This document shows, piece by piece, positions 1 to 64,000 of a stretch of DNA of 64,000 bases. Position 1 is the first letter of the stretch. Each line of letters begins with the position of its first letter. The notes beneath the pieces were generated by a model, which saw nothing but the letters and a program-made list of their open reading frames with translations, was not told where the DNA came from and made no database searches. Origin of the DNA: Allomyces arbusculus (taxonomy: Eukaryota > Blastocladiomycota > Blastocladiomycetes > Blastocladiales > Blastocladiaceae). The stretch covers positions 124,001-188,000 of the forward strand of contig JADHYV010000004.1 of assembly GCA_027604705.1 (NCBI GenBank). Reading direction: 5' to 3'. The translations under genes were made by a program, and so were the position numbers.

Positions 1-1394
1 GTCGCGTGTAATGGAGGTGCCACGCAAACGGCGTCTTCATTGGTGCGACCCGAACTGGCGAGGAGCGGAGTCGCCTCGGTGCAGGCTGTGAACGGCACGC
101 CATCGTCGACATGGACGACAGTGTGGTCGTCATGGTGAAGAGCGACGGCAGGGCAGGACTCGGAATGAGGGCGGGTTGGGGAGAATTCCTGGGCAAGTGC
201 GGCCAGGTCGCTGTCGGGACGATTATTGATGCTTGGTGGGCCCGTCATCTGCGGCTGGCTCGCGGGACAGTTGGAGAGCGCTAGAACCAAGTCTGCCTCC
301 GTCTTGATGTTGTTCTACAGGTCGAGCCGGTTGCAGCGTTGCTTGGTGAAATGAAATGGAGAGAGGAGAGATGAAGGAAGGCCAGACACCAGCCCTGTTC
401 GAGATGCTCACATCACGAGACCGCGTGAGTGACTGAACTAAAATGAGACCCAGTCTGCCCCGTTCGGCTCGTTGTCGCAGACTCAAATGCATGCATGTCT
501 GAAGACAGCACCATTTCGATTGACAGGCGCAAAAAGTACTGAAAACAGATGCGCCATTTACAAGGAAACTGGGCCCCCTCATTCAAACATGATTCCAGCC
601 CCCATGCTTGATCGCACTGACCGAACTCATGCAGTCACCAAAGAAGCAAGGCAAACGTAATCCCAACTGACGGTTCCCACCCAGTTTTTCAGACGACAAT
701 CACAATGGCAAGGTGTGCGCTCGAGAAGTGTTCAGGTGGGGAAAGAGGCACAATCTGGGCGCGCAATTGAGAGAAGGCAGCGAAGTGAGCGTTCCTCGGC
801 CTGCCATGGATCACTGTGAAATCATGTCGTTGAAGGAGAGAGCCCGTGGGGGTGACCTCGATGCGAAGTCGGAGCTGGGTAGACGACAGGTGATCAGTCG
901 GCTTTTATCCGTTTCCTAACAATCAATGCCTTAGTTTCTCACTGAGTCGGGACGCCGCTACCTTCTGCACAATCCGGATTGGTTGGCCAGAAAACCATTT
1001 TGTTGTTGTACAAAATCGCGTCGTTCGAAAGCGTACGACTGGCGCGTCTTCCCACGCGTTGTTGAAGACCGCAAGAAGCGCTCGGCGACGGAAACAACTT
1101 TTGCATTGAGTGCATACCTCCCTCAACAATCTGGCGAGAATCTGCTGTGAGCAATGTGTATCAGGACACGTCAATGAAGATACTGGGCATGTTTTGTCGC
1201 CAACACTTCTCAAGTCTCTGTCGTTCATTACTTTGTTGAAAAAATCAACGTCTGCAAGCGACAAATTGGTGCAGCAAGTGCAGGGGAGCGATTTGTTTTG
1301 AATGCTTTGGATTGCTTGGTGCCCGCGCGCCAGCGTGTAGGATTGTGGTGCTGACGAGCGAAGTTTGCTGCCAAGTTTGGTTTTGCTGCAATGA
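1..1394. other. No supportable gene; flank of oxygenase relic
   Basis: No open frame in this stretch shows a recognisable domain, a believable intron pattern or GC-rich codon use like the good genes further on. Base composition is less GC-rich than the coding regions. The short frames that exist on both strands overlap each other and look random. I see no RNA gene or repeat. It may hold the decayed N-terminal part of the oxygenase relic that begins near 1395, but no matching residues could be seen. Confidence 0.5.
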
Positions 1395-1730
1395 ACCTGG
1401 CCATGCATCTCTACCGGACCTGGTGGCCATTTTGTCACACATCGCAACACGGAAAAGCACAACCGTGTGTTTGCGTCCGTTGTTGTCCAGTTGCCGTCAC
1501 TTCACGAAGGTGGGCGAACTCTCCGTGTATCAGGAACCAACAGAACCTGTCACCGTCATGTCGGCGAAAATTCACGATTTTGGCGCAAGCTCGGCACCAG
1601 CGCAATGGCCGCGCGCTATGTGGTCAATCATGCTGACGCTGAGCACGAGTTGCGGCCTGTCTCGGGTTGTGCTCGTGTTTTCACGTGCTGGCCGGCTGAG
1701 CCATCTATTGCAACAGTTGTGGCAACATGA
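1395..1730 (+). pseudogene. Relic of a 2-oxoglutarate/Fe(II) dioxygenase catalytic domain
   Basis: One open frame of about 110 codons reads like the double-stranded beta-helix core of a fungal prolyl-hydroxylase-type 2OG-Fe(II) oxygenase. It has GGHFVTHRN at the first metal-binding position, VVVQLPSLHEGG in the following strand, and NHADAEHELRPVSG around the distal His. Family members normally have H-x-D in the first motif; here it is H-R-N, so the iron-binding Asp is lost. The frame is closed by TGA at 1728 and similar-looking sequence resumes in another frame. No start or N-terminal region is visible. The family resemblance is from recognition of motifs, not from a search. A second broken copy of the same family lies at 56149-57523 on the other strand. 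Confidence 0.6.
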
Positions 1731-2519
1731 CGGACCGAATGAGGGGTTGGAAAAGACGACGCGCTACGAGCGTTTCATTCTCGTCGGCGTTCCTAACGCG
1801 CATCTCGATCGGTTCCTGACGATGCATCTCGGTCCGGCCATTTCGGACCACGAGCTCGTGCTCCAGGAGACCGCCAATGACGTCTGGTTTGACAGCCAGA
1901 TCGCAGTGCTCAAATCGTGGGATGAGCCGCTGGACCAAGCTTTGATCTCGCTCGCCACGATTTAACTGAAGGCGCCGACGGCAATTGTCAAGATTCTCGA
2001 CGCGTTCCTGGACCTGGTCGCTGCGCTCGGATTTGTAGTGCCCGAGCTCATGGAGTCGACGCCAATGTGGGGTGCAGCGAGCGCGGTCGTGTGTGCAAAT
2101 ACTTCCCGGCTTCTGCTCGCATCTCGGGTTGAGATGTGCGTCATAATTGTTGAGCGCCAACTCCACCTCAACCGTTTCGGTCGCGATTCCCAGGATTTTC
2201 TTGTGCGTGCGGCCTTGTGGGACTCGATTGCGCGCGTTGCCATAGGCTCGATGCTTTCGCCGGCCATCCTCGTCCTCTCCAGCCGAATTGCGCTCGCGTC
2301 GCATCTGTTGCGCATCGCGACCAAGGCAAGTGTGCCGGAATACTTGCAGGGGCTAGTTTCGAGCAATTTTTTCCACCCCTTTTATTGCGCAAGGATGTGG
2401 AAAACACGTTGACCCACCTGATCCGCTCCTCGTGGTGGTTCCGCGCCTCCAGTGCGGTTCTCGGGCACTATTCGCGTGTGCCAGTGGCCCTGCGCATTGA
2501 ATCGGGGGTCGAAGCGTGA
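1690..2519 (+). pseudogene. Decayed coding sequence downstream of oxygenase relic, unknown
   Basis: Three partly overlapping + frames read like real protein: about 1740-1965 (with RYERFILVGVPNAHLDRFL), 1970-2360 (helical, with ILDAFLDLVAALGF and ALWDSIARVAIGS) and 2330-2519. They are broken by stops near 1963 and 2410. Either these are exons of a poorly resolved gene or, more likely given the relic just upstream, the C-terminal part of the same dead gene. The middle part is predicted to be mostly helical. I do not recognise a family. An intron ending near 1974 (sequence TTTAACTGAAG) is conceivable. Confidence 0.35.
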
Positions 2520-2748
2520 AGGGCGGCCGTGAATGACTGCGCAATCTTGGACGAGATGGGTTGAACGCAAATGCTCGACGCAACGCTCATGGGCGCTGAC
2601 CTGAGCAGTAACGCGTTCCACGATATCGAGTATACCCTCTGGGACAATTTGTGCCCGTGATCCAAACGGCAGCGCACTTAGTCGAAAAGGACGTGCAGCT
2701 CTACCTGACCGCCGTTCAACTACGCTCGCAACCATTGGACAAATTGGT

Positions 2749-4671
2749 TCATTTGTCGTCTCCGTCTCCCTCCTCACCATCCACCTCGACCTCAACCCCC
2801 CACACGCGCCACCCATACGCGAGAACGCGGAGCATGTCTTTGTCGTTCACACCATGCGCCTCGCCCGCAAGCGCGGCCAACGCATCCTCGTGCGCATCTA
2901 GCACCTCGTATGCAGCACGTCCGCGGACAAGCTCGAGCATCCACCGGCACGTTTCGCGGTGCAAGTGCGGCTCGCACCACACGATCGCCAGATGATACAC
3001 GTCGGCGACCACGTCCAGATTCGGGGGCACGATCGGCACGCGGAACTCGCCCGTGACCCCAAACTCGACGACAGCGCGCACTGCCGCAGCTGACTCGGGC
3101 ACGTCAAGAACGCAGCCGGTGCTGGCGAGGTCGGCATCGGCCGCGCGTGCTGCGTGCAGCATTGCCGCCATGTGCCGCAGGTGCGACACGTACTTGAGCA
3201 GTCGCGGGTAGACGGTCAGGTTGGCGCTCGGACTGCGACGGCCGGATCCGCACTGCACGGTCATGACGTGCGGCAGCGTCGTGGAGAGTGGCGGTGCCGG
3301 CGCAGCGTCGAGCGGGTTGCGCTGGATCGCGCCATGCGACGTGTCGATCAAATCATGCGCGTGCAGGCTCTTGGTTTCAGCGTAGTCCGTTTCGTTTTCG
3401 TCATTGTGCGCGCTGCTCACAATCTCGGGCACGTCGAGCGTGCGCGAAAAGATGAGGAACCGCGAAAATGCGACGAGCCCAATCTCGGCAAACCCACGGT
3501 GCAAGAAAACGAGGTACGGCTCGAGCGCGAGCGCAAAATGCGGGCCGTTCGGAATCCGCAGCGGCTCCACACCTGGTGCCAGCGTGCCGTCGACAGCATG
3601 GAAAACACGCACGTCCGTCTCGTACACGCCCGGCGAGCGCATCGGGAACGACAAAACGCCAACATGCTCCTTTGCATGTGTCGGAAACGGGAACACGCGC
3701 ACGTGGCCGTGATGCTCGTTGCCTGCAGATGCTGGATTCGACGGGACAATATCGTCATGAATTGCAGCAGCCAGTGCAGGAACAGGTCGCGCGGAAATGG
3801 CAAGCCGAATGCCCTCGTCGTGCGAGCGATTGCCACGGCGTGAGACCGGGGACACGTCGCGCGTCACAGCGAGCAGGAGCGGGTCCTGGATACTTGCCTT
3901 TTCGTTACGCCCGCCCAACACTAGCAGACCCGCGGCCGTTGCGGCCGCCGTATGCCGGCGGCGCCGGAACGCCGTGGTCGTGTGTCGAATGGGTGTCGTG
4001 GCCGCGACCACATCCTTGCCGTCAATCAGCGCTGGCCGGCGCATGTCGACAATCGTCACGAGCGACGTGAGCACCATGTGCGAACCAATGTACGACGACC
4101 CGCCGACGAGCAACAAAAGACCGCGCGATACGTCGGCAAGCATCGTGTGCTCCGACAGCGGCTCGGTGCAAACAGGGACGCGGCGCCACGTGCACGAATC
4201 AATTTGGAATGCCCACACGTCGCCGAGAATCACGGCACCGCCCGTGCCGCCGAGCTGTTCGGGCGCGTTCTTGTCTTCCGTTACACCAAATCCACCAGAA
4301 ATGATCAGTTCGCGTGTCTCGGGCCAGAAACAGGCGGCATGCACGTTGCGTGGCGACGGCCATGGCACTTTGGGTGCGCGCGAGTCTGAGTCAGCCGGTT
4401 CAGGCGCTTCAATGGCCTCCCATACGAGCGGGCCCTGGTGGTCGTTGTTGGCCGTGGCGAATACGGGCGCGGGTCGCGGCAGTGCAAGTCGGTAGAGCGT
4501 GTTCGACAAATTGTACGGGTGCTTCGTCTTTTGCGTCGCCTTGCCGCCAAACACGTAGATTGCGTGGTCAGCCGGACATGCCGTGACGGTGCACGTTGTC
4601 CACTGCAATTCCGGGCACTTGGTCGCCGTAAACGCGCGGTCAAACGCGGGCTCCGTGTTGGTGCTGGTCAT
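2749..4671 (-). CDS. Kelch-repeat protein with C-terminal BTB-like domain
   Basis: A single uninterrupted frame of 640 codons. Kelch-type blades are seen at about residues 35-45 (YVFGGK), 125-135 (IISGGF), 185-200 (LLLVGGSSYIGS) and 245-260 (LLVLGGRNE), each with the hydrophobic-G-G core. A BTB/POZ-like helical segment lies at about residues 490-600 (YVSHLRHMAAMLHAARAAD, then VLDVPESAAAVRAVVEF). Kelch-BTB proteins commonly act as protein scaffolds, often as Cul3 adaptors; whether this one does is inference. The order here (Kelch first, BTB last) is the one seen in many fungal and protist members, opposite to animal KLHL proteins. No intron is needed. It ends in an acidic tail. The long + strand frames over it are shadows. 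Confidence 0.75.
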   Translation of the reverse strand: MTSTNTEPAFDRAFTATKCPELQWTTCTVTACPADHAIYVFGGKATQKTKHPYNLSNTLYRLALPRPAPVFATANNDHQGPLVWEAIEAPEPADSDSRAPKVPWPSPRNVHAACFWPETRELIISGGFGVTEDKNAPEQLGGTGGAVILGDVWAFQIDSCTWRRVPVCTEPLSEHTMLADVSRGLLLLVGGSSYIGSHMVLTSLVTIVDMRRPALIDGKDVVAATTPIRHTTTAFRRRRHTAAATAAGLLVLGGRNEKASIQDPLLLAVTRDVSPVSRRGNRSHDEGIRLAISARPVPALAAAIHDDIVPSNPASAGNEHHGHVRVFPFPTHAKEHVGVLSFPMRSPGVYETDVRVFHAVDGTLAPGVEPLRIPNGPHFALALEPYLVFLHRGFAEIGLVAFSRFLIFSRTLDVPEIVSSAHNDENETDYAETKSLHAHDLIDTSHGAIQRNPLDAAPAPPLSTTLPHVMTVQCGSGRRSPSANLTVYPRLLKYVSHLRHMAAMLHAARAADADLASTGCVLDVPESAAAVRAVVEFGVTGEFRVPIVPPNLDVVADVYHLAIVWCEPHLHRETCRWMLELVRGRAAYEVLDAHEDALAALAGEAHGVNDKDMLRVLAYGWRVWGVEVEVDGEEGDGDDK

Positions 4672-4970
4672 GTTTAGTGAACTGATTCGTTATTGACGAT
4701 GGGAAGCCAAACTTGACTTGACCCTCTCTTTTGTGGTTTGCGACGTGCTGCAGCAAGTTGATGCGTTGCCGGAAGTGGGGATGTCGTGGTCTAAAATGGG
4801 CAATGGAGCAAATTGCCACCACGGCGAGCACACAGTCTTGGCCTGATGCTCAAATCGCGCTGAAATTGCCAGCACCACCATCACAAGAAGACACACCCTG
4901 GATTCATTCATTCATCCTTCTCCACCGTGACGCGCAATGGCTAGCACTATAGCGCGCGCATGCTCTCCAC

Positions 4971-5406
4971 CTACTTGGCATTCGCTGTCGCCCCCGTGGC
5001 AACAATCACAGGGTCGACAGGCGTCGACTGCAACGACCCGGCCATGGGCCCATAGAACCGGAAACAGCACACGATGCCCGACTTGCCCGGCACCTTGGCG
5101 TCCTTGGCCACCTCGTCCCAGCTCGCCGTCCCAAACCGCAGGTCCGGGTCACGGATCTGGAACGTGGTCGGCACATTGGTCCGTGGGACACCAAGCTTGC
5201 GCAGCGACGCACGCAGCTTAGCGTCATCGTCGGCCGTCCACTGCGGCAGGTCTGCGACCTCAACGTCCTTGATCTAATCGAGTCGGGACGTCGAAGCAGC
5301 GTCGTGGTGGAGGGGCGAGAACGTAAGTTAGTTGGTGCTCCAGGTCGAAAGGGGCGGAACGGTGCCGTCGCGCCATTACCGACCATACCAGCAACGGTGA
5401 GCTCAT
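4971..5406 (-). CDS. Small Myb/SANT-like protein
   Basis: Two exons: 5406-5389 (MSSPLL) and 5273-4971, joined by a 115-nt phase-0 intron with GTATGG donor and GATTAG acceptor. The product is about 107 residues. It carries a Trp at QWTADDDAKLRASLRKLG, a second at SWDEVAKDAKVPGKSG, and the aromatic end CFRFYGPM, the spacing of helices and third aromatic residue of a Myb/SANT repeat. Between helix 1 and helix 2 there are about 25 extra residues, which is longer than a normal repeat. Myb/SANT domains bind DNA or histone tails; the actual role is unknown. Start choice depends on the inferred intron. Confidence is moderate because the protein is short. Confidence 0.45.
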
Positions 5407-5803
5407 GACAAGCAGCGTATTGTTGGCGTCACACGGCGACAAGTTGTGCACGGCGTCAGTGTCGCTATCGGTGGTTTACTCGGTCGTCAAGGCACTTCGA
5501 CATCCATGCCGGCCAGCAGTCATCCAATCCAGCAAGCCTCGGCAGGAACCCTGGCCTTGCTCGACCACGACACATCACGAGGAACACTCGCTCAATAACG
5601 ATGGCGCCGTCGCCGTCGTGGATGGCGCCACGACAACCGCGTCGACCGCACGCCGGCCGTGAATGAAGCGTGCTGCGCCGGTTTCCTCTTGCCCAGCCTC
5701 AAGTCTTCAAGTACAGCACGGCGCGCTCGTATCTTCTCCACCAACGAGCCATCCCGCCTAAGGGCTCTCACTACTTCAAGCAAGCATCAACTCGACCTGA
5801 ACA
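5407..5803. other. Divergent intergenic region
   Basis: About 400 bp between the starts of the Myb-like gene (-) and the homocysteine methyltransferase (+). Probably holds both promoters. No clear TATA box, repeat or additional gene was seen; the short frames here are not convincing. Confidence 0.5.
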
Positions 5804-6802
5804 ATGTGGATTCTCGACGGCGCGTTTGCCGAGGAACTCGTGCGCGTGCACGGTAAGGCCATCACCAACACCCCGCTGTGGTCGGCCAGCTGCATCACGA
5901 CCGACCCAAGCGCAATCCAGACCGTGCACGCGTCGTACCTGGCCGCGGGTGCCGATATTTTCCTGACCTCCACGTACCAAGCGGCTCCCGGCAACCTGAG
6001 TGCGACCTACAAGATTGACCGTGCCGCTGCCGAGTCGATTCTGCGCCAGGGCGTGCAGCTCGCGCTCGACGTGCGCGACCAGTCTGCCGTGCCGGGCAAG
6101 CAAGTGGCCCTGTCGCTCGGCAGTTTCGGCGCGACGCTCGCGGACGGGTCCGAGTTCACGGGCGCGTTTGCCAAGACCACGACGCGTGCTGAAATCGCTG
6201 CATTCCATGCCGACCGGCTGCGCGCGTTTGGGGCTGAGATTTTGGGCAAGGTGGACTGGCTCGCGTTCGAGACAGTGCCGACGATCGTGGAAGTGAATGC
6301 AATTCTTGACGCTCTGCGCGACGTGCGTGCCGAAGGCCTGCCTGTGGCACCCGCGTGGATCTCGGTCAGCGCGCGCAACGATGCCGAGACGGGTGCGGGC
6401 GACGCGATCGAGACCGTTGCGCGCGCGGTTGCTGAAGCGAATTTCGGTACAGTCGCGTCGCTCCCGTTGTTCAATGGCAAGCCGTTCCCAAGCGTGATTC
6501 TTGGGATCAATTGCACGCCGCCAGAGTACCTGACAGGCCTGCTGCGGAAGATTCACGCGGCGCAACCGAACGTGCCGGTGGTCGTGTACCCGAACATTGG
6601 CGAGGAGTGGGATGGCGTTAAGCGGTGCTGGATTGAAGGGTCCGGGTGGACCGACGACGAGTATGCGCGGATCGCCAAGGAGGAATGGGCGCCACTGGGG
6701 GTCGTTGGGGTCGGTGGGTGCTGCCGGACCACGCCGAGCACGATTCGTGCGTTGCGCAGGGTGTTTGGTGGAGAAGTGAGCGACAAGGTCGCTGCGTCCT
6801 AG
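5804..6802 (+). CDS. Homocysteine S-methyltransferase
   Basis: A single-exon frame of 332 residues, typical length for the cytosolic Mht1/Sam4/MmuM group. These enzymes transfer a methyl group from S-methylmethionine or S-adenosylmethionine to homocysteine, making methionine. The zinc-binding cysteines are visible: ILGINCTPPEY at about residue 230 and GVGGCCRTTPSTIRAL near residue 305. The N-terminus WILDGAFAEEL and the TSTYQA strand match the TIM-barrel family pattern. The start at 5804 is the first Met and sits just before the conserved D-G block; MWILDGAF is slightly shorter than some homologues. It is followed closely by the convergent Utp5 gene. Confidence 0.9.
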   Translation: MWILDGAFAEELVRVHGKAITNTPLWSASCITTDPSAIQTVHASYLAAGADIFLTSTYQAAPGNLSATYKIDRAAAESILRQGVQLALDVRDQSAVPGKQVALSLGSFGATLADGSEFTGAFAKTTTRAEIAAFHADRLRAFGAEILGKVDWLAFETVPTIVEVNAILDALRDVRAEGLPVAPAWISVSARNDAETGAGDAIETVARAVAEANFGTVASLPLFNGKPFPSVILGINCTPPEYLTGLLRKIHAAQPNVPVVVYPNIGEEWDGVKRCWIEGSGWTDDEYARIAKEEWAPLGVVGVGGCCRTTPSTIRALRRVFGGEVSDKVAAS

Positions 6803-7033
6803 GACGTGTTTGTTGGAATGAAAATCTTTGCTCTAAAGGGTCTTGGTCGTGGGTGATGGCGGAGAACGTGATGGCGGAGAACACTGGACAGCAACAAGAG
6901 AAGCACGAAGCGATAGCATGTATATCCCCGAGATTTCCCCACACAACAGCACCGAAGGCAGAACCGAAGCACAAAACGAACCGCAAAGAACGAGCAGAAA
7001 GAACCGAAGCGCAAAAACACGACGGACGGCAAC

Positions 7034-9293
7034 TTACTCCTCGTCGCTGTCCTCATCGTCATCCTCCAACCCGTCGAGCATATCCTCGTCCTCATCTCCA
7101 CTCGCGTCGCTATCCTCCTCCCCACTCTCCTCGTCGCTTGCGTCACTCTTCTCGCTATCCACCGCCATCTCGTCCACGTCATCGTCACCAGAATCCTCCT
7201 CCTCGTCGTCATCATACCCGTTCACGTCCTCGCCGAGCTGTTCGAGCGTCGCGCGGCGTTGCACGTGCCGCAACGTACTTGCACTCCCGCGCGACGGGTT
7301 GGCCAGGTCCTCGTACATGCCGTCAGCTGCTTCGTCGTCGTCCTCGTCGTCCTCGTTGACGATCAGCATGGCCGAATCGTCGGTGGCCACCGTGTTCTGC
7401 AGCTCCATTTGTGACAGGACGAGCTCGAGCCGCCCTTGCAACTTGACAAGGTCGCGTGCCGTGTTCACGCGTGCCTCGAGAACGTGGTAGAAGGCCGACA
7501 GCTTGCGCACGAGGTCTGGGACGGTCAAGAGATAACTACAAGGCCACCATTTCAGTCAGTATCACGCTCTCCGTCCGGATCAAATCCGCAAAAGCAAGCG
7601 TACCCGCAGTGCACAATAATCACAGCGCGAATCCAATCCAAAAGGTGGTCCGCGCGCGTATGCCGGCGCTGGAACCGCGCCATGAGCGCCGACAGGAACG
7701 GCACGACCTGCGCCGTCGGCAACTTGCGCACGGTGCTCATGATCATATCGTAGGTGAGCGACGACGTGCCCAACACTGTCTCGAGCAATTCCTGGTCGCT
7801 CGAGTGCAATGCCTGCGTCAAGATGACGTGCAGCGACGTCACGTCGGGCTTGCCCGCGGCCGCACCGGTCGCCGAGGCCGGCGCATTTGGTGCTGCGACC
7901 ACCTTGAGCTGCGCGAGCCGCTCGGCGAGCGACTGGTTCTGCTCGTCAGTCGTGCCGTTGACCGCCGTCGAAGACGCGAGTTGCGGCTTGGCAAAATCCG
8001 TATCCCCCGCGTGCACGACCGCTGTCCCGGGGGTTTGGCGATACCCACGCGTGCTCTGCGCGGCACCGACAAGATGTGCCGTCTGCGTCGACCGAATAAG
8101 CGTCTCGGACGCGAGCAGTTCGCCGTTCTCGAGGTACGGCAGGGCCTCAAAGACTGGGTTCAACGAGGCGCCGCGCGTGAACAGGACACGCGGTTCCGGT
8201 TCTGCGACAAACGCGACCGACGTCATGGGCACCGTCTCTTGCGTCTCCTTGGCCTCGACGCGCCACGTCGCCTCGGGCACGCGCGCCGAGTACTTGGTGC
8301 GCTTTTTCTTGCCGCGCGCTGAGCCGGAACTGGCCGTGGGCGGAGCAGCGGAAGACCACAGGCCGAGCGTGCCGTCCTCGGCAAGGACAGCGACTTGGTC
8401 GGTGGGCGCGACGGCGAGGGTGACCACGTTGGCGTCGAGGGACAGGGCGGGCAGCGGTTGCGGGTGCGCCGGGTTGGCAAGGTCGTAGACGTTGACAAAA
8501 CGGTCAGCGCTCGCGGCGGTGAGCAGGCGGCGGCCGTCGGCGGTGAAGCATGCGGTCGTGATGGAAGACGCGTGCGCGGGGAATCGCGCGACTTGTCGGT
8601 GATCGGCGGTCGAGAAAAGGGTCACGGACGAGTCACAGACAGCGAGCAGGGAGGCGTCGGGTGAGAGACCGAGTTTTTGTGGGGATGCCTTGGACTCGGC
8701 GACCTTGAATTTGCTACACGGGTGGGCACCACAAAGGGTCAAATCGATGGGTCGAAAACGTCGGCGCGGGTCAGCGAATGGGGAGCGTACTGCTCGACGG
8801 TGCCGTTGGTCACGTTCCACTTGACGATCCAGTCGTCCTGGCCGCACGAGTAGGCCGATGTCGTGTTGGGGACAAAGACAAAGTCGTTGACGGGCGACGA
8901 GTGCGCGCCCGTCAGCGTCGACATGACCTTGCCGTCGAGCGCAGAGAGAAGCTGGATCTGGCCATTCGACAGGCAAATGGCGAGGACAATGACGGTCGAC
9001 TGCGTGCCTTTCTTGCCCTGGATACATGGAATTTTCGCGGTCAGGACATCTTGTCGAATGCAAAGGTCACGCTGGCGCAATGATCATTCTACCTTGGCGA
9101 GGGCTCCCCATGCGACCGAGGCCACGGTCGTGTGCTCTGGTGGGCGGTGGTCGACAATGACCGACGTGGCGGCGGTCTTCCAGAGCGTAATGTGCTGCGC
9201 ATCGGCCGAGGTCTGCGTCACGGCCAGGTAGGCCTGATCGGCGCTGTAGGTGTAGGTGGCACTCACGGCCGCGGTGCCAAGGTGTGCCTTCAT
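7034..9293 (-). CDS. UTP5: U3 snoRNP (t-UTP) WD-repeat protein Utp5/WDR43
   Basis: Four exons (about 9293-9093, 9017-8770, about 8710-7604, 7535-7034). The 75-nt and 68-nt introns at 9092-9018 and 7603-7536 restore clean frames (AK/GKKG and HCG/YLLTVPDLV); the second intron boundary near 8710-8770 is less sure. The N-terminal half has WD40-type blades. The Utp12 domain follows: VILTQALHSSDQELLETVLG, VRKLPTAQVVPFLSALM, then VPDLVRKLSAFYHVLEARV and LQGRLELVLSQM. The last 80 residues are almost pure Asp/Glu/Ser. Family members belong to the SSU processome and drive 18S rRNA maturation in the nucleolus. Acidic tails are common in this family. Confidence 0.85.
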
Positions 9294-10005
9294 AATGGTT
9301 GGTGGCCGGGTTCAGTGAACGTGCAGCACAAAGTCGAATGCAATCGTCGTCGTCGGCGGCGGCGTGTCCCCCTCGGCAGGCACACACGGTGATCACCGGA
9401 GGTGGTTGCCGGGCCGTGTGCACACGAGTGCGACTTGTGTCACGCCTCATCACGGGAGTGGTTGTCCGGTTAGCTTGCCGTCCACTCTGGCTTGGCCACG
9501 GCAGATGCCGCGCAAGCCTGAACGCGTCTCGCGCAAGGGTCGCCACCCACACCAGCAAAGGCCCAACGGAGCAACGCAGCGCGCATGAGAACCGCGCGCG
9601 CGAGGTGCGACATGAAGGCCGCGTGAAGACAGCCGTTGGCCGAATCGGGTCGCGGCGGACGCGGCCGACAGACGCGCAGCGGCCGAGCAAAGAACGCACC
9701 AGCAACCAAGCGGGGCCGGTCTGATCCACTCTGATGACCCCAGTCAAGCACTGGCAACATGGCCGCACAACACGTCGCGCCGGGCGCGCTCCAGCTGGTC
9801 ACCGTCGAGTCGCCGCCCACGCAAGTCTTGCCGCCCGGTCCATCGCCGCGCGTCCCCTCGTGTCCTTCTGCGACCGCGCGAGCTCTCGCTCTTTCTCTCC
9901 CCACTCGCGACGCGCCCCTGCCCGCCCAACCCGCGACAACGTTTCCGCGCGCCGCTCTGGCCCGCTCTCGTCACACCGAACCCCACCCACCCACCCACCG
10001 CCATT
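9294..10005. other. Divergent intergenic region between Utp5 and SDR
   Basis: About 700 bp. It contains several overlapping frames with heavily Arg/Ala/Pro translations that look like composition artefacts. CCCACCCACCCACC-type tracts directly precede the SDR start. No RNA gene or conserved promoter box was recognised. Confidence 0.5.
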
Positions 10006-11082
10006 ATGATCGCGTCGTCGGCGCCGCCCAAGCAGCATCAGCAGGCCAAGTCCGACGAGCCACGGCAGGACCAGCCGGGCATGCAAAAGGAGATGAAGAC
10101 GCAGCCCATGTCGACCGATTTGCCCGTCGAGGACCAGGCCACAATCGAGACTTACAAGGCCGCCGGCAAGCTCACGGGCAAGAAGGCGCTCATCACGGGC
10201 GGCGACTCGGGGATCGGGCGCGCAGTCGCGATCCTGTTTGCCAAGGAGGGCGCCGACGTAGCCATCGCGTACGTGTTAATGATAATTCGGAGGCTCGCGC
10301 GCGGCGCGCGACGCGTCCTATGCAAGAGACTCACTCGCTTGATCTGATCCGACCAACTAGGTACCTGCCCAAGGAGCAAAAGGATGCCGACGAGACGCGC
10401 CAGCTTGTCGAGCAGGAAGGCCGTGCGTGCTACCTGTTCGCCTACGACCTCGGCGTCGCGGCCAACTGCGAGAAGCTCGTGACCGAGGCCGTGGGCAAGC
10501 TCGGTGGCCTCGACCTCCTGGTAAACAATGCCTCAGAGCAACACGTCTCGCAAGATTTCGCCGACATCGACGTCGACCAGATCCAGCGCACGTTCGCGTC
10601 CAACATTCTCAATTACATGTACGTGACCAAGTACGCGCTCGCGCACATGAAGCGCGGCAGCAAGATCATCAACACGGCGAGCGTCACGGCTTACAAGGGC
10701 AAGAAGGAGCTCGTCGACTACGCGTCGACCAAGGGCGCCATGGTCGCTTTCACGCGGTCGCTCGCGCTGCAGGTCGCCGAGAAGGGGATTCGCGTGAACG
10801 CCGTTGCGCCCGGGCCGATTTGGACGCCGCTGATCCCGGCGTCGTTCAACGAGGACCAGATCAAGTCGTTTGGCGCCAACACGGCGCTCGGACGCATGGG
10901 CCAGCCGGTTGAGTGCGCGACGGCCTACGTGTTCCTCGCGAGCAGTGACTCGTCGTACTTCACGGGCCAGGTACTCGTGGTGATGCTTATCCATGTCGAC
11001 GTTTCTTCCGTGGCTCACGTTGGGTTGAACGGTGCCGTTTTAGGTGCTCCACCCGAACGGCGGCTCGATTGTCGGGTCGTGA
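10006..11082 (+). CDS. Short-chain dehydrogenase/reductase (YghA/YhdF-like)
   Basis: Three exons: 10006-10268, 10361-10970 and 11044-11082, with 92- and 73-nt GT-AG introns starting GTACGT and GTACTC. The product is about 303 residues. The Rossmann nucleotide motif is ITGGDSGIGRAVA, the NNAS motif is DLLVNNASEQHV, and the catalytic Y-x3-K is DYASTKGAM, with upstream Ser in INTASVTAY. The N-terminus (MKTQPMSTDL, then ETYKAAGKLTGKKALITGG) and C-terminus (LHPNGGSIVGS) match a widespread NAD(P)-dependent SDR group annotated as glucose/ribitol dehydrogenase or general-stress oxidoreductase. The true substrate is unknown. The tiny last exon encodes only 12 residues plus stop, and it restores the conserved C-terminus. 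Confidence 0.9.
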
Positions 11083-11878
11083 ACGCGCTATCGACCATGA
11101 CGGTGCTGCTGCTGATAATGATGCGCGTCAAGCACCCCACACTCCCATTTTGGAGGATGGTGGCGCTCGCGCCGCGTGTTGTTTGGGCCTTTTGGCCGAG
11201 ATTGTTCTTCATTTTTGCGTTTGTGTGTGTGGGCCGCATCCTCGCCCGCCCACATGATCCCGTTTTGATTTTCTTGCGCCGTCTGTGCCGTGCAACGGGC
11301 GGCCGTTTCAACGTCGATGATGAGCTGTCAATTTGATTGCATTTTGATGATTCTTTGCGCACGGAAAAAGGGGCCGGTGGGCGATGATCTTCGTGCTTTT
11401 AGCAGGAGCGGAGGGAGATTTCGCAAGTTGGTTTGCGGGAAGCCTGTGCAAGAATGATGATTAAAGATGAATCGTCAATCACGTTAAAGTGCCGACGTTG
11501 TGTGCGAGCGGTCGCATTTTGGGACACAAAAGCAGCGGGAAACGCAAGACAAAAATGCAGGCGTTGCCGAGAAGTCGAAACACGGCTCGCAGATAGATGT
11601 GCATGCCACCAGGCGCGAAAAACAACGTTGGGTGACCCAGGGGGGCTGTTCTTGTTCCCATTTTGACGTTTCCAACCGGGCCAGGCTCAAGATGCAAAGT
11701 CTTTGGGGTGCAGCTTGGCTTTGAAGAGTGGGTGGACAGGGAGCGTCGTCAAGAAGGCAAGCAGCAGCAGCAGCTGTATTGCATTTCCCAACCAACCGCG
11801 CCTGATGCCTTCCCCCACAGCCGACCAGACCAAAACCAAAGAGACCAAAGAGACAAGCGAAATCGCAATCGAATTTCT
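11083..11878. other. Convergent 3' intergenic region, no gene seen
   Basis: About 800 bp between the SDR stop and the uL2 stop. GT-rich and T-rich tracts near 11210-11230 and 11340-11380 probably belong to the 3' untranslated region of the SDR. Small frames on both strands lack any recognisable domain. Confidence 0.5.
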
Positions 11879-12992
11879 TTACTTGTCGGCGATCTTCTTG
11901 GTACCGCGCAGCAGACCCGTGCGGCGGGCGGCAATAAGACCGACCTTCTTACCGGCGGGCGAGTTGCGCGCGACGGTCGACGCGTGACCAATGTGCTGGT
12001 GGTTACCACCACCGTGCGGATGGTCGACGGGGTTCATGGCCACACCACGCGTCTTGGGCCAGCGGTTGCGCTTGGCCTTGTTCAGGTGGTAGGCACGGCC
12101 GGCCTTGAGCATGGGCTTGTCGATACGACCACCGCCGGCAACGATACCGACCGTAGCACGGCACGACGACTTGACCACCTTCTTGGCGCCCGACGGCAGC
12201 TTGAGGCGCGTCAGACCGTCGTCGTGGTTGTGGCCAATGACCGTGGCGTAGTTGCCCGAGGCACGCGCGAGGGCACCGCGGTCGCCCGCCTTCTCCTCGA
12301 CGTTGCACACGACCGTACCCTCGGGCAGGTTCTCGAGGGGCAGGACGTTGCCGATGGCGAGCGAAGCTGGATTTTCGGGAAAATGACGCTCAAGTCAGAA
12401 AACTGGCCAGAGACACCGCTGAAGCAGTCAGATAAGGACAACGCACCCTTCTTGCCGCAGTAGACAAACTGGCCCGTGTACATGCCCTCCGTGGCAATGA
12501 ACATGGCCTGGCGCAGCTTGTACTTGTAGGGGTCGCGGAAGACGACGCGCGCGAGCGGAGCACCGCGTCCCGGGTCGTGGATGATCTCCTTGATCAAGCC
12601 CTTGATGTAGCCATGGCGCTCGGCGTAGTCGAGCGGGCGCAGCTGCGCGGCACCCTTGCGGTGCTTGGTGTGGGACTTGAAGATGCCACCGGCACCCTTG
12701 CGCTGAGCACGGATAACACGACCTGCGCAAGACAGAGAGTCAGACTCATTTTTCACAGGAAACGAGTGCGACGGAACCACCACCACCAGCCGTTTTTCGG
12801 CGACCACCAGTGCAACGCAGACGTCGAAACGGCGAGTTGAGCGCAAAAAACAGTGCTCCGCGACGGGAACCGCAAAATCACGACGAGACCGCAATGACCG
12901 CCGACACAGTAGTGGGACCGTCACGACCGTTTTCCGTCAAATGGCGAAAAAACGGCCGAAACAGCGCCAAACGAGCAACCGCATTTTCGCAT
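11879..12992 (-). CDS. RPL2: 60S ribosomal protein uL2 (Rpl2/RPL8)
   Basis: The conserved cytosolic uL2 sequence is obvious: [76 protein letters not shown], and the peptidyl-transferase-adjacent [17 protein letters not shown] loop. Exon 3 is 12366-11879 and exon 2 is 12722-12447, with an 80-nt intron between. Exon 1 is tiny; the best candidate is 12992-12980 (MRKC plus one base), joined by a 257-nt intron with GTTGCT donor and GCGCAG acceptor to give MRKCGRVIRAQ. Homologues begin MGRVIR, so this start is tentative. A long first intron is common in fungal ribosomal protein genes. uL2 contacts 23S/25S-type rRNA near the catalytic centre. Confidence 0.93.
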
Positions 12993-13675
12993 AGCATCCG
13001 AGGACGACGTTTCCGCCAAAAGTGCGGCGGTTGGTGACGGATGGACGGTAGTGACGACGGGTGCGTGAGGGTGGCCACGCCGGTCCATCCGTTGCGCCGT
13101 CGGTCGCAAGTCGGCGGTTTCGCAGCGCGCGGTTGTTGCGGTCGTTTGGTCGCTTTCTGGGCGCGGAAGATGTTGCAATCGCCGGTTCGGCCGTGGATCG
13201 TGTTTGCGGTCGCGGTGGTCGCGGCGCGCAAGGTGGTTGCGGTGGTGGTGGTGGTCCGTGTTGCGGGGTCGTTACGAACCCATTGTGACAACAACGAGAT
13301 TCGTTCAGGAGGAGAGGGTACAAGGTCAAGCACGGCAAACAGCAAAGGCCGGCGGTGTGGCGACAGCGATGGCCCTGGCGGCCAACGCACGTGGGTTTGG
13401 TGGCTGGAATGCACTGGTGTCTCCCGTCTCTCGCTGGAGCGCGTTCCTTGTGGTCGGTCCCTTCCGTCCCATTCGGCCGGCCAACTCCCACCACCGCGCG
13501 CTGTGGTCAAGTCGTGCTCGCTCCCTCTGCCCCCGAGCCTCCCGAGCCTCCCTCGCCCTCGCTCCCGCTCTACGCCGGATCTCGACCGCGTGCAGCGCGA
13601 CGCCCGTGCGACTCGGCAAGCACGACCACGACCGCGACCACCGTGTGATTCGCGCAATCCCTGCAAGCTCGCACC
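12993..13675. other. Divergent promoter region, uL2 and Gln-rich gene
   Basis: About 680 bp, GC-rich, between the tentative uL2 start and the Gln-rich protein start. Several overlapping frames translate to Arg/Ser/Pro-rich sequence with no domain and are treated as noise. No TATA box was evident on either side. Confidence 0.45.
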
Positions 13676-16282
13676 ATGGCCGACCCGATCACTCCCACAC
13701 CGCCGACGCAATTTGCCGACGGCGGCTACGCGCGTGTGTCGGTGCCCACCGCTCTACCAGGGCTGCCCGTCACCGGCCTGTCTCTGCCTGTGGCACCCGT
13801 GCCCGCTGCTATGACCGCGACGGGCGTTTTGCTGGCCGTGGGACCGCCGCCGCTCGACCGGGTACGCTCAGCGTGTCTTTGCGCGGGCCGACACCGACCC
13901 GCGCCCTGACTTGCATCTTCGCCGCGCACTCCTGTAGACGCCCTCCAAGGCCTCGTCGCTCGAAGAAGGCGAGATCCGCGACTCCGCACCCGGCACGTCG
14001 ATGCCCACTGTTCGCCCTGCTGATCCTGTACGGCGCTCTCGCCCGTGTTCTGCCATCTGTTTCAGATCACGCGCCTGATCACCCCCACCTCGACTCTTTC
14101 TCCCGCGTAGTCCCCTGCCGGCCTCCCTACCACGACGCGCTCGCTCGCTCCATCGAGTCCGCCGCTCGCCCCCACTGTGCCCGTCGCGTACGCGGTCCCG
14201 CCGCCACCTCCACCTGCCGGGATTCGCGCGACCGCGCCGGCATTCACACCGCCCTCCACACACCGGATCGACCCTGACCGCGCACGACTGCACCACGACC
14301 CGTGGGCGCGCGCCGACGACCACCACCGTGTCGCGAACGTGCCCGGTGGGACGCGGAGTCCCGGCCGCGGCGGTGCGCGCAGTCCCAGCCGTGGGATGAT
14401 GAAGCCACACACCGAGATGCAGATGGCTCCCGCGCAGTGGGCCGCGCACGAGCACCGCGCGTCGTACGAGGCGGCGCACGGCAGTGGTCGGCGGCCGGCA
14501 CCGGCGCCGCACGAGGACTATGCGCGGCAGCAGCAGCAGCAGCAACAACAGCAGGCTGGACATCGGCCGCAGGCACCGCAGGATGTTGCGGCGATGGCGC
14601 AACGTGCCGCTTGGAATCAGCAGCAACAGTCGATGCACCACCAAGACATGGGCGGCCGAGGCGCGCATACGGTGCCGGGCGAGCATCCGGCCGACGTGCA
14701 CGCGCAGCAACAGGCCGCGTGGTACGCGGCGCACGGCGTGCCGATGCCCGTGCACGCGCGCCATCAGCATCAGCAGCAGCAGCAACAGCAGCAGCAGCAC
14801 CAGGACGCGCCGGCAATGTGGGGCGGGGCCGGGTACCCGACGTTCCCGACGGCCGGCGCGCACGGCATCGATCCGCGGCAGCAACTCGCACACGCACAGC
14901 AGCAACAGCAGCACATGCACGCGTACGCGGCCGCGCAACAGCAGATCCCGCAGCACGCCATCCCCGTTCCCGAGGCCATGTACCACGCGCACCAAACGGC
15001 CGCCGCGATCGCTGGTGCCGGCACCGTCCCCACGCAAGACGCGCACTCGGCCGCGGAAATGCAAGTTGCGACGTTGGCACTCGCGCTGCAAAAGGCCATG
15101 GCGCGCGTGCACGAGCTGCAGCGCGAGAACAAGGACCTCAAGGGCAGCCAGGCAGCGATCGTCTCGCTGCAGCAGCAAATGGCGCAACTGCAGATGTCGA
15201 TTGCCAACACTCCACCGACGCCCGATTCCGGGACTACCCCGTCGCGGAACGCGACGGGGTCACCGACAGTCGGCGGTGCCGGGAGTGGGATGGTGCGCAG
15301 CGGCGAGACGCGCAAGTCGCCGCCGCAGACGCCGCGGTCGGCCACGAGTGCGGGGCGCGGCGGCGGTGGAGAGGTGGACACGCGGCAGCAGCCGGCGCGC
15401 AGGGACATGCCCGATCAAGAGACAGGCGGTATCAGTGGGAATGGAGGCGGCGGTGGTCGCGCGCGCCGCAACCGCCGGCAGTCGGACAAGGACCAGGACA
15501 CGGCCACGTGGCACGACCGGCGGCGGTCCGACAAGGATCAGGACGCGTCGTCCGGCTGGCACGACCGTCGCCGGTCCGATAAGGATCAGGACGCGCCGTC
15601 CGGCTGGCACGATCGGCGCAGGTCCGACACGACGGGCGACCGCGTCACGAGACCGCCGTCGTCGATCTCCACGCGCGGTGCGCGGGGTGGTGGCAAGCAG
15701 GGCGACACGCCGGCGCCGCATTCGCGCGCGACGACGGCGGGACGTGCTGGCGGCAAGGGATCGCCGACGGGCACATCGCCCACCGAGGATCGCGCGCCAG
15801 GTGGCCGGAGCCGCGCCAAGAGCGGCGGGAAGCCGGTCAAGCAGCCGGGCGAACGCAAGGGCCGTGCGTGGGGCGAGCCCGACGAAAAGGCCATGGCCGA
15901 GGCGGCCAAGTGGATGGCCTTGGAGACGTCGTCGGCCAGCTCGATCACGGCGGGGGCCGGTGGCCGCAAGCGCACTCCGCCGCGGTCGGGCGACGCGGGC
16001 GGTAAGAGCAAGGATACAACGCCGCCTAAGAGCAAGAAGACGGGCAAAGGCGACATCACTTCGCGGCTCGGGCCGCGGGTCGTGGCTGACTCGGCGGCGG
16101 ACCTGTCTGGGGGCAAGGCTACCGAATTGGTCCGTGCAGAGGGCCCTTCGTCGATGGAGATCAAGGCCGACAAGGGCGCCGCCGACGCGCCGTTGATGGC
16201 CAAGTCCATGGTGCACGCCGACTCGGGTCACGCGCCGGAGCCGCCGCTCGCCACCGCGGTGACGACGACCACGGATCACTGA
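13676..16282 (+). CDS. Gln/His-rich low-complexity protein with coiled coil and 16-residue repeats
   Basis: Three exons: 13676-13861, 13938-14027 and 14111-16282, all joined in phase 0 by 76- and 83-nt introns with GTACGC/GTACGG donors and CTGTAG/GCGTAG acceptors. The product is about 815 residues. Exon 2 encodes SLEEGEIRDSAPG, a charged linear motif. Residues of exon 3 between 14520 and 14990 are poly-Gln and Gln/His/Ala runs coded mostly by CAG. A short coiled coil follows at 15060-15210 (ALQKAMARVHELQREN, then SLQQQMAQLQM). At 15478-15640 a 16-residue unit (RRSDKDQDASSGWHDR) occurs about three times in tandem. The C-terminal third is basic and disordered. I recognise no enzyme domain. Such composition is typical of RNA- or transcription-related scaffold proteins, which here is only inference. 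No homologue recognised. Confidence 0.75.
15478..15640 (+). repeat. In-frame 48-bp tandem repeat, about 3 units
   Basis: Three consecutive 48-bp units inside the Gln-rich gene encode DKDQD-containing 16-residue blocks. The second and third differ by only one residue (SSGWHDR versus PSGWHDR), while the first is shorter and more diverged (TATWHDR). This indicates recent slippage or unequal crossing over that kept the reading frame. Confidence 0.8.
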
Positions 16283-16574
16283 TCTCGTAAATGACGCGGA
16301 GTGGCGAGGTTAATGATATCGTTTTGAGAAACCCGGAGCGACTCCTTTTGGGGCGTGTTCGCGCGCATGTTTCTCGTCCGTGCTGTTGGGCGCGATGGAA
16401 TTTTCACATCTCGATCAAGGACGAATTGGCGCTGGGCATAAATGCATTCCTCTTTTTTGACAGTTACAATCGCTAAGAACGAGACTCTTGTCAATTGCTA
16501 TGTTGTCCACCCGCTCGCAAAAGTTCTTCTCGTTCAATTAGTCCTTCGTCACGTCAGCAGTTCAAACATCCCCT
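16283..16574. other. Convergent 3' intergenic region, AT-richer
   Basis: About 290 bp between two convergent stops, with lower GC content than neighbours. It presumably holds both polyadenylation regions. No gene seen. Confidence 0.5.
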
Positions 16575-19187
16575 CTACCGGGCAACGTTACGCAGATCAG
16601 CCTGGTACCCGACCCCACGGACGGGCGACCGCATCCGGACCATCCCCGCCGGCACCGGGCTTCTCTGTTGCGTGGCCGGCACCTTGAGAGGCTCGCGCGC
16701 ATTCATATCCGCGAGTGCCGCCAACTGCTCCTCGAGTAACTGCCGCTGCGGCGACACCGCGCGCGTGCGCGGCAACCCTGGTCCCTGTGCCAGCCCCGCA
16801 GGTGCTCGCCCACGGCGATCCGCAGTGGCCGGTGGGTACGACGCCGCGGTCGACGGCGAACCGACAGGTGGTATCGCCTGCATCCACGCAGGCGCCGCGT
16901 CGCGCTGGATCCGGTCGAGCAATATCTTGCGCTGCATGGTCGGCGACGGCGGGCGTGCGTACTCGGCGGCGTGTGGTAGGTGACGCGCTTGTTCGGCCAG
17001 CGGCGGGGAGATGCGTGACGACGCGTCGGTGGGGGACGCGATTGAGACGCGGCGTGCCGGTGCTGGCGCGGGAGCTGGTGCCGGCGCTGGAGAGGGGGAG
17101 GTAGAGGGGTATGGAGACGTTGGTGGCTGCACGCGGAGCGGCTCGCGCGTCAGCTGCGGCTTCGGCGGTGGTTGGCGCGGCACGTCCTCAGCGATCGCGG
17201 AAGCAAAAGCAGCAAGAGTGGCCGTGCGCGACGGTGACCGTGACATGCTGGAGAGCCCGACGCGCGATGCGCTGCGCGACAGGGCCGCAGCGAGTCCGCC
17301 CGATGCGGCTGCGTTTTGCAGGCCGGCGAGCGCAAGCGCCGTCGAGACGGTCAGGACCATGGCGGCTGTCACGGACGTGCGGGTATCGGCGACAGCGTGA
17401 GCGGAAATGAGCGCAAAGAGAATGATCGCGGCGTCGACCGAGTCGTGCCAGGTCTGTGCGGAGAAGGTTGGTCAGTCTTCTCCACTAGTTTGCGACGAGC
17501 AAAGAGCAGCACAGAAAGGTAACTCGCACCCAAGACCGCCATGACGGCACCATTTCGCTCACGACATGTCCCGCATCGACCGCAGCGCGCCACCGTGCCC
17601 ATAGGCGAGACACAACCATGTACAGCGCAAGCACCAGGACCGGCGGAGTCCAGCGAGACGAGTGCGCTGCAACAGCCCACGGTGTGACGGCACGCGCCAC
17701 GGTCGCGATCCCACCGCGCGTCGCTTCGAGCAACCCGGAGTTCTGAACCACGGCCACGGCACCAGCACTGCACCAGACGGCCAGAACGCCTGCCGCCAGA
17801 GCAATTTCGCGGTACCCGCGCACGGTGGGCAGAGCTGACGCTGATGCATAGGAGCTGCACGCGAGTACCCGTGCCAGGACTGCGAGCGTCAGGAGCGGTG
17901 CGAGAGAGGTGAGGGTGCCGGGCGTGTCGATCAGGAGCACGCGATAGTTGGACGAGTAGAGCGAGGGCAGGTGGAAAAGGCCGTGCCGCGCGGCGAATGC
18001 GAGGACGTAGACAGGGATGGTCGTCACGAGGAGAGGGACGTGGGTGCGCGCCAGCACTTGCCACGATGGTGCGGGCGTTGCGGCTCTGGCAGCTGCAGCG
18101 ACGGCGGCACGTCGAGGTGCTATTCGCGTCGCCCATACCCATATGCAAAGGAATACCTAGCGAGAGAGAGAGATTGATGACGCCACTATCGGAACCATTG
18201 GGACATGGCGACAGAGCTAATGAAACCTACCAGGGAGAACGTGGTTTGCGCCATGGGCTCCGCCAGCGTCCGGCCGAGCGAGTCCACCCAGTCGGATGGC
18301 CCCACGATCGCTCTGCGAATGGGTTTGGGCGCGAGCACGACCTTGTCGTGGAAAGTCATGGACGGATTGACACACTTGCTGTTCAGGCACAGTTCTACTC
18401 GACAATTGCGAGATTCAATCAGACCAATGAACAACCAGAAAGATTTATCCCCAGAGCGACGACAATGCGGACCTTGGTGCGGATTCGTGGCCGAGTCGGC
18501 GTGATCCCAGCCCGGTGAAGAACCGTGCCCAACGCTGGCCAAAAATGGGTCTGTGCGAGCGAGGATCCGTGAGCTGAAAACATGCACGACCATCTCCATG
18601 TGAGGACAAGAACATTCATCTGACCTCGCTGCGCTTGGAAAAAGGCGTCGGCCACCAAGGCCGGAATTGCGCCGAGAAGATCAAGCCAGTTGTGCGAGGT
18701 CTGATCCGTTGGCATGATTCACCACGGTCTTGCAACTCGTATCGATCGAACGAGTAATGGCGAGAATGACAAGGGTTGCTCGACAGTGTACAACGGTGCG
18801 TGGGTGATGCTGAGCGTTCCGGACAAGAATCCTTGCGGGAGGTACTGCGTCTTGCCCTAGACCGTGGCTGCCGGGTCGATGCGGGGTGGCTTCGACGTAT
18901 TGCAAGAAAAGATTGCAGCAAGTCGCTCCAAGGCCCAGTAACGACCCAACCACGGCGAAGAAGGCGTTAAAGAGACGCGGCGTTAGGCCCAGCGAGTCCA
19001 GAAAACCTCTCAAAGTGATGATAATACACCCGATCACGCGAAAATCACGCAACACATCCCAAATGTGCGAGACGCCTGCTTTTTCTCTCAGTCGTCGTCG
19101 CAGGACCTCCACTTGGCTCCGATCACTTCCACCTGCAGGGCCGGTTGGCTGGGCGCCGGCCAGCTCCTTGCGGTGGAGATGCGCCAT
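16575..19187 (-). CDS. Multipass membrane protein, possibly Ndc1/Cut11-like nucleoporin
   Basis: Several exons. The better-supported ones are about 18380-18246 (LAPKPIRRAIVGPSDW to TTFSL), about 18150-17535 and about 17435-16575. The intron with GTAGGTTTC donor and CTCTCTCTCTCGCTAG acceptor (about 18245-18150) joins TTFSL to VFLCIWVWATR, and another joins SWVR to TWHDSVDAAIILFALI. Upstream exons reaching a Met at 19187 are less certain. At least five hydrophobic spans are visible (for example VIGCIIITLRGFLDSLG, HVPLLVTTIPVYVLAFAA, SLAPLLTLAVLARVLA). The last 250 residues are Pro/Ala/Ser-rich and disordered. Layout (N-terminal membrane spans, then soluble tail) resembles the pore-membrane nucleoporin Ndc1, but no diagnostic motif was seen, so this is a guess. 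Confidence 0.5.
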
Positions 19188-19994
19188 TTAATGGCCACCC
19201 CAAGTCCATCACGCCAGTGTCTTTCCCAAGCACACACAAACCTGACTGTGACCAGGTTTAGCGTGGCGCGAGCCTTTCTCGCCTCCATCGCCTTGGTGCG
19301 AGGCGCACGCTTGCTCGCGCAACGGCGCTCGGCGCGTCCTTTACGCGCACGCCTTCTCATCCCATCCCGCAGGACTTATCGCAGCACATTTTGTCATGAC
19401 AGTCCCGTTGTGCGATGTGCACAGCGGCTAAACTCTACCGAGGCCTGAGATGTTCCAGCATCCTCCCAGTCTGTCGCAAGGTTCGCAGATGAACCAAATA
19501 CCCGTTCGACTGTGGCACAAATGGCATCAGGAGCAACGGCGGCGGGCGACACGAATCGATCAGCCACTTTGCTGAAGGAGACTCGTTGATGCTTCATTGG
19601 TTCGGGTTCGGTCGGAACGCGTCCAACGTTGTTGTCGTGGAGAACGACGTGGAAGACCATCGCTGGTGCTGAGGTGTTGTTCAAGGTTTGATACACGCGT
19701 GCACCACTTTGTCGTCGCGCGCACCGTGCGCCTCCTCGCCGCTTTTGGGCGGAGTTTGGGCGTTGACGCGGCCAATCCCCGGTCGACAATCGGCGTGCGT
19801 GCGGACGTCGGTGGCCGGACCTACAAGAGCTAGCTTCTCCCAATCTCAGGGACCACAAAGCATCTCAACGCGCACGCTTGCACACACACTCTCTCTCGAC
19901 ACGACGCGGTGCTCGCGCGCCTGCCCAGGTCTTTTTGCACAAGCGCTGCTGGCAAACGATTGCTGGACCCGCGGGCCCTTTCAGCAGATTCACC
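19188..19994. other. Divergent intergenic region upstream of ABC transporter
   Basis: About 800 bp between the membrane-protein start (-) and the ABCC start (+). Frames on both strands are short and without domains. No TATA box or repeat recognised. Confidence 0.5.
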
Positions 19995-22900
19995 ATGGGC
20001 CGACAGTTCTGCCAAGGCGGTTTACCGCTGGTCCGTTCGCTGCGGCAATACTTGAAGGGGGCGGGGCGCTTCGATTGATGGGCACGAATTGATCATACGG
20101 TCTGTCGCTGCCGCCAATAGACTGTCACGACGGAGAATGCCGGGCAGATTGATCTCGACCCATGCTTTCAAGACGGCGTGCTCTTGCCGATTGTCGCGCT
20201 CGCCGGCCTCCTGGCATTCGGGAACCGGTTGTGGTTTCTGTTCATGCGACGCAAGAACCTGCCGCTGGGCATGACCCACTCGCATCGCGTCTTGTTCTGG
20301 CTCAAAATGGTACGGAGACTCTTTTCGTTCGTGCTCCGGTTCTGGACGAACAATTGATCAATTTGACTTAACCAACCGCGAAAACGAACCGGAAATAGGT
20401 GCTGAGCGTCGTCAACTTAGTCGCCGCCATTTTCCTCCTCGCGCAAGTCGACCCATCCGAGACCGCGTCCTCAGCCTACTTTGGGTGGATCACAACCACG
20501 CTGGCACTCGCCATTGCAGTCCCGACCCACTTCTTCGGTTCGTCGTTGCTTTTCCCTCACGGTTGATTCCCCACGATCAAGACTGACCTTCTCCACCCGA
20601 AATGCAGAACACTACCGCAGCCGTCGGCCCTCGACGTCGCTATGCACGTTCTACCTCATCCTGATCCTCATCCTCATTGTGCGCTTGCGCACGCTCCTCT
20701 TACGCGACATGCCCGACCTTGTGCACATTCATTCGCGGCCGCTCATCGTAACCGCGCTCGTGCTCCTGGCCGAAAACTCTTCCGGCAAGGCCATCGACCT
20801 GCGCACCGACCCGGCCGTGGCCTACACGGCGGTCCCTGACGCGACAGGCGTGCCTACGCACGAGTCGCCCGAAATGTCGGCATCGTACCTGTCGCGGCTC
20901 GGCCTGTGGTGGGTACACGGCCTGCTGCGCGAGGGGCGCGCCAAGACGCTCGTGCTTGCTGATTGCTGGAGTTTACCGTGGCGGCTACGGTCGCATCCGA
21001 CGGGCGATTTGCTCCAGGCTGCTTGGGACCACCAAGTCGCGACGCGGGGCACCGAGCCGTCGTTTATTCGCGCATTCCTCGCCGTGTTTGCGCCCAAGCT
21101 CGCGGTTGTCAGCGGCACGGCGATCGTCGTGGCGCTCACCGAGTTTGTGAACCCGCTCTTTGTGCAGTACCTGATCAAGCTCGTGCTCGCGCGTGGGACG
21201 AAGGACGAGCGTTCCGTGGCCGAGGGCGTCGTGGTTGCCGTCGCGTACGTGATCGTGTCGGTCCTGGCGGCGTTCTTGGCGGGCCAGAAACAGCACCTCT
21301 CGAACCTCGAGCAACTGCGCGTGCAGAGCGCCGTGCAGCGCGTCGTGTACCACAAGGCATTGCAGCTCCCGAGCCACCGGTCGGTCGACGCCGGCGCAGT
21401 CCTGGCACACGCGCAAGTGGACGCGGCCGGGGTCGCGAGTATCATGACGTCGCTTATTGGATGGCTGCCATCGCCGTTCACGCTCGCGATTGCGCTCTAC
21501 ATGCTGTACCTGCAAATCGGGTGGTCGATGGTTATGGCTGTTGCGGTCATCACGCTGTCGTCACCCGTCGTCGGGTCACTCGGCGGTAAGCTCATGGCGC
21601 TGCGCATGGCGATCATGAAGCAAATCAGCGCACGGACTAAGCTCATGACCGAAACGGTCGGCGCCATGAAGACGTTGCGGCTGTACGGGTGGACGGGTTA
21701 CCTGCGCGACCGCATCTTGGCGATTCGCGACAAGGAGCTGCAGTTGACAATCACGTCGATGCGGTTTAATGCCGCGTCGGTGTCCATGTCCGATATTGTC
21801 CCCTCGCTCGCCATGTTTTTGACATTTGCCGTCTTCGCGCTCACGCAGCCCGCGAATGCGCTCACGTCAGAGCGCGTCTTCGTGGCGCTCGCGCTGTTCA
21901 ACATTGTCGACCAGCACACCAAGATCATGCTTTGGGCATGGACGCCGCTCGTCGATGCCAAGGCCGCCATGGACCGCGTGACTGAGTTTTTGCAGTCACC
22001 CGAGCGCGTCGCGTACGTGGGGCACGACGCCGAGGATCACGAGCACCCCGTCGCGATTGAGATTGACACCGCGCAGTTTGCATTTACCGAGGACAAGCCC
22101 GTCCTGTCGATTGACCAGCTCGCCATCGCGCGCGGGTCCGTCACGGCGGTCGTCGGCAAGATCGGGTCCGGCAAGTCGGCGCTGCTCACAGCAATTCTTG
22201 GCGAAATGGACAAGCTTGAGGGTAGAGTGACGGTACGCGGGTCGGTCGCGTACGTTGCGCAGCAGCCGTGGATCCAGCACGTTTCGATCCGCGACAATAT
22301 CCTGTTTGGTCGCGCGCTCGACCAGGAGCGGTACGACGCGGTCGTGCAGGCTTGCGCACTGACGAGCGACTTTGCCGCACTGCCCAAGGGCGACTTGACG
22401 TTTGTCGGCGAAAAGGGGACCAACTTGTCGGGTGGGCAGCGTGCGCGTGTCGCATGTGCCCGCGCGCTCTACGCGGACAGTGATATTGTGCTCCTTGACG
22501 ACCCGCTGTCGGCCGTTGACGCACACGTCGACCGGCACATGTTTGACGCGTGGTTTGACAAGGAAAAGGGGCTGCTGCGCGGCAAGACGGTTGTACTTGT
22601 CACGCACGCGATGCACCACCTCGACCAGGTCGACCGGGTCTTGGCGTTGAGCAAGGGCAAGATTGTCGAGCAGGGGACGTACGACGAGGTCATGGCGCTG
22701 AACGGCGTTGTGACCGAGCTCGTGGGCGAGGTGATCGCGTCACGCAAGGATAAGGCGAGCGACAAAGTCGCAGAGGCGGCTGCAGACGGGTCGGCCGATA
22801 GAAAGGATGCGGAGAGCGGGGCGGCATCTTCTCCACCCAGCGACGACAGCAACGAGGACGAGAACAAGGAGACCAAGAGTTCGGGCAAGGTCGCGTGGGG

Positions 22901-24803
22901 TGCGTCTATGAGGATGAAAATTGGCCAAATCCTGCGCGCTGATGCTGACCCAAACGCCCCATAGCAACGTACAAGGCCTACCTGTCCTACGTCGGCGGTT
23001 GGCTCTCGGTCGTTGTCCTCTTGTCGTTTGTTGTCACGTCGGGCTTCCAGTTCTCCTCGACTATCTTCCTGGTACGAGCAAGACTTAGGCTGCTCGTCCC
23101 GACGCTCTTTCCAGCTCATTCGCTGCCCATCGTCAATAGGGCCTCTGGGGTTCCGCGTCGAGCTCAGGTAACGGCGACGACGTCGGCTATTGGCTTGGTG
23201 GGTACGGCGGGCTGCTGATCGCCGGTGCCATTGCCGCCGTCTCGTCGTTCTACATTGTTCTCGCAGTCGTCGCGACCCGCGTCGCGAGAATCACCATGAC
23301 CAAGTTGCTCAACGCGATTTTGCGTGCGCCCATGTCGTGGTGGGACGTGACACCAGCCGGTACGCGTTGTTGCTTTTTCTCTTGTCTCAATGCAGGGTCT
23401 GATGTGCCATCGTTGTTACAGGTCGCATTCTGAACCGCATGACGGGCGACCAGCGCACCGTCGACCGCATGATCCCGAGTTTCTCGTTCCAAATTCTCGC
23501 CTTTGTTTTCCAAGTGCTCGGCACCGTCATTACGATTGTCACGGCGACGCCGTGGTTCCTCGTCGTTTTGATCCCAATCACGGGCATCTTTTTGCTCGTG
23601 CAGCGCGTGTACCTCGCGAGCTCGCGAGAACTCGAGCGCGTAACCATGGCGCAAGCATCGCCCGTTTACCAGCACATCACCGAGTCGCTGACGGGACTCG
23701 CAACCATTCGCGCATTTGCCCACTCGGCCCGGTTCCAGACCGACGCTGAGGCCAAGGTCGATCTGGCCGCGTCGGGCACCTACACGCTCAACGCGACGCG
23801 GTGGTGGCTGTCGGTGCAGCTGCAACTGCTGAGCACGGCCATGATCGGCGTGTTTGGGATCCTGGCCGTTTCGACGCCCGTGTCCGGCACCGCAATTCTC
23901 GGGACGGCGCTCACGTACGCGATGCAAATCACGGGCATTTTAGCCGCCACGATTGAGACGTCGGCGATGCTCGAGAATTCTCTTGTGTCGATGGAGCGTA
24001 TTCAAGAGTACATGGACGTGCCCGCCGAAGCACGCGAGGATACGCCATTTGCACTCGACGCAGCGTGGCCCGCATCTGGTGCCGTCGAGTTCCGCGACTA
24101 TTCGACAACGTACCGGGCCGGGCTCGACCCGGTGCTCAAGCATATCAACCTGCAAATCAACCCGGGCGAACGGGTCGGGATTTGCGGGCGCACGGGCAGC
24201 GGCAAGTCGTCGCTCATGCTCGCGCTATTCCGCGTGCTCGAGGCCACTTCTGGCTCAATTGTCATCGACGGAATCAACATTGCCACCGTCGGTCTGCAGG
24301 ACCTGCGGTCGCGGCTGACGATCCTGCCACAGGAAGCTGTCCTGTTCGACGCGCCGCTGCGCGCTAACCTCGACCCGGCTGGGACCATAGACGACGCGGC
24401 GCTGTGGAACGCACTCGAGCGCGCATCGCTCGTCGAGTACGTGCGGTCGCTCGAGGGCCAGCTCGACGCGCCGCTCACGCGGGATTCCATGTCGGCGGGC
24501 CAAGCGCAGTTGCTTTGCCTGGCGCGCGCAATCGTGCGCAAATCGAAAGTCCTTGTGCTCGACGAGGCGACGGCAGCCATGGACCCGGTTACGGACGCGG
24601 TAGTGCAGGAGACGGTGCGCCGCGAGTTTGAGGGGTGCACGGTGCTCACAGTCGCGCACCGGATTGGAACAATCATGGATTCGGATAAGATTGTCGTGCT
24701 GGATCACGGCGACGTGGCGGAGGTGGGCGCGCCGAAGGATTTGCTGGCAGACCCGGCGTCGCTGTTCTACGCGCTCGCCAATGGAAGTGGGTTGGTGGGG
24801 TAG
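19995..24803 (+). CDS. ABCC-family (MRP type) full-length ABC transporter
   Basis: Multi-exon gene with TMD0-TMD1-NBD1-TMD2-NBD2 order, about 1,430 residues. Exon 1 (19995-20030) gives MGRQFCQGGLPL; 90-nt and 89-nt introns follow, and exon 2 reads DLDPCFQDGVLLP like MRP N-termini. Later introns lie near 20548-20605, 22897-22952, 23072-23138 and 23359-23422. NBD1: Walker A GKIGSGKSALL, signature LSGGQRARV, Walker B IVLLDDPLSAVD (catalytic Glu replaced by Asp, as usual in ABCC). NBD2: Walker A GRTGSGKSSLM, Walker B VLVLDEATAAMD with the Glu present. The NBD2 signature is MSAGQ rather than LSxGQ. MRP proteins export glutathione conjugates and other organic anions across vacuolar or plasma membrane; substrate unknown. 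Confidence 0.93.
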
Positions 24804-25451
24804 ATTGCGAAGTGATTGATTTTTGATGTAGACGAAGATTGAACATGCTTCCTTGCGCGGTTTTCTATTTGGATGTCATAGGAGGTCGACACGGCCGCGT
24901 GGTCCAGTTCGAGTCTCAGTGGCCTCCTTGGGCCACAACCAGTCGATTCTGTCGTCCCAGGAAGTTTGATGAGAACGACGTCGAGAATTCAGATCAGATG
25001 CGTCTCCATTCTCCGCCCGGTTTTGCTTGTCGTGGTGGTCGAAATGAAAGAGTGCGGCGGTTGTCGTGTCGGGCGTTCGTCCAGGCGAAATCAGTGAAGT
25101 CGGAGACACAGGCGAAAGACACGTGACCGCGTCTTCCCACCGCCCGCCGTCGAGCCGGTCTCCCTCCATCTCCCTCTCCACCCTTGACAGCCACGCCGAT
25201 GGGAAACCATGCCGTCCCCCACTCGCAGTTTCGAGACTTCCGGCTGCCGCGAGCACGCGCTCCGGTCGCACGATTCGGGCACGCGGTTTGGCATGGGAAC
25301 CTCGCCGCGAGCACGCGCGACGCGCCAACATGTCGACCAACCGCCCGACCGAAAGACCGACCGGCGCCTATAAAGCCGGTGCGCACGCGCGCAGCCGCGC
25401 TCTCCCTCGACAACGACCACCGCGTTCCCTGCCGAGTACCCGTTACGCATC
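24804..25451. other. Promoter region of first secreted-family gene
   Basis: About 650 bp after the ABCC stop. No gene is supported. The last 90 bp hold a TATA box followed by a pyrimidine-rich leader and the start of the secreted-family copy A. Confidence 0.55.
25369..25375 (+). promoter_or_regulatory. TATA box of copy A
   Basis: TATAAAG in the context GGCGCCTATAAAGCC, 77 bp upstream of the ATG at 25452. Similar boxes stand before the other family copies, which supports a functional role. Confidence 0.6.
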
Positions 25452-27136
25452 ATGAAGTACCCGACGCTGCTCCTCGCGACCGCTGCGGCGGCGCTCGCCG
25501 TGGTCGCGACCACCGCCGACGCGCAGCAGATCGTCGGCAATGTTCCCGCAACCACGGCCACCACGACGGGCACGACAGCGCCGCCCCACCTGACGGTCGT
25601 GCACACGGCCAAGCCCAAGCGCAAGCGCACAAAGGGCGGGATCAAGGCGTGGACGGCCGAGATGCAGGCGGCTCTCAAGAAGAAGCGCGTTGGCGCGCGC
25701 GTCAGCACGAAAGTTAAGGGTGGCAAGCCGATCAAGAAGACCAAGTCGAAACTATCGGCGGCGGCACGCAAAGCGCGCAAGGCGCGGCACGCCAAGAAGG
25801 TCAAAGCGCTCAAGCAGAAGATGAGCAAGTTGCCTGTGGGTCACCCGGACCGGAAGAAGCTCGCGCTGAAGCTCAAGAAGCTCCGACTCAAGTCCAAGAA
25901 GGCGAACAAGAAGCCCAAGGCCAAGACGGCGGCGCGTACGTGGTGTTTGGTTTTGGGTCGGCTATGCGCGTGCGAAACCAGTTTAGCGAAACTGACGGAC
26001 CGTTCTCTGCTCCGCTAGTCATGTCGACGGCTGCAGCCCCTGGCGCGCACAAGACGCACGCGCACTCGTCGCCTGCCGGACTCGTGCCGTTTGTCGACCC
26101 GCCCTTCCCCGCCGCGATCCAGCACGGCGCCGACGGGTCGGTCCGTCTCGTGCGCAAGGGCCTCACGGCTGGTCATGGCGTGATCCACAAGTACGGCTTC
26201 CAGACGGCCAAGCCGCTCGCGATCCCTGCCGGGACCAAGTACGTGACGTTCCTGGCCAAGATCAAGGCGCAGGCCAAGAAGCCCGTGCAGCGCAACCTCA
26301 AGAAACAGACCGGCAAGACCTTGGCGCGCCCGAGCTCGGCGCCGGTGTGCCGCAAGTCTGACACGGCCATCACCGTCTTCCACGGCGGCAAGCCCCTCGG
26401 CGGGCTGCGGTTCCCCAAGGGGTCGCACGGCAGCAGCAAGTACGAGACGCTGCGTCTGCGCGTGCCCGTCTCCAAGCTGTCGCACACGTCAGCGCCGATC
26501 ACGCTGCAGGCCGCGCACGACCACGCGTCAGCGTCCAAGTGCATGGACCACTCGATCCTGCAGATCAAGGGGTTCAAGGTGCAGTTCCACGACACGCTGC
26601 CCGTGCGCAAGCCCAAGACGGCTGCCGCCGGTGCCAAGGCCAAGTTCTCGGTGTCCGAGTCGGGATACGACTACGCGTCGTTTGACGACTCGTGGGACGA
26701 GTCGTACGATGACATGTGGGAGGACAACTACGATGGCGACTTCTCGGTTTCCGAGGACGCGGCGTACGAGGGCGACGACATGTGGGAGGACAACTATGAC
26801 GAGGGCTTCTCGGTCTCGGAGGACGCGGCCTACGACGGCGACGACATGTGGGAGGACAACTACGATGGCGACTTCGCGGTCGCTGACGAGGCCGGTCCGG
26901 CCGACAATGTCGATGACGAGGCCGAGGACGCCTACGACGGCGGCGATTTCTCGGTTTCTGAGGACGCGTATGGCGGCGACGACCTGTGGGACGATGCGTA
27001 CGACGGCGAGGGCTATTCGGTCGAGGGCGACGCGGACGCCGAGGATGAGGATCAATGGGATGACGGGTACGATGGCGAGGGCTTTTCGACGGCCGAGGAC
27101 GCCTGGGAGTGGCCGTCATGGTGGCCCTTCAAGTAG
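25452..27136 (+). CDS. Secreted-family protein copy A: signal peptide, Lys/Arg-rich region, core domain, acidic repeat tail
   Basis: Two exons, 25452-25935 and 26019-27136, with an 83-nt intron (GTACGT donor, CGCTAG acceptor); 533 residues. Residues 1-24 (MKYPTLLLATAAAALAVVAT) are a clear signal peptide. Residues 50-160 are extremely Lys/Arg-rich (RKRTKGG, KARKARHAKKVKALKQKM). The core domain spans about 175-370: GADGSVRLVRKG, HKYGFQTAKPLAIPAGTKYV, a Cys in APVCRKSD, and KCMDHSILQIKGFKVQFHD. Residues 380-525 are Asp/Glu/Gly-rich repeats built on DDMWEDNYDGDFSVSEDA. Copies B-D downstream lack the long basic region. I recognise no known family. The opposite charges at the two ends suggest self-assembly or binding to a charged wall polymer; this is speculation. 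Confidence 0.8.
26640..27125 (+). repeat. Acidic D/E/G-Y/W repeat tail, about 6 degenerate units
   Basis: Within copy A, a unit of about 22-24 codons with the cores DDMWEDNYDGDFSVSED and YDGEGFS recurs about six times. The first three units are nearly identical at the protein level, later ones are more diverged. It encodes a highly negative tail with regularly spaced aromatic residues. Confidence 0.8.
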
Positions 27137-27514
27137 ACACGCGGCACGGTTTCGATCGCGTCGGTGCGTCGAGTTGGGCGCCCAGAGTGGTGTGGGGGCT
27201 GATCGGGGATTGACGAGTGCGTGTTCACGATGGGTCAGCTGGTCTGGCCCATTCGCGCACTGTGGGCTGAGCGAGCGAGGAAAACTATTTCGTAGTTGAA
27301 CAATGAGTTGTTTCATTTCTTGTTTAATTTTGAGCGAGTGTTGGACACGGCGACGGTCGTCCCACAGCATTGCCGCGCGATCCAGCTCGTTCTGTGGGTC
27401 GTTTCACGCCAGAGCGCGACAGGTCCGGCCGGAGATCAGCACTGCATCAGTCAAGTGCCGGGCTCCTTCAAAGCCAAGGTGCGGGAGACCACGGGAGACC
27501 GTCAGCGCATCAGC

Positions 27515-27527
27515 GCATCAGCGGAGC
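27515..27527 (+). promoter_or_regulatory. Shared upstream element of the secreted family
   Basis: GCATCAGCGGAGC. The same 13-mer occurs at 30480-30492 before copy D, and GCACCAGCGGAGC at 29107-29119 before copy C. It lies 64-120 bp upstream of each TATA box. It could be a transcription-factor site or simply shared ancestry of the duplicated flanks. Confidence 0.45.
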
Positions 27528-27590
27528 ACCGCACTCTCAGTTGGCGCGGGGATCCGCACTCTGCATCGTCGTGTCACACGTGGTGGCCGG

Positions 27591-27597
27591 TATAAAT
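27591..27597 (+). promoter_or_regulatory. TATA box of copy B
   Basis: TATAAAT in the context GGCCGGTATAAATG, about 200 bp upstream of the ATG at 27791. The flanking GGCC(A/G)G is shared with copies C and E. Confidence 0.6.
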
Positions 27598-27790
27598 GTC
27601 GGACGCGCCCTCGCCGCGCTTCTCTCTTCTGCACTGACCTGCGCACCCCGACCAGAGTCCTGACCCGCTGCCGCGAGCCCTGATCCTACCACCACACGCC
27701 CTGATCCCTCCACCACGCGCCCTGATCCCGCCACCACGCGCCTGGCCTCCTCGACCGTTCCCGGTTCTCTTCGACGGCCAATTCGCGACG

Positions 27791-28594
27791 ATGAACAAGC
27801 TCGCGACGCTCTTCTTCCTCCTCATTTCCGCCGTCGCCGTCGCCGTGATGCTCGCGCCCGCAGCGCGCGGTGCTATCGCATAAGCTGCCGTGCCTATCCC
27901 CGACAAGACGATCTACCCGAGCCTCGACGTGTTTTCCGAGCCGGCGATCCCCATGACTGTGTCACGCGACGCCGACGGGTCGATGCGGCTCGTGCGCAAG
28001 GGCACGACGGTGCCGGACGGCCGCACGCACATGTTTGGGTTCCGCACGGTCGGCACGCTCCCGATCCCGGCGGGCATCAAATCGGTGACCATGTCAGTTA
28101 CGTTTGCCGTGGCCTCGGCGCCGGCGTCGCCGGCGTACATGTCGCGCAACGTGCGGATTCCCGGCACGTGCGTGATCCAGTCGACCTACAAGGAGCTCGG
28201 CGACTATTTCCACTTGTTCGCGCGCCGCGCGCCGACCTACGGTGATTACGGGTCTCTCGCCAAGGAAGAAACGTTCCGCATCACGGTACCGTCGCGCGAT
28301 ATTGGGTACCAGATCATGCCGACGCTGCTCAAGGTGTTCCACCAGTACCAGTCCAACTATGGGCTATCGTGCGTCGTCTCGGCAACGGTCGTCGTCAAGG
28401 AGTTCAAGATCATTTTCCACGCGACCGAGCAGCCCATGTGGTATGGCAAGCTCATGGCCTTGGGGGACACGGGACGCGCGGTCGACGACGATGATGATGA
28501 TGGCGACGAGGACACGTTTGACGAGTACGGCGGAGCGTACTCGCTCGTCGACGAAGCGTTTGGCGAGGACGAGTATGTGGGCTACGACGAGTAG
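27791..28594 (+). pseudogene. Secreted-family copy B, in-frame stop after signal peptide
   Basis: Starts MNKLATLFFLLISAVAVAVM, almost identical to copy D, giving a good signal peptide. At 27881-27883 the frame has TAA where copy D has CAA (Gln), directly after the signal peptide region. Downstream the frame is then fully open for more than 230 codons: DADGSMRLVRKG, HMFGFRTVGTLPIPAG, RIPGTCVIQSTYKEL, APTYGDYGSLA, VVVKEFKIIFHATEQP, and the acidic tail DTFDEYGGAYSLVDEAFGED. So either this is a very young pseudogene, or the stop is bypassed or is an assembly error. No intron is seen that would remove it. The core domain keeps the family motifs, unlike the older relics near 42 kb. Confidence 0.7.
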
Positions 28595-29349
28595 GTCGGC
28601 GCAGTCAGGATTCTCGTCGTCGAGGGCGTGCGGCCCTGATTTGTCGCGAGGTGCTTTCCGCGGCCATAGTCGTTGTTGTGCAGGTCGCGCGGGTGCGGCA
28701 GGCTAGATACCGCCACCGATACCAGTAGTTTGTTGATTGCTGTTGTGATCGGAGAGAAAAAAGCGGGGGGCATTTCTGTTGTGGCATACCTGCATATATT
28801 CATCGCAGTCTACATTCGTGCTTAAAGGCCGTGGTTGCGTCTTGAACAAGGGAATTTCTGTCGAAATGTCGACCTAGTCTATCCGCAGGACTGCAGCCAA
28901 GAACAAGCTCGCGCTTCCCACTCCAAGCAAGTGAGGAGACTTATTTCGTAGTTGAGCAATGAAACGATATATTTTCTTGTTCGAGCGAGCGCAGGAAGCG
29001 AGCCGTATTTATGCGGCAACCCTTTTCAGAGCACGAGACGTCGAGCTGCTGCACTCCTGCCTCCATCAAGCCGAGGTGCGGAAGATCGTGGGGGTCCACC
29101 AGCACCGCACCAGCGGAGCGATGGGCTCAGGCACCCAGGTCGCGCAGCGCTGCGCACTCCGCTCCAGCGCCAAACGCGGCGGCCAGTATAAATCTCGGTT
29201 GCCCCCTCGTCGCGCTCCCTTCCACTACACGAGCCCGCTTGCCGACCCAACGACCAGAGTTCTGATCTGATCACCATCACGCACTCGGACCAAAACGTGC
29301 CCGACCCTTTCGACCGCGTCCTGCTCTCGCCAACGGTCGCTTTGCGCCC
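28595..29349. promoter_or_regulatory. Intergenic and promoter region of copy C
   Basis: About 750 bp without a supported gene. The first part (to about 28810) is the 3' flank of copy B and resembles the 3' flank of copy D (GTGGCATACCT(G/C)CATA). The second part has the TTTCGTAGTTGAGCAATGAA segment shared with the copy B upstream region, element GCACCAGCGGAGC and a TATA box at 29187. Confidence 0.55.
29187..29193 (+). promoter_or_regulatory. TATA box of copy C
   Basis: TATAAAT in the context GGCCAGTATAAATC, 163 bp upstream of the ATG at 29350, matching the copy B box base for base apart from one flanking position. Confidence 0.6.
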
Positions 29350-30159
29350 ATGAGCAAGCCTGCAACGCTCGTGCTCCTCCTCTCGGCCGTTGCCGTCGCG
29401 GTGATGCTCGCGCCCTCTGTGCCAGTCACTGCCACGCGGGCCATGGCGCCTGTGCCCGAGAAAATCATCTACCCGAAGCTCTACGCGTTTTCCGACCCGC
29501 GGTTTGTGCCCATGCCCATGGACGTGACGCGCGATGCCGACGGGTCGATACGGCTCGTGCGCAAATGCCTGACGATCTCATGGGGCCAGATGCACATGTT
29601 TGGACTTAGCACGTCAGCGTACCCGATCCCGATCCCCACGGGCGTCAAGTCGGTGACAATCTCGGTCACGTTTGCCGTAGAGCAGGCACCCATCTCGCCC
29701 GCCTACATGGCGCGCAGCATTCGGATTCCCGGGACGTGCGCGATCCAGATGACCTACAAGGAACTCGGCGACACTTCCCGGATGTTCGCGCGCCGCGCTC
29801 CGACCTACGGCGACTATGGGTCGCTTGCGCAGATGGAATCGTTCCGTGTCACGGTGCCGGCGCGCGACCTCGGGTCTCATGTGCCGCCAATGATGCTCAA
29901 GGTGTTTCACCGGATCCAGCCGAACAACAAGGTGAGATGCATCGACGTTACGACGGTCGTCGTCAAAGAGTTCAAGATCATTTTCCACTCGACCGAGCAG
30001 CCCGCGTGGTACGGCAAGCTCATGGCCATGGGGGACACGGGTCGCGCATTCGACAACGACGACGAGGATGCGGAGGACTCGTTTGACGATCAGTTTGGTG
30101 GCGCGTACTTCCTCGCCGACGAGGCGTCTGGTGACGACGAGTACCCTGACTACGAGTAG
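29350..30159 (+). CDS. Secreted-family protein copy C
   Basis: One exon, 269 residues. Residues 1-28 (MSKPATLVLLLSAVAVAVML) form a signal peptide. The core domain keeps DADGSIRLVRK, GQMHMFGLST, GVKSVTISVTFAV, RIPGTCAIQMTYKELGD, FARRAPTYGDYGSLAQME, RVTVPARDLGSHVP, CIDVTTVVVKEFKIIFHSTE and QPAWYGKLMAMGDTG. The tail (about residues 235-269) is Asp/Glu-rich, ending GDDEYPDYE. Two Cys (in GTC and RCID) are shared with copies B and D and may form a disulfide. An extra Cys is present in VRKCLTIS. The family is unrecognised. It is likely exported through the ER; final location is unknown. Confidence 0.8.
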   Translation: MSKPATLVLLLSAVAVAVMLAPSVPVTATRAMAPVPEKIIYPKLYAFSDPRFVPMPMDVTRDADGSIRLVRKCLTISWGQMHMFGLSTSAYPIPIPTGVKSVTISVTFAVEQAPISPAYMARSIRIPGTCAIQMTYKELGDTSRMFARRAPTYGDYGSLAQMESFRVTVPARDLGSHVPPMMLKVFHRIQPNNKVRCIDVTTVVVKEFKIIFHSTEQPAWYGKLMAMGDTGRAFDNDDEDAEDSFDDQFGGAYFLADEASGDDEYPDYE

Positions 30160-30786
30160 GTCGGCGTGGTCGAGCTCTCGGTCGTTGAGGACGTCGCGTG
30201 GATTTCATATGACGCGACATGTCGCGGTCGTTCATGTCGTTGCTGTGCAAGGCGTGCAGGAGCGGGAAGCGAGGTACCACCGTAGATTTCGGCAGTTTGT
30301 TGATTGTTGTTGTGATTCGGCCGAGAGCAAGCGCATTTCTACTGAACAAACATCAATTTATCGCACGTTAAAAATTATCGCACAGACATGAATTTGTCTT
30401 CATGTCGAATGAATCCAGCATGTCAAGCAACCTCGACCATTGCAGCCTCCACACTGTGGGGCAGCGGGAGACCTCTCGCGCATCAGCGGAGCGCCCGGCT
30501 CCCACAAACTCCCACCTGCTTCACGGGAGACCATCACTGCATCAGCAGAGTGGGGTTCCCAGCTGGCGCGCCGATCGCACACTGCTCTCCAGCGCCACGC
30601 ACCGTGTCCGGTTTAAAAGTCGACCGCACCCTTGATGCGCTTCCTTCTTCCGCACGACCCGTCGCGCTCTGACCCGACCACCACGCACCCTACTCCATCG
30701 CCGCACACTCGACCCATCCAGGACCGCCACGGGCCCGAACCGACCGACCGACCGTTTTTGCTCTCTTCGACGGCCAATTCGCGACG
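30160..30786. promoter_or_regulatory. Intergenic and promoter region of copy D
   Basis: About 630 bp, no supported gene. It has the GCATCAGCGGAGC element at 30480-30492 and a variant TATA box at 30612. The 60 bp before the ATG (CTCTCTTCGACGGCCAATTC and on) are nearly identical to the copy B leader, evidence of duplication that included the 5' leader. Confidence 0.55.
30612..30618 (+). promoter_or_regulatory. Variant TATA box of copy D
   Basis: TTTAAAA in the context GTCCGGTTTAAAAGTC, 169 bp upstream of the ATG at 30787, at the same relative position as the TATAAAT of copy C. Confidence 0.5.
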
Positions 30787-31632
30787 ATGAACAAGCTCGC
30801 GACGCTCGTCTTCCTCCTCATTTCGGCCGTCGCCGTCGCCGTGATGCTCGCGCCTGCGGCGCGCGGTGCGATCGGGCAAGCTGCCGCGCCCGCGCCCGAC
30901 AAGACGATCTACCCGAAGCTCTACACGACTTCCGACCCGTACAAGCCCGTGGACGTGATGTACGACGGGGACGGGTCGATGCGGGTCGTGCGCGGGCCCC
31001 TGATCACGATCCCGTTTGGTCAAACAAACATGATTGGGTTCCGCACGTACCCAGTCCCGATTTCCGCGGGCACCAAGTCGGTGACCATCTCCGTCACGTT
31101 TGCCGTCTCGGGGGCGCCCGTGTCGCCGGCCTACCGGCTGCCCGGCACGTGCGTGCTCCAGGCGGCCTCCAAGGAATTACTCAGCGGCGAATCTCAGATG
31201 CTCGCGCGACGTGCGCCAACGTATGGCGATCAAGGGCCGCGGGCAATGGAATCGTTCCGCGTGACGGTGCCGGCGCGCGACTTTGGGTCCCATGTGCCGC
31301 AGTTGCTGCTCAAGGTGTTTTACCAGCACCAGCCGAACAAGAAGTCGTGCCGCGACCTGACGACGGTCGTGGCCAAGGAGTTCAAGATCATTTTCCACTC
31401 GACCGAGCAGCCCGCGTGGTATGGCAAGCTCATGGCCATGGGGGACACGGGCCACGCGGTCAGCGAGGATGACTTTGACGACGAGGATACGTTTGACGAG
31501 TACGGCGGAGCGTACTCGCTCGTCGACGAGGCGTTTGGTGACGACGAGGATACGTTTGACGAGTACGGCGGAGCGCACTCGCTCGTCGACGAGGCGTTTG
31601 GTGACGACGAGTACGTGGGCTACGAAGAGTAG
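30787..31632 (+). CDS. Secreted-family protein copy D with duplicated acidic tail
   Basis: One exon, 281 residues. Signal peptide MNKLATLVFLLISAVAVAVM, near-identical to copy B. Core domain: DGDGSMRVVRG, TNMIGFRTYPVPISAGTKSV, RLPGTCVLQAASKEL, LARRAPTYGDQGP, VTVPARDFGSHVPQLL, SCRDLTTVVAKEFKIIFHST and EQPAWYGKLMAMGDTG. The tail holds two nearly identical 21-residue blocks (DTFDEYGGAYSLVDEAFGDDE) in tandem. This is the best-preserved copy and the reference for judging the stop in copy B. The tandem arrangement with copies B and C on the same strand, each with shared flanks, shows segmental duplication. Function unknown. Confidence 0.82.
   Translation: MNKLATLVFLLISAVAVAVMLAPAARGAIGQAAAPAPDKTIYPKLYTTSDPYKPVDVMYDGDGSMRVVRGPLITIPFGQTNMIGFRTYPVPISAGTKSVTISVTFAVSGAPVSPAYRLPGTCVLQAASKELLSGESQMLARRAPTYGDQGPRAMESFRVTVPARDFGSHVPQLLLKVFYQHQPNKKSCRDLTTVVAKEFKIIFHSTEQPAWYGKLMAMGDTGHAVSEDDFDDEDTFDEYGGAYSLVDEAFGDDEDTFDEYGGAHSLVDEAFGDDEYVGYEE
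31488..31613 (+). repeat. 63-bp tandem duplication in copy D tail
   Basis: Two adjacent 63-bp units (GAGGATACGTTTGACGAGTA and on) differ at a single position that I can see (TAC versus CAC, Tyr to His). The frame is kept, adding 21 acidic residues. The near identity marks a very recent event. Confidence 0.85.
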
Positions 31633-32539
31633 TGCGCGGTTGGGTGTTTGATCGCTGAGGATGGGCGGCTTTGATTTGACGCGACATGTGTTTTTTGTTC
31701 GCTGTTGTTGGTGTGCAGGTCGCGCGGCCCGCGACAAGCGTGATATCGCCACAGATACTAGCAGTGTTGATTCTCGTTGTGATTGGAGAGAAAGAGTGGG
31801 CGCATTTCTTTGTGGCATACCTCCATAAATTCATCGCAGTCCATCGTCGTGCGCAATGGCCGCGTATTCTTGCGGCTAGATGAGGGGATGCCCTGCACGT
31901 TGCGAAATCCCGCTCGTCAGCAGCGACACCTGCTCATGAGCATTGGCCGTGAGACCAATGCGGACCCGCGATGATGGTACCGGGTCCCGGGCAGATCTGA
32001 TGTCGCGTGTGGTCGCGTCGACGCTGTTATCCGAGCTCGTGTCACTCAGAGCTCTGACGTGGACTGGTCGCGGAGGTCGAAATAGCGTCGCGGCCCTCTG
32101 CGCTCTTCACCACCATCGACCACAGACCACCCGGCCAGCAGGTGGCCGCGCGACGCGTGCTTGGTTGCTGAGCAGGCGGCCGTACGCTCCAGCGCTCCCA
32201 CGCTCTCCATCTTAACGCCGTTTTTTAATCCAGCCAAACATCGCGCGCCTCTCGCTGCCCGACCAAGATCAATTCAGCGCAACCACACGCTCAGCGCCCT
32301 GCACGCGTCGCGACGTTCTCCAGCTCTGTTGGCCAGTATTAATTGCTGCCCTAGATCTGCGCTGTGCTCCTCCTCTGCGATACTGGCACCTCGAATCTGT
32401 TTTCGCAAGTACGGTCTCGCACGCTCTCCCCACTGAACCGCCGTGGCTCACTCGACGTGCCATATGACGCACAATCGTGACACGCGCGCTCACCCGATTT
32501 GCTTGCTCATGCACCATAGCGGCCCGCACGCCCACCACT
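31633..32539. promoter_or_regulatory. Intergenic region before copy E
   Basis: About 900 bp, no supported gene. The first 200 bp resemble the copy B 3' flank (GTGATTGGAGAGAAA, GTGGCATACCTCCATAAA). A TATTAAT at 32337-32343 in the context GGCCAGTATTAAT is the degenerate counterpart of the TATA boxes of copies B and C. Confidence 0.5.
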
Positions 32540-33495
32540 ATGAACAAGCTCCCGTTGTTCCTCAGCCATCACCAGCATGCTGACAGTCGCAACTGGGGCC
32601 AAGCACGTGCAGGTCATGGTGGCTTCCCCCCAACACAACCAGCTGATATTCCCCAAGGTGGTGCCATTCTCGGACACTGGCGCCGACGATCTGGTCACGC
32701 AGACCGCTGATGGGTCGGTCATTCTTGTCCGTCGTTCTGTGATCACGATTCTGAAATGTTGGGCAAACAGGAGGTGCGTATGGCTTCACCATGAATGGGC
32801 CGGACTTCAGGATCCTGAGCTGGGCGCACTTCATGACGATCGCGGCCAAGATTACAGTGTTCAAAAAAATGCTGGGCAACGAGCTGAAGCCTGGGTTGCT
32901 GCATGTGTCTGAATGCACAATCTCCAAGTGCCGGATCAATCTCACAGCCGACTCTGATCTACCACTTGCCATGCAAACCACTGGCTCGTGCATGTCCATG
33001 TTTGGGTTGTCGTTGGGTCCGTCTGAGACTGTGACGCTCAAGGGCATGAGGGCGCTATTTGTCTTCGAAGACAAGGCTTTCTGCCCCACGATCCGTGTTG
33101 CGAACAGCTATGCTCGTGACAATTTCTGGTCCACCTCAGGTTGGTGCGTGGACCTTTCGAGCCTGCAGCTCAAGGATCTCAAGGTCGTGTTCTCCGAGAA
33201 GTTGCCGGTGTTTTCCTTGGCTTTTGCGCTGGCTGATGTGGATTTGGCTGAGATCGGCGATGAGGACGAGTACAAGTATGATGACTTGGCACGGTTCTCG
33301 ATTGCCGAGGACGTGTGGGTCTCAGTCGCGTGTGCCAGGTGCGTCATGATCGGCCAGCACAGGTGGGCCAGCAAGTTGTGCTGGGTCGTACTGTCACGTG
33401 CGCGTCGATTTGGGTTGTGTGGTATCGTCGATGTGCGCGTGCGCTCCGCGACTGGCGCAGAGTTCATGTGGTGTGCTTCGTTGCCAGTGCCGTGA
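32540..33495 (+). pseudogene. Diverged secreted-family copy E
   Basis: An ATG at 32540 gives MNKLPLFLSHHQHAD, the remains of the family start, but the open frame shifts within the first 60 bp and again near 32765, where the family-like GAYGFTMNGPDF is out of frame with TADGSVILVRRS before it. From 32791 to about 33330 the frame is open and family-like: LSWAHFMTIAAKITV, two Cys (SECTISKC), and WCVDLSSLQLKDLKVVFSEK aligning with the Cys-Lys-Phe motif of other copies. The acidic tail is short (DEDEYKYDDLARFSIAED). Either small introns repair the breaks or, more likely, this is a decayed copy. It has more Cys and Met and is less GC-rich than copies A-D. Confidence 0.6.
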
Positions 33496-33977
33496 TAGCG
33501 TGGGCTATTGGCGTTGCCAGGGCAAATAGTTTCCTCGCATTGATTCGTTAGCCAAATACCCCCCCCCCCCCACCCCCCGTTTACAATTCATTAATGCTCT
33601 TGGACTCGCGTCGTGCTACACGTCGTCAGCCATTTCGCCCTGATAATTTCACCAGCGCGCGCACGGTGCCGCGGAGCGACGGACCATGGTCGTGCCCCGT
33701 CAAAGCACGGTCGAAGAATGCACGACGTCAGGAACAAGATCTGTGACCAACGGTGACCAACGTTTCGGAGCTCATGAACGAGGCACGTGGATCTGACGCA
33801 GACAGTCGTTTGACCATCGTCGCCGGCCGTTGATCGCTTCTCTCAACTTACCGCCCAGCACCAACTCCATCCTCGACACCACCACGGCTGGGAACTCGCT
33901 GCATTGGTCCGCATTGGGATCTTGACGTTGCTGCTAAATTACTTTGCCGCCAACCGCGCTTGGTCTTCTCGTTCATC
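33496..33977. other. Intergenic region with poly-C tract
   Basis: About 480 bp between copy E and the SREK1-like gene. It contains a run of about 12 C, one A and then six C at 33559-33578. No gene is supported. Confidence 0.55.
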
Positions 33978-35006
33978 ATGGCGTCTGCCATTGTCAAGGT
34001 CGGTCGAGTCGAGTCGCCCAAGTGATCCAATCAATCGCACCAGCAAATTCACCACCTATCATCGCAATGTCATGGAATTAGGTTTCCAATGTCAGCCAAT
34101 TTGTCGAGGAGGACAAGCTACGCAAGCTGTTTGCGCACCTCGGTGAGATCAAGTCGCTCGCGCTGAAATCGTCGGTACCCTCTGCTGCTGGTTCTCGCGT
34201 TGTCGCTCAAGTGCAAAGCTGACCAGTCTATTCTTCCGCACGTTCCGCATCCTCTCCATCAGATCCGGGCACGAATGCACCATCGAGTACGTCAAGCCGG
34301 GCGACGCGCTGCTGGCCTTGCAACTTGATGGTGAGCCCTTTTACGACCGCGCGCTAGCCGTCGAGCCGCTACCAGCGCCCCTTGACGAGGATCAACTCGC
34401 ACGAATTGCGCGGACGGCGCGCATCGACAATGTCCCGGCATCCGTCACACTCGAGCAGTTGAGGCAAGTGTTTGCACAAGCCGACGGCGTGCGGCGCATG
34501 CGGCTCGGTAACGGCACCGACGAAACGACGGGGCTCGGATACGCCTACGTCGAGTTCACGTCGTCCGAGTACCAGAAACGCGCGCTCACGAAGCTGGATG
34601 GGATGGCGGTCGAGGGGGAACGGCTCAAGTACGCTCCGTTCAGACTTTCCTGCGACTTGCATCGTCCATTGCTGACCATTCACTGGATTTAACCAGGCTC
34701 TCTCCCTCGCGCATCGCCATTTCCAAGGGCAAGGCACCTCGCCCACCGACCGACGAACCCAAATCCATCCAGTCGCCGCGGCCCCGCGCGCCATCGCACG
34801 ACCGTCGCACACGGTCGCGGTCCCGGTCGCGGTCGCGCGGACATATTCGTGACCGCCTGCGCAGTCCCGACGCACCACCGCGCCACGACGACGATTCCCG
34901 TCGCTCCGGTGCGACGCGGCGCCGGTCGCGGTCGCCACGGTCGCCTGCGGGCGGGTACGAGGACGACCGCGAGTACGAGCGGTCGAAGCGGTCGAGGAAG
35001 TATTGA
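33978..35006 (+). CDS. SREK1-like SR-related splicing regulator, two RRMs and RS tail
   Basis: Four exons. Exon 1 33978-33998 (MASAIVK), exon 2 from 34082, exon 3 to about 34629, exon 4 34690-35006; the intron between exons 2 and 3 (about 34175-34273) has uncertain edges. RRM1: VSNVSQFVEEDKLRKLFAHL, then YVKPGDALLALQLDGEPFYD, RALAVEP. RRM2: ARIDNVPASVTLEQLRQVF, TGLGYAYVEFTSSEYQKRAL. The C-terminus is an RS domain (RSRSRSRSRGH, RRRSRSPRSPAG). The spacing, and the DRAL(A)VEP ending of RRM1, resemble SREK1/SRSF11-type proteins that modulate splice-site choice in the nucleus. Assignment to that subgroup is moderate; RRM plus RS is certain. Confidence 0.78.
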
Positions 35007-35231
35007 GGGTGTGTGTGTGTGGGAACATGAGCGATCTGGTTTTTGCTTTGGAGGACTGGAATGGTGGTGGCGGCGAATGCAACGGGTGGGCGTTGGGTTG
35101 TATGAAAGCTTTCCGCTGACGGCTTCTGGCGTTGTATTGCTTGCGACAGCTCCGCCCGTGGCAATGACCCAGTTCGACAGGCACGACAAGACAGAATAGA
35201 GGAAACGATGAATCTAATGCAGGTTAGCACG

Positions 35232-36234
35232 TTATGCTGCGTACTGCGCCGCGAGCCGGTCAAACATGTCGGCCTTGCTTGCGAGCGCGACCGCGAGCGG
35301 GTGGCCGGAATGCTGTGTGCACAGTTGGCTACCAGTACCAGTCGACGTTCGTCAGTTCATACGCCCTTCTCCACCTCTCCCCAACCCGAATTACCGTACC
35401 TCAACAGCGTGCCATTCTCCTTGCCCGCAACCGCCGCCGCGACCGCCGCATTCGCCGCGGCATCTGCGTCCTGCGGGTCCATGAGCGCCGCCTCGGTGAA
35501 ATACCGTGCGGCATCGGCCGGCTGCTTGCGCACGAGGTTCGTGGCCCCGACCAAGTTCAGCAGCAGCGGGCTCGCCGCATACGTCTGGATCAACTCATCC
35601 CAGATCCACTGTGCCTGCTGCACGTGCTCGGCACCACCCTGTGCCAAGTGAACGACCCCTTCCAGCACCTGAATCGTGATCGCGTGCGAGTCGGCACTCG
35701 GGTAGGTCGAGAGCTGGTCGGCGAGGAGGCGCGCAAGGTCGGCGCGATCGAGTTTGAGGTAGGCGCGCACGAGGACAGCGGCACTATGGATTCATCCACA
35801 GATCAGAGACGGTTGGGACTGTCTCGTTGCCCGGTACCCGAAACGCACCAGTCAATATCCTTGTCGATCGCGCCCGGCGCCGCGGCCTTGATCGCGTCCT
35901 CGACCAAATCCAGCCGCAACAGCGCTTCACCCACGACCACACGCGCACGTACGTTCCCGGCCTTGACGGGATCGTCGAGCAATGCGCGCAGTGCCGCTGC
36001 CGTCTCGGCGCGCGGCGTGTCAGCGGCAGCGATCCGTGCTGCGCCAAACTCAGCGCCCGCGGGACTCGCCTGGTCGAGCACGGCGAGCGCGTCAGCGCGA
36101 CGGTCCTGGTTGAGGAGGGCGCGCACGACGAGCAGAAGGCGTTCCGGGTCGCTTGGGCGCGCAACGAGCAGTTCCTGCAGCTTGCCGACGTGGCCGACGG
36201 CATAGAGCGCGCGCGCTTGGTAGTTGTCGTCCAT
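35232..36234 (-). CDS. SEC28: Coatomer subunit epsilon
   Basis: Three exons. Exon 1 (36234 to about 35850) starts MDDNYQARALYAVGHVGK; a GTGCGT intron leads to LVRAYLKLDRADLARLLADQ; a GTACGG intron near 35393-35332 leads to SQLCTQHSGHPLAVALASKADMF-type C-terminus ending DRLAAQYAA. TPR-like helical hairpins make up the protein (GVVHLAQGGAEHVQQAQWIW, AASPLLLNLVGATNLVRKQP, ARYFTEAALMDPQDADAAAN), the last ones being the strongest family match. About 300 residues, the usual length. Epsilon-COP stabilises alpha-COP in the COPI coat for Golgi-to-ER transport. The stop is TAA at 35232-35234. Confidence 0.85.
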
Positions 36235-36712
36235 GGTGCGTGCGGGGGCGGCTGCAGCGTGTTGCTTGGATTGGGCGAGCGTGTGGACGGTGCAGCGCGT
36301 GCTGTGCGGAGTCGGCCGTGGCGAACGATGACGCGACAGCATCCTGGGCATTACTGGCATGTGAATGGCGTGATCTGCACGCATCAATTGTAGGTATGAG
36401 AGACCCGGTGCGGGACAACCACCAACATCCTGTTCTCAACGTTTGCGACCCACAGCGGTCGCGAACGCGGCTCAACCGCATTCGTTTACCCTAAGGCTTT
36501 CGTTCGTGGTTCTGGAGTCACCGTCGCTGTTGTCCTGGCTGAGCCAACAACGCGCGCCGGTTCTAGAGGAGCAATTTGGCGTGCGTGTTGTGATCCCTAC
36601 TTCAAACCAACGTGTCGGTCGGGACTTAAAACAGTTGGAGAACTATGCGCCCCATACGGGGCGCGTTTTGATGTATGTTCAATTTTGAGCGCACGCGTTC
36701 TCGTTCATGTCT
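36235..36712. other. Intergenic region, no gene seen
   Basis: About 480 bp between the epsilon-COP start and the reductase stop. Contains the epsilon-COP promoter and reductase 3' end. No domain-bearing frame. Confidence 0.5.
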
Positions 36713-37910
36713 TTACAGCTTGGCCTGCACATCTCCCGTCAGGTCCACGACGACCTTGCCGATGTTCTTGCCCTCCTACACGATCAACGTGGAGCACCAG
36801 GTCAGAAAACGGTCGCGATCAGTTACACCGTGAGGTCAATTTCGTACCGCCATGAGGTTGACCGCATCCACAATCTGGTCGATGCCGCGGAAGACATGCG
36901 GGTCAACCGCAACCTGCAGCTCCCCCTTCAAGACGCCCTTGACGAGTTGCGGCCAGGCCTCCGGGAAGTCGCTCATGTAGTTGTTCAAGAAGAAGCCCTG
37001 CGCGGCAATCGACTTGGGGAGCAGCAAGTGCGTCGGGATCGCGTCCGACCAGACCTCGCCAAAGTCGCCGTCGTTGGCGTACGTCGAGACGGCGCCAATA
37101 ATGAGCAGCCGTGAGCGCACCGCCAAATTGGGCAGGATCATCTTGAGCATCTCGCCGCCAATACCTTCAAAGACCACGTTAACGCCCCGCTTGTACTCCT
37201 TCTTCAACACCTCGCCCAGGTTCTCGGACCGGTAGTCGACGGGACGGTCGACGCCCAACGCGCGCAGCTGCGCGGCCTTGACAGGGCCGCCGCAGGTGCC
37301 AATGACCGTGCACCCGGCCGCCTTGGCGACTTGCACAGCAATTTGGCCCGTCGCGCCCGCAGCGCCCGTAACGAGGACGGTCTCGCCCTTCTTGAGTCCG
37401 GCAGCCTTGTGCACTGTTCGCGACGACAAACAATTACGTCAGTTCTCTTACTTCACCCAGAGTAACTTCGCAACGTGAGCCAAACATAAACGTACGCGCA
37501 AGCCACGCCGTCAAACCGTTGACCATGATCCCCAACCACTCTGGGCGGCCGTCCGGCAGCGGGAACACGCGCTTCGCGTGCAGGACGAGGTACTCGGAAA
37601 ACGCGCCAAACTGCATCGTGCCGACCCACTGACCCAACTTGAACGCGGACCCCTTGACGACTTGGCCAATGGCCTCAAATCCGGCATCGTACGGCGGCTT
37701 GACGCGCGTGTCATAGCGGCCAGCAACGAAATTCACGTCCGACGCGTTCATGCCCACTTGCGTGACGCGCACGAGAATCAGCGCCGGGTTGGCGTCGACC
37801 TGGTCAATCAGCGCCTGCAGCGGCGCCTCTTGCACCTCTGTCGCGCGCGCAAAGTCGGCCGTCTGCTGGATGCACACGACGCGGCGGTAGGTGGTCGGGA
37901 GCGATGCCAT
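36713..37910 (-). CDS. Zinc-type (MDR) enone/quinone reductase, ZADH2/PTGR3-like
   Basis: Three exons joined by introns with GTACG donors (about 37490-37412 and 36831-36778). Start MASLPTTYRRVVCIQQTADF; N-terminal GroES-like fold with VGMNASDVNFVAGRYD, PPYDAGFEAIGQV; Rossmann part KKGETVLVTGAAGATGQIAV, VIGTCGGPVKAAQL, DYRSENLGEVLKKEYKRGVN, VFEGIGGEM; C-terminus EGKNIGKVVVDLTGDVQAKL. The family reduces alpha,beta-unsaturated ketones or quinones with NADPH and usually binds no zinc; consistent with that, no catalytic zinc ligands are visible. An upstream in-frame Met at 38027 would add a His/Gln/Thr-rich 39-residue leader; I prefer 37910. Confidence 0.85.
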
Positions 37911-38403
37911 GGTCGTCGTGGATGTGGTCGTCGGGTTCGTGATCGCGTGCTGCTGCCGCTGCTGCTGGTGATGGTGTTGGTGCTGGTGCTGTGCTGATCC
38001 TACTGCTGGCGGCGTGGCGAGAAGCACGGGGGACCTGCCGCTTTATGGAGGGGGCGAGGAGGGCGAGGACGAGCGAGGGGATCGCGGAAGTCGCGGCCGG
38101 AGACTCAGGAAAAGCACGCGCACACGGGCCGGCAACGGCAATGGCTGTCAGCCCAGCCGATCCGAGATCCGTGGCCGCAAAAAGTGCGAGACTCTCGCTC
38201 ATTTGCCAGTGCATCCCAGGCGATGCCATCGGCCGGAGGAACGAACCCCGCCGTGACCGCGTCGCTAGTTGCCTCCGCTTCCGCGCCGCACCTTCTCCAC
38301 CGCCAAGGACACCAACTCTCACCAGACTTCCTGCAGTTGGGCTTTCGATTGATCGAAATCCGCTGTCTCCACCGAGTCGGCAAGAACACGCACCTGTCGT
38401 GCC
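37911..38403. other. Divergent intergenic region, reductase and HECT ligase
   Basis: About 490 bp between two divergent starts. CAC/CAG-rich repeats at 37940-37995 are low-complexity 5' leader or coding extension of the reductase. No separate gene. Confidence 0.5.
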
Positions 38404-41231
38404 ATGCCCAGCAACAGCCTTCAAGCGCACGACGACGTCCAACCTGTCACGTTTCGCAGTGCTTCGACCGCGGCCAGCTCCAATCCAGTTGCACCAAATT
38501 CCAGTGATCCCACCTCGAGCACCCCCAGCAATTTTTTTGCCGCGAGCACCAGCGTCGACGACTCCAAGAAAAGAGGTAGCGACGACGCGCTCGAGGGACC
38601 CAATGGTGGCGAGGATCTCGTTGAGCCCAAGATTGTCGCCCTCATTCAGCAGTACTATGTGCAGCTGACCAGCTCCTGCGGCAAGCTCGACATTGACACG
38701 CACTCTCCACTCTGTGGTCGATACCCTGACGTCGATTCTCCCGTCAACGCCGCTGCGGCGCGAATCGCGATTGTTCTTGGCACACTCGGGCCCTCGTATC
38801 TTTGCCGCTCCTCTTGCTCTGTTGCCGAATCACCTCCCGGCCAGCTGCTTGGCGTTGATGACGACCTGTCGCATTTGCTGGGCGCCAGCACGGTGCGCGT
38901 GCCGCCGTGTTTTCGGGTCGGGTGGAGACAGTACACGGACGGCGACGTTTCCCGAATTGTGCGGCAGTGGGTCACACACCACGAGCTCGATGACTTGGAT
39001 GCCAACCGTGATGCGAGCCCATGGGCTGCATTTTCATCGCCACGGGCGCTGGCGGAGTGGATTGGGCAGTTTACGCCGTCGATTTTACGAGGCACGCGCA
39101 TAGCGATCCCAGGTCTGGATCTCGCGCGACTGAGCTCGTTGGCGCAGACAGTGAGTGCCGCATGGGACGACCACGTTCGCGCGTGGACCGACCTGGTCGC
39201 GCTGTACCATCTCGGCCTCGAAGTCGTGGACGCCGACGTGATCCCGGTCCTGCTCAGCTACTTCTTTCTGTGGCAGGACGACGAGGACGACAATGTCGGC
39301 AACAAGAGGCGCGGCTCCATGCCACGGCAAATCTCGTCGCGCGAGTTTCACCTCGTCTTGGCGCCCAAGCACTTGACCGCTGCAGTCTGTGACCTGTTTT
39401 GTCGGATTCCGAGTGAGCTCGTGCCGGACGTGGCGCAGTGGATCTTGCACGACCGCGGCGTCCCGTCACGAGCGCACGGCGCTGACGCGATGCGCCGGCT
39501 GGTCATGGTCGTGCACGATGTGATTGGGTCGCGGTACCGGCTGCAGATGGGGGACGACGCGACGGATTCGGATCTGGTCAATGCGGTCAAGACCATGGCG
39601 ATGTTGTGTTTGTGTGCATTCCAGCAACGACACGTTTTCTCGCCCACTGCGCTGACACTCATGGATCGTTCCCTCCAGATCACATCAGCCAGACGTACGA
39701 CATTCTGCCCACATCGGTCTTCTACAATCCGGACATCAACACCTCCTTCAACCTGCGCACCGACTACGCCAAATGGAAATCATTACGCGCGGCCGACTTG
39801 TCGCTGGCCGCGTTCCCGTTCCTCCTGTCTCCTACGACCAAGGCCGCGTTGCTCAAGCTCGACGCGGTCGTGACCATGCGCGCTGAAGTCAAGGCAGCGC
39901 AGTACCAGACGCTCTTTGTCGGCGTGCGCGCGCCGTACCTGGAACTCTCTGTGCGCCGGGACCGTGTCGTGCGCGACACGCTCGTGCAGCTTGCCAGTGT
40001 ACCCGCGGCCGAATTGCGTAAGCAGCTCAAGGTGCAGTTTGTCGACGAAGTGGCCGTGGATGCCGGCGGCGTGCAAAAGGAGTGGCTGCATTTGGTCATG
40101 CGCAACGTGGTCGCGCCCGAGTACGGCATGTTCGTGCCGGCGGCGAACCACGGTGTCTGGTTTCGGCCGTGGGTTGGGACACCAGTGCCAAAGGAGGTGC
40201 TGGAAGAGTACGAGCTGATTGGCAAGTTGGTTGGGCTCGCCGTGTTCCATTCGGTCTGGGTCGCGCTGTTGGTTTGGCACTTGCTGCCGGAGATCCCTTA
40301 TCTCACCACTGGCTACCTTATCTGCAGATTCTCATCAACGTGCCGTTCCCGCTTGCACTGTATAAAAAGCTCGCCAACGAGCGTGTGACCCTCGCTGATC
40401 TGACCGAAATTGATCCGGATCTTGGCAAGGGTCTGGCCGACCTCGCGGCGTACGCGGGCGACGATCTCGAAGACGTGTATTGCCGCAACTTCACGGTTGA
40501 CGTGCCGACGCAGCCCGGGTGCACCGTCACTGTGCTGCTGGTCCCTGATGGCGCGAATGTGGCCCTGACACACGCGAACCGCATGGAGTACATTGCGCAA
40601 GCCGTCGAGTTTTACTTGCACCGCGCGATCGAGGTGCCGTTCCGTGCGTTCCGCAGGGGGTTTGAGATGGTGACGCGCGCGGTCCGAGTCCGGGTCTGTT
40701 TGCTCTCCGCCAATCACGTTGCCAGGATTGTACGACCAGACCGCTGACTCTGTCCATCTTGCTCACAGAAACTGTTCACGGCGAGCGAAATGCAGGCGCT
40801 GATCACGGGCGACGACGTGCTCAACTACCACGCGCTCGAGGAGCGTACCACGTACGACGGGTTCATGCCCGATTCGCCTGTTGTCCGGTCTGTCCCCTCC
40901 CCAACCTGCTCTATACTTTTGTTCAAGCGTTTGGCTAACTTCTTCACCTACTGGCAACACATGTAGGTGGTTCTGGTCGGTCGTGCGCGACTTGGACACC
41001 GCACAGCAGCGACAACTGCTGCAGTTTGTGACCGGGTCGGACCGTGCCCCCGTCGGCGGGCTTGCCCACTTACCGTTTGTGATCGTGCGCGCGGGCACCG
41101 ACTCGGACCGGCTTCCGTCAGCACATGTGTGCTTCAACGCGCTGTTGCTGCCCGAGTACGCAGAGCGCGACACGCTCCGGCAGAAACTGCTCGCGGCGAT
41201 CGCGAACGGCGAAGGGTTTGGACTGCGGTAG
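38404..41231 (+). CDS. HECT-type E3 ubiquitin ligase (Hul4/HECTD2-like)
   Basis: Five exons. Introns: 39608-39678 (restores MLYHISQTYDILPTSVFYN), about 40255-40326 (restores VFHSILINVPFPLALYKKL), about 40669-40768 (restores FEMKLFTASEMQAL) and about 40890-40965 (restores VVRWFWSVVRDL). The product is about 840 residues. The C-terminal 350 residues are the HECT domain: LKVQFVDEVAVDAGGVQKEW, FGRGLG-like WFRPWVG, and the catalytic Cys in PSAHVCFNALLLPEY. HECT enzymes form a thioester with ubiquitin on this Cys, then pass it to substrate. The N-terminal half is Ser-rich, then helical, without WW or C2 domains, as in Hul4/HECTD2. Substrates unknown. Confidence 0.9.
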
Positions 41232-41422
41232 TGGGAGCGGCACTCTCTTTCGACTCGTATGGGACCGGGAATTGGTGGAGAATGGGAAACGGTTGGGATT
41301 ATCTTAGGAGATTTTTGCATTACGGATTACGAGCAAGCTTGACGAGTTAAACGGAGCACGCATCAACGCGCATCGCGCAGGTCCGTCGGCAGAGCCTGGA
41401 AAAGGAGCATTAGCCCCGCCAG

Positions 41423-42603
41423 ATGACCAAGGACGAGGTCGAGGACTACAAGCTTCTGGCCAAGGACAAGAATCTCGAGCGCAGGGCCGATTCGGTGCCG
41501 AATAATAGCCCGCTGCGTGCTAAGCTTGAGGGGCAGATGGTCTTCATTCGCGGCCTGCGAACATACAGGGCATGCACAGGGACTGATACCGCAAGTTCCG
41601 CAAGCAGCTGCAGAAGAAGAAGCAGGCGATGGGCGCGGTGGTCAGGAAGCGGGAGCAGACGGAGAAGCGGGAGCGGCAGGAATTGGCGCGGCAGCAGCGG
41701 CAGGCGCGTATGCTCAAGCAGCGGCGGCAGGCGGCTAGAAACCGCCAGAACCGAGGGCCGAATCTTACGTTTTCACGGCCATGTTTTGCATTGTAAGCCC
41801 TGCATCTCTTTGGTTTGTCCTCGTCGTGACCTCACCGCCGTTACCCACGCGTTTTCTAGGTCAGGTCACCCAAATTTGGACGCCCAGCCCGACTTGCACG
41901 CATCCCAGCGACCTGACCCCGTTCTCAGACTTGGTCTTGCCCATGTCGATGCAAGCGCACCTTGACGGGTCCGTTCGGCTCGCGCGCGACGGCGAGACGG
42001 GTCGGGTCCGGTATCACGCACAAGTACGGGCTCCAGACTGTAAAGCCGGTCGAGATCCCGTCGAACGCCAAGTACGTGACATTTAGTGCGCAGGGGTGCA
42101 CACAAGAGCCCAGGTTTCGCCGCCCCCGAAGAAGGGCCAGGTCACGCTCGCTCCGTTGTCGACGGCGTACCCGCTCTACCGCTCGCTCAACAAGGTGGTG
42201 CGGCTCATGTACGGCCCGCGAGAGATTGCGCGGCAGGCCTACACGCGCGGGTCCGCGGGCACGCGCGGCGGCGCGTTTGACCAGATCCGCATGACGATCC
42301 CCTTGATGTCGCTGCGCGCGACGACCAGTACCCGCTCTCATCGAAGTCACTCACGACCACACGTCCGAGGACATGTGCCGCGATGACTCGTTCCTGCAGG
42401 TCAAGAACGTGCAGGCTTTGTTCTTCCGGGAGGGGCCAACCGTGCGTGATATTCCGCGGGTCAACTCGATGGGTGCCGATAACGCCGGGTTCTCGTTCGT
42501 GTCGGGATATGACTACGACGCCGATGACGGCGAGAGCGACGTGTTTGACCACGGCCTCGATTTTTCGGTGGACGAGGATGCCGATGAGGGCGACGACCAG
42601 TGA
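41423..42603 (+). pseudogene. Decayed copy F of the secreted family
   Basis: Pieces in several frames follow the order of copy A. At 41590-41795 a Lys/Arg/Gln-rich segment (YRKFRKQLQKKKQAMG, RKREQTEKRERQELARQQ) matches its basic region. At 41960-42085 come LDGSVRLARDG and, in another frame, THKYGLQTVKPVEIPSNAKY, aligning with HKYGFQTAKPLAIPAGTKY of copy A. At 42373-42603 come MCRDDSFLQVKNVQALFF and the acidic tail GYDYDADDGESDVFDHGLDF. No signal peptide was found, and the frame is broken at several places. This is a fossil of a copy A-type gene lying 15 kb from the main array, beyond four housekeeping genes. Confidence 0.65.
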
Positions 42604-43587
42604 GTGGGCTGACAGGACTGGTTTCGCGACCTTTGCGGGGGCTTCACCGAAGCAGGTTTGGGCGGCCTGTGCGCCTTGGATGATGATGCCGTTGAGGAGG
42701 AGCTTGATGAAGAGTATGATGAGAGCTACTAGTTTTGCGAAAGGGTCGAGCAGGGTGGGCAGCACGAATGTGCATAGTGTGATTTCTCATTTCTCCAATA
42801 TCGACGCTGATTTCTCAATTTTCCAGAACCGACGCTATTGTTTTTCTCATTCTTGGTGGCGGAGTTTGTGTTTTTCCTTTGCCTGCCGGCTCCTTTCCAT
42901 TTCGCCAGGTTTTCAGTGCTTGGTTTCGGGCAACGGATGTTGGGCCGCCATGAGTGACCACAATTGGCCATTACACAAGAAATCTGCTTTCGGTGCTGTG
43001 ACCAACACTCTCCACGAGCACACAACTCCACAGACGTGACGGTTCGCGATTGTCTTCTAGCCGACGGTGAGCACTGTCGAGAGCAACCGTGCGGGCTCGC
43101 TGCCCCGAAAGTCGTGGGCATGACCGACCGGCCTGTGTGCGCGACTCGTGACAGTCATGAAGCAGATTCCATCGTTGGCATTTGTGGGGGCATCTCATGT
43201 CACGACTTCTGCCACCCGCCCCAGACGCGTCCATTTGCCGGCAACAACCGTCACCCGTTTTGTCGCTCATTCAACAACTTTCTTTTCTTCACCTGATCAT
43301 TCTCACATCGCTTGTACTCCCATGACGACTTCAAAGGCGGCCAGATCAGCCGTTGTCCGCTGCTGTCGTTGGCGGTGAACGCTCGCCTGGTCGACACGCG
43401 ATGTGAGATAGGCCACGGCGCTGGCCCGCTCTGCTCTGTGCCAGGCAGGGATGAATGGCATCGGATGGACGGCCGTGCCGGTCGACAAGGCAGCGGACAC
43501 ATCAGTCCAGCGGGTGTCCTCGAGAGTGCAGGAGACACGTGAACGCGTGGCTCCAGTTCCCATCATGGCACACGTTGGCCGCCGCAG
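42604..43587. other. Intergenic stretch, no gene seen
   Basis: About 980 bp with lower GC content. A - strand frame at 43303-43716 (with RVSCTLEDTRWTDVSAALS) reads somewhat protein-like but shows no domain I recognise and overlaps the start of relic G. It may be filler between two relics of the secreted family. Confidence 0.4.
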
Positions 43588-44104
43588 GTGCCAATGATCC
43601 GCATTTACGAGCAACAGGCGCGGGCCGAACGGGCCAGGATTGAACGCCTCAAGGAGCGTGTGCTGGTTGAGCGCGCCAGGATGGAGGCAAAGGTTGCCCA
43701 GGACCGGGAGCTGCATGCAGCGGCCGAACGTGCGAGGATTGAGAACATGATGGAGGCCCGCAACAAGCAGAGGATGTGATCACGGCCATCATTTCGCCCA
43801 TCTTGCCTGGAGATCCGCGACTGACGTTGGCTCGATCCGCCTCCTGACCAGCGGGCACGACCAAGGTGTCGCTCTCGGACGGCGACGAATATGAGTCGTT
43901 TGACGACGAATATGACGGCGGCGATTACTCGGTCTCCGAGGGCACGGCCTACGGCGGCGACGGCATGTGGGAGGACATGTACGATGGCGACTTTTCGGCC
44001 GAGGATTCGTACGACGAAGTCACAGCGGTTGATAACGAGTATTACGTGGTGATTTCTCGGCCGAGGACTCGTATGACGAGAATGCGGCCATCGACGAGTA
44101 CTAG
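43588..44104 (+). pseudogene. Decayed copy G of the secreted family (tail and coiled coil only)
   Basis: A 64-codon frame gives a charged helix (QARAERARIERLKERVLVER, then HAAAERARIENMMEARNKQ), followed from 43860 by an acidic tail (SFDDEYDGGDYSVSEGTAY, then MWEDMYDGDFSAEDSYDE) that matches the copy A repeat. The last unit (GDFSAEDSYDENAAIDEY) is in a shifted frame. The core domain is missing. So this is a truncated and frame-shifted relic; the coiled coil may correspond to the basic segment of copy A. Confidence 0.55.
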
Positions 44105-44577
44105 GGGCCCGTGCTGCGTGCGCGCCTTGGTTGAGCGCTAGAACCCTTGTTTCGCTTTGCCAATAATTTGATTTATATTGATTGGTAGCATTTTCTCCAC
44201 CCTTGATCGCTGGTCGAGCAATGCCGCAGGAGTGCTCAGTTACAATGAAGTATCAAGTGATTCTCGTTTGATTTGCTGAGGTTCGTTTGCGGTCGATCAC
44301 GGTCAAGGGGGCGGTGGCAGTGCGTGCAGCAACACCGAATCGCGCCCACTCCATGTGCTGTTACTCTGCACGTCGTTGACCCGTCCTTGTGCAGCGTTGA
44401 TGTTTTGTAGGCTCTTGGCCGCAATCTTGCGAGTGTTCCAGATTGTGGGTGATCGTCTTGTCTTCATTTCTGCTATGGAGACAATCGGTTGCCACGTACA
44501 GGTCAACTGCCGCATGCCATTCGCTGTCACCCTTCGCGACACCAATCCCCGGGCACCACCGTTTCCCGGTTCCTCGA
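44105..44577. other. Intergenic region, no gene seen
   Basis: About 470 bp, AT-richer, between relic G and the Apc2 stop. Small frames without domains. Confidence 0.5.
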
Positions 44578-47050
44578 CTAGGGTGACGGCGGCGGCGGGG
44601 CCTTGACGTACTCGCCCTTCTCATTCACGTCCACCTTCATCTCACGCACGAGCTTGCCCACAACAAACGCCATTTCCGCCGCGGTCACATTCGCCACGCC
44701 AAACATGCGCAGTCCCTCCTGCAATCGCGCGAGCGACGGCGCCGGTCCGCGACCGAGCACATACGGGGCAAATCGCGCAATCTGGTCAATGCGCGCGGCC
44801 GACGTCTCCGGGACGGGTGGGGCGTCAAGGACCGCGGCCAGCGCCTTGTCGCGGACAGACAGGACCGGTGCGTGCGACTTGGCCGTCATGGAACTCAGCG
44901 GGACCGCAAAGAAGGCCGGGTCATGCAGAAGGTCGGGGATCGGCGACAATGGTCGTGGTGGTGTAGTGGCGGCGGTGGAGGTCATCGGGCGCGTGCCGAG
45001 CGCGCGGGACGGGAGCAGCGCGTAGGTGCCGCGGTCCAGGAATCCCTCGGCGACCCAAAAGTCGAGCGCGGCGCGGACGAGTGCGGCGGTACTGTGCGTC
45101 GTCGCGACGAGCGCGGTCAGGACGGCTTCGCGTGGAGAGGGGGCGTCGCTGTGCAAGTCCTGGAGGTGCAAGAACACGTCGGCAATTGTGGGAGTGCACG
45201 CAACGTCGTGCGGGATCCCGTCGTCGAGCGTGACCTCGAGCACGACGTGGCCGTGGTGCGGGAGCCACTCGAGGGTTCGCAGCGGGCGGTGCGCTTGGAA
45301 GGTGGCCAGGTATTGGACGTGTGCACTATGCGCGAGGAAGCGTTGATTCGACAAACGTCAGCCACACTGTCGGGTCGAGCTGGCAGCGGGAAGAACAATA
45401 AAAAATGATGTGAACCGTTGAATCTCCGGGTGAAACTGATGCTCGTGCTTTTTATCTTCGGGCCACATCACGCCCGAAATAACGAGCGCGGCCATGGTCG
45501 GCTAGCTCAACGCGGCTTCGTCAGTTTCCGAGCCCCAGAATTCCACTCTCCGTCCAAAATCGACTCCGTACCTCGTTGGGCTTGCTCACGCCAGCATGCG
45601 CAACGTTGAGTGTCTGGCTCCCCTCCAAGTCGCGAATCATGTGGTCGCACCCGACTACGGACTTCGTACCGAACCGGACCCGCAGTTTGCTCAGCACGTC
45701 CTTCTCAGCCTTGACGTCGAACGCCGCACTCGTCTCTGAAATGGCCTTGAACATGCGGCTGGCCAAACCGTCGCGGTAGACATCCATGAACAAGTCTTTC
45801 GAGCTGTAAACGTTAAGAACCAGACTCAGCGTGTCGGGCGAAGCGCGGAGACCGCGGGTACCTGCATCCGCAACAAGGTTGGAATTAGTTACGATTCCCG
45901 CGCCAGAGTTTGCCAAGATTCAGCAACGTACTAAGCGTGGCTGCATCCTCATCGATGCCCGAGAAATCAATCGTGTCGGTGAACGCGATCTCATCATGCA
46001 TACGCATCCCCAGGCCTGGCGACTCTGCGAGCAACGCACGGCCAGAGCCCAATATATACTCGAGAATCTCCGGCATAGCGTCGGGGCGTGTGCGAAAGTA
46101 GGCGGCGAGATCGTGCGTCGCCGCGGCAAACAGCTCGCCCGACGCATCGAGATATTCGCACAACCGCGTCGCATTGGACAGATAGAACAAAAGATCCGTG
46201 CTTGATTGCCCGGGGTGTGCAAATCGTTGGGTCATGGCGCGATTCGCAATGGCGGCAACGTCGGCGAAGCGCTTGGTGGCTCTGAGCGCAGTCTATGGCC
46301 GGAAAGAGAGTGTCAGTGAGTAACTTTTGGAATCGAAGAAACTCAAGCGGACGAACCTTCAAGTCCGACCTCGCACCTTCGGACGCACTCAGGTCAACGA
46401 CCATATCCACAATTGCCGGCGCGCGCGCATCCACTATGGCGTGCATGACGGCCACAATGAGCTGCTCAAGCGCATCAATCATCTCCTCCTTGGTCTTAAA
46501 GCAATTGGTCCCTGCGAGCCGCGGCACCGCAAACTCGGTCACCATGAACAGGCACACGTCCATTGCGCGCACATCGAGTCCGACCTCGGCGCACGTCTGC
46601 GCAACGTATTCGGCCACGTGGTCTTGCATTCGCTGTAAAATTGTTAATCGTAGCGGCGCGAGCAGCCCGAGGTCGCGAATGATCGGGATCATTCCCGCAG
46701 ACGCGGCAAAGTCGGCAGCACGGGCCGGGCGCGGGGCCCTGGCGTACTCGGCAACGCCGAGCAGGACGTCCTTGGCCTCGGCAACGGTAAGAATAGACTC
46801 GAGCGCCCTCTGAACGTGCCGTGTCGCCACGACCAGCCGCCGGCCCCACAAGTGGTCGAGCAGGGTCGATGGCGTTGTGATCAGTGTTGTAAGCTGGTGC
46901 TGGGCGGCGAGGTCGTGGAAGACACGCGACCCATAGGCCTGGAAGAGGAGCGCGAATTCGGTCCGAGTCGCAGCGGGCGCATCGAGCAGCTGCAGCCACC
47001 CGGCCACAACGCGGTGCGCGCGGTGGAGGTGCTCGAGATGCGCGAGGACA
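44578..47050 (-). CDS. APC2: Anaphase-promoting complex subunit 2 (cullin-like)
   Basis: At least five exons; the first is not resolved, so the 5' end near 47050 is approximate (acceptor CCACAG before IQRVLAHLEHLHRA). Well-supported introns: about 46358-46291 (joins SDLK to TALRATKRF), about 45931-45864 (joins TLS to TRGLRASPDTLS), about 45521-45450 (joins KPNE to PTMAALVIS) and about 45416-45341 (joins HPEIQR to AHVQYLATF). Cullin-homology hallmarks: SLVLNVYSSKDLFMDVYRDG, KLRVRFGTKSVVGCDHMIRD, VMWPED, HRPLRTLEWLPHHGHVVLEV. The C-terminal APC2 domain is seen in GLRMFGVANVTAAEMAFVVG. Apc2 holds the RING subunit Apc11 in the APC/C ubiquitin ligase that drives mitotic exit. Confidence 0.85.
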
Positions 47051-47275
47051 CGTTGAATCTGTGGACGATACACAGGTTAGTCCGAGACGCCCTTGGATTG
47101 ACGGAGACGAACGAGACGACACAAACGGAATCGTTCGAATCAGGTTGAGCGGTGCTCAGTCCTTGATCGGCGACGTGCAAGCAGTCACCCAAGTACCCTG
47201 TAGTTGCAAAGGTAGCGCGCGCGTCACCGTGGTCAGGGCAAGACAGTGAAATTAACAACTACGAGGTGCTGAATG

Positions 47276-47568
47276 CTACGAACGATTGAGCTCGGAGAAC
47301 AGGTGATCGCAAAGGAACCCTGCCGTTTTGATGAGCTCCACTCCAGTCTTGATTTCATTCAGCGGGATATCTGAACACGTTTGATTCGATGAGCGAATAA
47401 TCGACCAGGTACGACCGAAGGCATGGCGACCCGACCGTTGTGCTCCAGTGACCATTTCATGGCCTCAATCAGCCGACCACAGACTTGATAACCCCGTTGC
47501 AGCTTGGCGGCGGGTAAGTCGCCCAGCGCGCGAAGATCTTGCAGAACCTGATCGAGCGACCTCGTCAT
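47276..47568 (-). CDS. Small unknown protein
   Basis: ATG at 47568 gives MTRSLDQVLQDLRALGDL, then KLQRGYQVCGRLIEAMKWSL; an intron of about 41 nt (acceptor TGTTCAG) joins to DIPLNEIKTGVELIKTAGFL, DHLFSELNRS and TAG at 47276. The predicted product is about 83 residues and nearly all helical. It stands divergent to Slu7. The intron is shorter than others in this window, so the model is weak. I recognise no family. Confidence 0.35.
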
Positions 47569-47924
47569 GTTCTTACGTGCAGCGAGTTCTGGCCCATTGG
47601 AGGTAACCTGAGTGGCCTGAGGCAGGTGGTGCTGCCAGCAGCTTGCGACTTCAAAGCGGCGAGGAGCGACGAGCAACAACACGAAGCTGACCACGAAGTA
47701 AACTGTGACGTGGATCCGTGCCGCGATTGACACCTTTTGGCTGACCTGCTCGTTGTTCGCGCTTTTGCTGTTCGCGCTTTTGCTGTTTCTGCCCTCGCAG
47801 CCGCGTCTTCCTCGACAACGTCGACGAGACGACAGACTGGACAAGCGCGACCACGACCGACTCCGCTGCTAGTAACTCGCTGCAATCGAATCGCGCACGC
47901 AACCCGCCTCGGCGTCCCACCACC
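47569..47924. other. Divergent intergenic region upstream of Slu7
   Basis: About 356 bp. A GTTCGCGCTTTTGCT unit is tandemly duplicated at about 47754-47784. Frames on both strands are not convincing. Probably both promoters. Confidence 0.5.
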
Positions 47925-49791
47925 ATGAGTTCCGGCAAGCTCTCCAAGGAAGAGTACCAGAAGCAGAAGGACCTCGACGCGGCGCGCAAAGCTGGCACGG
48001 CGCCGCCCGAGCTCGACGAGGAAGGCAATGAAATCAACCCGCACATTCCGCAGTACATTGTCAAGGCGCCATGTACGTCAGGACCATGTCCACGCACGAT
48101 CATCGCGTGGAACGAAACGCTGACGCCAATCTACAGGGTACCTCGACACGGGCGCGCCCACGCTCAAACATCAGCGGATGCCCGGCCAGGGCCAGGGCGA
48201 TAGCAAGGACCAGTGGTACGCACGTGGTGTGCGAGCGGTACGAAACCAACCTCCCAGCTGCCGACCACGCCACGAGCGACACGGACGCTGACGCCCCCTC
48301 ACCCCCCCCCCCCCCCCCTCTCCATTTGCATGTCCAGGGTCCCGCCGCAACCAAGTACCGCAAGGGCGCGTGCGCCAACTGCGGCGCCATGACGCACAAG
48401 CAAAAGGACTGCCTCGAGCGGCCGCGGAAAAAGGGCGCCAAGTGGACGGGCGACGACATTCAGGCCGACGAGGTCGTGCAGGACGTCGACTTGTCGTTTG
48501 AGGCCAAGCGCGATCGGTGGAACGGGTACGACGCGGAACAACACGTGCAGAAAATGCAGGAGTGGGAACTCGTCGAAGAGCAGCGCAAGAAGATTCGTGC
48601 AAAGAAGATCGATGAGGAGTTGAAGCAAAAGTACGGTCGGATCTTCTATGCTGTCGTTTGTTGACTCGCTCGGTGGATCAGCTGAAACCATTGTATTACG
48701 ACCACAATAGAGCTAAGGAGCCAGAAGCCAAGGAAACGCTCGACGAAGTCGACACGTCGTCCGATGAAGACGATGACGAGTACAAGTACGCCGACAAGGA
48801 AGAGCCGTCGGGCGCGGTGCGGCAAACGCTGCGCATTCGCGAGGACACGGCCAAGTACCTGCGCAACCTCGACCTCAACTCGGCGCACTACGACCCGAAA
48901 ACGCGCTCGATGCGCGATAACCCCTACAAGGGCAAGGACCCGGCCGACGTGGATTTCGCTGGCGATAATTTCGTGCGGTACACGGGCGAGGCGCGCAGTA
49001 TGACCGACACGATGGTCTTTGCCTGGCAGGCCGGCGAGCGCGGCGCCGACGTGCACTTGCAGGCGAACCCGTCGCAGGCCGAGTTCCTCTACCGCGAGTA
49101 CTTGAAGAAGAAGGACCAGGTGCACGATAAGCAGAAGGCGTCGATTCTCGAGCGGTACGGTGGCGCCGAGCATCTCGCCAAGCCGCCGCCCGAATTGCTG
49201 CAGCAGACGGAAGAGTACGTCGAGTACTCGCGCACGGGCCGCGTGATTAAGGGCGTCGAGCGCGCACCGGCGCGGTCCAAGTACGCGGAGGACGTCTACC
49301 CGCAAAACCACACGAGCGTCTGGGGCAGTTACTGGACCGACGGCCAGTGGGGGTACGCGTGCTGCCACAACACCAGCTACAACTCGTACTGCACGGGCGA
49401 GGCCGGCAAGGAGGCCGCTGCCGCATCAAGCCGCATGATTTTCGCGCTCGCCGAGGGCGATGGCAAAGCGCCGAAGTCCCTCGTCGACCAGCACCGCGAG
49501 CGGCTCGAGGCCGAGTCGTCGTCGTCGTCGAACAAGAAGAAGGGCAAGGGCGCAACCGCGACCGAGGATTTGGTCCGGAAACGCAAGCATGTGCTCGGCG
49601 AGGGCGACGTGGAGCTATCCAAGTCCAAACTCGACGAGGCCCTGGAACGCGAGCGCAAGCGGCAAAAGGGGATGGGCGCACTACCAGGTCCGCCCGGAGA
49701 GGATCTGTCCGAGGAAGGGCTCGAGGCTTACCGCATGCTGCGCAAGCGCACCGACGACCCGATGTTGAATTACAAGGACAGCGACGTGTAA
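47925..49791 (+). CDS. SLU7: Pre-mRNA splicing factor Slu7
   Basis: Four exons. Introns: 48073-48136 (restores [17 protein letters not shown]), 48238-48337 (restores [17 protein letters not shown]) and about 48634-48709. Start [20 protein letters not shown] matches the family. The CCHC zinc knuckle is [14 protein letters not shown]. Later landmarks: [31 protein letters not shown], and the hallmark [20 protein letters not shown] followed by [14 protein letters not shown]. It ends [12 protein letters not shown], followed by the stop. Slu7 acts in the second catalytic step of splicing, helping 3' splice-site choice. The second intron holds a 17-base C run just before its acceptor. Confidence 0.95.
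48302..48318 (+). repeat. Poly-C tract of 17 in Slu7 intron 2
   Basis: Seventeen consecutive C in an intron, about 20 bases upstream of the acceptor, where a pyrimidine tract belongs. The length is likely variable between strains and between sequencing runs. Confidence 0.85.
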
Positions 49792-49983
49792 ATTTCTTCG
49801 AATGCAACCGTGATTTTCCTTGCCGGTTCGTTCTGTTGTGGTTGTGTTCGAACAATCCAGGCCAGTAAGAGAAGCAATCTCACAGTTGGTCGAATCAAAA
49901 AAAATAGATACACCGGCCCGCTTGCCCCTTCTCACCCCTTCTCACGCCCCTTCACCCACTCCCGACCCGAAAGCGCGCATGAC

Positions 49984-52900
49984 TCAATCCACCTCGCCTT
50001 CGGTCAACGCCCACTTGACACGCACGCGGCGTGCCGGCGACTCCTTGGGCATCAACAGGTCCTTGATCGACGGTGCGCCGAGCTTGGCGCGTTCCTCGCG
50101 CGCGAGATGCTCCTCGTACGTCTCGCCCTTGGTTGGGAACACGAGCTGCCCTGCGAGCGCACGGTTCGACTTGGGCACGTGGTCGCGATCCATGGCAATC
50201 GGCGGCACTTTCAGCGACGCCGGATCGCCGTGATTCTCGAGCGCGTGCCAGTACTCGACGTCGTCGACCAGGTCCCACAGGCACGACTCGATGTCGTGGT
50301 CCACGGCCGCCGCGGTGAATGGGCGCCAGGGCTTTTCGGTGGACGGAGCGGTGATACCATTGAGAGAGGCTGCCGTGGGTGCAGGCGGTGGCGCGGGCGA
50401 GAACGGGTGGGTCGCTTCAGCCATGGCCACGTCGTCGCCGTGGCCGTTGGTCGGCGGGACAGGGACAGGACCGGGGGCGGGTGCCGGTGCCGCCGGTGCC
50501 AGCACCGCGGCGGCCCGGGTCACACTTGACCTTGGCGGGTCCGTTGGCCGCTGCTCAGCGACGGGCACCTTGGTTAGCACCTGCGGCACGACGCGAATCG
50601 GATCACAGTCGTCGGGCAACGGGTACATGAAATGCGGTCCGAAATTCATTGTGACCTGGCCGCCCTTGAAGCACGACACGGCCGGGTAGTACCCGAGCGT
50701 GCCGTCGTCCATAGTTGCGACCGCGGCATCAATCTGCGAGCACACTTCCGGAATTGGCGCCGGCAGGTCCTCGAACGCGGTACCCTGGCAGACGCCATTC
50801 TTGTAGAAGACAATCTTGGACCCGGGCACGGTCGGGTACTTTGGGAACAGGTCGAGCGGGACGGCCGGTGGCGGGTGGTTCTTGGGTGGCAGGTAGTCCT
50901 TGGACTCAAAGTAAACCGACGTCTTGTACCGGATCGCCGTGCGCGCGCGCGGATTTGCGAGCCGCGTGCGAGGGAGCGGGAGGGTGGTGGCTGATGGTGC
51001 GGCGGGCGGCATCGACGACGACGAGGTCCCATTGGCAAGCGGAGGCACGACGAAGGTCGGCCCTGCTGTGGTCGTCGGCGTCGTGGGCAGCGCAGTCTCA
51101 GCTCCAGGCCCAGCGGCTCCGCGCTTGACGGCACGCCACGGCGGCAACACGATGAGCACGCCAATCACGTCGCCCGGGCCGTACGCCTCGCCGTACGGCG
51201 TCAGCCGCGAATTCGACACCTTTTCCCCCGTCACGTCGCGGTAGGCAAACGCCAAGTCGTCGTACCCGACGGGCCCCATGAGCGTGGCCTCGCGTTTGGC
51301 CACGCCGATGCGCACATGTGGCGCCTCGTTCGGCGCCGTGGCTCCACGACCCGCCGCCTTATCGACAAACACTTCAAAGTACCACGCGCCCGACTGCACT
51401 CCGCACGTCGCGCGTGCCGTGCGGAATCCAGCGGCGGCCGTGCACGTGCGCCCGTCTCGGGAGACAGTCACGGCCGGACTGCGGTCTTCGCGGGACATGT
51501 GCACGCCCGGCCCGCGCCACGGGAGCACATTGTTTTCGCGGTACACCGTGTACTTGAAGTGCGGGTTCCATTCGGCGAGACGGTACTGGTACCCGTCGCG
51601 GTTGAAGGGTGTGTCGGACCCGTGCACGATCACGGCGCTCGGCAAATTAGCGCCACGCTCGCGCCGCTGCGCGGCGTACCGGTTCTTGAGCAGCGAGTAG
51701 GAAATGGTGCCGAGGAAGACAGTCGACGATGACGGACCCGTGACGGTGCCATCCCCGCCGAGACTGTCGGCGCCAGGCGGCTGCATCGGGCGTGCCGGAA
51801 GGAGGTTGGTTGCGGCGGCAGCGGCAATCAGTTCGCGGCCGAGACTGCTCGCGCTGGTCGAGGATGTGCCCGGTGGGGCCAGCGTCGAGGTGCCGGCGCT
51901 CGGCGAGTTGGCAATGGTCGCAGAAACGAGCCGCGAGCTCATGCGGCCATTGTAGCCCGTCTTGGAGAAGAGGTCGAGGAAGCCCGGGCGCACGTTGAAC
52001 AAGTTCTGGTCGAACAGGGTGAAGGGCGAGTTGGTGAAGCGCGTGTCGCTGTTGGTGACGAAGACTTCGCGGTACTGGTAAAGCGTTCTGTTGCGGCGAA
52101 CGAGACGGGATTAGCAACGGTCACAGAATCGACAGCGCGTGCGCTCGCACCCAACGCATGGGTGCAATCAAGCACTGCCGAGAAGCAAGAAGAGAGAGAA
52201 CACGAACGTGGACAGCGTGCCCTTCCAGACATGGTCGACCTTGGCCTTGTTGTGCCCCCACAAGGCGATCCAATTCGCGTCGAGAAATTCGAGCACTTCG
52301 TCGCGCACAAAGTAGTAGGGCTCAATAGCCTCGCGCACGAGCGCGCGTGCCGACATGTCGACGTGCGCCTTGCGAATTTCGAGCATCATCAAATTGGCCA
52401 GCGCCGTGGTGGTCACGTCCTTCCACGCGCAGGCCGAGCGCTGGAACGCTTCACGGCCCGTCTGCGAGCACGCCGAGCAGGTAAACTCGTAGTTGGTGTA
52501 AAACGGGATCGTGACGCCGAGCTTGACCGAGACGCAACCTTCGTGGAACCAATTTTTGCACTGGCGGCATTGCAACATGAACACGTCGAGGTACCGGTCC
52601 TGGCCGCAGTAGCAGTAGTGGCCCTCTTCGTTGAGCGTGCGCAGTTCGTTCCAGGTGAGCGTGGTCGGGTCATAGGTCGGGAACTTGGCCTTGCGGAACC
52701 AATCGGGCACAGTGATGGTCGGTGTCGTCGACGTCGAGAGCTTGGCATTGGCCGCGGCCGCGAGTCCGGGGAGCGCCAGGGATTTGGCGTGCGGCGTCGA
52801 TACGGCAGTGGTCGCAGCGCTGCTGCGTGCCGTGGTCGTGGCCGTGCTGCTGCTGGCGTACGATGAGCTGGTCGCGCCGCCTAGAGAGATCGGAGACGCG

Positions 52901-53014
52901 GTGCGCACAGCAAGTCAGCACTGGGCAATGACATGCGAGGTCGAGAATGGGGCCTGGGGGCATACCGCCGGCGCTGGGCCCCGCGGAGCGGGCGGCGTTC
53001 TTGAGCTTGGCCAT
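49984..53014 (-). CDS. ASH2: Ash2-type subunit of the Set1/COMPASS H3K4 methyltransferase complex
   Basis: Three exons. Exon 1 (53014 to about 52940) MAKLKNAARSAGPSAG; a 52-nt intron (CTCTAG acceptor) to GATSSSYASSST; a second intron near 52210-52110 (acceptor GCAACAG) joins TLST to TLYQYREVFVT. An atypical PHD-type zinc finger is seen in YCYCGQDRYLDVFMLQCRQC, KNWFHEGC and FTCSACSQ. A winged helix follows (EPYYFVRDEVLEFLDANW). The SPRY domain spans HFKYTVYRENNVLPWRGPGV to FGPHFMYPLPDD. A Pro/Ser/Thr-rich insert of about 70 residues splits the SPRY, and about 100 residues separate SPRY from the C-terminal helix IESCLWDLVDDVEYW, which may be the SDI/DPY-30 binding helix. Ash2 stimulates H3K4 methylation. 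Confidence 0.88.
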
Positions 53015-53487
53015 GCCGGAGCGCGTTGCAGGTAGTCGCCTGTCGCTACGGTGCGGCAGCGGGGAGAATGAGGGCGACGACGACGGCACGATGGGAACCC
53101 TGGTTGTTGCAGTTGGGCCAGCTTGATCAGGAATCGAACCAAGTGCTGGCGACGAGAATGCAGTCGAGTGGAATCGGGCTGGAAAACCAACGAAAGGCAG
53201 CAAGCATCCTTGTGCGGTGCTAGTGCGGTGGGCCGCGGCTGCCACTGAGCGCATGAAGTCAGCTGACTTGCCTGCCACATCAGTTCAGTCTGGGCTCAGC
53301 CCCAGCCACCCGCGCGTCACGGGTCTGGTTGCTGTCAACAAAAACGGTTGCCGCGCACCCGCAAAGCACTGATCGCTGCTCTCCTCGCCAGTTTGCAATC
53401 TTTCTGCTTTCCGACAGCGTCGCTCAAGCAAGCCGGCTCGACTCCAGGCTCGCCCTCGACACTCTTCAGCCTTTTTCCTGCAGCAAT
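53015..53487. other. Divergent promoter region, Ash2 and fibrillarin
   Basis: About 470 bp between two divergent starts, pyrimidine-rich near the fibrillarin start (CTTTTTCCTGCAGCAATATG). No gene. Confidence 0.5.
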
Positions 53488-54786
53488 ATGATGCGCGGTG
53501 GTCGTGGCGGCTTTGGCGGCGGTGGCCGCGGTGGTGGTCGTGGTATGCCATTCTCGTCAATCTCGCACGCTCGTGCATCGCCGACTCGCTCAATGGCAAC
53601 AACCCAGCAACGATCAATGGCTCAACTGACCCTTCCCATTGTACCGTCATGAACAGGTGGCGGTGCCCCGCGCGGTGGTCGTGGCGGTGGTCGTGGTTCG
53701 TACCTTTCTGCACCCTTGCTCGCCATCCCCATCTCGACCAGACCCCTGACCTAAACTCCTTTCATCATTCTAGGTGGTTTCGGCGGCGGTGACCGTGGTG
53801 GCTTCTCGGGCGGCCGCGGTGGCGGTCGTGGCGGTTTTGGCGGCGGTCGCGGCGGCTTCGGTGCTCGCGGCGGCGGTGTTGCCAAGCGCGGCGGTCCCGG
53901 CGGCCGTGGTGGCGGTCGTGGTGCTCCTCGCGGCGGTGCTCGTGGCGGTCGTGGCGGTCGCGGTGGTGCCAGGGGGGGTGCCGCGGGCGGTGCCAAGGTC
54001 GTCATTGAGCCGCACCGTCACGAGGGTGTCTTTGTCGCGCGCGGCAAGGAGGACTTGCTCGTGACCAAGTCGCTCGTGCCCGGCGACGCCGTCTACGGCG
54101 AGAAGCGCATTTCGGTCGATGGGCCGGACGGCACCAAGACCGAGTACCGCGTGTGGAACCCGTTCCGGTCCAAGTTGGCCGCTGGTATCCTCGGCGGTGT
54201 CGACAAGATCCACATTGCCCCCGGCAAGAAGGTCCTCTACCTCGGTGCCTCGGCCGGTACCACTGTGTCCCACGTTGCCGGTACGTTGCCCTGCAGCGCT
54301 TTCGTCGTTGTCGTCATGGCCACCCGCCTCACCGTTCTCCTTTCATCTATCCCAGACATTGTCGGCGAAAACGGTCTCGTCTACGCCGTCGAATTCTCGC
54401 ACCGCATGGGTCGCGAGCTGATCAACGCGGCCAAGAAGCGCACCAACATCATTCCGATTATCGAGGACGCGCGTCACCCGCACAAGTACCGCATGCTCGT
54501 GTCAATGGTCGATGTCGTCTTTGCCGATGTTGCGCAGCCCGACCAGGCGCGTATCATCGCCCTGAACGCGCACCACTTCCTCAAGAACGGCGGCCACATT
54601 GTTATTTCGATCAAGGCCAACTGCATTGACTCGACCATCGACGCCGCCACGGTCTTTGCGCGCGAGGTCAAGAAGCTCCAGGAGGAGAAGATCAAGCCGC
54701 AGGAACAGCTCACGCTCGAGCCGTACGAGCGCGACCACGCGCTCGTCGTTGGCGTCTACCGCCCGCCGCCCAAGAGCAAGAAGTAG
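53488..54786 (+). CDS. NOP1: Fibrillarin, box C/D snoRNP 2'-O-methyltransferase
   Basis: Four exons: 53488-53542, 53657-53695, 53774-54280 and 54356-54786, with introns of 114, 78 and 75 nt. The first two introns fall inside the GAR domain, each after the same codon phase. The N-terminal 80 residues are Gly/Arg/Phe repeats. The methyltransferase domain: [55 protein letters not shown] (SAM-binding loop), [33 protein letters not shown] and [13 protein letters not shown]. Fibrillarin 2'-O-methylates rRNA guided by C/D snoRNAs in the nucleolus. Start at the first of two adjacent ATGs. Confidence 0.96.
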
Positions 54787-55649
54787 ATGAATTGGGCTCG
54801 TCATGCGTGACGCCGGGATGGTCGGGACGGGGGCTGGTGTGTGCTCGTTCGGGTTTGATCGTATTTAATTGTTCCTCGCGCTTAGTATTGAATCTTTGGG
54901 GTGCGCGTCTTGGCCTCGATGGGCCAGGGTGCCATGCCGTATTCTTGTTCGGGTCGTGTCGCTGCTTTGGGCCCTTTTTTGCCAGTTCCTCGTTGGTTTC
55001 ATATATAATGATAGTTCCTTGCCCACGTCGTGAACATTGTCGCGGGTTGCGACCTGGGCTCTCCAGGGCTGTCTGCTTGCCCTCGTCCGCCGTCCTCGCC
55101 GCTCTTCGCCTCCGAGCTCGTCTCACAGCAGGCATGGGTCGGATGGCGCCGTCTGCAAGTGGGTCTATGTCTCAATGTGACCAAACTCAGTGGCATGTGT
55201 CAACGCCCAAATGTTGGTTGAGTGTCATCGTGATCACAGAGCCAACGCAGCCGAACACACAATTCAAGTCAACGGCCCCCAACAACAAATCAATGAACTC
55301 AGCGAACTGATCACGGCGAGCCGAGCAGCTGGTCCCGTCGTGGACTCGTACAATGAGTGGGCAGGAGTCCAGGTCAGGACTTGTCCGTCACTACATCAAA
55401 CAACCGTGCTTGCCTCAATGGTAGGTAACGAGGCCTTGCCTCCTGCCCCTGCGCTTGCGCGCCCGTGGCGGGCTCCTCGCCCTTGACCCCCGCCCCAAAC
55501 ACTTCTCCAGCCGCACCATTTCCACGATCGCCGTCCTTGCTCCCCGCAAGCCCAGCGAGATGGGTGGCAATGGACGGCGTCGACACGACGCATTGTGCGA
55601 GCGCAACGTTATGGTTCTTGGTCAGGACGCGCAGCAGCGACGCGACCGC
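54787..55649. other. 3' region of fibrillarin and unclear sequence
   Basis: About 860 bp, T-rich just after the fibrillarin stop. Some - strand frames at 55374-55640 (with SIATHLAGLAGSKDGDRGNG) could be the last exon of the helical frame at 55650-56072, but no splice fits cleanly. Confidence 0.4.
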
Positions 55650-56072
55650 CTAGGCAAGGTTAGAGCGCGCGTCGGGCAGCGCATCGAGACCGATCTGCAG
55701 CAGCGGGTCCCATTGCTCTCGCGGCGCACCCTTGGAAACCAGCAAGTCGAGGGCCGTGATGCACGTCGTGAGCTGCGCGTCAGCATCGCGTTGCTGGATC
55801 ACGGCCGAGATCGGGTCGTGCAGGCGCGGCCACGCCTCGGCCTGGATGATGCCAGGAACATTGACGAGGACATCGAGCACAGTCTTGTCACGAGCCAGCT
55901 GCAACGCACACTTGAGCAACCTCATGGCCGTGTTGAGCGCCGCCGAATTCTGCGTCCCTTTCAGCGTTACAACCGCCTCGGCAAACCACTTGGCATCATT
56001 GCGCACGTCGCGGCAGGACGGCGCACAGCACGGGTTCGCTGAGTTTGTGTGCAATCCAACTGTGTGGCACAC
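55650..56072 (-). pseudogene. Helical coding fragment downstream of oxygenase relic
   Basis: A 140-codon frame reads NDAKWFAEAVVTLKGTQNSA, MRLLKCALQLARDKTVLDVL, then RLHDPISAVIQQRDADAQLT and LDLLVSKGAPREQWDPLLQI: amphipathic helices like an ARM/HEAT repeat. No start is seen. It may be the C-terminal continuation of the oxygenase relic upstream (on the - strand), since the frame at 1970-2360 near the first relic is also helical. Function unknown. Confidence 0.35.
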
Positions 56073-56148
56073 CCACCATCAAGTACCATTTGTAGACAGT
56101 CTGAATTTCCATGCCCCTGTTACCTTACTCTTTGGCCGATGTGCTTGG

Positions 56149-57523
56149 TCAGGCCCAGAGCTTTGACTGCGTCTTTTGGTCCGGGTTGAGCACATTGGCC
56201 ATGTTGCTGATATCAATCACGCGGCTCTCGCGACGGCCAGCCCACAGCACGGGTCCGTCCATGGTGCGCCAGGTCTTATCGAGACGATACTGTGGAGCAG
56301 TGTCGCGCCCCCAGCTGTAGTCCCGTTCAGTGTAGCTTGACCACCAAGAGCTCTCGACAAGGAGGAAAATTTACTGGTCCTTGAGCGAGAGCATGTCGTT
56401 GGCCGACTGCAGGAGCTGGAACCGCATCTTGTCGGCACCCTTGAGCATGCCATACCAATCTGTGACGACGATTGCTCCATGTAGTCATGGTCAAAGTCAT
56501 AGCAGAAGACGTGACCAGCGTGGGCGAGCGACGCCAATTGCTGCGCAATGCGCGCCTTAATCTGGTGGGAAACCATGAGCATCGATTGGCAGACAGGCCA
56601 GCAGAGCAAGTCGATGAGGGCCAGGCGGTAGCCAGACGTGACCAGCTTGAGCTAGTGCTCCGCGTCAGCATAATGAACCACAGTGTGCGACTGGAACTCG
56701 GCCATGTCGCGGTGCTTGACGAAATGGCTGCCGGGCGTGTAGAGCAGCAGTTGTGCAGATGCATGGCCATGACCGTGCCAGTGAACGTTGCGATATCCTT
56801 GATGAGTGCTGCGATCCCAGCATCCCTGTCCGGGTTGGTGAAGCGAATCTTGCCTGGGTCAATCTCCCATGTCTTGCGCACCGTCGGGTCGTGCAGCGTC
56901 TCAAATTTGCGACCAAACGGAGCCTCCCGCGCGACTGAGACATTCTTGGCCGCCTGTGCGTCGTCAGCGACAGAAATTCGCACGAGTCCAATGCCGCCAA
57001 ACTCGAGCCCAGGCGCGTCGGGCAGCTGCGACGCGGCGCCGCCCACTGTGGAGGGCGCCGAGCACGCGTCGCCGTAAAGCATGATGAGCTCGCCGAGCCG
57101 CGTAAGCGAAGGGAAAGGCATGCCGCCATCGCCATCTTCGTCCAACTCGCGACCAGTGTGCTCGAATCGCTCCTCCTTCCTGCTGTCGTATGATGGCTCG
57201 CCGGTTTCCGACCACGCGCGGCGATACTCATCGTTGACCATGCCCCAGTGCGCCATGCTGACCCGCTTGCTGAGAGGTGAGCGTCGGTCGGTAGGTCGCC
57301 TGAACCCTGTTCTATGTTGATCGTGAGCGATGGGCCGCCTCTGGTCGTGTCGGATGCGGCAGCGAGCTGATGATCGCGGTTGATACTCGAAGACTGTGGG
57401 CTGTGGAGGTAAACCGCCGTCATCGTCGCCGTCGCCGTCGTCGAGACAGGTGACATTTGTCGTTACGACAGCTTGCGACGCTGTTGTCGTCGCGGTGGAA
57501 CCGAAAGCCGCGGAGGGAGTCAT
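56149..57523 (-). pseudogene. Broken 2-oxoglutarate/Fe(II) dioxygenase
   Basis: From an ATG at 57523 the frame is open to about 56760: a Ser/Thr/Asp-rich N-terminus, then GLEFGGIGLVRISVADDAQA, EAPFGRKFETLHDPTVRKTW, FTNPDRDAGIAALIKDIATF. In a second frame, SHFVKHRDMAEFQSHTVVHY then ADAEH carry the two metal-binding His, but only about 15 residues separate them where the family has about 60, and an in-frame TAG follows before LKLVTSGYRLALIDLLCWP. Further on HVFCYDFDHDY gives way near 56460 to a frame-shifted continuation (VVTDWYGMLKGADKMRFQLL), then YTERDYSWGRDTAPQYRLDK and ISNMANVLNPDQKTQSKLWA. So the beta-helix core is deleted and the frame broken. It was once a fungal prolyl-hydroxylase-like enzyme; it is not likely active. 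Confidence 0.65.
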
Positions 57524-57794
57524 CGGGTCGCTCCAGACACGCGGCTGAGCGATCCGCCTGCCTGACTGCAAGCATCAACCAAGGCCAAGATCATGCATGA
57601 CACCATCGACCGCTCTTGTTCACGAACCATGATTGTTCAAAAGTCTTAACGGAGCAGACCAACCTCGGCTTTGTGTTCGCAAAGCAGGACACATGTTCAA
57701 GCAGCCATGGTATTTTCATATCCAGCGAACCTACCTACTGAGAGCATTTGCGCAATGTACAAGAGTGGGTGGCAATCATTGCCTCTCCCCAGGT

Positions 57795-59683
57795 TTACAG
57801 GAACTCGGCCGGGCGCTCGCCAACGCCGCCAGCCAGGTCAAACACAAGCCCGGCAACCGTGTAGGCGAGGGAGTCGCACTCCTCGCGCGTCTCGGCCTCA
57901 GCATAGACACGCACAACGTCCTCGGTCCCCGACGGACGCACAAACGAGCGACCGCGACTCACCTTGGCGACCTCGGCGTCGATCCGCGCCTGCAAGTCGG
58001 CCGGCTCCTCGAGCTGCGTGTCGGCGTTGATCGTCTTGAACGCGTGGCGGTTACCCACGACCACCTTGACGAGCCGCGACGGCAAGTCCTTGTAGAGCGC
58101 GTCCCAGTCGGCGAGCGCCCACTGACGGTGCGCGAGGACGCCAAGGACCACGAGCATGTCGGAGATGGCATCGCCGACCGTCTCGTTGATCACGTCAATC
58201 AGCGACCGCAGAATGTGGAGCGCCTTGGCGTCGCCGTTGGTCGCGCTGCGGATCGTGTTGCGCGCGGCCGACGAGAAGATGACGGTACCATGTCCGTTGG
58301 CCTCAAAATAGACGCCGATATCGTACTCTTCGGCCTTGTGATGCAGGTGCTTGACACCCGTTTGCGTGAACGCGACGGGCACCTGCAGCGAGTCGCGCAA
58401 GTAGTGCGTCGAGTTGCCGTTGGCGTAGGCCGTTTGCACGACACCGACCTGCAGGTCGAGCCCGGCCGCGCGCACCGTCTCGATGATGAAGGCACCGACG
58501 AGCGCCGTGATGCGGTCGCCATCGAGCAGGTGGAATGCGCCAGCCTCGTCGGCATAGTAGAAGACGATCCGGTCGGCGTCGCCGTCAAACGAGCAGTAGA
58601 TGCCGTTGGGCGCCAGATCAAAGCCTTCAGGCTGCTTGACGTTCACCTTGACAAAGTCGGCACCGACGTGGTAGTTGAGAATGCCGTGCTCAATATCGCC
58701 ATTGACCACGGTCACGTCGAGCGCGTCGCCGAGGTAGGTCGTCAGGTCGCGCAGCTTGGGGGCACCGACACCGTGCGCGCAGTCGACGGTGATCTTGAGC
58801 GGCTCGAGGCCAGCCTAGGGTGGCGCGAAATGCATGGTCAAATCTCCGAATCGCACTCCCATCCCAATCACGACGCTATTTGCGCGCTGGAGAAGACAAC
58901 GAGATAACACGACTACGTACGACCAGCGTCTTGTAGGCGTCCGAAATCTTCTGGTAGTAGCCCTCCTCGGTGGGCGTGCCGTACGACGGGTCGTTCAGGC
59001 AGCGCGTCACGAAATGCAGCTGCGGCGTCGTCTTGAGGCCAAGGTCGGTCACGGTCGCGCCCGACGCGGTCAGGCCGTCGACGAGCGACGCGACAAGAGC
59101 CTCACCCGAAGGACTAGATTGCGGATCGCGAACACAATCAGATCTTCTGTCCAAAGGGACTCAGATCGGCGCTGAAGAGCAACAGCACGTACCGCGTGTC
59201 GCGGCCAACAACAACAGAGGCCGACTGGTCGAGGTCAATCTCGCACTCCTCGGCGATACTGAAATACAGATCAGCCACTTCCTCGTGCGTCTGCGCGTTG
59301 GCAAGCTGCGTCGCGTAGCCCTCCCACGACTGCTTAAGCATCTCGCCCATCGGGTCGACGAGCTTGACGCCGTTATCGTGCACGGGGTTGTGCGAGGCCG
59401 TGACCATGACGCCAATGACCTTGCCGCCGAGCGCCTTGGACCGCAGCGTCGCGAGCAGACCCACGCGGTACATGACCGGGTCGAGCAGGTCGGCGCTACG
59501 TGAACGAGAACGAGTTGCTGGGTCAGACCGTGCGCGCGAGCGTGGGGATCGCGTCTGATCGGGATCATAGATGCTGATATTTTACTTCATGCGGAACCCA
59601 GCAGTGCCGTAGGTGTAGTGCACGCCGGCGGGTGCCGGGTGCGCGGCCGACGCGTCGAGGATGGCCTGGCGGACGTTGGACAT
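57795..59683 (-). CDS. PCM1: Phosphoacetylglucosamine mutase
   Basis: Four exons with introns near 59581-59498 (restores GFRMNADLLDPVMYRVGLLA), 59190-59120 (restores GRDTRPSGEALVASLVDG) and 58919-58817 (restores TLVAGLEPLKITVDCAHG), all with GTAAAA or GTACGT donors. About 540 residues, the usual length. The phosphoserine loop is MVTASHNPVHDNGVKLVDP, the metal loop FDGDADRIVF, the sugar-binding loop FEANGHGTVIF, and the phosphate-binding loop SFVRPSGTEDVVRVYAEAE. The enzyme interconverts GlcNAc-6-P and GlcNAc-1-P, feeding UDP-GlcNAc for chitin, GPI anchors and N-glycans. Start MSNVRQAILDASAAHP just before YTYGTAGFR. Confidence 0.94.
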
Positions 59684-60341
59684 GGTGGTGGTGGTGGAAA
59701 TTGGTGCTGGTCGGGACTCGAGAGAGAGCGCGCGTCGAGGGCTGGCGGGGGCGGGGGGTGCCGTGGTATTTATACCGCGTCGCGAAAAGACAAAGTGCGG
59801 CACGCGCAACGTGCACGAGCGGGTGGCGGTGGGGACTTCGGTCGTTGGCGCGTCGGTGAAGCATTGAGGAAAATCCGTTGGTCTGTGCGTGCACGTTGAA
59901 GGTACAGGCCGGGCGCGGGCGCAAGCAAGGCGCGAAAGGGAACGGCAGTCGGCAGGGACCCAGGCACTCGACCGTGATCGCGCGTCAAAATACGCGTGAT
60001 TGCGATTTGATTACGTTCATTTCACGCCTTCCATGATGAGCCAGTGGCTTGGACACCTGCCAAAGCAATCGCTCGACCGTGACCGCGCTGCTGCCGCTTG
60101 CCTGGCGAGCCGCTGCCGCTCCGTCGCGGCCGATCAAGAGCAGCACAGTGCAGCACGCTCCAAGTCACCACAAGCGACCACAGCGAGACCAGCGAGGTGA
60201 CCGGTCAAAGGCGACGACGGCGACTTGATCAGCACGCGCTCGTACCGCCTGCAACTGCATCGCGGTGCCGCAATCACGCTCCGACCAGCACCAAATTCGC
60301 ACTCGAATCCATCTTCAACAACACCCACGACATCACCAATC
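59684..60341. other. Divergent intergenic region, Pcm1 and PP5
   Basis: About 660 bp. A TATTTATA at 59767-59774 could act as a TATA-like box for the mutase gene on the - strand (TATAAATA there, about 85 bp upstream of its start). No gene. Confidence 0.5.
59767..59774 (-). promoter_or_regulatory. Candidate TATA box of phosphoacetylglucosamine mutase
   Basis: On the - strand it reads TATAAATA, about 85 bp upstream of the ATG at 59683, in an otherwise GC-rich region. Position and sequence suit a core promoter. Confidence 0.5.
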
Positions 60342-62447
60342 ATGGCCACCAACGGCGCCAACGGCGCGCAGAGCGAGAACCAGATCCGCGCTGAGGCTCT
60401 CAAGAACGAAGCCAACAAGCTGTTTGCCGGTAAGGGCGCCGCGTGCGCTGAATTTCCAAGTCGAGCGAACCAAATCCACCACGATTCCTGCCCGAGCTCA
60501 TTCGACTGCGGGCTGTTCCTGCCATTATCTGAACAGAAAAGCACTATGAGGCCGCCATCAAGCAGTACACAGAGGCCATCGAGGCCGACCCGACCGTGCC
60601 TGCCTTCTACACGAACCGTGCGCTAGCTTACATTCGCACCGAGTCTTTTGGGCTCGCGTTGAGGTATGTGGCTGAACGAACGCTCTGGCCCGCATCGAAA
60701 AACGTCGTGAAAACTGATTTACGCGTGAACATAGCGATGCCGACAAGGCGATTGAGCTGAACCCGTCGTTTGCCAAGGTGCGCACTGCGTCGAAACTAGG
60801 CAGGTTTCGCTCATAAGCAAGAACTGACGCGAGCACATTATCTAGGCCTACTACCGCCGTGCAACGGCCAACATGGTACCGATTCCCCTCGCACGCGTTC
60901 CCCTCGACGCACGCTTATACTTTTCTGGCGTGCGCGTCGCTTCTCCTCCACTAGTCCATGCTGAAGTTCAAGGAAGCGCAGCGCGATCTCAAGACCGTTG
61001 TCAAGCTCAACCCGCGCGACCCGGACGCGACGCAAAAGCTCGACGAGTGCAGCAAAATTGTACGCCGCATCGAGTTTGAAAAGGCCATTGCCAGTGACGA
61101 GGTCACCAAGAGCCCATTCGATGCTCTCGGTGACATTGATGCGATTGGTACGTTGCTCTCGTAGACGAAGTTCTTGCGGTTGAATTTGGCTAACGCGGCG
61201 CAGTCGTGGAGCCCTCGTACGACGGCCCGCACATTGCCGACTCGGGCATCGACCGCGACTTTGTGATCAAGCTCATGGATCACTTCAAGAAGGAGAAGAA
61301 GCTCCACCGCAAGTATGCCTACAAGGTGTGCCGATTTTGCTTGGCACTCCACCTGGCGACGATCGCTGACTCTGAAACACGCGCTGTAGATCCTCAAAGC
61401 AACGACCGACCTGTTCAGGTCCTACAAGTCGCTCGTCAACGTCTCGGTGCCCGAAAACGGCCGATTGACCGTGTGCGGCGACACGCACGGCCAGTACTAC
61501 GACCTGTGCCACATTTTCGAGCTCAATGGTCTCCCGAGTCCGACCAACGCGTATCTGTTCAACGGCGATTTTGTCGACGTGTGTTTCCTTCTCCAGGCTC
61601 GACACACACTTCCTTCTGCAGCACATTCGCTCACATTTGATATCCGGCTCTTTCCCATAGCGTGGCAGCTTCTCGATTGAGGTCATCTTCACGCTGCTCG
61701 CCTGGAAGCTCGTGCACCCGGACCAGTTCCACCTAACGCGCGGCAACCACGAGACGATCGACATGAACAAAATGTACGGCTTCGAGGGCGAGTGCCGGGC
61801 CAAGTTCAATGTCGCGGCGTTCAATGCCTTTACCGAGCTCTTCAATGCGATTCCAATTGCCAATGTCATCAACGACAAGATCTTTGTCGTGCACGGCGGC
61901 CTGCCGTCGCAGGATAACGTGACGCTCGACATGATTCGGCAAATTGACCGGTTCAAGCAGCCGGCGGGGAACGACCTAATGACGGATTTGCTCTGGGCCG
62001 ACCCGCAGCCGTTCATGGGCCGCGGACGGTCCAAGCGTGGGACCGGTTTCCAGTTTGGCCCGGATATCACCGAGGATTTCTTGTCGCGCAACGGGCTGGA
62101 CTTGGTGATTCGGTCGCATGAGGTCAAGGAGGCCGGGTACGAGGTCGCGCACGGCGGCAAGTGTACGTTGACCGTTCAGTTTGGATGGTGTTGGGATCGG
62201 GTGGTCGATGGAGACTTACCCCACGCTCACGCGCTTGGTTCGATGCTAGGTGTGACCATTTTCTCGGCACCAAACTACTGCGACGCCGTCGGTAACCTCG
62301 GTGCCTACATTGTCATCACGCCCGACTTGAAGCTCAAGTACGAGCAGTTTTCGGCCGTGGTACGCTAATGCTTTCCTTCCTGTTTCACCCCTACGATTCA
62401 CCTCGATTTTTCGGCAGCTCACACCGCGTCCTGCCCGTCCGATTTAG
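60342..62447 (+). CDS. PPT1: Serine/threonine protein phosphatase 5 (TPR-PP5)
   Basis: Many exons (about nine), most introns 45-110 nt. Three TPR motifs: [63 protein letters not shown]; then [20 protein letters not shown]. The phosphatase core: [20 protein letters not shown] (metal ligands), [105 protein letters not shown] last intron (GTACGC) gives [12 protein letters not shown] and TAG at 62445. PP5 binds Hsp90 through its TPRs and dephosphorylates its clients and co-chaperones. Confidence 0.93.
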
Positions 62448-63281
62448 CCACACCCGAACATTGGGCCCATGAAGTACTCACCATTGCGCGGGTTTTAAGG
62501 AACAGGACCGGCATGATGCTGGTCGCCCGTGCGTCGGCGTGCGGCATGATAGCAATGAAGGATCGATTTTCATCAACGAAATCACGGTCAGCATTCGCAG
62601 GTCAGAAACTACTGCGGCGGCTCGTTGGCAGCCCAGAATCCAGTGAACTCGGCCGGACTCTCGCATCCCAATCTCTGTCACTTGCATTATGACCAGCAGA
62701 ACGAATGATGCACATACGTTTCGCGTTAACAACCAAAGCAGCAGCGAGCATTCTGAGCAACTTCAAGTATTTTCAACCAACAACTCACGGTGTGCTAATG
62801 GATGTGTGAGAGCCCTCGATGTGCATGAAAGATGTGCAAGCTCACACTTCACCAACAATCAGCAACAGCAGGCTGGAATCCGGTGCATTCTTGGCAGATT
62901 CAGAGCGTCCCGCGATCACACAGATGCTGGTGCTTGCGCTCACCCACTCGCAACTCACCTCGAGACTGAGAAACAAAGATGGCCGATTGCCACCACATGT
63001 TTGACCGCTTTTAGCCGTATTTACGCAAGCGCGAAGAGTATCCCTCAGCGTATTGTATAAATCGTGCTCTCAACAGTTTCATGCCCATCCATATTTGCGC
63101 ACGGTCCCGATCTCGTCGTCCACTGCTCATGATCACAATCCGGTTTGATTCACATCGCCAACACCACCCCGCGATTGATATGTATACATAACCACATCCC
63201 GCCCCGCCTCCTTCGTTCCTCCCCGCCACGGCCGACACATCTGCCTACTCGCCCGGTAAAATGCCCAACGTCGCGTCTCTT
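62448..63281. other. Intergenic region, no gene seen
   Basis: About 830 bp, AT-richer than the genes. TGTATACATA at 63180-63190 is a small palindrome-like stretch. No domain-bearing frames. Confidence 0.5.
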
Positions 63282-64000
63282 TCAACCTGCAACTTGAGCT
63301 TGCCGAGCGTCAACATAAGCCTGCCAATCGTCAACTTGATCTTGCATGTGTTTGTCCACGCGGCGCTGGCACATCTCCGCCTGCACCCTGCACAGCTTGG
63401 CCAACGCGTAAACCAGCACGACGAGATCCGCCCAGTTCGTGTGCTCGAGCTGCAGGGCGTTCTTGTAGTGATCGGCCAAATCAATCATCGCTTCATCCGT
63501 GTCGCTGCCGAACCGCGCGGCGCCGTTGTCACTACCAATGCCAATCCCAACAAAATAAGGCGACAGTGGCGGGGTCAGGGGCACAACGGCATTGCACATC
63601 ACGTTTTGCGACAGAGGCAGTCCGAGCCTGACCGCCAGCGCAATCGCAATCGAGCGATTCGACATGCCCATCAAACGACAGTGAGAGACAAACGCAGAGT
63701 CGATGTTCGCTTTCCGGTCGATCGCGTCTGTCGAATCCCCCGGGAATTCGACAGCGCCCGTGTCGGCGTTGCACACCCGCCTGAGCTTCGAGTACATGGC
63801 AATGGCCTTAACCAGCGCGACCAGCACCACCTGCTTGAACGCCGGGTGAGAGGCGATGTTGAAGTGGTCTTCGGGCGTGCCGGACAGCTGTTCGTCGAGC
63901 AGCTCCGCGCATTCCAGCCAGAAAGTTTTGTCATACTCCTCGCGACGGATAATCATCTCTCGCGCGTCCACACGAAGGGGAATATCCTTGAGCGTGCACA
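63282..64000 (-). CDS. Unknown helical protein, 5' truncated by the window edge
   Basis: A frame of about 235 codons open to the window edge: IRREEYDKTFWLECAELLDE, QLSGTPEDHFNIASHPAFKQ, VVLVALVKAIAMYSKLRRVC, FVSHCRLMGMSNRSIAIALA, LADHYKNALQLEHTNWADLV, VLVYALAKLCRVQAEMCQRR. Mostly helical, with a Ser/Pro/Gly-rich loop in the middle. It ends DDWQAYVDARQAQVAG and TGA. It is GC-rich and shows good codon use, so it is likely real. I recognise no family. The start lies outside the window. Confidence 0.55.
   Translation of the reverse strand, partial: CTLKDIPLRVDAREMIIRREEYDKTFWLECAELLDEQLSGTPEDHFNIASHPAFKQVVLVALVKAIAMYSKLRRVCNADTGAVEFPGDSTDAIDRKANIDSAFVSHCRLMGMSNRSIAIALAVRLGLPLSQNVMCNAVVPLTPPLSPYFVGIGIGSDNGAARFGSDTDEAMIDLADHYKNALQLEHTNWADLVVLVYALAKLCRVQAEMCQRRVDKHMQDQVDDWQAYVDARQAQVAG

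What the first reader, a model, noticed from the sequence alone, without database searches (positions are those of the whole stretch)
25452..33495. Tandem array of an unrecognised secreted protein family with acidic tails
Five genes in a row on the + strand (copies A-E) share a core domain that I cannot place in any known family. Seen directly: signal peptides in A-D, D-G-S-x-R-L-V-R near the N-terminus, a GF/GL-x-T and KSVTI strand pair, and strongly negative tails with spaced aromatic residues. Copy A adds a 110-residue Lys/Arg block. Everything around the array is housekeeping. Inference: a lineage-specific extracellular or wall protein family, possibly self-associating through opposite charges, that expands by local duplication.
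Basis: partly seen in the sequence, partly recalled or inferred. Interest (0 to 1): 0.85.

Follow-up and report, generated by a model that had tools for sequence, protein, structure and literature searches.

The report
Charged secreted protein family in Allomyces
An aquatic fungus carries clusters of apparently secreted proteins, found so far only in its own genus, that combine a positively charged piece, a folded piece resembling sugar-binding modules and a negatively charged tail, and the folded piece has been copied between genes while the front piece has not.

Summary
The array is real; the window lies in Allomyces arbusculus (Blastocladiomycota). Copies A, C and D are intact; B has an in-frame stop after its signal peptide; E is broken in two places. 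By my grouping of hit tables the genome holds 16 loci plus two relics, on two contigs. Named homologues come only from A. arbusculus, A. macrogynus and A. javanicus. No credible Pfam, NCBIfam or PDB sequence match was found.

The main new result: the exons evolve separately. Front exons follow the locus across species, while cores are nearly identical among different loci within a species; an 814-bp tract at 98.6% identity links copy A to a gene 65 kb away. I infer a wall or extracellular glycan-binding scaffold with associating charged blocks. Expression, ligand and assembly are untested.

The parts
25369..25374 (+). TATAAA 83 nt upstream of copy A's ATG
   Evidence: 3 of the 5 TATAAA on the + strand of the window lie 83-200 nt upstream of A, B and C
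25452..25935 (+). Copy A exon 1: signal-like N-terminus and Lys/Arg-rich module (+42 over 161 aa) with predicted helical hairpin (residues 103-126 and 132-152)
25936..26018 (+). Copy A intron, phase 1, GT..AG, 83 nt, between basic module and core
   Evidence: phase 1 in 5 of 5 arbusculus genes modelled
26019..27136 (+). Copy A exon 2: core (protein residues about 176-355) and acidic aromatic tail (-61 over 163 aa)
26069..26882 (+). Tract 98.6% identical (814 bp, 11 mismatches) to the inverted gene at C4:215-217 kb; unrelated flanks
27591..27596 (+). TATAAA 200 nt upstream of copy B's ATG
27791..28594 (+). Copy B: signal-like N-terminus, in-frame TAA at 27881-27883, then core and short acidic tail
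29187..29192 (+). TATAAA 163 nt upstream of copy C's ATG
29350..30159 (+). Copy C, intact, 269 aa: signal-like N-terminus, core, short acidic tail
30787..31632 (+). Copy D, intact, 281 aa; core residues about 34-207 predicted as beta sandwich; no basic module
32541..33495 (+). Copy E, degenerate: family similarity in pieces in different frames
41904..42600 (+). Relic of a family core, split over frames with stops
43743..44045 (+). Relic with an acidic-tail match

Best explanation
A family of secreted modular proteins, known only from Allomyces, that acts as a glycan-binding scaffold in the wall or extracellular matrix. SHOWN from sequence: signal-like N-terminus; in the two-exon type a Lys/Arg-rich front exon; a conserved core with two invariant cysteines; an acidic aromatic tail almost without Lys/Arg; exchange of core sequence between loci. 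PREDICTED: the core is a beta-sandwich jelly roll like carbohydrate-binding modules, and the basic exon holds a helical hairpin. INFERRED: the core binds a wall polysaccharide; basic modules pair with acidic tails of their own or of C/D-type proteins, which lack the basic module, so that the proteins cross-link; the locus-specific front modules set partner or time of use; ectopic gene conversion keeps the cores alike.
For: Conservation and dN/dS 0.15-0.48 among close copies. Two models, of D and of A, give the same core; by the titles 24 of 50 listed structural matches for D and 45 of 50 for A are glycan-binding or glycan-active proteins (11 of the 45 are GH12 catalytic domains and many rows are repeats of one protein). 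Front block +14 to +63 in 20 of 21 proteins compared, tails -30 to -74 in all 21, net charge of the whole protein only -23 to +27. Core exchange.
Confidence: 0.45

Rival explanations
1. Precursors of cationic peptides: the basic exon is released by cleavage at dibasic sites and acts on microbes or membranes, while the acidic tail neutralises it until release.
For: The front exon is strongly basic with an amphipathic-looking helical hairpin, varies between loci, and contains KR/RR pairs. P0025-P0029 consist of basic module and tail only.
Against: Most members keep a large folded core; C, D and AMAG_02482 have no basic module at all; KR/RR pairs are expected in any Lys/Arg-rich stretch; no expression or processing data.
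Confidence: 0.12
2. Variable surface proteins: exchange of cores and front exons between loci creates new combinations, for example against parasites of Allomyces such as Rozella.
For: Discordant histories of the two exons; pair GGF32_006772/006773 with front exons 82% and cores 36% identical. A review names Rozella allomycis as endoparasite of Allomyces (PMC6690862, passages).
Against: Conversion here mostly makes cores alike, the opposite of diversification; core dN/dS among close copies is below 0.5; no population data.
Confidence: 0.1
3. The discordance between exons is an artefact: front exons drift fast and the proteins are plain whole-gene duplicates.
For: Lys-rich sequence drifts and aligns poorly; some core groupings are not recovered as clades.
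Against: Front exons of one type stay 80-90% identical across species, while ten within-species pairs with cores 92-100% identical have front exons only 22-46% identical. AU tests reject the groups in both directions. DNA identity falls sharply at both tract ends.
Confidence: 0.05
4. Intracellular proteins whose hydrophobic N-terminus is not a working signal peptide, for example nucleic-acid-binding or chaperone-like proteins.
For: The Lys/Arg exon resembles histone-like tails by eye; no N-glycosylation sequon in A, C or D; no localisation data.
Against: Hydrophobic N-terminal stretches in the two-exon proteins and in B, C and D; two invariant core cysteines, as expected of secreted proteins.
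Confidence: 0.1

Closest known systems
AMAG_02481, AMAG_02482, AMAG_02483 and other hypothetical proteins of Allomyces macrogynus; GGF32 proteins of A. javanicus
   Same: Same family: same modules and high identity
   Different: Uncharacterised; AMAG_02481 is only 126 aa
Beta-sandwich carbohydrate-binding modules (CBM27, CBM4, CBM15, CBM16, CBM22, CBM28)
   Different: 3-12% identity; no CBM family hit in Pfam; not attached to an enzyme; ligand unknown
MAM domains, Eph receptor ligand-binding domains, birnavirus VP2
   Same: Same jelly-roll class, scores tied or nearly tied with CBMs
   Different: No sequence relationship; different biological roles
Oppositely charged secreted proteins of marine cements (recalled, not looked up)
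   Same: Strongly basic and strongly acidic blocks in secreted proteins
   Different: Here both blocks lie in one chain around a folded domain; assembly not shown; no homology tested

Membership tests
Carbohydrate-binding module (beta-sandwich CBM) | Beta-sandwich jelly-roll fold | tested here: met
Carbohydrate-binding module (beta-sandwich CBM) | Sequence match to a described CBM family | tested here: not met
   0 Pfam families for 14 of 14 core sequences at E 10; no CBM among weak rows for 23 members; no CBM among PDB sequence matches at E 10
Carbohydrate-binding module (beta-sandwich CBM) | Aromatic or polar ligand site on the sandwich face or loops | not testable with these tools
   Coordinates of the models are not readable here
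Carbohydrate-binding module (beta-sandwich CBM) | Binding to a polysaccharide | not testable with these tools
   Needs purified protein
Allomyces core family (this report) | Core with invariant G84, T87, C122, G150, P162, C188 (copy D numbering) | tested here: met
   14 of 14 core sequences that I chose, one of them from the public B model; in the wider set P0019 has only one core Cys and P0025-P0029 have no core
Allomyces core family (this report) | Acidic tail | tested here: met
   A, B, C, D; E only partly
Allomyces core family (this report) | Secretion | not testable with these tools
   Signal-like N-termini seen by eye only

The most novel reading that the evidence does not exclude
A self-assembling extracellular material made of block-charged proteins: oppositely charged modules within one chain, and split between two-exon and C/D-type proteins, condense around glycan-bound jelly-roll cores. 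Front exons give each locus its own partner or time of use, while ectopic conversion of the core exon, bounded near the phase-1 intron, keeps members able to co-assemble. This would be a fungal wall or cement system for which I found no description.
Probability: 0.2. Interest if true: 0.75.

Novelty: new variant of a known kind. Interest (0 to 1): 0.5.

Why it matters
Wall and matrix proteins of Blastocladiomycota are little known; a 2019 review (passages seen) cites a single 1959 chemical analysis of the Allomyces wall. A family so far found only in one genus, with a recognisable type of fold and separable charged modules, gives a direct entry to what is specific about the Allomyces surface. 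It is also a clear natural case in which one exon of a gene family evolves in concert between loci while the other keeps its locus identity. A search for five of its public locus tags found no paper in the held library.

Tried and rejected
Chance or non-coding sequence: rejected by relatives in three species, dN/dS and a shared intron position. Known family by sequence: Pfam, NCBIfam and PDB gave nothing credible. Weak Pfam rows for single sequences (for example LRR19-TM, a Kelch family, DUF5123, TryThrA_C at E 0.004) were set aside: DUF5123 matched 5 and DUF4407 3 of 23 members at best E 0.39 and 0.072, the others one member each. Charge matching between front exon and tail: not supported. 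Monophyly of the three arbusculus cores: not shown (held together the log-likelihood is 0.21 lower, p-AU 0.037); the four similar macrogynus cores of one contig are not a clade in the best tree but are not rejected (p 0.257). Hairpin profile against PDB: mainly designed or coiled-coil peptides and chance rows, E 0.088 or worse. Rfam and tRNA scans of the window: nothing. Papers: eight searches listed no study that by title or start of abstract concerns this family; only listings and abstract starts were seen, except passages of PMC7389562 and PMC6690862.

Full report
What is there. The window is part of an 845,780-base contig (C4:124001-188000) of a 25.9-Mb assembly. Copy A has two exons and an 83-nt GT..AG intron. 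Copies C and D are single open frames with signal-like N-termini. Copy B carries a TAA at codon 31; the public model is shorter by the five codons around it. Copy E can be read only in pieces. The A. macrogynus counterpart of B (AMAG_02481, P0030) does not show the stop but is only 126 residues long, so B may be weakly kept in both species; a sequencing error in B is not excluded.

How big the family is. Searches of the own genome with single proteins show the window array (A-E), six loci at C4:206-219 kb and five at C19:315-328 kb, plus two relics in the window. That is 16 loci and two relics by my grouping of the hit tables; the tool calls such counts lower bounds. Several loci show stops inside the match. 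Hits on other contigs had E 0.3-0.74. In the protein database the copy D search gave 4 hits, the alignment search 25 (22 at E 0.001 or better) and the core-only search 6; every hit that bears a name is from A. arbusculus, A. macrogynus or A. javanicus, and the unnamed ones are the window's own.

Modules. The two-exon type has a signal-like N-terminus, a Lys/Arg-rich stretch that in most members holds a motif like L..KI..LP.GSPLR..YE..L, then core and tail. The intron is phase 1 and lies between basic module and core in 5 of 5 arbusculus genes modelled. Copies C and D and AMAG_02482 have no basic module. P0025-P0029 have basic module and tail but no core. For copy A the three blocks carry +42, +26 and -61, net +7. 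In the 21 proteins compared (8 of 29 left out) tails are 35-44% Asp/Glu and 13-22% aromatic, with 0 or 1 Lys/Arg in 20 of 21.

Exchange between loci. Among 18 two-exon proteins (151 pairs with enough columns) ten within-species pairs have cores 92-100% identical but front exons only 22-46% identical, for example AMAG_17954 and AMAG_02483 (core 100%, front 31%), AMAG_17727 and 17728 (99.5%, 32%), copy A and the C4:215 kb gene (96.5%, 45.5%). Front exons of one type are instead 80-90% identical across species. The reverse also occurs: GGF32_006772 and 006773 have front exons 82% and cores 36% identical. On 14 of the 18 rows, AU tests reject the three front-exon groups on the core (p 3e-5, 0.003, 0.001) and three core groups on the front exon (p 7.5e-71, 4.9e-8, 6.6e-41); the groups were named after a first tree, two of the three core groups are not clades in the best core tree, and one of those two (the three arbusculus cores) has p 0.037 when held together. 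On DNA, copy A and the inverted gene at C4:215-217 kb share 814 bp at 98.6%, starting inside exon 2 and ending in the tail repeats; outside it identity is mostly 35-70%, with 74-79% at the signal region. Copy A and C19:318 kb share 983 bp at 93.4%, starting inside the intron. Ectopic gene conversion, or copying of the exon, is the simplest cause; the direction is unknown.

Likely role. A signal-like N-terminus, a fold of the glycan-binding type and separate basic and acidic blocks fit a wall or matrix scaffold. The Allomyces wall is reported to contain chitin and a glucan (PMC7389562, passages). TATA boxes lie upstream of A, B and C (3 of the 5 TATAAA on the + strand in 64 kb), while D and E have only TTTAAA and TATTAA, and 1 of 4 other family genes checked has TATAAA; this would suit regulated genes but is weak evidence. 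Expression, location, ligand and assembly remain to be shown.

Verdict. The core is an orphan by sequence with a known type of fold. The modular charge design and the split history of the two exons are the features a specialist would not expect.

Noticed in passing
window 41904-42600 and 43743-44045: Two degenerate relics of the same family, one core-like and one tail-like, about 10 kb downstream of the array.
   Followed up: partly
window 32900-35000 (GGF31_005655, P0024): Public gene model that joins the end of degenerate copy E to an RRM protein gene; probably an annotation error.
   Followed up: partly
window 27881-27883 (GGF31_005652, P0003): Public model of copy B is shorter by five codons around the in-frame stop, which would need a 15-nt intron; probably an annotation device.
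   Followed up: partly
P0026 (A. macrogynus), P0027 and P0028 (A. javanicus): Coreless relatives with two copies of the LPVGSPLR hairpin motif, about 85-87 residues apart.
   Followed up: no
window 53809-53966: Tandem repeat with a 21/42-base unit that would read Gly/Arg-rich if translated on the + strand; not checked whether it is coding.
   Followed up: no
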